From a virus, in the IMG/VR virus record IMGVR_UViG_3300020411_004007, positions 1 to 39,193 of that record: a stretch of DNA of 39,193 nucleotides; one strand, 5' to 3'. Below the pieces are notes generated by a model. The model was not told the DNA's origin. It saw only the letters and a list, made by a program, of their open reading frames with translations, and searched no databases. Position 1 is the stretch's first letter. Every line of letters begins with the position of its first letter. Position numbers and translations under genes: made by a program. Positions 1-39,193 of this stretch are shown here, in pieces.

Positions 1-708
1 CACCCTGAGACTTTGATCGTCGCCGCCGTCAATGGTGGCGAGCACGGCGCTCAGTATCAGGTCGGTGAAATGGACCCGGCAGAACTTGACCGTTGGACTG
101 TGTTCGACGTGGAGCCATCCACTGAGGACTGGTTGACATGGGCACAAGGTAACGTCAACGCTATCCTGTGGGACTTCATTAACCAGAACCGCCAGCACCT
201 TGAGCATAGCGATGACTTCGAGCCTAACAAGGTTTACCCGTCCCGCCGTAGCTGGGCACGTTTCAATGACACGGCCGTATCGACCGGTGTATTCAACGAA
301 GATGGTGACAGCAATCTTCTTTTCAACCTTGCAACTGCGTTTGTTGGCTTTGAAGCTGCCGTTTCGCTCCGTGACTTCATTGAAAAGTACGAGTGGCAAG
401 TGACCATCGAGGATCTTCTGGACAACGGAGCAATCGACAAGACTGCACAATGGGGTATCAATGATCACTCTGCGATGATTGAGAAGATGGCAGCATCCGA
501 GACTTTTGTTGAGGACTTGACCGATGGGCAGATCGCTAACCTTGCAGACTACTTTGTAGCACTGCCTTCCGAGGTCGCCATGAAGCTGTGGACCGTTCTT
601 GGTGAAGCTGACAACACCAACAATGTGATCGCGCTCCACAAGGCGCAAACGTCCGAAGGCAAGGGCGTGAGCGATCATCTGGTGGAGATCCTTGGTGGTT
701 CACAGTAA
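1..708 (+). CDS. MoxR-like AAA+ ATPase, C-terminal part (5' end outside window)
   Basis: The frame is open from base 1, so the true start and the Walker A/B motifs lie upstream of the window. The visible 235 residues begin with a sensor-1-like strand (VAAVN), then YQVGEMDPAELDRW and DVEPSTEDWLTWA, a pattern I know from MoxR-type AAA+ ATPases of phages and bacteria, followed by an all-helical lid. MoxR ATPases are thought to act as chaperones that remodel or load metals into VWA-domain partners. A VWA-like predicted metallopeptidase follows at 1207, which supports a working pair. The family call rests on motif recognition of a partial protein; the exact substrate cannot be told. Confidence 0.7.
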   Translation, partial: HPETLIVAAVNGGEHGAQYQVGEMDPAELDRWTVFDVEPSTEDWLTWAQGNVNAILWDFINQNRQHLEHSDDFEPNKVYPSRRSWARFNDTAVSTGVFNEDGDSNLLFNLATAFVGFEAAVSLRDFIEKYEWQVTIEDLLDNGAIDKTAQWGINDHSAMIEKMAASETFVEDLTDGQIANLADYFVALPSEVAMKLWTVLGEADNTNNVIALHKAQTSEGKGVSDHLVEILGGSQ

Positions 709-736
709 CGCCTTCCGCCCGCCGCTTAGGGCTCCC

Positions 737-940
737 ATGATTGGCGACTTGGTTAAGTTGTCTGGTCTTGGGAGCCTTGCGCGACCCTTTTCTAATCATC
801 ACGGTGTAGGGGTAGTCAACCGTATTCATCAGCCGGTAGGCAAGCGAATACAATACCACGTTAAGTGGTTAAAAAGTAATGAGCAAATGGCCTTCCATGA
901 AGAAGATTTATTGATTATATCGAATGTGCATGTGGACTGA
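737..940 (+). CDS. small VGDLV-family protein (SH3-like, predicted)
   Basis: 67 residues. It starts MIGDLVKLSG, has a central GVGVVNRI and a YHVKWL strand, and ends with an EEDLLIIS strand. This is the layout shared by about 16 small proteins in the window: hydrophobic-G-D-hydrophobic-V near the N terminus, a GxxxxV strand, a V-x-W strand, and a final LxxhS strand, as expected for a small SH3-like or KOW-like beta barrel. An upstream in-frame GTG at 692 exists, but ATG 737 has AGGG five bases ahead and fits where the family homology begins. It overlaps the next gene by 17 bases. Function unknown. Confidence 0.65.
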   Translation: MIGDLVKLSGLGSLARPFSNHHGVGVVNRIHQPVGKRIQYHVKWLKSNEQMAFHEEDLLIISNVHVD

Positions 941-1133
941 TAAGCTAAAAGTCGGTGATCTCATTTATTCCGTTAGTGACGGTAAACCTGCGATCGTTCT
1001 TGACAAAGAGGAAACAGCACGCGCCAAGTATGGCGATATAGCTAACAAAAGATGGAGGTTCAAACTCCATTGTGACGGAGAACAGGGATGGTTAGATGAG
1101 GTTCGACTGAGAGCACATTATGATCTTCCTTGA
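924..1133 (+). CDS. small VGDLV-family protein
   Basis: 69 residues. KLKVGDLIYS near the N terminus, then PAIVLDKE, RWRFKLH and WLDEVRLRAH follow the small-beta-barrel pattern of the VGDLV family. The start overlaps the end of the preceding family member, and a second ATG at 930 is an equally possible start; neither has a clear Shine-Dalgarno sequence, so translation is probably coupled. The gene ends just ahead of the first triple-TTGACA promoter. Function unknown. Confidence 0.6.
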   Translation: MCMWTDKLKVGDLIYSVSDGKPAIVLDKEETARAKYGDIANKRWRFKLHCDGEQGWLDEVRLRAHYDLP

Positions 1134-1184
1134 CATTCCCTTGACAACTTTAACCTTGACCTATTGCCCTAAAGTGACTATATT
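1130..1184 (+). promoter_or_regulatory. triple-TTGACA promoter, copy 1
   Basis: TTGACA at 1130, TTGACA at 1141 and TTGACC at 1156, then a 17-bp spacer and TATATT at 1179-1184. The third box with TATATT forms a sigma70-type promoter; the first two boxes are extra. Of the five copies this is the least perfect (no exact extended -10 TGn). The leader continues GGGTAAGGAG, giving the ribosome site of the 1207 gene. Confidence 0.85.
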
Positions 1185-1206
1185 ATAAGGGTAAGGAGAT
1201 AGAACA

Positions 1207-2421
1207 ATGACCGACAAGCCTAACAAGCCTTTCAACCTGAACATGCACACCGCTCGCCTACTTATGCGTGAACCGTTCTTCGCTGCTATCTCACGTCGCA
1301 TTGACAAGATCGCAACAACGTCGATCCCTACAGCCGGTGTCCGCGTCAACCCCGACAGTGCTCAGTTTGAACTACTTTACAACCCTGAGTTTATGGGTTC
1401 GCTCTCGGATGATCACAAGTTGGGTATCCTCATGCATGAGTTTTATCACCTGATCTTTGAGCACGTGACCGGTCGGCTTCCTGCCGATGGGCTCAAGCGG
1501 ATCGATAACATCGCGATGGACTTGTCAATCAACTGTCACATCTCCCGTCACCTGCCATCGGAAGAAAACCCCGGCCCTACTATTGGTGATGAGCCAATGA
1601 AGGCGCTGATCCCCGGTGAAGGTATGTTTAAGGATCTCCCACCATTCAAAACCTACGAGTGGTATCTGGAAGCGTTGAAGGACATGCAAAAAGAACAGCA
1701 GCAGCAGGGCGGTGAAGGCGATGCTTTCGGTGGTGCTGACTCTCTTGACGATCACCAAGGCTTCGGTGAGGTCGATGGTACTACACAAGAGATCGCCAAG
1801 GAACGCATGAAGGAAACTATCAAAAAAGCTGCCGAAGAAGCTGAGAAAGCCCGCAACTGGGGTACAGTATCATCGTCTATGCGTCAGGACGTTCTTGACC
1901 GCATCGCCACTAAGATCGACTGGCGCAAGGTTCTGCGTTACTTTGTTAAAACCTCACAACGCTCTGATAAGCGTTCGACGCCTCGCCGTCTTAACAAGCG
2001 TTTCCCAAAGGTTCACCCCGGTAAGCGTGTCCGTCGCCATGCCAAGATCGCAATCTCGATTGATCAATCTGGCTCCGTCGATGATGGTATGCTGACCGCG
2101 TTCTTCTCCGAGTTGAACAAACTGGCAGAGATCGCGGAGTTTACCGTGATCCCATTTGATACACGGGTTGCAGAGGACAAGGTATATATCTGGAAGAAAG
2201 GACAGACCCGCAAAACTGAGCGCGTGTTGACTGGCGGTACATGCTTCGATGCTCCAACCAAGTACGTGAACGATCGCGAGTTTGACGGTCACATTGTACT
2301 GACTGATCTGATGGCTCCCAAACCTGTCGCCTCCAAGTGTCAACGTATGTGGATGACCACCAAGAACTACGCAGCACGGCCATACTTTTCAACAAACGAA
2401 CGCATTATTGCGATTGATTAG
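1207..2421 (+). CDS. VWA-like domain protein with predicted metallopeptidase domain (DUF2201-type)
   Basis: 404 residues. The N-terminal domain carries HEFYH at residues 77-81 (HExxH zinc-binding helix) inside a conserved-looking LGILMHEFYHLIFEH context. A Gln/Gly/Asp-rich linker lies near 160-200. The C-terminal domain has AISIDQSGSV at about 282-291, a MIDAS-like DxSGS motif (D286, S288, S290) typical of von Willebrand A-like folds. This two-domain layout is the one described as putative metallopeptidase plus VWA-like domain, usually encoded beside a MoxR ATPase, as here. Promoter copy 1 and AAGGAG precede the ATG. Whether it is an active peptidase is unproven. Confidence 0.8.
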   Translation: MTDKPNKPFNLNMHTARLLMREPFFAAISRRIDKIATTSIPTAGVRVNPDSAQFELLYNPEFMGSLSDDHKLGILMHEFYHLIFEHVTGRLPADGLKRIDNIAMDLSINCHISRHLPSEENPGPTIGDEPMKALIPGEGMFKDLPPFKTYEWYLEALKDMQKEQQQQGGEGDAFGGADSLDDHQGFGEVDGTTQEIAKERMKETIKKAAEEAEKARNWGTVSSSMRQDVLDRIATKIDWRKVLRYFVKTSQRSDKRSTPRRLNKRFPKVHPGKRVRRHAKIAISIDQSGSVDDGMLTAFFSELNKLAEIAEFTVIPFDTRVAEDKVYIWKKGQTRKTERVLTGGTCFDAPTKYVNDREFDGHIVLTDLMAPKPVASKCQRMWMTTKNYAARPYFSTNERIIAID

Positions 2422-2429
2422 GTTAAACC

Positions 2430-2714
2430 ATGAAAATGACCATTGTTATAGATTCAGAGGATCGCGAGGGTGTTAAGAACGCACTGGAGATCGCCCGCTT
2501 GATGCACGTCAAGTATGCAAGTGATAGCGGCTTTAGCACACATAAAGAATCGTTTGGCAAAATCGAGTTTATCAAGGTTCTTCGCAAGTTTATGCGCGAG
2601 TCGGTTGCTCACATGAAAGACGAGAACGATGAGCAAGTAAAAGATATTGACGACCTTGGTAACCTTAGAAACGCCAAGCGTTTCGCTGATCGGGTTTTTT
2701 TAGGTGAGCGTTGA
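2430..2714 (+). CDS. conserved-looking phage protein of unknown function
   Basis: 94 residues, soluble, mixed alpha/beta: an N-terminal strand (MKMTIVIDS) followed by helices rich in Lys/Arg and an acidic segment (DENDEQVKDIDDL). It lies 8 bases after the VWA-like gene and is probably co-transcribed with it. I have the impression of similar short proteins in other phages but cannot name a family. Its C terminus runs over a T7 stretch at about 2694-2701. Confidence 0.6.
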   Translation: MKMTIVIDSEDREGVKNALEIARLMHVKYASDSGFSTHKESFGKIEFIKVLRKFMRESVAHMKDENDEQVKDIDDLGNLRNAKRFADRVFLGER

Positions 2715-2765
2715 CATTTGCTTGACAAAGAAAACCTTGACTATTAAACGATCCGGTGCTATATT
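2711..2765 (+). promoter_or_regulatory. triple-TTGACA promoter, copy 2
   Basis: TTGACA 2711, TTGACA 2722 and TTGACT 2737, a 17-bp spacer ending GGTGC, and TATATT at 2760-2765, so the -10 carries the extended TGn. The first box overlaps the stop region of the 2430 gene. The leader GTATAGAAAGGAG leads into the ATG at 2788. Confidence 0.88.
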
Positions 2766-2787
2766 TATAGTATAGAAAGGAGAAATA

Positions 2788-2979
2788 ATGTACGGAACAA
2801 CAACCCTACTAAACGCAAGCGGTTCACTGACACCTATGGATGAGAGCCGCGAAAACTGTGAGAACGTGATCACTTGTTTGATGGTAGCGTCACAACTTGC
2901 AGAGGAAGAAAGCGAAGTGATGAAGGACATTTTTTTAACAACAATATCAGCCCTTCCACGGGTAGCAGGTGAAGCATGA
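2788..2979 (+). CDS. small hypothetical protein
   Basis: 63 residues, mostly helical and mildly acidic in the middle (EEESEVMKD). It has a strong GAAAGGAG ribosome site and is the first gene behind promoter copy 2. It overlaps the next gene by ATGA. No family recognised. Confidence 0.6.
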   Translation: MYGTTTLLNASGSLTPMDESRENCENVITCLMVASQLAEEESEVMKDIFLTTISALPRVAGEA

Positions 2980-3302
2980 TCTCAGGTCCAAAAGTAACTA
3001 ATGACAACGTAATCAAGGCATGGCAAAATGGGCTAAGTGCCCGGAATCATAGAGAAAGTTTGACAAGCGTATCCTATCCTAACGGACGCGCAGAGTTGTT
3101 TAGCTATGAGTTAAAGATCGGGGAACGAACCGCGAGCGGTGAGTTTGTGCTTGCTGACTATACCGCACCTGTTAAAGAGTTTCGCAGTCAGACTACATCT
3201 TGTCACGTCAACCTTGCCAAGTACATGACCGGCAACATTGAGATCATGCATCCGATGGCTTGGGAGGTATCGCCTTTCAATGATCGAAACGAGCCTTTTT
3301 AA
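2976..3302 (+). CDS. hypothetical protein, beta-rich
   Basis: 108 residues. A helix near the N terminus is followed by several strands (RAELFSYELKIGERT, GEFVLADYT) and a segment SQTTSCHVNLAKYM. I recall similar sequences among uncharacterised phage proteins. It starts on ATGA with the upstream gene and shares its last base with the start of the SWIM gene (TAATG). Function unknown. Confidence 0.6.
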   Translation: MISGPKVTNDNVIKAWQNGLSARNHRESLTSVSYPNGRAELFSYELKIGERTASGEFVLADYTAPVKEFRSQTTSCHVNLAKYMTGNIEIMHPMAWEVSPFNDRNEPF

Positions 3303-3787
3303 TGGGCGATCTTGTTGACCTCGACGAGTATCGCAGAAGCAAACAGAAATCACCACGTCAAGAGCGTTATGAAGATATAATGCAGATCCTTGATGAGTTT
3401 CTGGAAGCTAACCCGATCGAACTTAAACCTTTTTTTGTTAGCCTTGAAGAACTTGGTGATATGATGATGAACAAAACGCCGATCGTTGTTGATATGCCGC
3501 CGATGCTGTATACTGACGTGAATGATCAGAAGTGGGCAATCTCCGGTCAAAACTGGATTGAAGTACCGGATGATACCACTTTTGAGGACTTGGACCGGTA
3601 CATGGTTGTACGCCAGCGTTCCGATACCTCTCCAGTGGCCGAGGTTCGCACGTATGACGTTGAAGGCAGCAAGGGGAACATCTACACGGTAACCGATCAC
3701 GGAGGCACGTGGACGTGTACCTGCGCCGGTTTTGGTTGGCGTCGGAAGTGTCGCCATATCGCGGAGATCAAAGATGCAAGTCGGTGA
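3302..3787 (+). CDS. SWIM zinc-finger domain protein
   Basis: 161 residues. The C terminus has C139-x-C141, then C150-x-H152 (CTCAGFGWRRKCRH), matching the CxCx(n)CxH zinc-binding signature of SWIM domains, which bind DNA or proteins. The N-terminal two thirds has no motif I recognise. It is third in the operon from promoter copy 2 and overlaps the next gene by 14 bases. A DNA- or host-protein-binding role is inferred only. Confidence 0.75.
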   Translation: MGDLVDLDEYRRSKQKSPRQERYEDIMQILDEFLEANPIELKPFFVSLEELGDMMMNKTPIVVDMPPMLYTDVNDQKWAISGQNWIEVPDDTTFEDLDRYMVVRQRSDTSPVAEVRTYDVEGSKGNIYTVTDHGGTWTCTCAGFGWRRKCRHIAEIKDASR

Positions 3788-3995
3788 TCTGGTCACATAC
3801 TACTTTCAACGTACCCGATGGCTTAAAGGTCAATCTGTCCACGTTGGTTTGATTATCGAGACTGGAAAGTATACCGGCAATAAAGACGTTAAAGTTTTGT
3901 GGAAACTTATGAACGACGACGATGGTGGGAAATCTTACACAGCAACCGAGGCAAGCCAACATCTTTCACTCGTTGACGATTCCTTGACAACTTAA
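3774..3995 (+). CDS. small VGDLV-family protein
   Basis: 73 residues starting MQVGDLVTYY, with HVGLIIETG, DVKVLWKL and a final QHLSLVD: the complete strand order of the family. ATG 3774 has GGAG seven bases upstream, and the family homology starts at once, so I prefer it to the in-frame ATG at 3732. The coding end runs into the first box of promoter copy 3. Function unknown. Confidence 0.68.
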   Translation: MQVGDLVTYYFQRTRWLKGQSVHVGLIIETGKYTGNKDVKVLWKLMNDDDGGKSYTATEASQHLSLVDDSLTT

Positions 3996-4027
3996 CCATT
4001 GACTTCTGCCCGTTTCGGTGGTATATT
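3973..4027 (+). promoter_or_regulatory. triple-TTGACA promoter, copy 3
   Basis: TTGACG 3973, TTGACA 3984 and TTGACT 3999, a 17-bp spacer ending CGGTGG, and TATATT at 4022-4027. The first box lies within the coding end of the 3774 gene yet keeps the 11-bp spacing. GGGTAGAAAGGAG follows. Confidence 0.87.
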
Positions 4028-4052
4028 ATAAGGGTAGAAAGGAGAAAACAAT

Positions 4053-4154
4053 ATGTTTCAAAACCGCAACGGCATGATGGCCGCTCTTATTATCGCAGAC
4101 CTCACTTGTTGGTCCGCTCTCATCTTCCTCGCCTTCAAATGGGCAACCTGTTAG
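4053..4154 (+). CDS. 33-residue single-membrane-span protein
   Basis: The open frame reads MFQNRNGMMAALIIADLTCW and continues into a hydrophobic stretch ending FKWATC. It starts 12 bases after an AAAGGAG site directly behind promoter copy 3, and its stop codon overlaps the AGGAG of the next gene. One transmembrane helix (about 8-28) is likely. This placement makes it a credible gene despite its size. Function unknown; possibly a host-membrane effector. Confidence 0.6.
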   Translation: MFQNRNGMMAALIIADLTCWSALIFLAFKWATC

Positions 4155-4161
4155 GAGAACA

Positions 4162-4638
4162 ATGTCAGATATTCTAAACATTCGAGTAACCGAGCGCGAG
4201 CTTGACCTGATTATGGATCTACTCCATGAAGCCGGTGAGCGTCCTGATGCTGATGGCAACCCTGCTATTGAAATCTGTCACGATCTGATGGAGCAATCTG
4301 GACGGTGGGCAGAGATTGAACCAACGGAGATCGAAGAAAATAATCTAACCGGGTTCACCTTCACGCTTGCAGAAGATCAGTTTGTCAATGCCGGGATCGC
4401 CGCCCGCGAGCACCTAAAAGCAAGCGGTTCACCCCCACGTGACAAAGAGGTCGGCACTTCCCGCGCAGCCATGCGGCGGGCTAACAACTTGGGAGCACCG
4501 CGAGGTCATTATGACCCTGACGTTTTTATGAGCGCCGCCGAACGAATCGAAAAGTACGCCAAGCCTGAAAATAATGATCAGCTTTCTGAAACTCAACGCT
4601 TCGACTTGTGGAATGACTCAGACCCTAAAAACTGGTAA
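4162..4638 (+). CDS. hypothetical acidic protein
   Basis: 158 residues, soluble and acidic. The N-terminal half is helical (ERELDLIMDLLHEAGE); the middle has FTFTLAEDQFVNAGIAAREHL. No recognisable family. It is translated from AGGAG placed in the stop of the small membrane protein and shares promoter copy 3. Confidence 0.6.
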   Translation: MSDILNIRVTERELDLIMDLLHEAGERPDADGNPAIEICHDLMEQSGRWAEIEPTEIEENNLTGFTFTLAEDQFVNAGIAAREHLKASGSPPRDKEVGTSRAAMRRANNLGAPRGHYDPDVFMSAAERIEKYAKPENNDQLSETQRFDLWNDSDPKNW

Positions 4639-4642
4639 CCTC

Positions 4643-4697
4643 TTGACATTTGCTTGACAAGATCACCATTGACTTTTACCCTCGCGGGTGTTATATT
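4643..4697 (+). promoter_or_regulatory. triple-TTGACA promoter, copy 4
   Basis: TTGACA 4643, TTGACA 4654 and TTGACT 4669, a 17-bp spacer ending GGGTGT, and TATATT at 4692-4697. It starts four bases after the preceding stop codon. The downstream leader is AGTATAGAAAAAAGGAG. Confidence 0.88.
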
Positions 4698-4725
4698 ATA
4701 AGTATAGAAAAAAGGAGATTATTCT

Positions 4726-4950
4726 ATGGCTTCACAACTTGACCACGTTATCCTCTATCCTGATGCAGTACAGCAGTTTGAGGACTGCATCCTTCCGATG
4801 ATCCAAGAGGATGAGAAGAACCTTGGGCACGTTGACATTCCAGCCCGTTCCGAGGCATGGAGCAACTTCGCGGATAGCTTGCACGCCAATGAGCAGATCA
4901 GTGATTGGCAAGTCGCAAACTGGGAGCATCCAGATTGTTGCAACGACTGA
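4726..4950 (+). CDS. small hypothetical protein
   Basis: 74 residues, acidic, helical, with C-terminal tandem cysteines (HPDCCND). It is a single-gene unit between promoter copies 4 and 5 with a strong AAAGGAG site. No family recognised. Having its own full promoter suggests an early, dose-critical product. Confidence 0.6.
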   Translation: MASQLDHVILYPDAVQQFEDCILPMIQEDEKNLGHVDIPARSEAWSNFADSLHANEQISDWQVANWEHPDCCND

Positions 4951-4954
4951 TCTC

Positions 4955-5009
4955 TTGACATTTCCTTGACATTTCAACCCTTGACTTTTACCCGCTCCGG
5001 TGTTATATT
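4955..5009 (+). promoter_or_regulatory. triple-TTGACA promoter, copy 5
   Basis: TTGACA 4955, TTGACA 4966 and TTGACT 4981, a 17-bp spacer TTTACCCGCTCCGGTGT, and TATATT at 5004-5009. It has the extended -10 TGn. Leader GTATAGAAAGGAG follows, and transcription must start near 5016, which rules out the in-frame start at 5000 for the next gene. Confidence 0.88.
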
Positions 5010-5032
5010 ATATGTATAGAAAGGAGAAAACT

Positions 5033-5368
5033 ATGCAAAGAGCCATCGACCAGATCAAAATCCAAACAGCCCGCGAGTACAAGCCTGCGCCTGCACCGCC
5101 AACGCGCCGACAGATCACAGGCTGGACCGTCGAGCAAGTTGGTCCGCAAATGTGGGTCGTGTTCCGCAACTCCAAAACGCAAGGCAAGCAGGCCGTTATG
5201 GACTTCCCTGATCCTTCATGGGCGGAGTCGTTCGCTGCCGGTTGCAACGCCGAGCACAAAAACCCCACGCGCATGAGCGCCGAGAGTTTGAAGCGCAAAA
5301 ATGCCGAGCACTTGACTGAGGATGACAAGGCTGCGCTGGCTGCACTTGAGAACGGCGAGGGTATATAA
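5033..5368 (+). CDS. hypothetical protein
   Basis: 111 residues starting MQRAIDQIKIQTAREYKPAP. A Pro-rich linker (PAPAPPTRRQ) is followed by a small strand-rich part (GWTVEQVGPQMWVVFRN) and a helical acidic tail (LTEDDKAALAALENGEG). ATG 5033 is chosen because AAAGGAG precedes it and the promoter -10 lies at 5004. No family recognised. Confidence 0.6.
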   Translation: MQRAIDQIKIQTAREYKPAPAPPTRRQITGWTVEQVGPQMWVVFRNSKTQGKQAVMDFPDPSWAESFAAGCNAEHKNPTRMSAESLKRKNAEHLTEDDKAALAALENGEGI

Positions 5369-5370
5369 AA

Positions 5371-5454
5371 ATGGAATACTCGACAACTGATAAAGTGATC
5401 GATGGTGTATGTGCGGCTATGTGGATGGCCATGATCATTCTGCTAATGTCCTAA
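5371..5454 (+). CDS. 27-residue hydrophobic micro-protein (tentative)
   Basis: Begins two bases after the preceding stop and reads MEYSTTDKVIDGVCAAMWMA, then MIILLMS. The C-terminal half could form one membrane helix. GAGGG lies about nine bases upstream, inside the previous gene. Short frames can arise by chance, so this rests on position, hydrophobicity and analogy with the 4053 membrane micro-protein. Confidence 0.4.
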   Translation: MEYSTTDKVIDGVCAAMWMAMIILLMS

Positions 5455-5776
5455 CTAATCAACTCACAATGTGAGATAGCCCAATCAAACCCAAAACCCT
5501 GACAGCGTTTAGCGCGAGAGGTCAAGATAATGAAAACTCCCAACTACATAGTGCCGGTAACTGTGGCGGGCTTGGATTAGTCACAGAGGGAACGTCACCT
5601 AACCCGATCAATGAGTGATAAAATAAAATGCGATAGTGAGAACTCAAACGCAACCCATGAGGATAAAATGGGTAACACTGGAATACTAACAGAGGGAAGC
5701 CAGTTATAACAACAAAAGAACCTTGTGCATAGGAGTCGAGAGGGGCGCGACAGTAAACAAAGACCCCACATTTATT
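5455..5776 (+). ncRNA. non-coding, hairpin-rich stretch; candidate structured RNA or long leader
   Basis: No long frame here. Visible helices: CTCAC/GTGAG at 5463-5475; CTGTG/CACAG closing a loop at about 5562-5587; TGAGT/ACTCA around 5611-5645; and ACCCAT/ATGGGT at about 5653-5672 with loop GAGGATAAA. An imperfect module beginning AACTC and ending CAGAGGGAA, with GGTAAC inside, occurs at 5535-5592 and 5641-5698, both 58 bases long. Two tiny frames with ribosome-like sites (ATG 5530, 16 codons; ATG 5668, 13 codons) are also present and may be chance. It lies downstream of promoter copy 5 and upstream of the 5777 gene. Class unknown; it fits no RNA family I can name. Confidence 0.35.
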
Positions 5777-6067
5777 ATGTATTATGTAACCAAGACAGAA
5801 CTAAAGATTGTAGACGGAAAGCTGGAAGCTACCGAAACAATCCTAACAAAGCCAAGCGAGCAAGCGATCGCCCGCGAAGGCGCTGCACGTTTCCGTGCTC
5901 TTGGTGTGCAGAATGTTCACGTTGTTAAGCATGTAGCCAAACGGTTCAAAAAGCTAATGCGCGAACAAAACAAGCGAAGAAAAGAAAACCCCCTAACTGT
6001 GGCCGATATTGCTGAGATGGCAAAACAAGCGCAGGATGAGATATGTAAAGATTATGAGGGTGAATAG
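5777..6067 (+). CDS. hypothetical basic protein
   Basis: 96 residues from ATG 5777: an N-terminal strand (MYYVTKTELKIVDGKLEATE), a helix (SEQAIAREGAARFRALG), a strand VQNVHVVKHV, then a Lys/Arg-rich helix (KRFKKLMREQNKRRKE). No good ribosome site is seen at 5777; an in-frame TTG at 5723 would add 18 residues. It is the last gene with the GC-rich composition of the left region. Function unknown. Confidence 0.5.
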   Translation: MYYVTKTELKIVDGKLEATETILTKPSEQAIAREGAARFRALGVQNVHVVKHVAKRFKKLMREQNKRRKENPLTVADIAEMAKQAQDEICKDYEGE

Positions 6068-6068
6068 A

Positions 6069-6260
6069 ATGTTTAAGGTTGGAGAGTTAGTAAGAAGAAA
6101 AACCTTATCAGATGGTAGAACAAGGGCGTTATGTATAGTGGTAGACAAAGATGATAATAACTATACGTTATATAATAACTCTCTTAAATGTTTACAGACA
6201 GTTGCCGTGGTTGTAGTAAACAGTTTATATAATGCGGCAGTAGATGATGGGGGTCAGTGA
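6069..6260 (+). CDS. small VGDLV-family protein
   Basis: 63 residues: MFKVGELVRRK, then RALCIVVDKDDNNYTLY and a C-terminal strand. ATG 6069 has GAGGG eight bases upstream, inside the end of the previous gene. It is the first clearly AT-rich gene after the GC-rich left region, so the composition change falls between two adjacent genes. Function unknown. Confidence 0.62.
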   Translation: MFKVGELVRRKTLSDGRTRALCIVVDKDDNNYTLYNNSLKCLQTVAVVVVNSLYNAAVDDGGQ

Positions 6261-6530
6261 TTTATTAGTTTATAAGTGCATTATTTTGATGTGTCTTATA
6301 TTGATCTGTTAAATGTGTATGCTTTTTGTTATAGTATTTAATATATATACGCTATCGCACTGTTTGTCAAGGTGTGATTTTGGTGCGACAGATAAACATA
6401 GCAATATCATATACTTATACAGATAGAGTATCATCAACAATATCAACCACTTACAATGTTTTTTTGTAGCACGATTGCGACAGCGGCCGGGCGATGTGTA
6501 AGTGCGCGAGACTATAGACTATTTACTATT
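6261..6530. other. AT-rich intergenic region with repeats and a possible leftward promoter
   Basis: No gene recognised. It contains a TATCGCAC...GTGCGACAGATA inverted pair (about 6353-6394), the first copies of two direct repeats (AACAATATCAACCACTTA at 6436, TGCGCGAGACTA at 6503), and a minus-strand TTGACA/TATATA pair. GACTATTTA at 6517-6525 sits just ahead of the next small frame. Confidence 0.4.
6342..6370 (-). promoter_or_regulatory. candidate minus-strand sigma70-like promoter
   Basis: Read on the minus strand: TTGACA (6370 down to 6365), a 17-bp spacer, TATATA (6347 down to 6342). It would transcribe leftward, antisense to the 6069 gene and the left region. No minus-strand gene follows, so any product would be an antisense or regulatory RNA. 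The region is AT-rich, so chance is a real alternative. Confidence 0.3.
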
Positions 6531-6671
6531 ATGACAAATGCTTTACAAACAGCGGCGCATTTAATGTTCTGGGGTGCGGTAGCATTGACAGTTATCGGAC
6601 TGTCTATGACACTTAAACAGAATGATGCGCGAGACTACTAAAAATAAAACTCTAACAATATCAATAACTTA
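6436..6671 (+). repeat. two pairs of direct repeats around a small frame
   Basis: AACAATATCAANNACTTA occurs at 6436-6453 and 6654-6671 with two differing bases, and TGCGCGAGACTA occurs exactly at 6503-6514 and 6626-6637. They bracket the 36-codon frame at 6531. They may be remnants of a local duplication or insertion, or binding sites for a replication or regulatory protein. Confidence 0.55.
6531..6641 (+). CDS. 36-residue single-span membrane protein (tentative)
   Basis: The frame encodes a polar N terminus (MTNALQTAAH), one hydrophobic helix (LMFWGAVALTVIGLSM) and a charged tail (KQNDARDY), the shape of many phage membrane micro-proteins. No ribosome site is visible and it lies between direct repeats, so confidence is limited. 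The last codons ARDY are encoded by the second copy of the 12-base repeat. Confidence 0.4.
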   Translation: MTNALQTAAHLMFWGAVALTVIGLSMTLKQNDARDY

Positions 6672-6980
6672 ATAGGCGTTTTGTATATATAACAATAAAC
6701 AAATAATAAACTGTATTCGTTTACGTTATATTGACAGGACTTTGACATATGATTGTTGTCATATATTTGACAAGAAATGCAGTCAATGATTGTCCAGTTT
6801 GAAAGCGCACAATTGACGACGTGGGGGTACTACCCCCCTACCCCCCTACCGGAATCTATGTCTCTATACTTGACATACTCCTGACAGGCGGTTTAGGCCC
6901 ATTTTCGATACGCCTAAAAATTTTCCAGATTAAGACGTCCTAAAAAATCCCCAAAATAAAAAACGCAGATATTTACATGT
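6642..6980. promoter_or_regulatory. non-coding regulatory-looking region with orphan TTGACA pairs, dyad and G/C tracts
   Basis: No gene seen. TTGACA boxes at 6731/6742 and at 6870/6881 (second box CTGACA) each keep the 11-bp spacing of the left promoters, but lack the third box and a matching -10. Another TTGACA lies at 6767. A perfect dyad ATATGA-TTGTTG-TCATAT spans 6747-6764. GGGGGT-ACT-ACCCCC at 6823-6837 can form a strong hairpin and is followed by further C-runs to 6846. It could be a binding region for whatever recognises the promoter repeats, or an origin or packaging region. Confidence 0.45.
6823..6837 (+). other. GC hairpin followed by C-tracts
   Basis: Six-base-pair stem GGGGGT/ACCCCC with a three-base loop, followed by CTACCCCCCTACC. 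Without a T-run it is not a standard terminator. The repeated C-runs might alternatively form four-stranded DNA. Confidence 0.4.
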
Positions 6981-7232
6981 GTGGGATATTGGGAAAGGGT
7001 GAAGGACTTCTTCGAAGTACCACCGAAGCATGAATTCAAGGTGGGCGATCTAGTAACGTGTACATGCCATGGCGGTGTGGCCGTCGTGTTGGAGTTATAC
7101 GACAGCGTGAGAGATGAGTATCCGAAAATGAATATGGCCAAGATATGGTGGATAAAGAAACCAAGTGCACAAGTAACAAGAACATGGATGCATACAATTG
7201 GCAGACTAAAAAAATATAAGCCATGCGAATAG
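6981..7232 (+). CDS. small VGDLV-family protein
   Basis: 83 residues from GTG 6981. After a 20-residue helix-like N terminus (YWERVKDFFEVPPKHE) comes FKVGDLVTCTCHGGVAVVLEL, then AKIWWIKK and a final HTIGRLKKYK: the full family order. It heads a run of six consecutive family members up to 9287. No ribosome site is obvious. Function unknown. Confidence 0.6.
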   Translation: MGYWERVKDFFEVPPKHEFKVGDLVTCTCHGGVAVVLELYDSVRDEYPKMNMAKIWWIKKPSAQVTRTWMHTIGRLKKYKPCE

Positions 7233-7251
7233 CTAACGGCATATATATTAT

Positions 7252-7512
7252 ATGGGCGATAGTATTGAGATTGAAAAGGGCGAACAGCTCTTTGTTGGCG
7301 ATTTGGTGACATTTCATGGGTATCATTATACACCAGACTATCTAATGATTGACGATAAAGATGGTTCATTGGGTATTATAACAGAAGTTAAAATTAATTC
7401 GCCTATAGGTACAATATCCTATGATTCATTCGTGTTGTATACGGTACATTGGTTTGCTAGTGGTAAGTCAACAACAGAAGTATCCGAGCATCTTAAGAGG
7501 ATATCGCCATGA
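7252..7512 (+). CDS. small VGDLV-family protein
   Basis: 86 residues: EQLFVGDLVTFHG, a long acidic loop, LGIITEVK, LYTVHWFASG and EHLKRIS. This is one of the clearest members; VHWF and the terminal hLxxIS strand match the others. It overlaps the next member by ATGA, and the two probably arose by tandem duplication. Function unknown. Confidence 0.65.
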   Translation: MGDSIEIEKGEQLFVGDLVTFHGYHYTPDYLMIDDKDGSLGIITEVKINSPIGTISYDSFVLYTVHWFASGKSTTEVSEHLKRISP

Positions 7513-7811
7513 ACGATTTAAAATTGCGTAGTTATAAAACGGGCGAGATTAAGCTTGGTGACGTCGTGACGCTTTGTGATAGGGAGAAGTTCGTTAAGGG
7601 TCGTACAAGCTGGGGAACGGTCATTGAAGTAGTCGAGAGAGGGGTTGCAGGCACTCTCTATATGTGTGCAGTACAATGGTTCAGCAAATTGCCCAATAGT
7701 AGGGGCAGTATCTCGTACCATTACGATAGAGATTTGATGCATGTGGAAGAAAAGCTGATGTTTGACAATCACGTGTATGATTCTGTCGACGATATTCCAC
7801 GTAATAAGTGA
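7509..7811 (+). CDS. small VGDLV-family protein
   Basis: 100 residues: IKLGDVVTLCDREKFVKG, SWGTVIEVVERG, CAVQWFSKLP, then a basic/acidic tail. The long loop between the first two strands carries an FVKGR segment similar to the WLKGQ of the 3774 protein. AGAGG lies nine bases ahead of the ATG, which overlaps the upstream stop codon. Function unknown. Confidence 0.65.
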   Translation: MNDLKLRSYKTGEIKLGDVVTLCDREKFVKGRTSWGTVIEVVERGVAGTLYMCAVQWFSKLPNSRGSISYHYDRDLMHVEEKLMFDNHVYDSVDDIPRNK

Positions 7812-7918
7812 TATACTCGGTCGGTTTGTCCGGCTTTGTTCTGCGCAAAGGAAATTTTTAGCGGAAAACTGGCGTTTTTAGACTATTTAAGAATGGAAAA
7901 ATTTTTTGGTTAAAAATC
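7812..7918 (+). promoter_or_regulatory. short intergenic leader with CTATTTA motif
   Basis: ACTATTTAAGAA at 7882-7893 is repeated exactly at 15487-15498, also ahead of a gene. No consensus -35/-10 pair and no convincing terminator were found in this 107-base gap. Confidence 0.35.
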
Positions 7919-8191
7919 GTGCAAATTACACTTACTAAATTACGACAACTCATAATTGAAGAACTCACCGCTGATGATAAAGCTGAGATTCGTCGAATGG
8001 CCACAAAAGAGGCTGAAAAGGTCATAAAAGCCAAGGACCTCAAAGATCTGATTTCCAAAGAAGTTGAAAAAGCTTTGGATGACAAGTCAACAAAGGACCA
8101 AATTGGTGATATTACTAAAACTGTTTTAAAGAAGTTATACAAAGACTTATCACTGCAACACCCATACATCATCGATCGAATTAAAATATAA
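7919..8191 (+). CDS. small helical charged protein, possible virion-internal protein
   Basis: 90 residues from GTG 7919, almost all charged helix. The N terminus QITLTKLRQLIIEELTADDK resembles the IIIEEL stretch inside the 10683 protein, and a KExEKVIKAKDLKDLISKEVEKAL segment suggests a coiled coil. No cysteines. I associate such short amphipathic N termini with marine phage virion or scaffold proteins, but that is only an impression. Confidence 0.55.
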   Translation: MQITLTKLRQLIIEELTADDKAEIRRMATKEAEKVIKAKDLKDLISKEVEKALDDKSTKDQIGDITKTVLKKLYKDLSLQHPYIIDRIKI

Positions 8192-8240
8192 TGAATTTAA
8201 TCGGTTAGCTGACTAAGTATGATAAAATTTTGGGAAAAAA

Positions 8241-8531
8241 ATGAAATTTCTACTCTTTGCTTTGTTTGGTGCTGGATTGTCTATAGCCACCTTAAGTACT
8301 GAACCTGACAGTTTTTTGATTCAAGCACCTTTTCAAGAATGCGAGACTTCAGCTGAAAATCCAAATCAGCCAAAACGTTATTATCCAAAAAAAGTATGTA
8401 ATATTGATAAAAGTTCTATTAACGATCCGGAAAAACTGTCAATATTTATTACCGAGTGTGTTCGAACCAAAGGTAATTGGCTTCTAATCAACTCATCAGA
8501 AGCTAATTACATTGATGAAATATTATATTGA
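8241..8531 (+). CDS. secreted or periplasmic small protein
   Basis: 96 residues. The N terminus MKFLLFALFGAGLSIATLS is a likely signal peptide, followed by a polar mature part with three cysteines (QECETS, KKVCNID, FITECVR). GGGAA precedes the ATG. Its 3' end overlaps the next gene. No family recognised; export to the periplasm is inferred from the leader. Confidence 0.6.
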   Translation: MKFLLFALFGAGLSIATLSTEPDSFLIQAPFQECETSAENPNQPKRYYPKKVCNIDKSSINDPEKLSIFITECVRTKGNWLLINSSEANYIDEILY

Positions 8532-8781
8532 ACAATACTGTGAATCTGATTTACATGCTGGTATGATGATAGAGGATGTCATTAGTGGAGATATCGGGAT
8601 TCTTGTCAAGCGTTATGATGTGATGAGTTCTTGGGAGCTTGAGCCGGAAATATGGGCTTGGGATATCTTATGGACTGGACCAGCTACAGATGAAATAAAT
8701 AAAAACCAACCATACACAGAAAATGGTTTGCTTGGTATGCTTAATTCCGGCCGGATGGAGGTCTGTAATGAGCGCGAATAA
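8515..8781 (+). CDS. VGDLV-related small protein
   Basis: 88 residues. HAGMMIEDVISGDIGILVKRYD, then IWAWDILWTGP and LNSGRMEVC. The first strand has GMMIED instead of GDLV, but the GxxGILVKR, W-D-I-L-W and C-terminal strands align with the family. I recall near-identical sequences among uncharacterised marine phage proteins. ATG 8515 is preferred over the TTG one codon upstream. Function unknown. Confidence 0.6.
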   Translation: MKYYIEQYCESDLHAGMMIEDVISGDIGILVKRYDVMSSWELEPEIWAWDILWTGPATDEINKNQPYTENGLLGMLNSGRMEVCNERE

Positions 8782-9073
8782 TTCTGACATCAACCAGTTG
8801 CGCAGTATGGCTAGCAACGTTATATTAAATGTTGGAGATATGGTTATTGATCATATTTCTGATTTTCATGGTTTTTTAACTAAACGAATAAGACATATCG
8901 ATATGATTGAGGATGATGTCTTTTTGTGGGAAGTTAAGCTATTTAAAACCAATGAAAACACAAACAATCAAAACACAGCTATATTAGAAGAAGAAGGTTT
9001 GAAAATGTCAATTGCAATTGGCACAGTAGAACTGCACTCAACCAAAACAAGGATTCAGTTTGATGAAATATGA
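8768..9073 (+). CDS. small VGDLV-family protein
   Basis: 101 residues: NVILNVGDMVIDH, HGFLTKRIRH, FLWEVKLFK, then an Asn-rich insertion and a C-terminal MSIAIGTVEL strand. ATG 8768 has GGAGG six bases upstream; the in-frame upstream ATG at 8723 would give an unrelated N terminus. It overlaps both neighbours. Function unknown. Confidence 0.62.
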   Translation: MSANNSDINQLRSMASNVILNVGDMVIDHISDFHGFLTKRIRHIDMIEDDVFLWEVKLFKTNENTNNQNTAILEEEGLKMSIAIGTVELHSTKTRIQFDEI

Positions 9074-9287
9074 TAACAGTTATACAGTTTCGGGTAATGG
9101 TTGGTTAACTTGCTATAATATTGGCGACCTTGTTAAGACTACTGATGGTGATTTTGGGTTTGTTGCTAAACCTGCGCGCCTCGATCAAGAACTATTGTTT
9201 CCATTTGTACCGGTTTATTCTGTCAAAAATAGAAAAGTAATGGAATATCAAGTTAATTCATTGGAGATAATTTCTAAAGCTGACTAA
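9063..9287 (+). CDS. small VGDLV-family protein
   Basis: 74 residues: CYNIGDLVKTTDGDFGFVAKPARL, then VPVYSVKN and a final VNSLEIISK. Last of the six-gene run of family members. The short loop between strands 1 and 2 (TTDGD) makes it one of the most compact. Function unknown. Confidence 0.63.
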   Translation: MKYDNSYTVSGNGWLTCYNIGDLVKTTDGDFGFVAKPARLDQELLFPFVPVYSVKNRKVMEYQVNSLEIISKAD

Positions 9288-9306
9288 CTCCTTCTATATA
9301 CTATAG

Positions 9307-9471
9307 ATGAAAATTTCAAAAACATTTATGGATCATTTAAGTATGGGGGCAATATTTGTTAATATTTGCCTTTTTTCTTTTGGTGTATACACGACTTCAG
9401 TAGATCTTCAAATATTAAGTCTAGGTAATATATCATTGTTTCTGATGTATTTTATTCTTACTAATCGCTAG
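9307..9471 (+). CDS. 54-residue two-span membrane protein
   Basis: The frame reads MKISKTFMDHLSMGAIFVNI, then a hydrophobic stretch, a polar turn (YTTSVDLQ) and a second hydrophobic stretch (LGNISLFLMYFILTNR). Two membrane helices with a short loop are likely. It fills the gap between the VGDLV run and the secreted protease. A holin-like or membrane-effector role is possible but not shown. Confidence 0.55.
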   Translation: MKISKTFMDHLSMGAIFVNICLFSFGVYTTSVDLQILSLGNISLFLMYFILTNR

Positions 9472-9504
9472 CTAGCTATTTATACAAGTATACAAGGGGG
9501 TAAC

Positions 9505-10227
9505 ATGAAATACTTACGTTTACTATTTTTGAGTTTGTTGCTATTCTTGCAACCAGCAGTGGCACAGGAAAAAGCGCAACATGCAATGATTGCAGAATCT
9601 GTAAATGCTACATTTTCAAAAGTTGAGTTAAGAGCAAGAGAAGCAGCTGTCAAAATTTGGACTGAAGGCGGTGGCCATGGCAGCGGAACTTATATGGTCC
9701 ACAAAGGTTTTCATTTTGTGTTGACGGCACAACATGTTACTGATCGAGGTTTGGCATCAACATATCTCATTAGTAAAGGCGAAGAAACGCGTCAGGGTAT
9801 AGTTGTCTATTCCAGCCCAGCAGATGATATAGCCGTGCTTTTTATACAAGAAGAGTTTAGGAACATTGAACCAATCAAGTATCGCCCAATGAAAAGTGTT
9901 TTAGAAGTTGGTGAGCCAACAGCATATTCTGGGTATCCTTCATCACACAAACTAATGAGTATTCGAGGTCGTGTTGCGGGTTATGGAGATAAGCACGGTT
10001 CTGGTCAGCAAATTATTTTGCACACATACGGTTGGTTTGGTTGTTCAGGTTCTGTAATTTTTAACAAAAGTGGTGAAGTAGTAGGTGTGCTGTGGGGCGT
10101 TGACGCTGAGTATTATCCATCACTTGCAATTGTTGAAGATATGATATGGGTTGTGCCAATAACAAAATTAGATATTAAAAAACCAATCAAAACAATTTGC
10201 AAATATAACAAATTAAAATTTTGCTGA
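9505..10227 (+). CDS. exported trypsin-like serine protease
   Basis: 240 residues. The N-terminal leader MKYLRLLFLSLLLFLQPAVA ends in a good signal-peptidase site. The trypsin fold is indicated by LTAQHV (H77), ADDIAVL (D108) and GCSGS (S181), the His-Asp-Ser triad in order, with a following EVVGVLWG strand. The usual GDSGG is GCSGS here. The AAGGGGG site is strong and a CTATTTA motif lies 29 bases upstream of the ATG. It probably acts in the host envelope or periplasm during infection; substrate unknown. Confidence 0.8.
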   Translation: MKYLRLLFLSLLLFLQPAVAQEKAQHAMIAESVNATFSKVELRAREAAVKIWTEGGGHGSGTYMVHKGFHFVLTAQHVTDRGLASTYLISKGEETRQGIVVYSSPADDIAVLFIQEEFRNIEPIKYRPMKSVLEVGEPTAYSGYPSSHKLMSIRGRVAGYGDKHGSGQQIILHTYGWFGCSGSVIFNKSGEVVGVLWGVDAEYYPSLAIVEDMIWVVPITKLDIKKPIKTICKYNKLKFC

Positions 10228-10237
10228 CGGTGCTTAC

Positions 10238-10690
10238 ATGAAGTTTAAACAATGGAATCGATATTTAACCGAGAATGAATTAAAAATTGTTGGCATCGTT
10301 GCATGTTTAGATGAAAAAGAAAGATTTCTAATAATTAGGCGTTCTGATATTGACGATAGAGCCGGCCAGTGGACATTGCCGGGTGGACACATCGATGAAG
10401 ATGACAAGTCAATAGAGTCAGGCGCCGTGAGAGAACTTGACGAAGAGGCTAATTTATTATGTAACACAGAAGACCTTATTTTTCTTGGACAACCAAAACC
10501 AAAAAAGTATTATTTTCTTACAAAAAAATGGTCGGGTAAGGTAAATGTTAGTAAACCTAATCCTCACACTGGTAAAATTGAGCACGATAAGTGGAAATGG
10601 GCAACCATTGAAGACATAAAAGACATAGAGAATAGCGAAATTCCGATCTATTTATTGGAGAAAGCTTTGGAAATGTCTAAAAATGGATGA
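10238..10690 (+). CDS. Nudix hydrolase
   Basis: 150 residues. The Nudix box is visible as PGGHIDEDDKSIESGAVREL followed by DEEANL, giving the REL-x-EE core that binds metal; the spacing between the first Gly and REL is longer than the consensus. The family hydrolyses nucleoside diphosphates linked to another group. The N terminus MKFKQWNRYLTENEL is separate from the domain and resembles N termini of other genes here (14875, 17894), possibly a virion-packaging tag. It overlaps the next gene by 8 bases. Confidence 0.85.
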   Translation: MKFKQWNRYLTENELKIVGIVACLDEKERFLIIRRSDIDDRAGQWTLPGGHIDEDDKSIESGAVRELDEEANLLCNTEDLIFLGQPKPKKYYFLTKKWSGKVNVSKPNPHTGKIEHDKWKWATIEDIKDIENSEIPIYLLEKALEMSKNG

Positions 10691-12143
10691 TTTGTACGGT
10701 GATCTTGATGAAGATCTTAGAAAATGGTTTGGTCGAAAAGGTGCTCCCGGCAAGAAGAAAGGCTGGGTAGATTGTAACACGTGTCGCAAGGACAAAAAGA
10801 CCGGACGGAAGAAGTGTTCAGCATGTGGTAGGTCAAGCGGCGAAAAACGCTCCAAGTATCCTGCTTGTCGACCCACTCCGTCAGCATGCGGTAAAAGAGG
10901 CAAATGGGGCAAAAAGTCTAAAAAGAAATCTAAAAAGAAATCTAAAAAGAATGAGGAAATATACATGGATTTAGAGAGAATTATTATAGAAGAGCTATCA
11001 AGCGTTTTAAATGAGAGCGTAATAGATCACATCCAATATGATGTGGAGGATCTTGCTGACGATGGAATGAATGCCAAACAAATATTCAATAATCTTATGT
11101 CGACAAGAGATGATCTACAAGGAAAAGAACAAGAAGTTAAAGCAGCAATTGTTAAGCTTTTAAATATTGGCCCACAAAGTATTGAAGACGAGACTGGTCA
11201 AGCAAGGTTGGAAGAACTTGAAACTATACTTGATGAGAAGCGCAAGAAGAAAAAGAAGAAGAAAAAGAAGAAAGCAAAGAGAGATGCTTGTTATCACAAG
11301 GTAAAATCACGCTATAAAGTGTGGCCATCAGCTTATGCTTCTGGCGCGCTTGTTAAATGTCGCAAAGTTGGTGCTAAAAATTGGGGTAATTCTAAAAAAG
11401 AATCCTTACAAATCATGGTTGAAGATGAAATTGCACAAGTTTTGTCTGAAAAATTAGAGGAACGATGCCAAAAAGGTTACAAAACTCACGAAAAACGAAA
11501 AACAAAGAAAATGTATGGCAAAACATATAGAAATTGTGTAAAAGCTGAAGCAATTGAGGAAAAAACCTCCGAATCAAGTGAGCGTGAAGAAGAGTTGCAA
11601 GCCATTGTTGGTGAATTAGAGAAGGCATCAGAGATGCATGCTAGCCAAGCTGAACGTATTCAACAAATTATAGATGATACGGAAGATTCTGATTTAAAAG
11701 AAGAGGTAAATGAGGGCATGAATTGTGGGTGTGGAAAAGATCCTTGTGAAACATACGGCAGAAATAACGCAAAAATCATCAAAATTGCCAATGAAGAGAC
11801 CGAAAAATACCTTGAAGAGTCATTATATTACGGCTTAATAGAAGGCGTGGAAGAAGATATTGATGAAGCTAAAAAGAAAAAGGCATGTAAACCATCAAAA
11901 GGCAAAAAGTTTGCTAGAAGAGTTAAAGGAAGGTGTGTTTCTTACGGTCAAGCCGGCAAAGCAAAGGGCGGTGGCCCAAGAATTAAGCCCGGTACCGGAA
12001 AAGGTAACGCATATTGTGCTAGATCGTATGGAGATATGAAATCTCATGGAAAAGATTGCTCTGGCAAGGATAGAGGCACGCCATTATGCCTTTCACGTCA
12101 AAAATGGAAGTGTTCAGGCAAGTATTCACGTAAAGGTAAGTAA
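10683..12143 (+). CDS. Cys/Lys-rich modular protein, possible virion-internal polyprotein
   Basis: 486 residues built of alternating modules. Residues 31-69 have C31, C34, C45, C48, C62, C69 (zinc-ribbon-like); 77-90 are almost all Lys/Ser; 95-185 are acidic helix starting MDLERIIIEEL; 186-240 are a Lys run followed by CYHKVKSRYKVW and a second Cys; 262-285 repeat a C...C basic unit; 300-395 are coiled-coil-like and acidic with NCGCGKDPC; 398-486 are basic with seven more Cys. ATG 10965 (residue 95) has GAGG eight bases upstream and may be a second start. I recall the CYHK unit from phages and large viruses but cannot name it. DNA binding inside the head is a guess. Confidence 0.6.
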   Translation: MDDLYGDLDEDLRKWFGRKGAPGKKKGWVDCNTCRKDKKTGRKKCSACGRSSGEKRSKYPACRPTPSACGKRGKWGKKSKKKSKKKSKKNEEIYMDLERIIIEELSSVLNESVIDHIQYDVEDLADDGMNAKQIFNNLMSTRDDLQGKEQEVKAAIVKLLNIGPQSIEDETGQARLEELETILDEKRKKKKKKKKKKAKRDACYHKVKSRYKVWPSAYASGALVKCRKVGAKNWGNSKKESLQIMVEDEIAQVLSEKLEERCQKGYKTHEKRKTKKMYGKTYRNCVKAEAIEEKTSESSEREEELQAIVGELEKASEMHASQAERIQQIIDDTEDSDLKEEVNEGMNCGCGKDPCETYGRNNAKIIKIANEETEKYLEESLYYGLIEGVEEDIDEAKKKKACKPSKGKKFARRVKGRCVSYGQAGKAKGGGPRIKPGTGKGNAYCARSYGDMKSHGKDCSGKDRGTPLCLSRQKWKCSGKYSRKGK

Positions 12144-12145
12144 AA

Positions 12146-14512
12146 ATGCTAACTGATGAGCAAATTTTATCTTTAACTGAGTCTTTGTTAGAGAGTTTAG
12201 ATAAAAAAGTACTCCGAGAGATCGACGAAGACGAGATGGTGGCTCTTGAAAAGGTACTTGATGATTTAGATCCGGAAAAATTGCCTCTAAATGACCTTTT
12301 TAGCGGTAAAATGCGTGTTGTTATACCATTTCCAACAGTTGACACCGACTCAGAGCTTGGAAAATTCGTAGAATTCTTCAGATCTCAAGAATATGACGTA
12401 GATTGGGAGAAAGGTATGGCTTACGCCAAGCGAGATCTGCGTTCAACAGACGATTTGTTGAGTGATCTCATTAATATGACCATGGGCGGGCGAGAAAAGC
12501 CCAAAATTAAGAAGATTCAAATGAAAATCGGCAAACTTTTTGCTAAAATAGCTGATTTAAGCCGAAGAAAGGATGCTTTATACCAAAAAGTATACAAACA
12601 CATGGCGGATATCAATTATATGTTGCCAGATGGCGGAGGTGTTAACAAACCGCATCGCGTTACCAAAAAAATGCTCCGTGCTGCGCTCGATGAGAAGGAA
12701 TTGGAGAATTTCGAGAGAATAAACGCTCAAATTTATTTATATATTGTAAATCCAGGAGTTGCAGGACCAGCAGGTTACAATTTAACCGATTTAGCCACAG
12801 AATACGGCGAATATTGGAAAAAGAACGCTGGATTTATCAAAAAAGAGATTAATAGAACTGATAATGACAAATATTCGATTATTATCACTAGACATCCGAT
12901 GGATGTGCTTAGAATGAGTGATTTTGACACGATTACCTCTTGTCACTCTCCACCTAGTCGTGCAAGTGCCTATCAATCCTATTATAAGTGCGCTGTAGCC
13001 GAGGCACAGGGTCACGGAGCGGTAGCATACGTGGTACAGACAGAAGACCTGCTAGCAGCCACGGATACAAGCAATATAGACAGCGCTGAGCAAGAAATTC
13101 AAGAAGGTGAGATATTTTATGACGATAAACGTGCGTTTGCTGGAGATATTGAGCCAGTTTCTAGAATTCGTGTTCGTCATGTTAGGTATTATGAAGGCGA
13201 TGAGCCGCCGAAGCGTTGGGATGATGGACAAGACGTTGGAATGCCTGAGAAAAAAGTTTATGGTGTCGATATTCCCGGGTTGGCAAACAGAGTTACTGAT
13301 TGGGCAAGAGCTAATCAAGAAGAAGTCATCGCAAACATGCCAAAAAAAGATGGCAACGTTGATTTAAACAAATTTATGATTTTTGGTGGTTCATACGAAG
13401 ATACCGCAAATTGGGCCGGTCGAGCGGAATTAATGAGACAGCTGTTGGGGGTTGAAGGTGACTCTGTTGACGGCAAAATGAAGCAAAATACTGAAACAGA
13501 AAATAATCTTGATGCAAACATGGTACGAAACCCTGTTGAGATGTATAGAGCAGAATGTGAAGAAATAATGAATGATTTCAATGACAAAATGGCTCAAACA
13601 TATTCTGATTACGAGGTTAATGACGATGGCGCTGATGGTGCGTCTATTAGACCTTATGCTGCTTTTATTGCAAAGTGGCCGGTCGATGAGTGGAAAAGGC
13701 TCCCTGGCAATGATGAAGAAGTTGTTTGGAATTCAGCCGATGTATTAAACGAGAGTAATCAATATGGCGATATATTTGTTCCCTCAAAACATGACACGCC
13801 AGTCATTCGTCGTATAAGAGAAGAGATACATTTGACTATTCAAATTAATTTTGAACATCCAGAAATTTATGGACATTCATATATGGCAATGCCCTTTGAA
13901 TATCAAGAGGCGCTTGATAAAATTGATACTAAAATTGATGATGCCCGAGATACTTGGGAACAAATTCTTACTGAATACTTTAAACGCGAAGGACAAATGG
14001 AAGGTGGTGCATATATTAAACTGGCCACAGAAATTGAAGATGGCGAACTCACTTCTTACGAGTGGGATCTTGAAACTGATGGAGATTACACCGAATCGTA
14101 TGAGTCTACAGCAAGTTACACACATTACTATGAGCCAGAAGATTTAGGATTAGATATTCGAGTGCTTAAAGATATAGTTGATTCTCGCGACTTTAGGATT
14201 GAATTGAGAAAGCAACTTTTAGAAGCACCGAGAAAAGAAGAGAATACAGAATATTACTTATCTATGAATGCTGTGACAGTAGACCAGAGTGGAGAGGTCG
14301 CATTTACCGCTATATTCTCTATTAACGCTGACGAGCCTGATATCATGGTTGGATTGTTTAGAGAGCTTGTAGAGGGCGAAATGGATGATGAAGATAACCT
14401 TACGGTGGTATTCAATAGAGTGTTAGCTCAGTTTGTTAATTCTCGTAAGCCATCGTTTATGCGAACAAATGAATCAATTGTTAAAACCTGGAAGGACTAT
14501 TTAAGATCATGA
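12146..14512 (+). CDS. large hypothetical protein, probable virion-associated
   Basis: 788 residues, acidic, with no signal peptide or membrane span. The N terminus MLTDEQILSLTESLLESLDK is amphipathic, like those of neighbouring genes. The centre includes SDFDTITSCHSPPSRASAYQ and an alpha/beta part rich in Tyr/Trp; the remainder is helical. It starts three bases after the previous stop with AAGGTAAG upstream. No catalytic signature was recognised. Size and company among modular head-like proteins suggest a structural or packaged protein, which is inference. Confidence 0.55.
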   Translation: MLTDEQILSLTESLLESLDKKVLREIDEDEMVALEKVLDDLDPEKLPLNDLFSGKMRVVIPFPTVDTDSELGKFVEFFRSQEYDVDWEKGMAYAKRDLRSTDDLLSDLINMTMGGREKPKIKKIQMKIGKLFAKIADLSRRKDALYQKVYKHMADINYMLPDGGGVNKPHRVTKKMLRAALDEKELENFERINAQIYLYIVNPGVAGPAGYNLTDLATEYGEYWKKNAGFIKKEINRTDNDKYSIIITRHPMDVLRMSDFDTITSCHSPPSRASAYQSYYKCAVAEAQGHGAVAYVVQTEDLLAATDTSNIDSAEQEIQEGEIFYDDKRAFAGDIEPVSRIRVRHVRYYEGDEPPKRWDDGQDVGMPEKKVYGVDIPGLANRVTDWARANQEEVIANMPKKDGNVDLNKFMIFGGSYEDTANWAGRAELMRQLLGVEGDSVDGKMKQNTETENNLDANMVRNPVEMYRAECEEIMNDFNDKMAQTYSDYEVNDDGADGASIRPYAAFIAKWPVDEWKRLPGNDEEVVWNSADVLNESNQYGDIFVPSKHDTPVIRRIREEIHLTIQINFEHPEIYGHSYMAMPFEYQEALDKIDTKIDDARDTWEQILTEYFKREGQMEGGAYIKLATEIEDGELTSYEWDLETDGDYTESYESTASYTHYYEPEDLGLDIRVLKDIVDSRDFRIELRKQLLEAPRKEENTEYYLSMNAVTVDQSGEVAFTAIFSINADEPDIMVGLFRELVEGEMDDEDNLTVVFNRVLAQFVNSRKPSFMRTNESIVKTWKDYLRS

Positions 14513-14751
14513 GCAAGTACATGCAAGATCCAGATTTTCTTTTTAGTGTTCTAGCTATGGTTGTTAAGAAAAATGGTGGAAAAATAACCATAACTGATGC
14601 GGAAATGAAGGATGTATCAAAAGGTGACTTAATTGGGATGTATTATGAGCCAAAAAGTGGTGATTTAATTCTCAAACAAGTTGAAAAGAAAGATATGTTA
14701 CAAGCCACTAACATGGTGAGAGACACCAATGATAAAATTTACGACAATTAA
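14509..14751 (+). CDS. small hypothetical protein
   Basis: 80 residues, alpha/beta, Lys-rich: VLAMVVKKNGGKITITDAEM, then KGDLIGMYYEPKSGDLILKQ. The ATG overlaps the upstream stop (ATGA), and a GACTATTTA motif lies six bases ahead, inside the previous gene. Two short hairpin-like strands flank the sequence SGDLIL. No family named. Confidence 0.55.
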   Translation: MSKYMQDPDFLFSVLAMVVKKNGGKITITDAEMKDVSKGDLIGMYYEPKSGDLILKQVEKKDMLQATNMVRDTNDKIYDN

Positions 14752-14752
14752 A

Positions 14753-14878
14753 ATGACTGAAGAACAAAATAACAAGTATGACGACTCAATATGGGATACG
14801 TGGTCTATAGATACTGCTCGAACAGAACAAAAAATAAAGCAAAACAAGAATAAGGATAAAAAAGAGAAATCAAAATGA
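14753..14878 (+). CDS. 41-residue charged protein
   Basis: The frame begins MTEEQNNKYDDSIWDTWSID and ends in a Lys-rich tail (KQNKNKDKKEKSK). It fills the space between the 14509 and 14875 genes exactly, starting one base after the upstream stop codon and overlapping the next start by ATGA, which argues that it is translated. Function unknown. Confidence 0.5.
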   Translation: MTEEQNNKYDDSIWDTWSIDTARTEQKIKQNKNKDKKEKSK

Positions 14879-15462
14879 AACTCCTACTTGAAAATTGGCG
14901 AAAGTATTTAAACGAATCAAAACTTCGTGTTTTTGACTTTGATGACACAATTGCAAAGTCAGATTCTAAAATTTATATCACCACTGATACTGGTGAAAAA
15001 TTAGTTATGACACCGGGACAGTATGCCACTCATAAAGTTAATCCGGATTATGAATATGATTTTTCTGAGTTCGACGAAGTTATTAACCCAAGAGAAATTA
15101 AACAAATTACAAATATTGTTCGTAACGCACTTAATGCCGGAACAGAAGGTCGCGAGATTGCAATATTGACTGCACGGGATCAGAAGTCTGAAGATGCTAT
15201 TAAAAAATACTTAGAAAGTATTGATATTGATACTTCCAAGATTACATTTGTTCTTTTAGGTGATTCATCTGCAGAAATGAAAGCTGCATGGATAGCTGAC
15301 CGAATTGAAGCTGGTGCCACTGATGTTTTATTTTTCGATGATTCAGGTAAAAATGTCGATGCTGTTCAAGCCTTGACAAGCAAATACCCCGATGTTCAAA
15401 TAAAAGCTAGAAAAGTAAAATACGCCGAAGATATTGCGGAAAATACACCCCAACAAAGCTAA
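14875..15462 (+). CDS. HAD-superfamily phosphatase with targeting-like N terminus
   Basis: 195 residues. FDFDDTIA gives the HAD motif I (D21, D23). ILTARDQ is motif II-like, and LFFDDSGKNVDA (D155, D156) is motif IV. The layout matches short HAD hydrolases such as polynucleotide 3'-phosphatase-like domains, which repair RNA or DNA ends, though substrate is not determined. The first 15 residues MKLLLENWRKYLNES precede the fold and resemble the N termini of the Nudix and 17894 proteins. It may be carried in the virion. Confidence 0.75.
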   Translation: MKLLLENWRKYLNESKLRVFDFDDTIAKSDSKIYITTDTGEKLVMTPGQYATHKVNPDYEYDFSEFDEVINPREIKQITNIVRNALNAGTEGREIAILTARDQKSEDAIKKYLESIDIDTSKITFVLLGDSSAEMKAAWIADRIEAGATDVLFFDDSGKNVDAVQALTSKYPDVQIKARKVKYAEDIAENTPQQS

Positions 15463-15513
15463 AGAAAATAATATAAAAGCTGCGTTACTATTTAAGAACG
15501 TGGAGGCAATGTA

Positions 15514-15837
15514 ATGGTTGATTCAAACGATAGTTGGGATACTTATTCAAAATTGGTTTTGCAGCAACTTGAGACTTTGGCCGGGGGAATCGAAGCTTTG
15601 CGCGCAGAGCTACAAATGGTAAAAGAACAGTTGACTGAACTGAGAGCAAAAGAAGACAGAGTACAAGATATTAAAACGTGGAAAGATAAAATGGATGATG
15701 TCGCATCGCCACCACAAATAAAAGCTGCTTTGGATGAAATTGAAGATCTTAAGGAGTTTAAAACTCGCTCTATGACTATTTTTATGGTTGTACAGTTTAT
15801 AATGGCTGCAGCAATCGCGGCATCAAAAATGATTTAA
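15514..15837 (+). CDS. coiled-coil protein with C-terminal membrane anchor
   Basis: 107 residues: a helix (WDTYSKLVLQQLETLAGGIE), a heptad-rich coiled coil (EALRAELQMVKEQLTELRAK), a second charged helix, and a C-terminal hydrophobic span (MTIFMVVQFIMAAAIAASKM). TGGAGG lies 13 bases upstream of the ATG, and ACTATTTAAGAA lies at 15487. I recall closely similar proteins in marine phages. The topology suits a holin or spanin partner or an envelope-tethered protein, but the role is unproven. Confidence 0.65.
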   Translation: MVDSNDSWDTYSKLVLQQLETLAGGIEALRAELQMVKEQLTELRAKEDRVQDIKTWKDKMDDVASPPQIKAALDEIEDLKEFKTRSMTIFMVVQFIMAAAIAASKMI

Positions 15838-15839
15838 TT

Positions 15840-15868
15840 TTGACATTTGGTTGTTAGAGTGTTATGTT
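15840..15868 (+). promoter_or_regulatory. sigma70-like promoter giving a leaderless transcript
   Basis: TTGACA at 15840, a 17-bp spacer ending GTGT (extended -10) and TATGTT at 15863-15868. The ATG of the next gene is at 15875, seven bases after the -10, which is where transcription would start, so the mRNA would have essentially no leader. Confidence 0.65.
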
Positions 15869-15874
15869 TAGACC

Positions 15875-16126
15875 ATGGATTTTAACTTAGGTAATCTTGT
15901 CGGATTACAGTTTACAGAAAAAAATATAAAATTGGGCATTATTATTGATTCAAAAAAAGATAACTTTATAGTAAAATGGATATGGTATGATAAATTATTT
16001 TTCATGGACAATTGTAGTCCTTTGTTCGAAGAGCTAAACAACCAATACTTACTTAATGAAACAACCTATACGAGAAATCTCGAACACGAAGTAGGATGTC
16101 TCAAAAATTTAAGTTACGGTTTTTAA
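15875..16126 (+). CDS. small VGDLV-family protein, probably leaderless
   Basis: 83 residues: MDFNLGNLVGLQF, IKLGIIIDSKKDNFIVKWIW and a loosely matching C-terminal part. GNLV replaces GDLV, but LGIII and IVKWIW strands fit the family. There is no Shine-Dalgarno sequence, and the start coincides with the predicted transcription start of the promoter at 15840. Function unknown. Confidence 0.6.
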   Translation: MDFNLGNLVGLQFTEKNIKLGIIIDSKKDNFIVKWIWYDKLFFMDNCSPLFEELNNQYLLNETTYTRNLEHEVGCLKNLSYGF

Positions 16127-16127
16127 T

Positions 16128-16415
16128 ATGGCTTGGGAAAATTTTGACGAAGAGAGACTAAAACAAATAATCAGACAATTTGACGGAACTGTTTCTGAAA
16201 AAAATAAATCTCTTGTAAAGCCGTCTAAGATAGAATGCAAAGGTCATCGATGGTATTATTGTCCCAGTAAAAGAAAACATATCAAAATAAATTGTGGAAT
16301 AAAAGTGTACGTTGTAGATTATGAATTAGACGATTTTGATAGAATTTTAGCCTATGATGGTAAAAATTTATTAGCTATTCCACTAAAAGAAATTATTGAT
16401 TTAGGATTTAATTAA
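16128..16415 (+). CDS. hypothetical basic protein
   Basis: 95 residues. A helical N terminus (NFDEERLKQIIRQFDGTVSE) is followed by a Cys-containing strand part (KIECKGHRWYYCPSKRKHIK, then INCGIKVYVVDY). Three cysteines and a His could bind zinc, but the spacing matches no motif I know. It shares its stop with the next ATG (TAATG). Function unknown. Confidence 0.5.
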   Translation: MAWENFDEERLKQIIRQFDGTVSEKNKSLVKPSKIECKGHRWYYCPSKRKHIKINCGIKVYVVDYELDDFDRILAYDGKNLLAIPLKEIIDLGFN

Positions 16416-16567
16416 TGCTTTTTACATTTGGAACGTTTTGGAAATCTTTGCTTATTATAATGTCATCTTGGTGTATGTATGGTTTTTTTGGTTATGAAAT
16501 AACTATAACCACACTGCTGGCTGTATTAGTTTGTTTAAACTTAAAAGATTCACATCATTTGATTTAG
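16415..16567 (+). CDS. 50-residue membrane protein
   Basis: The frame begins MLFTFGTFWKSLLIIMSSWC, has a short polar turn (FFGYEIT) and a second hydrophobic stretch (TTLLAVLVCLNL), ending KDSHHLI. Two membrane helices are likely. It starts on the last base of the preceding stop codon, a coupling common in this window. Function unknown. Confidence 0.5.
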   Translation: MLFTFGTFWKSLLIIMSSWCMYGFFGYEITITTLLAVLVCLNLKDSHHLI

Positions 16568-16592
16568 ACCACATAGACCTATTTATGTCTAA

Positions 16593-16859
16593 ATGAATAC
16601 TAATACAAAAGAATTTGGATATACCGTAGCTGAAAAGCTACAGGTTGGCGATATTGTATCTTGGTCTAAATGGTCAGAAGAAATAGAAGATTGGATTGAT
16701 TATATTGGAATACTTGTAAAAATTGACAATAAAATCCGCGATAATAGGCTGGTATCAGTTTCGACCGTATTACCAATAGAAGACCAAAGTATGGAACTTG
16801 AGTTCTTTACACTTACATTGCGCTTGGTTTCGCGCTCTGTGAAAGAAAACAACACTTGA
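16593..16859 (+). CDS. small VGDLV-family protein
   Basis: 88 residues: KLQVGDIVSWSKWSEEIEDW, YIGILVKIDN, a middle strand LVSVSTVLP, and a final FTLTLRLVS. Clear family order with an acidic loop between strands 1 and 2. A CTATTTA motif at 16579 lies 14 bases before the ATG; there is no ribosome site. Its end overlaps the next promoter. Function unknown. Confidence 0.62.
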   Translation: MNTNTKEFGYTVAEKLQVGDIVSWSKWSEEIEDWIDYIGILVKIDNKIRDNRLVSVSTVLPIEDQSMELEFFTLTLRLVSRSVKENNT

Positions 16860-16883
16860 CTTACAAACATGACTATTTATACA
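16856..16883 (+). promoter_or_regulatory. candidate sigma70-like promoter
   Basis: TTGACT at 16856, a 16-bp spacer and TATACA at 16878-16883; a CTATTTA motif overlaps at 16873-16879. The downstream AAGGA at 16891 and ATG at 16904 follow naturally, so the TTG at 16856 is more likely a -35 box than a start codon. Confidence 0.5.
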
Positions 16884-16903
16884 TTGAGTCAAGGAATTTT
16901 AAA

Positions 16904-17788
16904 ATGTATGATGATAACGTTCTAATAGATTTAATTAAACAATTTATGCCATTTGCACAAAAACACATTGGCTTTAAAGCTCCCCCTAGACTTTTTTTAA
17001 AAAGAGATAAAGAAAATGCAAAAAACCCGCTTGGTCGGACAGCACATTACGAAGTAGAAAATAAAGCAATTCACCTTTATGTCAGTGGGAGACACCCAAA
17101 AGATATTTTGCGTTCTTTAGGGCATGAATTAGTACATCATCATCAACATGGTGAAGGTATGTTTGATGGCACTGAATACCTTGGGCCAGGATATGCACAA
17201 AAAGATTTAAAAATGCGAAAAGCAGAAGAAGATGCAAATCAACGAGGTAGTATGTGCCTTAGAGATTTTGAAGATATGCTTAAAGCGAAAAATGAGACTA
17301 TTTATTACGAACATCTACAAAAAGGAGATAACAAGATGTCATTGAAAGATTGGAAAGATAAGGAAATTTCAACGCTTTTATCAGAAGCGTGGGGTTTTAA
17401 GTTTAACACATTACAAGAATTTGAGGAATTTGATGAACAAGCTGAAATACAGGCAGAGAGTGAAGAAGAAGTTACCGAAGAAGGTGCTGAAGCGGCCGCT
17501 GAGGAAACAGTTGAAGAATCCTCCGAGGAAGAACTCGAAGAGTCTGAAGAGCCGGTAAAGGAAGCCGCAAAAGATGAAGAAGAAGTTAAAATGGAAGAAT
17601 CTGAAGATGACGCTATTGAAGAAGCTGAGGAAGTAGAGGAACGCAGAAGCCGAGGACGCAACCGTGAAGGTATGGAGCCTAATAATAACAGGCGCCCTGG
17701 TCCTTCCGAGTCTAAGCTTCATGAAGCTAAAATTCGAGAAATTCTCAAGAAAGCAATTGAAATTGTACAAGCTAAGAAAGACAAGTAA
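16904..17788 (+). CDS. predicted zinc metallopeptidase with long acidic C-terminal domain
   Basis: 294 residues from ATG 16904 (AAGGA eight bases upstream). The N-terminal part has ILRSLGHELVHHHQH, an HExxH helix (H74, E75, H78) with further histidines. From residue 145 the protein changes to MSLKDWKDKEISTLLSEAWG, then a strongly acidic, low-complexity stretch (170-250) and a basic helical tail (KLHEAKIREILKKAIEIVQA). AAGGAG eight bases before codon 145 marks a second in-frame start. The arrangement recalls phage protease/scaffold nested pairs, as in lambda C/Nu3, but no homology to those is claimed. Confidence 0.7.
   Translation: MYDDNVLIDLIKQFMPFAQKHIGFKAPPRLFLKRDKENAKNPLGRTAHYEVENKAIHLYVSGRHPKDILRSLGHELVHHHQHGEGMFDGTEYLGPGYAQKDLKMRKAEEDANQRGSMCLRDFEDMLKAKNETIYYEHLQKGDNKMSLKDWKDKEISTLLSEAWGFKFNTLQEFEEFDEQAEIQAESEEEVTEEGAEAAAEETVEESSEEELEESEEPVKEAAKDEEEVKMEESEDDAIEEAEEVEERRSRGRNREGMEPNNNRRPGPSESKLHEAKIREILKKAIEIVQAKKDK
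17336..17788 (+). CDS. nested in-frame gene: acidic scaffold-like protein (150 residues)
   Basis: ATG 17336 is in frame with the metallopeptidase, and AAGGAG at 17322-17327 is one of the best ribosome sites of the right half. The product would start MSLKDWKDKEIS, similar to MSLESDWKNFLNEQ of the 17894 gene, followed by a Glu-rich disordered region and a basic helix. Independent translation would give the acidic domain alone in excess over the peptidase fusion. A scaffold or packaged role is inferred from composition and nesting. Confidence 0.55.
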   Translation: MSLKDWKDKEISTLLSEAWGFKFNTLQEFEEFDEQAEIQAESEEEVTEEGAEAAAEETVEESSEEELEESEEPVKEAAKDEEEVKMEESEDDAIEEAEEVEERRSRGRNREGMEPNNNRRPGPSESKLHEAKIREILKKAIEIVQAKKDK

Positions 17789-17790
17789 TA

Positions 17791-17893
17791 ATGAAAGGCA
17801 AATACAAAAGTTGCGATTAGAGCTGAACTTAGGAAATCTAGGAATAAGTTCATTCATAGACTTTTGTTGTTGCAAAAAGAACAGGAGCATGGC
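17791..17893 (+). pseudogene. possible frameshifted short gene or programmed frameshift
   Basis: ATG 17791 gives only eight codons. One base on, the next frame is open from 17795 through the start of the 17894 gene and reads KANTKVAIRAELRKSRNKF, then IHRLLLLQKEQEHG, a convincing amphipathic basic peptide. Removing one A from the GAAAGG after the ATG would join ATG to this frame. Possible explanations are an indel in the phage, a sequencing or assembly error, or +1 frameshifting. Confidence 0.3.
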
Positions 17894-18145
17894 ATGTCTT
17901 TAGAATCAGACTGGAAAAACTTTTTAAACGAACAAATTAGTGAAAAAAATATCTTTACTTACATCTTAGGTCTCCAAGAGCTAATTTCTAAGTTTAAACC
18001 TCGAACTATGTCTGACAAAAATAGACTTGCCCTTGCTGAACAGCATCTCCGCGAAGTCAAACGATACGCACGGAGGATGCAGAACGAAATGCAGGTTCTT
18101 CAAGAAAAAGTTAGTATTCTTGAGGAATCTTTGGGTGATGAGTAA
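17894..18145 (+). CDS. small coiled-coil protein with targeting-like N terminus
   Basis: 83 residues from ATG 17894, which has AGGAG seven bases upstream. The start MSLESDWKNFLNEQISEKN resembles the other motif-bearing N termini. The rest is a long charged helix (LALAEQHLREVKRYARRMQN, EMQVLQEKVSILEESLG) with heptad spacing, likely a coiled coil. The stop shares a base with the next ATG. The reading frame extends upstream without a stop to 17795. Function unknown. Confidence 0.6.
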   Translation: MSLESDWKNFLNEQISEKNIFTYILGLQELISKFKPRTMSDKNRLALAEQHLREVKRYARRMQNEMQVLQEKVSILEESLGDE

Positions 18146-20202
18146 TGGGTGGTGCCGCTGGACACATGAATCACCCATTTGACTTGGGTTCAGTCAGGAC
18201 AGGTAAAGACCTTATTGATTTTTTCTATAGTGCTGTAGATTATCTTGAAACAGAAGGCGCTGGTAGTGTAAAAATCGATGGTGTTAATGTTTCTTTTAAG
18301 TTAGTAGAACAAGACGGTCAACATCAATTTGCTGTTGATCGAGGTTCTATGAAAGAAATAGATATTAGCGGCATTACAATGAGTCGTGTAGACGAAAGAT
18401 TTCCGGAAGGTCATGGCATGCGGCCGGCTATAAAAACGTTGCTGACTATTTTAAACGAAGCTTTACCGAGTATTGAACCACAGCTAAAAGAATTAGGTAT
18501 GTGGGATAATCCGACTTTGTTTTTGAACACTGAATACGTTGAAGGCACCACCAATGTTACTGATTATGATGAGAATTTCTTAGCAATACACACTCTAAGT
18601 CAATTTTATGAAAAAACCGCTAAATCAGGTCCCAGTAAAGGAAATATCAGACCCGGAGCTGAGCGGCCCACCACAACAGTTGTTAAAAGAGGGCAAGAAG
18701 TAGAAGTACCAATAAAAGATCCTAGCCGCGAAGTTTCATATGATCCAGAAGTAATGAACACCCTTGTTGAAAAACTAAATCCGATTGCAGAAAAATTGGG
18801 TTTTAAAGTTTATGGCTATGTACCAACTCGCCGCATAGTAGATTCCGACATTGATTTAGATAAAACTCTTTCTGAGCCGTTTACTATTAAAATCTCTGAT
18901 GATCGAGAAGTTACAAAACCTTTAGGCGATTGGCTAAAAGGTGCAAAAAATCCAGACTACGATGCTCTAAAAGTAAAAATCAATATCAATGGTCAAGAAC
19001 AAACTGTAACACGACATGCTTTAAATGCAGAATTATATAAGATTATTGGTATCGATAAAAACCCAATCGTAAATATAGTAGATCAAGCCGATGCAGAGCG
19101 TACAATTGATGGTACAGTTTTTATGCATGCTACTCGCATGCTTGGCAATGACATTTTAAGAGGTCTCACAAGCCCCATGGGAGACATTATGAATCACGAA
19201 GGGGTAGTACTCAGGGATGATGAAAAATTCGGTCCAAAGCCAGTAAAAATCACTGGTGAGTTTATCTTAGGTAACCTTGGAAGTGGATTTGGAAACGTTA
19301 AAGAAAACGAAGAAGACTTTGTTGGTTATCCGCACAAGCCAGTTGAAGAACAAGAAGATGAATCTGCTGATCCAGTAGTCGACGCAGATTTTACAGGTGA
19401 AACTGTTGCTTTTGTTCCCGGGGCTTTTAAACCTCCGCATCTTGGCCATTTAAAAATGGTTGAGCAATATGCTAATAGAGATGATGTTGATCGTGTAATT
19501 ATATTAATCTCAAGTCCAAAGAAGAAAAATCGTACACTAGATGATGGTACTGTTATAAAAGCAACTCATGCTGAAGATGTGTGGAAATTACTGCTAACAT
19601 CTGCTGGTTTATCTGATAATCCAAAAGTAGATTTAAGAGTTTCCAGTGAGCCATCACCAATTGGCGCTACCTTAGACATGATTGGACCTAATGGCATTCT
19701 TAAGCCCGGTGATAAAGTAATTTTAGGCGCTAGTGATAAACCAGATGATTCAGGCGTACCAGATTGGCACAGGTGGCTTTTTGTACAGCCAAAGGATATG
19801 ATGCAAGGTGTAGAGTTATTAGACCGTCAAGAGAACGCTGTGAAGGCTTATGACCGTCAAGGTGGAACACCGTTTAAAGCGCGAGATATGAGATCTCTGA
19901 TTTCAAAAGCAAAAACTGATGTTGATGCCATTGAAGAATTAGAAGAATTTGTTGGCGAAGAAAACGTTTTTGAACTCTTGGCCATCTTTGGTATGGGACC
20001 TCGCCAAGAAGAAGTAGATGCTGAGCTTGAAGAACACGCAATACAGGGCGCCCCGGCAGTCAAAACAAATTTTACCAACTTAGATGTAGAAGAATTTAAT
20101 GATGAGCAAGAAAGAAACAGCCGGCTCAACACAGAAAATATTGATTTAAGTATGGTAGACGAAGTTATGAAACTAATTATTGATAAAGGCATATTAAGAT
20201 GA
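18145..20202 (+). CDS. fusion of KxDG nucleotidyltransferase (RNA-ligase-like) and HxGH nucleotidylyltransferase
   Basis: 685 residues. The N-terminal half has SVKIDGVNVSFK (K43-x-D-G46, ligase motif I), AVDRGS, FLNTEYVEG (motif III/IIIa-like), HEGVVLRDD (351-359, motif IV) and KPVKITGEF (365-373, motif V), in the order of the covalent nucleotidyltransferase superfamily of RNA/DNA ligases. After an acidic linker, VAFVPGAFKPPHLGHLKMVE (H432-x-G-H435) opens a nucleotidylyltransferase like NMN or pantetheine-phosphate adenylyltransferases. The C terminus is helical and ends DEVMKLIIDKGILR. Both activities use a nucleoside triphosphate. A link to RNA repair or NAD chemistry is inferred. Confidence 0.7.
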   Translation: MGGAAGHMNHPFDLGSVRTGKDLIDFFYSAVDYLETEGAGSVKIDGVNVSFKLVEQDGQHQFAVDRGSMKEIDISGITMSRVDERFPEGHGMRPAIKTLLTILNEALPSIEPQLKELGMWDNPTLFLNTEYVEGTTNVTDYDENFLAIHTLSQFYEKTAKSGPSKGNIRPGAERPTTTVVKRGQEVEVPIKDPSREVSYDPEVMNTLVEKLNPIAEKLGFKVYGYVPTRRIVDSDIDLDKTLSEPFTIKISDDREVTKPLGDWLKGAKNPDYDALKVKININGQEQTVTRHALNAELYKIIGIDKNPIVNIVDQADAERTIDGTVFMHATRMLGNDILRGLTSPMGDIMNHEGVVLRDDEKFGPKPVKITGEFILGNLGSGFGNVKENEEDFVGYPHKPVEEQEDESADPVVDADFTGETVAFVPGAFKPPHLGHLKMVEQYANRDDVDRVIILISSPKKKNRTLDDGTVIKATHAEDVWKLLLTSAGLSDNPKVDLRVSSEPSPIGATLDMIGPNGILKPGDKVILGASDKPDDSGVPDWHRWLFVQPKDMMQGVELLDRQENAVKAYDRQGGTPFKARDMRSLISKAKTDVDAIEELEEFVGEENVFELLAIFGMGPRQEEVDAELEEHAIQGAPAVKTNFTNLDVEEFNDEQERNSRLNTENIDLSMVDEVMKLIIDKGILR

Positions 20203-20981
20203 CTGAAGAAAAACTCAGAGAGAGCATAAGACAAGCAATTCGCATTGTCAAAAAGAAAAAGTTAATGGCTGAAAATCAAGCCGCACAAGATGAATCAACA
20301 TTACGTGAAGTTGTAAGAAAATTTATTAGTGTTGAAATGAGACTTCTAAATGAAGCCACTCCTGACAATGACCCCGCACCCCATGAAAACACCGGAATCA
20401 ATGTGCTTGAAGATTTGTTAAAGAAAATTATTCCAATTTTGGAAACTGACTATAAATTATTGACCACCAGTTTAGAACAGCGCGAATCTTTTAGGGCTCA
20501 TATCATTAATGCTGCAGTTAGTACGCTAACACCTGTGGAAGCTAATAACGATGCTGTTAGTGATGATGAGAGTGAGCTAGACGAAGATGTTGAAATTGAT
20601 GTTGTTGATGACGATGATGCAGTAGATTCAAAATTTATTGATATTGACCCTAAGCCAGAACCTGAAGAAGAAGTTGAAACCGATCCAAGAGATGATTTTG
20701 GAATTGAAGGCGCTGATGTGACTGGAAGAAACATGGCATATGCTTCTTTTAAGAAAGTTGAAAGTTCAATTGTGGATGCATATGATTTGCTTGATAATAC
20801 TGAAGATCAAGATTTATTTTATGATTATCTCGTAGCAAACTTAAAATTGTATTTTGATAAATTTGAAAAAGAACTTGATCCTGAAAGTGTAGAACCTACA
20901 AACCAAGCTTATAATACGGCCGCCCAAGGCCAAGAAACTGATACTACTGACACAGAGAATGAAATTGATTTTAACTTGTAA
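20199..20981 (+). CDS. acidic helical protein, possible scaffold or internal head protein
   Basis: 260 residues. The N terminus (EEKLRESIRQAIRIVKKKKL) resembles the C-terminal helix of the metallopeptidase (EAKIREILKKAIEIVQAKKD). A second helix pair follows, then an Asp/Glu-rich disordered stretch (about 120-165) and a helical C-terminal domain. It overlaps the upstream gene by ATGA and shares TAATG with the next. Composition is like phage scaffold or core proteins, but no family signature is seen. Confidence 0.55.
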   Translation: MTEEKLRESIRQAIRIVKKKKLMAENQAAQDESTLREVVRKFISVEMRLLNEATPDNDPAPHENTGINVLEDLLKKIIPILETDYKLLTTSLEQRESFRAHIINAAVSTLTPVEANNDAVSDDESELDEDVEIDVVDDDDAVDSKFIDIDPKPEPEEEVETDPRDDFGIEGADVTGRNMAYASFKKVESSIVDAYDLLDNTEDQDLFYDYLVANLKLYFDKFEKELDPESVEPTNQAYNTAAQGQETDTTDTENEIDFNL

Positions 20982-21319
20982 TGAATTCAAAAACAAAATA
21001 TAAAAGTATAATAAGTAAATTAAAAGATAATAATCTTGTTAGTGATGATCTGTTAGTGTTAGTTAATAATCTGTCATTAGAAGATATTATAGCACTTAAA
21101 TTTGAGTTGTCAAGTAAAATGTTAAAAAAACGTATGTATGGATTTGACATTTGGCGCAATTCGAAGTACATCGTACAAGAAGCAATGTTGAAATTTGCAA
21201 TATCTGCCACAAAATCAAAAAAAGATGCTGCAAGATTTTTAGGATTAGATTACACAAATTTCAGTAAACTTGTCAAAAAATTTGGTGTGGAAGAATATTT
21301 TGATCAAGATAGTTTTTGA
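20981..21319 (+). CDS. helix-turn-helix protein, possible transcription regulator
   Basis: 112 residues. The C-terminal part AISATKSKKDAARFLGLDYT followed by NFSKLVKKFGVEEYF has the spacing of a Fis-type helix-turn-helix: helix, DAARFLG turn, NFSKLVKK recognition helix. The N-terminal 70 residues are helical and basic. It is the only clear DNA-binding regulator candidate in the window, so it could act on the phage promoters. The start shares a base with the upstream stop. Confidence 0.65.
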   Translation: MNSKTKYKSIISKLKDNNLVSDDLLVLVNNLSLEDIIALKFELSSKMLKKRMYGFDIWRNSKYIVQEAMLKFAISATKSKKDAARFLGLDYTNFSKLVKKFGVEEYFDQDSF

Positions 21320-21359
21320 ATAACAAAAACCACTCTATTTACTATTAGAGGGTTAAAAT

Positions 21360-21953
21360 ATGTTATTTTTTATATTACTATCAATTTTTGGTTGCGCTGC
21401 TGAACTTGACGTCAAAGATACAACAGAAGAAGGATTTGTCGAAGAAGTGGAAGAAGTAGAAAACACTCCACCACAGTTTGGAATTATTCAAGCTGAAGAT
21501 TGTGATCAAATGTTTATTGGTTCTGACGTGTGCAACATGGTACTTTACGATCACAATGAAGATATATGGCAGCTTCATGATCATAAAGGAAAAGTAATAT
21601 TATTAGATTTTTCCACTGTTTGGTGCGGTCCATGCCAAAACGCTGGTCATTACGCGCAGCCACTTCAAGATGAATATGGAGAAGATTTTTTATTTGTTAC
21701 TATTTTAGTTGATGGTGCCACTGGCGATCCTCCTATAAAAGAAGAGGTTGACGAATGGGTTTCGGTGCATAATATTACTACATCACCAGTTTTATATGGC
21801 GATCGTACGCTTTTAGATCAAACCGGTGAAACAGGTTATAGAATCGGTGGCTTTCCAACTTATGTTTTTATAGATAAAAATCTTAAAATACATGTTGGAA
21901 CAGTTGGTTTTAATAATCTATATATTCGTAGCGTTATTGAGGAACTATTATAA
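21360..21953 (+). CDS. TlpA/ResA-like thioredoxin-fold lipoprotein
   Basis: 197 residues. A short leader MLFFILLSIFGC with C12 as probable lipid-modified cysteine, an acidic linker, then a thioredoxin domain with WCGPC (C89, C92), LDFSTVW before it and GGFPTYVFIDK containing the cis-Pro. Such proteins reduce disulfides or cytochrome apoproteins at the outer face of the membrane. This is unusual cargo for a phage and probably of host origin. AGAGGG precedes the ATG, with CTATTTA at 21335. The lipobox (IFGC) is acceptable but not ideal. Confidence 0.8.
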   Translation: MLFFILLSIFGCAAELDVKDTTEEGFVEEVEEVENTPPQFGIIQAEDCDQMFIGSDVCNMVLYDHNEDIWQLHDHKGKVILLDFSTVWCGPCQNAGHYAQPLQDEYGEDFLFVTILVDGATGDPPIKEEVDEWVSVHNITTSPVLYGDRTLLDQTGETGYRIGGFPTYVFIDKNLKIHVGTVGFNNLYIRSVIEELL

Positions 21954-22153
21954 TGTACAAGCTTTACAAATATGACGGTCACTATATCCAAGGTGAGTTA
22001 GTCAGTAAACATTCAAGTGAATCCGCGGCCCTAAAAGCCGCTAAAAAGAAACTAAACTTTAATACTGCGACAAAAAGTAACATTGTCAAGCCAAAAGTAA
22101 TTTGGCTAGATGATAAAAATCACACACCTATAGGATTAATTACAATAAAATGA
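21953..22153 (+). CDS. small hypothetical protein
   Basis: 66 residues, basic, alpha/beta: YKLYKYDGHYIQGELVSKHS, a Lys/Ala helix (ALKAAKKKLNF) and a C-terminal strand VIWLDD...PIGLITIK. It resembles small ArsR-free, stand-alone phage proteins with a beta-alpha-beta core but I cannot assign a family. TAATG and ATGA couplings tie it to both neighbours. Confidence 0.55.
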   Translation: MYKLYKYDGHYIQGELVSKHSSESAALKAAKKKLNFNTATKSNIVKPKVIWLDDKNHTPIGLITIK

Positions 22154-22392
22154 AGAAACATCTAACATTAAAAGCTGGTACCATAGTAAGACTTTCAGAG
22201 CTGGGACATAAAAATTTTTATTATCCCGGAGAAACAGTTACCAAATTATTGGAAGATTGTGAAGTCGACGCATTGCCATGGATTGGCTCATTAAATTTTG
22301 TTGCAATTAAAATACCAACGTTGGTGTTACATTTAGATGTCAGTGACAAATCAGCTTCAGTCGTTTGGGTTTCAAAAGATTTATTAAATTAA
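22150..22392 (+). CDS. small protein, distant VGDLV-family member
   Basis: 80 residues: LTLKAGTIVRLSELGHKNFY, a longer middle (FVAIKIPTLVLHLD) and ASVVWVSKDLL at the end. The first and last strands match the family; the middle is divergent, so membership is tentative. It ends five bases ahead of the tmRNA gene. Function unknown. Confidence 0.5.
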   Translation: MKKHLTLKAGTIVRLSELGHKNFYYPGETVTKLLEDCEVDALPWIGSLNFVAIKIPTLVLHLDVSDKSASVVWVSKDLLN

Positions 22393-22397
22393 AAAAA

Positions 22398-22730
22398 GGG
22401 GGCGTCCAGGCTTCGACAGGATAATGAAATAAAATAGTGCAAGCAGGTTAGACACGACCTCAACAGTTCAAATAATTTAGTTGCAAATAACAACTTACAT
22501 TTCGAACAGCGCTTAGCCGCTTAGTAGGGAGGCTGATTAGAGCCTTCTATCCAATCTAATCAAAACAACAGACAAGTTGTAAAATCAAACCATTTATCAT
22601 CAGCTTGATGGGGGTGATATCTTATTTTCCATCTATCTTTGTTAGTTTGTGATAGTAAACTGGCTAAGCTTGTGAATGACTACAAATGAATTTATTCTGG
22701 ACGTGGGTTCGATTCCCACCGCCTCCACCA
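22398..22730 (+). ncRNA. ssrA: transfer-messenger RNA (tmRNA), tag ANNNLHFEQRLAA
   Basis: 333 bases. The acceptor stem GGGGGCG (22398-22404) pairs with CGCCTCC (22720-22726), including the G3-U70 wobble (22400/22724) that marks alanine charging. The T-arm GTGGG-TTCGATT-CCCAC and an encoded A-CCA close the 3' end. The 5' block GTCCAGGCTTCGACAGG is typical of one-piece tmRNA. The resume codon GCA at 22483 opens a 13-codon frame encoding ANNNLHFEQRLAA, ended by TAG TAG (22522-22527). The LAA end is the usual degradation signal for ClpXP-type proteases. tmRNA rescues stalled ribosomes with SmpB, here presumably host-encoded. Confidence 0.95.
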
Positions 22731-22746
22731 TATAGGGGATAATATT

Positions 22747-22938
22747 ATGTTTAATTGGTTTAAAAAACAAAAAGAGAAAGTAACTGAAAAAACTATCGAG
22801 CACGAAGATTCAATTGAAGAAGCGCTTTGGGAAATCAAAGAAGAATTTGATTTAAAAACGGAAGAAGTAGAGCGTACAGTTATAGATAAAAGACAAAATA
22901 TTGAGTACATGAGAAAAACATTGAAACGCGACCTCTAG
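22747..22938 (+). CDS. small charged coiled-coil protein
   Basis: 63 residues, almost wholly charged helix (NWFKKQKEKVTEKTIEHEDS, then EEALWEIKEEFDLKTEEVER). AGGGG lies ten bases upstream, right after the CCA of the tmRNA. There is no membrane span, but the N-terminal MFNWFKK could be an amphipathic membrane-touching helix. Function unknown. Confidence 0.55.
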   Translation: MFNWFKKQKEKVTEKTIEHEDSIEEALWEIKEEFDLKTEEVERTVIDKRQNIEYMRKTLKRDL

Positions 22939-22945
22939 TTAAGGT

Positions 22946-23188
22946 GTGTACACTGAAGACAAAGATTATTTTCAATTTGAAATAGGCGACATTGTTAAAG
23001 AAGACACAATGCTTGTTTTCTGGGATGATGAACCCTTGATTGGTATTGTATTGGATATCAAAAGACATGTTTATTTTCTTGGCCAAGCTGATTTTGAAAT
23101 TTATCAAGACCAATTAACTATATTTTGGTTTAAAATTGCTAAAATTGAACATGTACCTTCAGATTTAGTTAATTTATTTTCAAGATGA
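22946..23188 (+). CDS. small VGDLV-family protein
   Basis: 80 residues from GTG 22946: YFQFEIGDIVKEDTMLVFWD, LIGIVLDIKRH, LTIFWFKIAKI and a final SDLVNLFS. All four strands match. AAGG immediately precedes the GTG, and the gene follows the previous one by seven bases. Function unknown. Confidence 0.6.
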   Translation: MYTEDKDYFQFEIGDIVKEDTMLVFWDDEPLIGIVLDIKRHVYFLGQADFEIYQDQLTIFWFKIAKIEHVPSDLVNLFSR

Positions 23189-23231
23189 ATGAAACTATGT
23201 TATAGTTAAAATAGGAGTTTTATTTGTTGAT

Positions 23232-23714
23232 ATGATTATAAAAGTTGCTTTTTACAAGGCTCGTGGAGACTACATCAACAGAATTGTGCGTTGGTGGACA
23301 AAAAGCAAATATAGTCATGCGGAACTAATATTGCCTGATGGTGTCACTTGGATTGGTATTAGCCCCTTTAAGGGTTCTATACTAAAAGCAAAACACAAAA
23401 AACACTATAGCGAATTGGAATGGGACTTTATTGAACTAAAAGTTACCGAAGAACAATTAAAAGTTATAAATGAGTTTTACGAAAGCACTAAAGGCGCCAA
23501 ATATGATTGGATTGGTATGATGTTATCACAATGCTTACCATTTCACATTAAAGAAAAAGAAAAGTGGTATTGCAGTGAGTGGATTGCATATGCATTAAGA
23601 ATAAGCTGTGTCATTGATTGGAGACTAATTAAAATTTACGATAGAGCGGATTTATCTCCCGCTGTGTTGTATAAAATTATAATGGCCTCTAAAAATGAAA
23701 AAATACAAAGCTGA
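23232..23714 (+). CDS. permuted NlpC/P60-type (YiiX-like) cysteine hydrolase
   Basis: 160 residues. SKYSHAELILPDG gives the catalytic His (H29), and KWYCSEWIAYALR gives the Cys (C114), with His before Cys in the order of circularly permuted papain-like enzymes. These cleave or transfer acyl or amide bonds in lipids or peptidoglycan; many phages carry one of unknown role. AGGAG lies 17 bases upstream, and a weak TATAGT sits at 23201. The 3' end overlaps the next gene. Confidence 0.7.
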   Translation: MIIKVAFYKARGDYINRIVRWWTKSKYSHAELILPDGVTWIGISPFKGSILKAKHKKHYSELEWDFIELKVTEEQLKVINEFYESTKGAKYDWIGMMLSQCLPFHIKEKEKWYCSEWIAYALRISCVIDWRLIKIYDRADLSPAVLYKIIMASKNEKIQS

Positions 23715-23901
23715 CGAATGGGTTTATTATTGCAGATTACCAGACGTTGAATACTTTAAAGATGAAAGAGAACCAGCACTTGTTTTAGCAGTGTTAGATA
23801 ATGACATATTTTATGATTATAAAATTTTTATTGAAAAAACAGGAAAAATAAAAAAAGTTAGAGAGTCACACCTTTTTTCAATGACGCCACCTACGTATTA
23901 A
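23695..23901 (+). CDS. small VGDLV-like protein
   Basis: 68 residues: KKYKADEWVYYCRLPD, PALVLAVLDNDIFYDYKIFI and VRESHLFSM. ADEWV replaces VGDLV, but the PALVLAVLD and terminal SHLFSM strands match. A tentative family member. It overlaps the NlpC/P60-like gene by 20 bases. Function unknown. Confidence 0.52.
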   Translation: MKKYKADEWVYYCRLPDVEYFKDEREPALVLAVLDNDIFYDYKIFIEKTGKIKKVRESHLFSMTPPTY

Positions 23902-23917
23902 TAGGGACGGCAATAAT

Positions 23918-24952
23918 ATGCTTAAAAAGTTTGCACTTTTGTTTGCAATTTTTAGTGCTGCGTGCACTCAAGATTATGCAGTAGTGACTGGCGAAACTAA
24001 AACAATAGTAGTAACCGAAACAGTAACTGAAACTGTCACAGAAACCGTGACAGAAGAAGTAGAAGTTCCGGTTTATGTAGAAGTAGAAGTACCTGTAAAC
24101 GAAGGTGTAATATGGATTGATTCATTTACACAACCAATGTCGGTGGATGGAATTGATATTCTGTGGGTTATTGATAAGTCTGGTTCAATGATGCGCTATA
24201 ATGACGAGTTACTAGCTGGAGTTGAAGCGATGTTGTTGGCTCTTCCCACTTCTGATTGGCGGCTCGTAATGATTAATGCAGACTCTAGCCACTCAGTTAC
24301 TAGCACCGAATTTCCCTTAGTGCCCGGTGATGATATATTGGATGCAGAAGATATGTTGAATACATTACGATCAGCGCACAGGGAAGAAGGTTTTAACGCA
24401 ACATATGAATATATTGTAAATAATCCTTATTCTTCCACTTGGATGAGACCCGACGCTGGACTTTTGGTAGTGTTTGTTTCTGATGAAGAAGAGCAAAGTA
24501 ACTATGAATACCCAGCAGTGACCGATTTTTTGAGTTGGTACCAAAGCCAAAGAATGGGCTCTGTATTTATTGCTAGCATTGTTAATTTGGAAGCTTCTGA
24601 CAGCCTATGTACCCATTATTTCAGTCCTCTTGATGTTGGTCATAGATATATGGAAGCAGCCAATCTTTTAGGTGGCACCGTTGTTGATATATGTGATGAA
24701 GACTGGTCTCCGGGAGTTACCGATGCCACACACTCAATTGAACCCTATGAAAAAATTGAATTAACACATAAACCAGAAATTGATTCAATCAGGGTTTTTG
24801 TCAATGGTGCTTTGAATCATGAATGGTTATATATAGAATCAGAAAATACTGTATATTTTACCACAATACCATCGGCCGGCGAGCTTGTAGAAGTTGGCTA
24901 CAGGTATATTGAAACCAGCTCATACAGCTCTACGACTGACACTGGTTCATAG
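23918..24952 (+). CDS. VWA-domain lipoprotein
   Basis: 344 residues. The leader MLKKFALLFAIFSAAC has a good lipobox (SAAC, C16). Residues 28-60 are a repetitive linker of VTET and VEV units. The VWA domain starts at GIDILWVIDKSGSMM (MIDAS D86, S88, S90), with FVSDEEEQSN as a later metal-site loop. VWA domains bind proteins through a metal. I know this kind of DILWVID-SGSM lipoprotein mainly from Myxococcota and related bacteria, so host origin is plausible. It may alter the host surface, for instance to block other phages or mediate contact. Confidence 0.75.
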   Translation: MLKKFALLFAIFSAACTQDYAVVTGETKTIVVTETVTETVTETVTEEVEVPVYVEVEVPVNEGVIWIDSFTQPMSVDGIDILWVIDKSGSMMRYNDELLAGVEAMLLALPTSDWRLVMINADSSHSVTSTEFPLVPGDDILDAEDMLNTLRSAHREEGFNATYEYIVNNPYSSTWMRPDAGLLVVFVSDEEEQSNYEYPAVTDFLSWYQSQRMGSVFIASIVNLEASDSLCTHYFSPLDVGHRYMEAANLLGGTVVDICDEDWSPGVTDATHSIEPYEKIELTHKPEIDSIRVFVNGALNHEWLYIESENTVYFTTIPSAGELVEVGYRYIETSSYSSTTDTGS

Positions 24953-24963
24953 TAAAATATTAA

Positions 24964-24992
24964 TTGACATCAAAACTATATTGTGTTATATT
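24964..24992 (+). promoter_or_regulatory. sigma70-like promoter, extended -10
   Basis: TTGACA at 24964, a 17-bp spacer ending TTGTGT and TATATT at 24987-24992. It has the same -10 and GTGT extension as the left-region promoters but only one TTGACA box. It drives the adenylyltransferase gene at 25016. Confidence 0.75.
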
Positions 24993-25015
24993 TATTGCAT
25001 ACGTAAGGAGTTAGT

Positions 25016-25483
25016 GTGACTGTACACAATAAAATGTTTGATGAAAGTTCTGAAAACGAACGCCCCACTATTATGGTTTCTGGCGGTTTTGATCCGGTGC
25101 ATGCTGGTCATATAAGAATGATCAGAGCGGCCGCAAAATATGGTGATGTGATTGTTATAGCAAATTCTGATGCTTGGTTACATAATAAAAAAGGTTTTGT
25201 TTTTATGGACTTTCATCAACGTTCTGAAATATTAAACGCTATTAAAGGTGTTATTTTAGTTGATTCAGTTGATGATTCGGATGGAACTGTATGTGAAGCA
25301 ATTAGAAGGCTTCGCCCCACTTATTTTGCTAACGGAGGTGATCGTGGTAAACACAACACACCAGAACAAAATGTTTGTGATGAATTAGGTATAGAAATGC
25401 TGTGGAGCATTGGTGGTGATGAAAAAGTTGCCGCTTCTTCTGATTTGGTTAAAAGCGTAGTAAATAAATTTTCTGAACGTTAG
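25016..25483 (+). CDS. cytidylyltransferase-fold adenylyltransferase (HldE/RfaE C-domain-like)
   Basis: 155 residues from GTG 25016 with TAAGGAG upstream. VSGGFDPVHAGHIRMI has the HxGH motif (H29, H32), and later FANGGDRGKHNTPE matches the sugar-1-phosphate adenylyltransferase branch that makes ADP-heptose, although glycerol-3-phosphate cytidylyltransferases are close relatives. Given the glycosyltransferase cluster downstream, it may supply an activated sugar. It has its own promoter at 24964. Confidence 0.72.
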   Translation: MTVHNKMFDESSENERPTIMVSGGFDPVHAGHIRMIRAAAKYGDVIVIANSDAWLHNKKGFVFMDFHQRSEILNAIKGVILVDSVDDSDGTVCEAIRRLRPTYFANGGDRGKHNTPEQNVCDELGIEMLWSIGGDEKVAASSDLVKSVVNKFSER

Positions 25484-25485
25484 AC

Positions 25486-25514
25486 TTGACTTCTATTCAC
25501 TCTCTAGTTATAGT
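25486..25514 (+). promoter_or_regulatory. sigma70-like promoter overlapping a start codon
   Basis: TTGACT at 25486, a 17-bp spacer and TATAGT at 25509-25514. The next in-frame ATG (25515) directly abuts the -10, so transcripts from here would begin about 25521 and miss it. The ATG at 25542 is then the first usable start. Confidence 0.6.
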
Positions 25515-26048
25515 ATGAGTGAAGATTTTAAAAGTGATAAAATGGTATCATTTGGTTATCAAACACTCAAACTTGACGCAACATATAGACCGATTGACAT
25601 TATATCTGGGGTTGAAGCTTTAGTAATGTGTATAGTTGGGAAAGCAAAAGCAATTGAAAATTATGATGCTCAAATTTGTTCCCCAAGCAAAAGCTTCAAT
25701 ATTCCCTCAGTAATAGTACTTCAGAGAGTAGTAAAGTTCAGATTATCAACACCTACATGCAGCAGAAATGGTGTTTTTCAAAGAGATCACAATGTATGTC
25801 AATATTGTAGTGTAAAATTTACAGATAAAGAACTAACTTTAGATCACATTTTACCAAAGTCTAGAGGGGGAAAAAACACTTGGGATAACCTTGTGGCCGC
25901 TTGTAAAAAATGTAATCAAAAGAAAGGTGATCGAACACCAAAAGAATCAGGCATGATCCCTATTAACAAGCCTATCGCACCAAAAAATAATTTGGTCAAG
26001 ATTACGCCGTATTTAAAGAAAATTTGGAAAAATTATTTATGGAACTAA
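25515..26048 (+). CDS. HNH endonuclease
   Basis: 177 residues from ATG 25515. If the promoter at 25486 is real, translation probably begins at M10 (25542), where the conserved part starts. The HNH domain has C95-x2-C98, LDHILPKSRGG (D110, H111), WDNL (N125) and C130-x2-C133, a complete zinc-supported HNH nuclease. It is free-standing with no intron or guide RNA feature beside it. It could be a homing-type or genome-degrading nuclease, or a packaging-linked nicking enzyme. Confidence 0.85.
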   Translation: MSEDFKSDKMVSFGYQTLKLDATYRPIDIISGVEALVMCIVGKAKAIENYDAQICSPSKSFNIPSVIVLQRVVKFRLSTPTCSRNGVFQRDHNVCQYCSVKFTDKELTLDHILPKSRGGKNTWDNLVAACKKCNQKKGDRTPKESGMIPINKPIAPKNNLVKITPYLKKIWKNYLWN

Positions 26049-26057
26049 GGAGGTAAA

Positions 26058-26531
26058 ATGTCCATTTATACAAAGCTGCAGAGCTTAAACCTGCCGGAAG
26101 ACGCTAAGGTTAGTCTTCGATTTAGTGAAGGAACAGATGTTTTTGTTCATAACGAAACAGAAGTCGAAACTGCACTATCTGACACTGATGTGGTAACTCG
26201 TTTTAGTGAACTTGTCGCTACTAGAGGTTTAGATGCGCAGACCAGATGGGGCGACAATATTGTACAAGAAATCAGAGATCAAGGCATGCTTGATGATTAT
26301 GAACGTGATGATACTTTTTCTGATTATATTGCTGAAATGATGAATGAAAATTTTTACGAATTCGATTTTATTGAAGCATCAACTGAAAAATACGATCATA
26401 AACGTGGATTTTGCACATTATCAGCAGAAGTCGAAGTACCTGTTACAAATTTAATGCAAGTACAGCCTGATTTATTTGGTTGGGACGTTGTTGTTGAAAC
26501 CCCACTGGGAATTTTGACAGTCGACGCTTAA
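26058..26531 (+). CDS. hypothetical acidic phage protein
   Basis: 157 residues with strong AAGGAGG upstream. Mixed alpha/beta: an N-terminal strand pair (AKVSLRFSEGTDVFVHNETE), helices with an acidic face (DYERDDTFSDYIAEMMNENF) and C-terminal strands (FCTLSAEVEVPVTN). I recall similar proteins in marine phages without any known role. No catalytic motif. Confidence 0.6.
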   Translation: MSIYTKLQSLNLPEDAKVSLRFSEGTDVFVHNETEVETALSDTDVVTRFSELVATRGLDAQTRWGDNIVQEIRDQGMLDDYERDDTFSDYIAEMMNENFYEFDFIEASTEKYDHKRGFCTLSAEVEVPVTNLMQVQPDLFGWDVVVETPLGILTVDA

Positions 26532-26570
26532 TAGTTATCTATATTCTACTTATTACAGGAGGGTTTTATA

Positions 26571-26627
26571 ATGAACACGTGTGATAAGTGCGGTTGCTCT
26601 ACTTCTTGCGAATGCGAGTGCTGCTAA
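26571..26627 (+). CDS. 18-residue peptide with seven cysteines
   Basis: The frame encodes MNTCDKCGCSTSCECECC. Seven of 18 residues are cysteine, in CxxCxC, CxCxCC spacing, like a very short metallothionein. AGGAGGG at 26557-26563, seven bases ahead of the ATG, is the strongest ribosome site in the region, which argues that it is made. It ends ten bases before the tRNA. Likely roles are metal or thiol binding, or interference with a host zinc protein; all are inference. Confidence 0.6.
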   Translation: MNTCDKCGCSTSCECECC

Positions 26628-26636
26628 ATTTTATAT

Positions 26637-26710
26637 TGGGGTGAAGCGCCATTGGCAGGTGCACCGGGTTGTTACCCCGGCCGTTGTTGGTTCGAATCCA
26701 ACTGCCCCAG
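26637..26710 (+). tRNA. tRNA-Asn (GTT)
   Basis: Cloverleaf of 74 bases: acceptor TGGGGTG/TGCCCCA, D-arm GCGC/GTGC, anticodon stem CCGGG/CCCGG around loop TTGTTAC with anticodon GTT at 26671-26673, and T-arm GTTGG-TTCGAAT-CCAAC. The discriminator is G and CCA is not encoded, unlike in the tmRNA. A T6 run follows. An AT-rich phage with many AAT/AAC codons would gain from an extra tRNA-Asn. Confidence 0.95.
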
Positions 26711-26740
26711 TATTTTTTATTTAAAGCTATAGTTATTAAG

Positions 26741-26890
26741 GTGGTAGAAACTATAGTTGAATTAATGATTTTGGCAATGGCTATGTTTTTGGCTGCGTTT
26801 TTTTGTTTGAGAGTATTGTTATTGCCAGATGCACCAACTACCACAATAGAAAAAATTTATGAAGTCGAAGAGGCGATATACCAAGAATGA
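26741..26890 (+). CDS. 50-residue single-span membrane protein
   Basis: From GTG 26741 the frame gives VETIVELMILAMAMFLAAFF, CLRVLLLPDAPTT and an acidic tail (EKIYEVEEAIYQE). One membrane helix is clear. ATG 26765 is an alternative start; the longer frame reaching back to 26669 would run through the tRNA and is unlikely. The tail overlaps the next gene. Function unknown. Confidence 0.45.
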   Translation: MVETIVELMILAMAMFLAAFFCLRVLLLPDAPTTTIEKIYEVEEAIYQE

Positions 26891-27116
26891 TAAAGTTTTG
26901 GTTAAATCATTTGCAGGTCCCGACGTATGTGTTATATTAAAAAAGAGATACTTAGTCCGTCAATCAAAAAGTAAATTAGGGGTTGATGGATGGGAAGCAC
27001 AAATTATTAATCAAAAAGAGGTTGACAAACTGCGCAAACGTGGTGTACCATATACCAAAGGCGAAAAGCCTATGGTTTGGGTTTTTGATTGGGAAATAAT
27101 AAAAAAATGTCGATAA
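26859..27116 (+). CDS. small VGDLV-like protein
   Basis: 85 residues: RRYTKNDKVLVKSFAGPDVC, VILKKRYLVRQSK, an extended basic middle and MVWVFDWEIIKK at the end. NDKVLV replaces VGDLV; the VWVFDWEII strand matches the end of the family fold. Basic overall, so nucleic acid binding is conceivable. Tentative member. Confidence 0.52.
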   Translation: MKSKRRYTKNDKVLVKSFAGPDVCVILKKRYLVRQSKSKLGVDGWEAQIINQKEVDKLRKRGVPYTKGEKPMVWVFDWEIIKKCR

Positions 27117-27150
27117 TGAGACTACTTACAGCAGGGCTAATTAATAATAT

Positions 27151-28488
27151 ATGGCTAAGAAAAACTATGTTTTAGATACTAGCGTATTTCTCACGGACGC
27201 TGATTCAATATTTAAATTTTCAAATAATGACATTTTCGTACCTTTAAAGGTTTTAGAAGAAATCGATGGACACAAAAAGAGGCAAGATTCGGTCGGAATT
27301 AATGCGAGAAAAATTATTCGTATTTTTGATGACTTGAGAAATAAAGGAAGCCTGCAGAAAGGCGTAAGAATTGCTAAAGGCGCAGGAATTGTTAAAGTTA
27401 TTTCTTATGAGGCACTGAAAAATGTAATTTTTCCACCTGACCTAGATCTTAGACATCCCGATCACATGATTATAGCAACTGCTGTTTCTTTGAGACAAAA
27501 AAGCGCAGATAGCCGTAAAACAGTAATTGTGTCTAGAGACATTAATATGAGAGTAATTGCTGATTCAGTAGGCTTATTATCCGAAGATTATATTTCTGAA
27601 AGTGCAGTCACATCATCCGAAGAATTATATGAAGGGTTTACAGTTTTTTCTGTTGATGATCAAATTATTGATAGATTTTATGCTGATGAGCCAATTATGA
27701 TTGCAAAAGATGAAGTTCAAGAACAATGGATGCCAAATCAATATCTTTTGCTAGTTTCTAATGCCAACGACAAAAAAAGCGCATTAGCACGCTTTAAAGA
27801 CCATTTCCAGCCTCTTCAAAAGGTTGCGCATGACAAACTACCAGATTGGCGTATCGCAGCAAGGAATAAGGAACAAGCGTTTGCAATTGATTTATTGATG
27901 GATCCAACAGTTAAGGTTGTATCCTTAGTTGGCCGCGCAGGATCTGGTAAAACTTTATGTGCAATTGCTGCTGGTCTTCAACAAACAATTGGTCTTCGCG
28001 GAGAAAACGTTTACGATAGGGTAATAGTTTCGCGACCTGTGCAGCCTTTAGGAAAAGATATTGGTTATTTGCCGGGAACTATGGAAGAAAAAATGTTGCC
28101 ATGGTTAATGCCAATTCAAGACAATTTACAATTTCTTCTAGGTGGTGACAAAAATGCCTTACAGATGTATATGGATAAAGGCAAAATTGAAATAGAAGCA
28201 CTAACTTACATAAGGGGTCGTTCAATATCCAATACATTTATGATTATTGATGAAGCACAAAACCTCACAGCTCACGAAATTAAAACAATTATTACTCGCG
28301 TTGGTGAAGGAACAAAAATCATTTTGACTGGAGATATTGAGCAAATTGATAATGTTTATGTTAACGAGACAACAAACGGATTAGCACACGCTGTAGAAAA
28401 ATTTAAACTATATCCAATTGCTGGTCATATAATGTTTAAAAAAGGTGAACGTTCTGAAGTTGCAAGTTTAGCGGCTAAAGTACTATAA
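27151..28488 (+). CDS. phoH: PIN-PhoH fusion ATPase (PhoH2-type)
   Basis: 445 residues. The N-terminal PIN RNase domain starts KNYVLDTSVFLTD (D9), with acidic residues in VLEEIDGHK and VIVSRDINMR. The C-terminal PhoH ATPase has VGRAGSGKT (Walker A, K267), FMIIDEAQNLT (Walker B, D367-E368) and ILTGDIEQID. PIN-PhoH proteins are described as RNA helicase/ribonucleases and are frequent in marine phages. The usual full length is about 430-460, so it is intact. It probably alters host or phage RNA turnover. Confidence 0.9.
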   Translation: MAKKNYVLDTSVFLTDADSIFKFSNNDIFVPLKVLEEIDGHKKRQDSVGINARKIIRIFDDLRNKGSLQKGVRIAKGAGIVKVISYEALKNVIFPPDLDLRHPDHMIIATAVSLRQKSADSRKTVIVSRDINMRVIADSVGLLSEDYISESAVTSSEELYEGFTVFSVDDQIIDRFYADEPIMIAKDEVQEQWMPNQYLLLVSNANDKKSALARFKDHFQPLQKVAHDKLPDWRIAARNKEQAFAIDLLMDPTVKVVSLVGRAGSGKTLCAIAAGLQQTIGLRGENVYDRVIVSRPVQPLGKDIGYLPGTMEEKMLPWLMPIQDNLQFLLGGDKNALQMYMDKGKIEIEALTYIRGRSISNTFMIIDEAQNLTAHEIKTIITRVGEGTKIILTGDIEQIDNVYVNETTNGLAHAVEKFKLYPIAGHIMFKKGERSEVASLAAKVL

Positions 28489-28528
28489 ATATAAAATTTT
28501 TATTGTATAATCTATCAAAGGAGTTAAA

Positions 28529-28831
28529 ATGGATAAAGATAATGACAACAAAGTTCTTTCCGAAGAACAGGTTCACACCAATCCGGTTTTGGCTATGCGC
28601 GTAGAGACCGATTCCAAGCTTAAGGATTATTTGGTTGAATACGTAGGCTCTAAGCTAGATAATGAAGAAGTAACTGTCAATATGATTGCAGAAGTATTGG
28701 CCTCAGATTTTCCTGAATTTACTTTTGCCTTTGCTGAAGAAAACTTTTTACGTGGCTACCAACAAGGATTAGATGATGCTCAAAAACTACATAGCAGCTT
28801 CCCAGAAGCGGATAATGGAACAAGTAACTAA
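28529..28831 (+). CDS. hypothetical phage protein, helical
   Basis: 100 residues, acidic. LKDYLVEYVGSKLDNEEVTV, then MIAEVLASDFPEFTFAFAEE and NFLRGYQQGLDDA. AAAGGAG lies seven bases upstream. I recall close relatives as conserved unknowns in many marine phages. TATAAATA at 28484 and TATAAT at 28506 lie upstream but without a -35. It overlaps the next gene by 56 bases. Confidence 0.62.
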   Translation: MDKDNDNKVLSEEQVHTNPVLAMRVETDSKLKDYLVEYVGSKLDNEEVTVNMIAEVLASDFPEFTFAFAEENFLRGYQQGLDDAQKLHSSFPEADNGTSN

Positions 28832-29471
28832 TTTTTATACTGGAAGCGGCATTCAAGTATATTTTAAAGATCAAATGCTTGATGAGCGCATCGATGTTGA
28901 AAAAATTATCTCTAGTTTCGAAAGGTTATTACCTAGCCACCTTTTAGAAGAAGTAGAAATGATTATAATTGGGCATTTTCAAGAATTTGAAGATCACTCA
29001 TTTACAGCTTTTTATAAGGATGGTGCTTTGCATATTTCTAATGTACAGATAGATTCAGAAACGATGCTAAATGATATGATTCATGAAACGGCTCATGCTT
29101 GTGAAACTGCATACGGTCAGGAAATCTATGCTGATAGTAAAATTAAAGATGAATTTTTGAGAAAAAGATTACATCTTTATAATATTTTATGGAAAATGGA
29201 TTTTAAAGCCCCAAAAAGTATATTTTTAGATATTGAATATGATGAAGAATTTGATTTATTTTTATTCCAAGATATTGGATATCAAACACTTGGCAATGTT
29301 GTAAAGGGGCTATTTGTTAACGCTTATGCTCCGACGTCATTAAGAGAATACTTCGCCACTGGCTTTGCCGAATTTTATCAACACCCCAATAATCATTCAG
29401 CCTTGAAAAAAATGAGTCCTGCGTTGTACGAAAAAATTACATTATTACACAATCTTGATAAAATTGATTGA
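28776..29471 (+). CDS. predicted zinc metallopeptidase
   Basis: 231 residues from ATG 28776 (AAGGA seven bases upstream; ATG 28773 is one codon earlier). DMIHETAHACE provides the HExxH zinc helix, about residues 103-107. Before it, HFQEFEDHSFTAFYKDGALH and ISNVQ form the edge strands usual in zincins; after it, LREYFATGFAEFYQHP supplies a likely third zinc ligand Glu. Known as a recurrent but uncharacterised phage peptidase. It overlaps the previous gene by 56 bases. Confidence 0.65.
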   Translation: MLKNYIAASQKRIMEQVTNFYTGSGIQVYFKDQMLDERIDVEKIISSFERLLPSHLLEEVEMIIIGHFQEFEDHSFTAFYKDGALHISNVQIDSETMLNDMIHETAHACETAYGQEIYADSKIKDEFLRKRLHLYNILWKMDFKAPKSIFLDIEYDEEFDLFLFQDIGYQTLGNVVKGLFVNAYAPTSLREYFATGFAEFYQHPNNHSALKKMSPALYEKITLLHNLDKID

Positions 29472-29495
29472 CAAGTAATTTTATCGTGTTATAAT
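29468..29495 (+). promoter_or_regulatory. near-consensus sigma70 promoter
   Basis: TTGACA at 29468, a 16-bp spacer ending CGTGT and TATAAT at 29490-29495. It overlaps the stop of the peptidase gene and drives the nuclease and sugar-gene operon that runs to the window end without another clear promoter. Confidence 0.75.
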
Positions 29496-29515
29496 AACAT
29501 TGTATAGGATTAAAA

Positions 29516-30286
29516 ATGCCACATATTTCTTATTCTGAACTTAAAGATTGGAAATTCTGCCCATTTTACCATAAACTTACTCGTATTGACGGTATTGATG
29601 GTTTTACAGGAAATGAATATACTGCTTTTGGATCAGCGATTCACTCTGTATGTGAGAAGAAACTTCTACAAGAAGATACTAGTGATGATTTTTTTGTTAA
29701 AGAATTAAAAAAGCATATTTCTGAACTCGATGAAGAACACGAAATAAATAAAAAGTTAGTTCTTGATATGATCGGTCAAGGTAAAAGAATTATTCCTGAA
29801 ATTGAAGATGCACTAAATAAATATTTTCCAGAATTTGAAGTTATGGCCGTCGAAATGCCTTTGTTCGAGCCTATAGCAGATGAGGAAGATTATAATTTTA
29901 AAGGTTATATTGACGCCGTAGTTGCCACTCCTGATGGCAAAATTCACATTTTTGATTGGAAAACATGTTCATGGGGTTGGAATGCTAAAAAGCGATCTGA
30001 ACCAATGGTCACTTACCAGCTTACGCTTTACAAACATTATTTTTGTCAAAAAATGAATATTGATCCTAAAGATGTAGAAACTCATTTTGCACTACTTAAA
30101 AGAACTGCTAGTAAAAATAGAGTTGAGTTTTTTCGTGTTACTAGTGGACCTAAAAAAACTGAAAATGCGCTAAAACTTTTGAATACAGCACTATACAATA
30201 TTCAAAAAAAGCGTTATATTAAAAACAAGCTTTCCTGCACAGGTGGGTATGGCTGCAAATTTTATAATACTGAACATTGTCCATGA
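29516..30286 (+). CDS. Cas4/RecB-like PD-(D/E)XK nuclease with Fe-S cysteines
   Basis: 256 residues. SYSELKDWKFCPFYHKL carries C15, and FGSAIHSVCEK the first nuclease-fold helix with His. FKGYIDAVV plus HIFDWKTCSWG form the PD-(D/E)XK core (Asp and D-x-K). TYQLTLYKHY is the conserved QxxxY helix. The C terminus has C241, C247 and C255, completing four cysteines for a 4Fe-4S cluster, as in Cas4 and AddB-type nucleases. Such phage enzymes act as 5' or 3' exonucleases in recombination or replication. No CRISPR array or cas gene is near. Confidence 0.82.
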   Translation: MPHISYSELKDWKFCPFYHKLTRIDGIDGFTGNEYTAFGSAIHSVCEKKLLQEDTSDDFFVKELKKHISELDEEHEINKKLVLDMIGQGKRIIPEIEDALNKYFPEFEVMAVEMPLFEPIADEEDYNFKGYIDAVVATPDGKIHIFDWKTCSWGWNAKKRSEPMVTYQLTLYKHYFCQKMNIDPKDVETHFALLKRTASKNRVEFFRVTSGPKKTENALKLLNTALYNIQKKRYIKNKLSCTGGYGCKFYNTEHCP

Positions 30287-30293
30287 GGTATAA

Positions 30294-31571
30294 ATGACAA
30301 AAAAGAAAATTTTGGTCTTATCTGACCACCCGCTTTCACCATCTGGTGTTGGCACACAAACAAAATATATGATTGAAGCTCTTTTAAAAACTGGTAGATA
30401 CCAGTTTGTCTGTTTAGGGGGCGCGATTAAACACCATAACTATAATCCTGTTAAGGTAGAAGGTTGGGGTAACGATTGGGTTATCTATCCTGTTGATGGT
30501 TATGGTAATCACGAAATTATTCGCTCTCTTTTACAGAAAGAAAAGCCAGATGCACTTTGGTTTATGACAGACCCACGTTTTTATGAGTGGCTTTGGGAAA
30601 TTGAAAACGAAATTAGAGCTAATGTGCCTATGATTTATTATCATGTATGGGATAATTTTCCGTACCCTCATTTTAATGCTAGATATTACAACTCAAATGA
30701 CAAGGTAGTTTGTATATCAAAAGTTACGCATGAGATATTACAAAATGTTGCTCCAAACATTGAGTCTGAATATTTGCCACATGCGGTTCATTCTAATGTG
30801 TTTCGACCAATATCAAATGATTTGGAACGTCGAGCAGCAAAAGATTTAAGAAATAAAATTTTCGAACATTGTGAATTTAAAAATCCTAATAAAAAGATTT
30901 TCTTTTGGAATAATAGAAATGCAAGAAGAAAACAATCAGGTACACTGTTGTGGTGGTTTAAGGAATGGTTAGATAAAGTTGGCCATGATAAAGCTATGCT
31001 TGTTATGCATACTGATGCCCAAGACCCCCATGGGCAAGATTTACCACATCTTATCCAGCATTTAGGCTTGCAAGGACAGATTTTACTGTCTACTCAAAAA
31101 GTTAGCCCTGAAGAATTGGCTAATTTTTATAGAGCAGCTGATTATACCATTAATATTTCCGATGCGGAAGGTTTTGGATTAGCTACTCTTGAATCATTGG
31201 CGTGTGGAACTCCCATAATTGTCAATATGACCGGTGGTTTGCAAGAGCAGGTAACAGATGGTAAAAACTGGTTTGGTTGGGGTATCCAACCTAGCAGTAA
31301 AGCTGTCATTGGGTCATTACAGGTGCCATATATTTATGAGGATAGAGTAAATCAACAGGATTTTGAAGAGTGTTTAAATAAAGCTCTGAAACTTACCAAA
31401 AAGAAGTATGAATCTATGTCCAAAGCTGGGCGTCAACATGTTTTAGATAATTATAATTTTGATGCTTATGAAAAAGAATGGGTCAGAATTATGGACAATT
31501 TTATTGAGAAAAATGGCTCTTGGGATAATAGAAAAAATTATATAGCATGGGAACTTATGGAGGTAGCATGA
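30294..31571 (+). CDS. GT4-type (GT-B) glycosyltransferase
   Basis: 425 residues. ILVLSDHPLSPSGVGTQTKY is the N-terminal Rossmann start with the sugar-acceptor loop, and DAEGFGLATLESLACGTPII is the donor-binding E-x7-E motif of family 4. Length and order fit a complete enzyme. It heads the sugar operon seven bases after the nuclease gene. Donor and acceptor are unknown; targets could be phage virion proteins or DNA, or host surface glycans. Confidence 0.85.
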   Translation: MTKKKILVLSDHPLSPSGVGTQTKYMIEALLKTGRYQFVCLGGAIKHHNYNPVKVEGWGNDWVIYPVDGYGNHEIIRSLLQKEKPDALWFMTDPRFYEWLWEIENEIRANVPMIYYHVWDNFPYPHFNARYYNSNDKVVCISKVTHEILQNVAPNIESEYLPHAVHSNVFRPISNDLERRAAKDLRNKIFEHCEFKNPNKKIFFWNNRNARRKQSGTLLWWFKEWLDKVGHDKAMLVMHTDAQDPHGQDLPHLIQHLGLQGQILLSTQKVSPEELANFYRAADYTINISDAEGFGLATLESLACGTPIIVNMTGGLQEQVTDGKNWFGWGIQPSSKAVIGSLQVPYIYEDRVNQQDFEECLNKALKLTKKKYESMSKAGRQHVLDNYNFDAYEKEWVRIMDNFIEKNGSWDNRKNYIAWELMEVA

Positions 31572-32827
31572 AAAAAAGAGTAATTTTAAAAGGACCACTT
31601 CTAACACGGAGCGGCTATGGAGAACAGTCTAGATTTGCTTTACGCGCATTGCGATCGCGACCTGACGAATTTGAAATTTACGTTCAGCCTTTAACTTGGG
31701 GTAAAACTTCATGGCTACACGAACAAGATGAAGAAAGACAATTTATTGATGAGGCAATTGAAAAGACTATTCCCTTCATTCAACAAGGTGGTCGTTTCGA
31801 TATGTCTGTGCAATGCACGATACCTAATGAATTTGAAAATATGGCAACGGTAAATATCGGCTACACTGCTGGTATTGAAGCGACTGCTGTGTCAGCCAAC
31901 TGGTTACAAAAAATTAATGAAATTGTTGATCGTGTTATTGTTGTGTCAAGCTTTTCAATGGATGCTTTTAAAAGATCTGAATATACCGGTGAAGTGAATG
32001 GCCAGCCGGCTAAACTTAGTCTTGAGAAGCCGATTGATTTTGTCAATTATCCTGTCAAGATTCAAGAAGATCTTTCAGAACTGCCAATTAAATTAGATTA
32101 TGATTTTAATTTTATTTGTGTAGCTCAGTGGGGACCTAGAAAGAATTTACCTAATACAGTTAATTGGTTTGTGCAAGAATTTCATGATGATGAGGTAGGA
32201 CTAGTTATAAAATCTAATATAGCTAAAAATTGTATTATGGATCGCACTTTAATGCTAGAGAGATTGAAAGAACAATTAAATACAACATATCCAGATCGAA
32301 AATGTAAAATTTATTTGTTGCATGGAGACATGACTGAACAAGAAATACATTCCCTCTATTTACATCCTAATATTAAGGCTTTTGTAGCTTTTCCTCACGG
32401 AGAAGGTTTTGGATTACCAATTTTCGAAGCAGCCTACAGTGGACTTCCAGTTGTGGCCACTGGCTGGTCAGGACAACTTGATTTTTTAATTAATGAAGAA
32501 GGTAAACCCAGTAAGTCTTATTATGAAGTTGGCTACGATATGAATACAATACCCGCCGAAGCTGTATGGGAAGATGTTTTAATTAAAGAAGCTATGTGGG
32601 CATATCCTCGCGAAACATCTGCTAAACAAAAAATGCGAGAGTGCTACGATGACATTATATCAGGCAAAGATCAAGGCGCTTGTGAATATGCAATAGAACT
32701 TAAAGAAAGGTTTAGTGCTGATAAGATGTATTCTAAATTTGTAGATCTTTTGCTTCAAAGTGCTCCTGAAAGAACAGTTGTTAATGATATGGATGAAATT
32801 GAAAAGTTGTTTGCTGAGGCTTTATAG
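31568..32827 (+). CDS. GT4-type glycosyltransferase
   Basis: 419 residues from ATG 31568 (GGAGG five bases upstream, ATGA overlap with the previous gene). KRVILKGPLLTRSGYGEQSR marks the acceptor-side start; HGEGFGLPIFEAAYSGLPVV is the E-x7-E donor motif, and VAQWGPRKNL the central Rossmann strand. It is not closely similar to its upstream neighbour, so this is probably not a recent duplicate. Confidence 0.83.
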   Translation: MKKRVILKGPLLTRSGYGEQSRFALRALRSRPDEFEIYVQPLTWGKTSWLHEQDEERQFIDEAIEKTIPFIQQGGRFDMSVQCTIPNEFENMATVNIGYTAGIEATAVSANWLQKINEIVDRVIVVSSFSMDAFKRSEYTGEVNGQPAKLSLEKPIDFVNYPVKIQEDLSELPIKLDYDFNFICVAQWGPRKNLPNTVNWFVQEFHDDEVGLVIKSNIAKNCIMDRTLMLERLKEQLNTTYPDRKCKIYLLHGDMTEQEIHSLYLHPNIKAFVAFPHGEGFGLPIFEAAYSGLPVVATGWSGQLDFLINEEGKPSKSYYEVGYDMNTIPAEAVWEDVLIKEAMWAYPRETSAKQKMRECYDDIISGKDQGACEYAIELKERFSADKMYSKFVDLLLQSAPERTVVNDMDEIEKLFAEAL

Positions 32828-34443
32828 TGGTAATTTTTGTTTCAGATTTATTTGTTAAAGATTATGTTGGAGGCGGTGAATTATCAACTCAAGCGTTGAT
32901 TGAAAGTTGTCTTTTACCGGTGGCGCAGATTAATTCAAGATTTTGCACACCTGAAATTATGCAAAAACATAAAGATGCATTTTGGGTGTTTGCTAATTTT
33001 AGCGAATTAAGTTTGCAGTGCATATTGTATGCTATTAAAAATCTTAGTTATTCCGTCATAGAGTATGATTACAAATTTTGTAAATATCGCTCACCCGAAA
33101 AACATGTAGAAGAAGAAGGAAATTGCGATTGTAATGACAGTCAATTAGCAAAAGCCGTTACGATGTTTCTAACACACTCAAAAACAACATTTTGGATGAG
33201 TTACAATCAAAAACAAAAATATATTGATAATTTTTCATTTATTGAAAACCATCAAACGCAAGTTTTGAGTTCTGTATTTTCAGAACAGTCTTTAAATTAT
33301 ATTACAAGCCTTGATTTTAGCAACAAAAACAATAAGTACTTAATTTTAAATTCTAATTCGTGGATTAAAGGTGCAATCGATTGTCGAGAATATGCTGAAG
33401 CTAATAATCTTGAATATGAAATGGTTTGGAATCTTGAATATAAGGAATTGTTGCAAAAGTTAGCTGATTCAAAAGGTATTATTTTTCTACCTAAAGGTGG
33501 CGATACATGTCCGAGATTTACAATTGAGGCCAAGCTTTTAGGCTGCGAGCTTATAATAAATGATAATGTTCAACATAAAGATGAGAAATGGTTTGCAACA
33601 CGTGAAAGTTGTTTAAAATACATGCGCTCTCGAACTGAATTTTTTTGGGAAAATATAGAAAAAATTTGGAATCAAGAAACTCCATCAACTGAATCTCAAG
33701 ATTCAACTCAAACTTTTAGAATTATAACACCTTTTTATAATGCTGAAGGGTTTATTGGTAGGTGCATTTATAGCCTAAAAAGACAGCAAAACCAAAATTT
33801 TCAATGCTATATGATTGATGATGTATCAGACGATAAAAGTGCAACCATTGCGATGCTATCTACCTTAGATGATAAAAGATTTAAATTAATAGAAAATGAA
33901 GATAAAAAATATGCTCTTCAAAATATATCTGACGCAATTGCATCTATAGAAGATATCAAAGATGATGATATTATAATTTTACTAGATGGTGATGATTGGT
34001 TGCCATCATCAAAAACATTAAGTCATCTTGAAAAAGTGTATTCTGAGAATCAGTGTTTAATGACGTATGGTAGCTATGTATATGCTCCGTCAGGCGAAAA
34101 AGGTGTAGAACCATCAAAATATCCTCAAGAAGTGATTGACAATAATTCATATCGACAAGATCAGTGGAGAGCATCACATTTAAGAACTTTTAAATACAAA
34201 CTCTGGAAAGAATTAGATCAAAACGATTTGCAAAACGATGATGGATATTATAAAGTTGCATATGATCAAGCAATTATGCTGCCCTTACTAGAAATGGCTG
34301 GTAATAAAGCAATTTATATACCCGAAGTTATGCATGTCTATAATAGAATTAACCCTTTAAATGTTGATAAGACAAAACAACAAGAACAGTTTTTAACTGC
34401 TCAAGAAGTAAGAGCGAAAAAGCCATATCAGAGATTAACTTGA
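32827..34443 (+). CDS. two-domain glycosyltransferase (GT-B-like plus GT2)
   Basis: 538 residues from GTG 32827, which overlaps the upstream stop. Residues 1-290 look like a reduced GT-B domain (FVSDLFVKDYVGGGELSTQA; GGDTCPRFTIEAKLLGCELI near the donor site). Residues 297-538 are a GT-A family 2 domain: FRIITPFYNAEGFIGRCIYS, then LLDGDDWLPS with the metal-binding DGDD at 387-390. Two catalytic domains in one chain suggest consecutive sugar additions. The GT-B part lacks a clear E-x7-E and may be non-catalytic. Confidence 0.78.
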   Translation: MVIFVSDLFVKDYVGGGELSTQALIESCLLPVAQINSRFCTPEIMQKHKDAFWVFANFSELSLQCILYAIKNLSYSVIEYDYKFCKYRSPEKHVEEEGNCDCNDSQLAKAVTMFLTHSKTTFWMSYNQKQKYIDNFSFIENHQTQVLSSVFSEQSLNYITSLDFSNKNNKYLILNSNSWIKGAIDCREYAEANNLEYEMVWNLEYKELLQKLADSKGIIFLPKGGDTCPRFTIEAKLLGCELIINDNVQHKDEKWFATRESCLKYMRSRTEFFWENIEKIWNQETPSTESQDSTQTFRIITPFYNAEGFIGRCIYSLKRQQNQNFQCYMIDDVSDDKSATIAMLSTLDDKRFKLIENEDKKYALQNISDAIASIEDIKDDDIIILLDGDDWLPSSKTLSHLEKVYSENQCLMTYGSYVYAPSGEKGVEPSKYPQEVIDNNSYRQDQWRASHLRTFKYKLWKELDQNDLQNDDGYYKVAYDQAIMLPLLEMAGNKAIYIPEVMHVYNRINPLNVDKTKQQEQFLTAQEVRAKKPYQRLT

Positions 34444-35342
34444 AATTATTTTTAGAAAATGTTAATTTAAATTCGAACTCTGGACCAAATTCGTTTGGAC
34501 AGAAGCTGTTTAAGTATATGCCGTCTTTAGGGGTCACGTTTAGTGAAGACCCTGAGCCAAATGCCTACCTGTGTTTTATTGAGTCCGGTAGAGCTACATA
34601 CAACGCCCCCCTATACCAAAGGCTCGACGGCATATACTTTAACAGCGCTTTTGATTATACTGCGCAAAATTCGAATATTAAAAGAACGTATGATATGTCA
34701 ACGGGAGTAATATTTCAATCAAATTTTAACAAAGAATTAACATTTAAATATTTTGGTCCACATAGTAATTATGCCATTATTCATAATGGTGCGGATATTA
34801 ATTTAATAAATTCAGTTGAAGATATCAAAATCGATAAATATGAGAATATATGGTCTTGCGCATCATCATGGCGGCCACACAAGAGGTTAAACGAAAATAT
34901 TAGGTATTTTTTAGAACATTCGAGTCCCAACGATGGACTCATAGTTGCTGGTTCAGTACCCGAACGTATAAAGTATGACAGAGTTCACTATGTGGGAGAC
35001 TTACCTACTGAAAAATTATTTTCGCTTTACAAAGCATCTAAATATTTTTTGCATTTAGCATGGCTTGATCATTGTCCTAATGTAGTGGTCGATGCGGTAG
35101 CATGCGGATGTACTGTTATATGTTCAAACGCCGGCGGAACAAAAGAGATAGCCGGAAAAAATGCAATCATTGTTCAAGAAAATGATTGGAATTATGAACC
35201 AGTTGAATTATACAACCCACCGGCGATGAATTTTGACAATAAATTAGAAAATATTTGGCATGAAAACAGTGAGTATGATATGTTATCGGTATCAAAAAAA
35301 TATTACAATTTTATAAATGGTGGTTTAGATGGAAGAAATTAA
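34440..35342 (+). CDS. GT4-type glycosyltransferase
   Basis: 300 residues from TTG 34440, overlapping the upstream stop by TTGA. NSNSGPNSFGQKLFKYM is the acceptor-side loop, IIHNGADINLI the typical NG-D loop, IWSCASSWRPHKRL the central strand, and HCPNVVVDAVACGCTVICSN the donor-binding segment, where the usual first Glu is replaced. It is shorter than normal family 4 enzymes (about 350-400). Confidence 0.75.
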   Translation: MKLFLENVNLNSNSGPNSFGQKLFKYMPSLGVTFSEDPEPNAYLCFIESGRATYNAPLYQRLDGIYFNSAFDYTAQNSNIKRTYDMSTGVIFQSNFNKELTFKYFGPHSNYAIIHNGADINLINSVEDIKIDKYENIWSCASSWRPHKRLNENIRYFLEHSSPNDGLIVAGSVPERIKYDRVHYVGDLPTEKLFSLYKASKYFLHLAWLDHCPNVVVDAVACGCTVICSNAGGTKEIAGKNAIIVQENDWNYEPVELYNPPAMNFDNKLENIWHENSEYDMLSVSKKYYNFINGGLDGRN

Positions 35343-36450
35343 GTTACTAGATTTAACAAGACAATACGAAATTATAAAAGATGAAGTAAAATCTGTAGTT
35401 ATGGAAATTATGGAATCTCAAAGATTTGTAAATGGCCCAGTTGTGAAGAAGTTTGAAGAAAATTTTGCTAAATTCTGCGGTACTAAGTATGCTGTTGGAT
35501 GCAGCTCTGGTACTGATGCGCTTATTATGTCATTAATAGCTTTGAATATAGGTTGTGGAGATGAGGTAATCACCACACCTTTTACTTTTTTTGCCACTGT
35601 TGAAGCTATTATCCGCATGGGCGGCACTCCTGTTTTTGTAGATATTGATGAAAAAACATTCAACATCGACACCTCACAGATTGAAGACGTAATAACTGAA
35701 AAAACAAAAGCAATTATCCCTGTACATTTATTTGGACAGTGTGCAAATATGCCAGAAGTCAATCGTATTGCTGAAAAGTATAATTTAAAAGTGATTGAAG
35801 ATGCTGCACAAGCGGTTGGTGCCGAATGGAGCAAAAATCGCGCTGGTTCAATGGGTGATTTAGGGTGTTTTAGTTTTTTTCCTGCTAAGAATTTAGGTGC
35901 TTATGGTGATGGGGGTATGGTAACAACTAATGATGAAGAACTATATGAAAAAATGCTGAGAACAAGACAGCACGGTATTGACATGAAAAACCCTTACCAT
36001 TATGATCACATTGGTGGTAATTTTAGATTAGATGCACTTCAAGCTGGTATTTTAAATGTTAAATTAAATTATATTGAGTGGTGGTCTCGACAAAGAAATC
36101 AAAATGCTGAAGTTTATAATTCTAGATTTAATAAAAATCTGTATGACTCAATTAGTGGTCCTGTAGCGCCACACACATCACCCGAGGCATACCATGTTTA
36201 CAATCAATATGTTATCAGAAGCCAGAAGAGAGATACATTAAAAAGAAAACTAGGTATTGCCAACATTGGCTGCAACGTTTATTATCCGTATCCAATTCAC
36301 ACCCAAGAGTGTATTGCAGCATTAGGATATAAAGAAGGTGATTTTCCAGTTACAGAAAAAGCATGTAAAGAAGTCTTGGCCTTACCAATATATCCAGAAC
36401 TTCGTAATGAAGAAATATATAAAGTTATTGATACGCTGGAGGGAAGATGA
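35329..36450 (+). CDS. DegT/DnrJ/EryC1-type sugar aminotransferase (PLP)
   Basis: 373 residues, full family length. SSGTDALIMSL binds the phosphate, EDAAQAVGAE holds the PLP-contacting Asp (D158), and FFPAKNLGAYGDGG has the Schiff-base lysine K187. These enzymes transfer an amino group to keto-sugar nucleotides. The adjacent dehydrogenase at 36447 suggests the 3-keto route (WbpB/WbpE-like: oxidise C3, then aminate). It overlaps both neighbours. Confidence 0.88.
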   Translation: MEEIKLLDLTRQYEIIKDEVKSVVMEIMESQRFVNGPVVKKFEENFAKFCGTKYAVGCSSGTDALIMSLIALNIGCGDEVITTPFTFFATVEAIIRMGGTPVFVDIDEKTFNIDTSQIEDVITEKTKAIIPVHLFGQCANMPEVNRIAEKYNLKVIEDAAQAVGAEWSKNRAGSMGDLGCFSFFPAKNLGAYGDGGMVTTNDEELYEKMLRTRQHGIDMKNPYHYDHIGGNFRLDALQAGILNVKLNYIEWWSRQRNQNAEVYNSRFNKNLYDSISGPVAPHTSPEAYHVYNQYVIRSQKRDTLKRKLGIANIGCNVYYPYPIHTQECIAALGYKEGDFPVTEKACKEVLALPIYPELRNEEIYKVIDTLEGR

Positions 36451-37349
36451 GAGCTGCATTGGTTGGGCTTGGCTCTATGGGACGAAATCATTACAGAACC
36501 ATAAAAAACAATCGAGATATTGATTTTGTAGCTGTTGTTGAACCTAACGATGAATTGGTAGCAGACATTGATGTGAAAAGATATCGTAATGTTGAACAGC
36601 TTTTAAATAATGAACAACTTGATTTAGCTATTATTGCAACTCCTACTTCTACTCACTTGGATATCTCTAAAAAATTTTTAGAACAAGGAATTCACTTATT
36701 AGTAGAAAAACCCATTGCGGCAAACAGCAAAGATGCAAATAAATTAGAAAAACTGGCTTACAAAAATGGTGTTAAGTTGGTTGTAGGGCATGTTGAAAGA
36801 TTTAATCCAGCAATCCAGGCAGTTTTACCTTATCTTCAAGACCATAAAATCATCCATTTAGAAGCATCAAGATTTAGTGGCTATCCCACAAGAATTACTG
36901 ATGTTGGCGTTAAAGTAGATTTGAGTATTCATGATGTTGATCTGATGAACCTTTTAACACCTAGCAATATAAAAACTTGTTATAGCCTTGATAGTAGTAA
37001 TGTTGGCGACAAAGATGATGACGCAGTGTTCATAATTAAATTTTATGATGGAGCTTTGGCTACTGTACGTACATCATGGTTGTTTCCATATCGAGAAAGA
37101 AAAATAAAAATATTAACTGATAAAAATTATTTTCTTGTCGATTTATTAAACAAAAGCGCAGATGTGTTTACCAGCGAACACGACTCTGATGGTTACTCAA
37201 TAAGAAATTTAGATATTAAAAGAGAAGACGCGCTAAAAATGCAGTTAGAATCATTTTTAAATTATATAAAAACTGGCGAAATCGGGACACTCTGTAGTGC
37301 AGAAGCCGCTGGATTAGCTTTAAGTTATGTAGAAGGAGAAAATCTATGA
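36447..37349 (+). CDS. Gfo/Idh/MocA-family sugar dehydrogenase
   Basis: 300 residues. AALVGLGSMGRNHYRTIKNN is the NAD(P)-binding Rossmann loop (GxGxxG), and LLVEKPIAAN has the EKP motif (E87-K88-P89). HDVDLMNLL carries the catalytic-region His. Together with the aminotransferase it could make a 3-amino-3-deoxy sugar nucleotide, as in WbpB/WbpE or WlbA/WlbC pathways. GGAGG lies about six bases before the ATG. Confidence 0.85.
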   Translation: MRAALVGLGSMGRNHYRTIKNNRDIDFVAVVEPNDELVADIDVKRYRNVEQLLNNEQLDLAIIATPTSTHLDISKKFLEQGIHLLVEKPIAANSKDANKLEKLAYKNGVKLVVGHVERFNPAIQAVLPYLQDHKIIHLEASRFSGYPTRITDVGVKVDLSIHDVDLMNLLTPSNIKTCYSLDSSNVGDKDDDAVFIIKFYDGALATVRTSWLFPYRERKIKILTDKNYFLVDLLNKSADVFTSEHDSDGYSIRNLDIKREDALKMQLESFLNYIKTGEIGTLCSAEAAGLALSYVEGENL

Positions 37350-38239
37350 AAGCTTGTATTAATGTTATATCTTCAAGAGCGGTTTGTTTAAAGCCGTGTC
37401 TTGAGTCAGTGTGGGAAAAATATAACCATAAGCACAATTACCCTGTTTATGTGTATTATTTTGATGACATTTACGATTCCGAGGATTTACAAAAACAAAT
37501 TATTGGAGATACAGGACAGAATGTAATTTTTAGATCTATTCCGTATGAAACTCCAAAACACATTGATGAAAAGGAAATGTTTTACAATAGAAAAGATGTG
37601 TGGTATGCAGCAACACAATTCCCAATAAGCCGAAAAGGTTACTTGCATATGTGTCATTTCATGTGTAATTTTCATGGATACCCTAACACAGATTATCATT
37701 TATATGATTATTCATTGCACATTGATGATGAGTCACAATTTACAGAAGATGTACCGTATGATTTTTTTGAAAGAATGGAGCAAATGCCAGAAGTTGATAT
37801 GGCCGCTATGAAAGTATACGATCAAAATATTAAAAAGCCACATCAAGGCAATTTTGATACAAGAATTAATCTTTGGAATTTTATTAAAGTATATCTTAAG
37901 CATTATGATATTACACCTAAATCAAAATTTATGCAAGATCTAATGAATGATCCAAATGCGGATGAAAACTTTCATTTCTATCCTTGCGCAGATTCGTACA
38001 TTATTCGTCTAAGCATGTTTGAATCTCCAGAGTGGAAGCAGTGGATTAACGCAGTCAATAAATATGGTGGTATTTACAAGTATCGCTGGGGCGATAACGA
38101 CGTTAATAGTTTATTTTACCTTATACACTATGCGGACGATATCTACGATTTTAAAACAGTTGATGAAGGCTATCACGCTCAAGGTGCTCTGCGACATTTA
38201 CAAGACTATGCCCCGGGTGTCAAGGATAATTCTAGATGA
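37346..38239 (+). CDS. GT15-like (Kre2/Mnt1-type) glycosyltransferase
   Basis: 297 residues. MCHFMCNFHGYP, LHIDDESQFTEDVPYDFFER, FHFYPCADSYIIRLSMF and YKYRWGDNDVNSLFYLIHY follow the conserved blocks of family 15 alpha-mannosyltransferases, including RWGD and the acidic pair that binds metal. The family is best known from fungi (Ktr/Mnt1), so its presence in a phage is notable. GAAGGAG precedes the ATG. Assignment by memory of motifs, not by search. Confidence 0.72.
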   Translation: MKACINVISSRAVCLKPCLESVWEKYNHKHNYPVYVYYFDDIYDSEDLQKQIIGDTGQNVIFRSIPYETPKHIDEKEMFYNRKDVWYAATQFPISRKGYLHMCHFMCNFHGYPNTDYHLYDYSLHIDDESQFTEDVPYDFFERMEQMPEVDMAAMKVYDQNIKKPHQGNFDTRINLWNFIKVYLKHYDITPKSKFMQDLMNDPNADENFHFYPCADSYIIRLSMFESPEWKQWINAVNKYGGIYKYRWGDNDVNSLFYLIHYADDIYDFKTVDEGYHAQGALRHLQDYAPGVKDNSR

Positions 38240-39192
38240 AGATACTCTATATAGATTACGGGAATGTAGTATCTGATGGGCACATGTATCAGTACTATGG
38301 TGATCTATTTAGAGAGTTAAAATTATTGGCGCAAATATATTTGCTTCAAGGTGTTCCTACAAATATTAATGAAATATTGTCGCAGATTGAAGGTGGCGTA
38401 GATTGTATAATTTTTGGACTTGGTTATTTTGCGCAGAGCCATCAACAATTTTTTAATAAAATTGAAGGATTAGATACCATAGATATCCCTGTAGTTTGTA
38501 TGATTCATAAACCTCAAACTATGCTAGATAAAAAACTTGAATTTTGTAAAATCAATAATGTGAACTTAATTGTTGATTCACAATGCACATATAAGGATTT
38601 TGAGAAACAGACTGGAATCAAATCTATGAGATTGCCATTTACTGCCACGCCAAATATATTTTACCCACGCGATGTTAAGAAAGTATATGATGTTGGTTTT
38701 AGTGGCGCACTTCACGGTAAAGAAAATGATGGCCGTCAGAAAATATTTGGACCTACAGCAAACTTACGGGAAAGAGTATATGAAAAACTAGTTGCAAAAA
38801 ATCGTAACACTTTTTGGAACTCTAGCAACACAATGGAATATAGAATTCATTCTGTTGAGGAATATGCTACAAAAATTAATGAGTGTAAGATGTGGCTAGG
38901 CACTACTGGACCTGTACTTGATGTTAGCCCGAGATATTTTGAAGTTATGTTGTCAAAAACTCTCCTTTTATGTAACAATATGCCAGAACAGTATGAAGAT
39001 TACTTTACAGATGGCGTGAATTGTGTTATCTTTAATAATGATTTAAGTGATTTTGATGAAAAGCTTGATTATTATTTGAATAATGAAAGTGAAATGAGTC
39101 GGGTCATTGAAACAGCGTATGATACAGCCATTAACAACTATACATGGCATCATATGGCTAAGAAACTTATAGAAGAAATTAAAGCACTATGA
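38236..39192 (+). CDS. GT-B-like glycosyltransferase (CgeB-like)
   Basis: 318 residues, complete: the TGA ends one base before the window end. The N-terminal Rossmann part (LYIDYGNVVSDGHMYQYYGD) and a C-terminal donor half (LGTTGPVLDVSPRYFEVMLS, then LLLCNNMPEQYEDYFTDGVN) match the CgeB-type or group-1 glycosyltransferases, in which a conserved R-x-F-E sits at the nucleotide site. It starts on ATGA with the GT15-like gene. The sugar cluster probably continues beyond the window. Confidence 0.72.
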   Translation: MKILYIDYGNVVSDGHMYQYYGDLFRELKLLAQIYLLQGVPTNINEILSQIEGGVDCIIFGLGYFAQSHQQFFNKIEGLDTIDIPVVCMIHKPQTMLDKKLEFCKINNVNLIVDSQCTYKDFEKQTGIKSMRLPFTATPNIFYPRDVKKVYDVGFSGALHGKENDGRQKIFGPTANLRERVYEKLVAKNRNTFWNSSNTMEYRIHSVEEYATKINECKMWLGTTGPVLDVSPRYFEVMLSKTLLLCNNMPEQYEDYFTDGVNCVIFNNDLSDFDEKLDYYLNNESEMSRVIETAYDTAINNYTWHHMAKKLIEEIKAL

Positions 39193-39193
39193 T

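Follow-up and report, generated by a model that had tools for sequence, protein, structure and literature searches.

In the account of Shaw and Murialdo (1980), as cited in PMC8508860, bacteriophage lambda carries a protease gene, C, within which a core/scaffold gene, Nu3, is nested in frame. In herpesviruses, the UL26 product has a protease at its N-terminus and a core protein at its C-terminus; a start inside the gene (UL26.5) yields the core protein by itself as well, and the products of UL26 and UL26.5 co-assemble (PMC12474303). In bacteriophage T4, gene 21 contains a second in-frame start, and the short form made from it (gp21s, from Met45) is required for head assembly (PMC9026906). The internal proteins of T4 carry an N-terminal capsid targeting sequence (CTS) of 10-19 residues with key positions 4, 7, 8 and 10, and gp21 cuts at L/I-x-E (PMC9026906). 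A T4 late promoter is a single TATA-type box that lies roughly one helical turn upstream of the start (PMC2988020).

Here we analyze a nested locus in an IMG/VR record (IMGVR_UViG_3300020411_004007) of a marine virus that infects bacteria. The record, a genome fragment without head genes, is 39,193 nucleotides long and was analyzed as a whole (hereafter, the window). The frame at 16904-17788 encodes a protein of 294 aa, with HELVH at residues 74-78 and MSLKDWKDKEISTLLSEAWG starting from codon 145, followed by a Glu-rich stretch. A previous sequence-only reading of this region had reported these details, all of which proved correct on rereading, and had compared the layout with that of nested protease/scaffold genes; this parallel holds, here with a zinc-type peptidase domain. 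In all likelihood, judging from the sequence and its conservation, this is a nested gene with an in-frame internal start that encodes two products. The features of the locus and its immediate surroundings, with the evidence for each in brackets, are the following:

16872..16879, + strand: ACTATTTA, box resembling a promoter, 32 nt upstream of the outer ATG (motif search; upstream conservation)
16891..16895, + strand: AAGGA, ribosome-site-like sequence of the outer gene (sequence)
16904..17788, + strand: outer (fusion) gene, 294 aa, metallopeptidase-like domain plus acidic tail (ORF reading; frame stays fused in relatives)
16904..17320, + strand: metallopeptidase-like domain, residues 1-139 (AlphaFold2 model; zincin-fold structure matches)
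17123..17137, + strand: HELVH zinc-binding motif, residues 74-78, with H74, E75 and H78 invariant (alignment)
17225..17227, + strand: E108, invariant, candidate third zinc ligand, a role that is presumed (alignment)
17297..17304, + strand: ACTATTTA, inner promoter-like box ascribed to the nested gene, within the peptidase coding sequence (synonymous conservation; motif enrichment)
17322..17327, + strand: AAGGAG, predicted internal ribosome-binding site (sequence; conservation in relatives)
17336..17788, + strand: nested inner gene, 150 aa, acidic, mostly disordered protein (ATG conservation; inner alignment; model)
17336..17395, + strand: MSLKDWKDKEISTLLSEAWG, conserved capsid-targeting-like tag at the inner N-terminus, L15-x-E17 being invariant (inner alignment; likeness to the T4 CTS description in PMC9026906)
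17717..17782, + strand: C-terminal L-H-E-A plus helix (residues 274-293 in the model), second possible L-x-E site (alignment; model)
17894..18145, + strand: small neighboring gene with the strict tag W-x-x-F-L-x-E, MSLESDWKNFLNEQ (pattern search)

Peptidase domain and its fusion to the tail

The AlphaFold2 model of residues 1-139 had a mean pLDDT of 83.9 and a pTM of 0.81. Structure comparison with VIA-align yielded Z-scores of 7.6 for Wss1, 7.3 for IrrE/PprI and 6.1 for ArdC, all below the secure level, and values of Z <8 may reflect merely a common arrangement; the Foldseek E-values were all >0.02, with IrrE at 0.025. Like these zincins and Pfam family DUF6647, the domain carries HExxH on a helix and a conserved Glu downstream. 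The DUF6647 profile matched 30 of the 31 members weakly at E <= 0.01 (best 4e-6), with the score of the window protein itself falling below the Pfam cut-off. Searches of Pfam and PHROGs yielded no confident family for the window protein and no hit at all for the inner protein, whereas a sequence-only comparison of the peptidase profile with solved structures returned nothing meaningful (best E 0.078). The profile PF03420 (Peptidase_S77, gp21-type) did not match this protein either. With its HExxH motif and the invariant H74, E75, H78 and E108, the domain is unlike the serine-type protease domain of lambda C. We consider the domain to be zincin-like and putatively a peptidase.

In IMG/VR, 46 loci encoding the entire protein were identified, and the two halves were found as alignments in additional sets. 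Among the sequences that could be read through, the halves are fused in 187 hits and out of frame in one contig (L045, which recurs as L115 and L201), in which they overlap through a 1-nt difference in an A run, and this split may be a sequencing error. The expectation of the sequence-only reading that relatives sometimes split the two parts into separate genes is therefore borne out, within IMG/VR, by this single and possibly erroneous contig, and the parts are fused in all others. The linker between the halves varies in length among relatives, with the frame kept. Given that the frame is unbroken in all but one contig and that the linker changes length in frame, the fusion is probably maintained by selection.

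Among isolated phages, a relative was found in Flavobacterium phage immuto only. The immuto protein (immuto35A_182, 'NMN adenylyltransferase', L078:7216-9939) contains a related peptidase domain with 36% identity, but there the domain is fused to NMN adenylyltransferase, followed by a second HExxH motif, and the inner tag is missing. The window itself encodes a second putative zinc peptidase (28773-29471), with weak, sub-cut-off profile matches, and a DUF2201 metallopeptidase/VWA-like protein (1207-2421).

Internal start and promoter-like boxes

The ribosome site AAGGAG is located exactly 8 nt upstream of the ATG at 17336 (codon 145), as the sequence-only reading had it. We checked whether relatives lose this internal site and found it kept by all 92 distinct relatives. 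The inner ATG is present in 92/92 distinct homologous sequences from IMG/VR, and the ribosome site reads AAGGAG in 85/92, AGGAG in 5/92 and GGAG in 2/92, so that GGAG is present in all. The residue that follows the ribosome-site Gly is D, E, A or V, and because the codon is always GNN, GGAG survives these amino acid changes.

Synonymous codon usage was analyzed in 24 homologs with mutual identity <95%, drawn from a parent set with a median identity of 67%, across 31 columns in which the amino acid is constant and has three or more synonymous codons. At only 3 of the 31 columns was a single codon used in all 24 homologs, namely, T132 (ACT), I133 (ATT) and G141 (GGA); at the next-best column, the commonest codon reached 79%. 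The GGA codon of G141 is part of the ribosome site, and the codons of T132 and I133 spell ACTATTTA. In a wider count, GGA was used in 83/83 sequences and ACT in 83/83 although, as with all conservation counts here, these observations are not independent because the relatives share descent. The conservation of the internal start is greater than expected by chance, and by this measure the start is real; both products are predicted to be made.

The internal promoter-like box, which is absent from the sequence-only reading and was found in the follow-up analysis, starts 39 nt before the inner ATG and is spelled by ACT ATT TA(T/C). The exact internal ACTATTTA is present in 77/92 sequences and altered in 15/92, of which 13 have ACTACTTA. 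Upstream of the outer start, 40 of 41 distinct relatives have CTA[ATC]TTA within 70 nt, and the motif often falls in the last part of the preceding gene. More broadly, among the 7-mers that are strongly enriched ahead of genes in this phage group, CTATTTA is the commonest. With gene starts in relatives taken from a simple in-house ORF caller, it occurs there 51 times in the sense orientation versus 2 times in the antisense orientation, with 4.5 occurrences expected from coding interiors; a second, overlapping set gave 38, 1 and 2.1, respectively. In a 203 kb record from a relative (G003), CTATTTA precedes the gp22-like, tail-tube and head-tail-adaptor-like genes. Boxes of this sequence are also found 25-40 nt ahead of gene starts in the window, at 9476, 10648, 15488, 21335 and other positions, all on the + strand.

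Within the window, CTATTTAT was counted 5 times versus 3.07 expected, a difference that is not significant, and the strength of this motif in the window lies in its position, strand and conservation rather than in its count. The T4 late box TATAAAT showed no sense-strand enrichment in these phages (6 sense, 11 antisense). One G003 protein weakly matches the T4-type late sigma factor gp55 (phrog_234, E 1.5e-4). The CTATTTA boxes in the window probably represent the late promoter of this phage group, and we take ACTATTTA to be this lineage's late promoter box. The inner gene, then, very probably also has its own late promoter, and a transcript initiated from the inner box would start just ahead of the inner ribosome site.

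Acidic tail and tagged neighbors

The N-terminus of the inner protein is invariant at M1, S2, K4, W6, E10, L15, E17, G20 and F21, and L15-x-E17 closes the tag in 25/25 sequences. E130 of the inner protein is nearly invariant as well, and a second L-x-E-A is frequent at the inner C-terminus. In the pooled inner tails, [LI]-x-E occurs 141 times versus 65 expected from shuffled tails, an excess that is inflated by the kinship of the sequences; none of the offsets 1, 3, 4 and 5 showed a comparable excess. In the tail of the window protein alone, the motif occurs 5 times versus 3.3 expected, which is not a significant excess (p 0.18). Within the fusion product, the tag is located internally. In some relatives (L023, L033, L035, L039, L044 and L046), the acidic tail carries swappable modules, namely, a APNHYCVHHGGV...DMKLxDGTI domain, which is conserved, and a linker, RRARGRDREGMEPDSRRRP.

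Peptides like MKLLLENWRKYLNE stand at the start of many proteins encoded around the nested locus, and these proteins are unrelated in content. The pattern W-x-x-[FYL][LI]-x-E was found at 10 N-termini and in 0 protein interiors (57,895 positions) in G003, and at 28 N-termini and 0 interiors in the window and other loci. In the window, the strict tag is carried by a nudix gene (10238-10690), a HAD-type gene (14875-15462) and the small unknown gene at 17894-18145. The sequence-only reading had noted that the inner N-terminus resembles that of the 17894 gene, and both indeed follow MSL..W..K/N...L-x-E, but the strict W-x-x-F-L-x-E is present in the 17894 protein only. The inner N-terminus reads I-x-x-L-L-x-E, which leaves the strict W-x-x-[FY]-L-x-E unmatched and fits only the looser form.

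The spacing of the strict tag is that of positions 4, 7, 8 and 10 of the T4 CTS (protein IPIII) as reported in PMC9026906. As in the T4 internal proteins, a short N-terminal peptide ends in L/I-x-E, with the spacing matched by the strict tag of the neighbors and loosely by the inner N-terminus; unlike in T4, the neighboring tags are W-based, and the likeness is one of pattern. No publication on the tag peptide MKLLLENW turned up in the literature. One more tagged protein, g213 of G003 (L076:9895-10863), has a weak nucleotidyltransferase match and is a candidate packaged enzyme. In both the window and G003, the nested locus is followed by a gene for a large protein (18145-20202 in the window) that combines a K-x-DG motif like that of ligases with a cytidylyltransferase-like domain.

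Possible roles of the two products

The sequence-only reading proposed that the peptidase might be a new kind of head-maturation protease or a packaged toxin-protease. The first proposal is largely contradicted by the head genes of the relatives, and the toxin part of the second found no support. A T4-type prohead protease (PF03420, gp21-type) is encoded at another locus in 6 relatives, and a gp23-type capsid protein (PF07068) in 5. In G003, the genes run from terminase through that of a 656-aa protein at the portal position to gp21 and, after other genes, to the gp22-like gene and gp23. The gp22-like acidic gene, assigned from its position and acidic composition, with a profile search giving no hit, adjoins gp23, and the nested locus lies about 100 kb away. 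G003 also encodes, besides the gp21-type protease, a ClpP/head-maturation-protease-like protein (g200, L075:17504-18157). Because the gp21-type, gp22-like and gp23 genes are separate, and about 100 kb away in G003, the nested gene is very unlikely to encode the main head-maturation protease and scaffold: the gp21-type protease together with gp23 led us to reject the former role, and the gp22-like gene adjoining gp23 the latter for the inner protein. A true analogue of lambda C/Nu3, with the metallopeptidase as the head-maturation protease and the inner protein as the main scaffold, would share the layout seen here, that is, a leading protease domain and an acidic nested product with the same C-terminus, but it is largely contradicted by these same head genes and we give it hardly any credence. 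The resemblance to lambda is that of an in-frame core/scaffold-type gene nested in a protease gene; in lambda, the protease is serine-type and lies beside the capsid genes, whereas the phage locus has a zinc-type domain and its own promoter-like box and is located about 100 kb from the capsid genes.

The best explanation of the locus as a whole, which we somewhat favor, is that it encodes two late proteins with a shared tail and that the metallopeptidase is loaded into the prohead. The box before codon 1 would yield the metallopeptidase fused to the acidic tail, and the second box, which lies within the peptidase sequence and is followed by a separate ribosome site and the ATG at codon 145, would yield the tail alone, probably in excess. 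The N-terminus of the tail would be a capsid-targeting-like peptide ending in the L-x-E that is cut by gp21-type prohead proteases. As the two products share the tail, they would likely co-assemble with or into the prohead core, with the tail serving as core or adapter and the fusion bringing the peptidase into the head. Trimming of the tail by gp21 would leave the peptidase in the virion, from which it could possibly be ejected into the host bacterium. The product ratio, co-assembly, cutting by gp21 and ejection are predictions of this scheme, and for the packaging role taken by itself we see the chances as even. Counting against the scheme are the loose fit of the inner N-terminus to the strict tag, the weak [LI]-x-E excess in the window protein's own tail, the internal position of the tag in the fusion, the altered box in 15/92 sequences, the weak matches of the peptidase domain and the fact that the gp21-type, gp22-like and gp23 genes come from relatives.

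The herpesvirus genes offer the comparison of a protease-core fusion with the core also made alone from an internal start, and UL26.5 has its own promoter. The herpesvirus protease, however, is a serine protease of a different fold. UL26.5 also provides the main scaffold of herpesviruses; the phages studied here, by contrast, encode a gp21-type protease and a gp22-like protein in genes of their own. T4 gp21s likewise arises from a second in-frame start inside a head gene, but it is a different protein with a different fold, and the short form begins just 44 residues in, so that it does not amount to a separate tail protein.

The chief rival to the packaging reading is that two products are made but the tail stays unpackaged, the free acidic tail serving as an inhibitor, chaperone or substrate adapter of the peptidase in the infected cell, with L-x-E being incidental. 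The tail is acidic and mostly disordered and has swappable modules in relatives, as is often the case for regulatory tails, and the inner N-terminus misses the strict tag. This role would, however, leave aside the invariance of L-x-E at the tag end, the [LI]-x-E excess specific to the +2 offset, the late-type promoter motif and the capsid-targeting-like tags of the neighbors, and we consider it rather unlikely. That the fusion alone matters, with the inner ATG and ribosome-like site being by-products of conserved residues and the internal box driving 17894 onwards, is a much less probable account: the near universality of the fusion and the many late genes with promoters within the preceding gene would suit it, but amino acid identity explains neither GGA in 83/83 nor GNN after each residue swap nor ATG in 92/92, and a promoter for a downstream gene needs no ribosome site 8 nt ahead of an in-frame ATG. 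We assign a similarly slight chance, lower still, to an accidental ancestral fusion of two overlapping genes, neutral in itself, with functional separate products. The out-of-frame overlap of the halves in L045 would be its trace, but that contig differs by one base in an A run, possibly an error, and all other sequences are without a stop or frame change despite the changes in linker length.

Taken further, and more tentatively than the packaging role, the locus could point to a T4-related marine phage lineage in which a herpes-like two-product gene loads a metallopeptidase, the tail with its late promoter is a core adapter, and a wider set of enzymes carries a modular capsid-targeting tag. 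If the packaging reading is correct, this would be a third form of the protease-plus-nested-core layout, next to those of lambda and herpesviruses, characterized by a zinc-type protease and an internal late promoter and serving cargo loading instead of head maturation. With the tag present on many unrelated proteins, the packaged proteins of uncultured marine phages would then be predictable from sequence alone.
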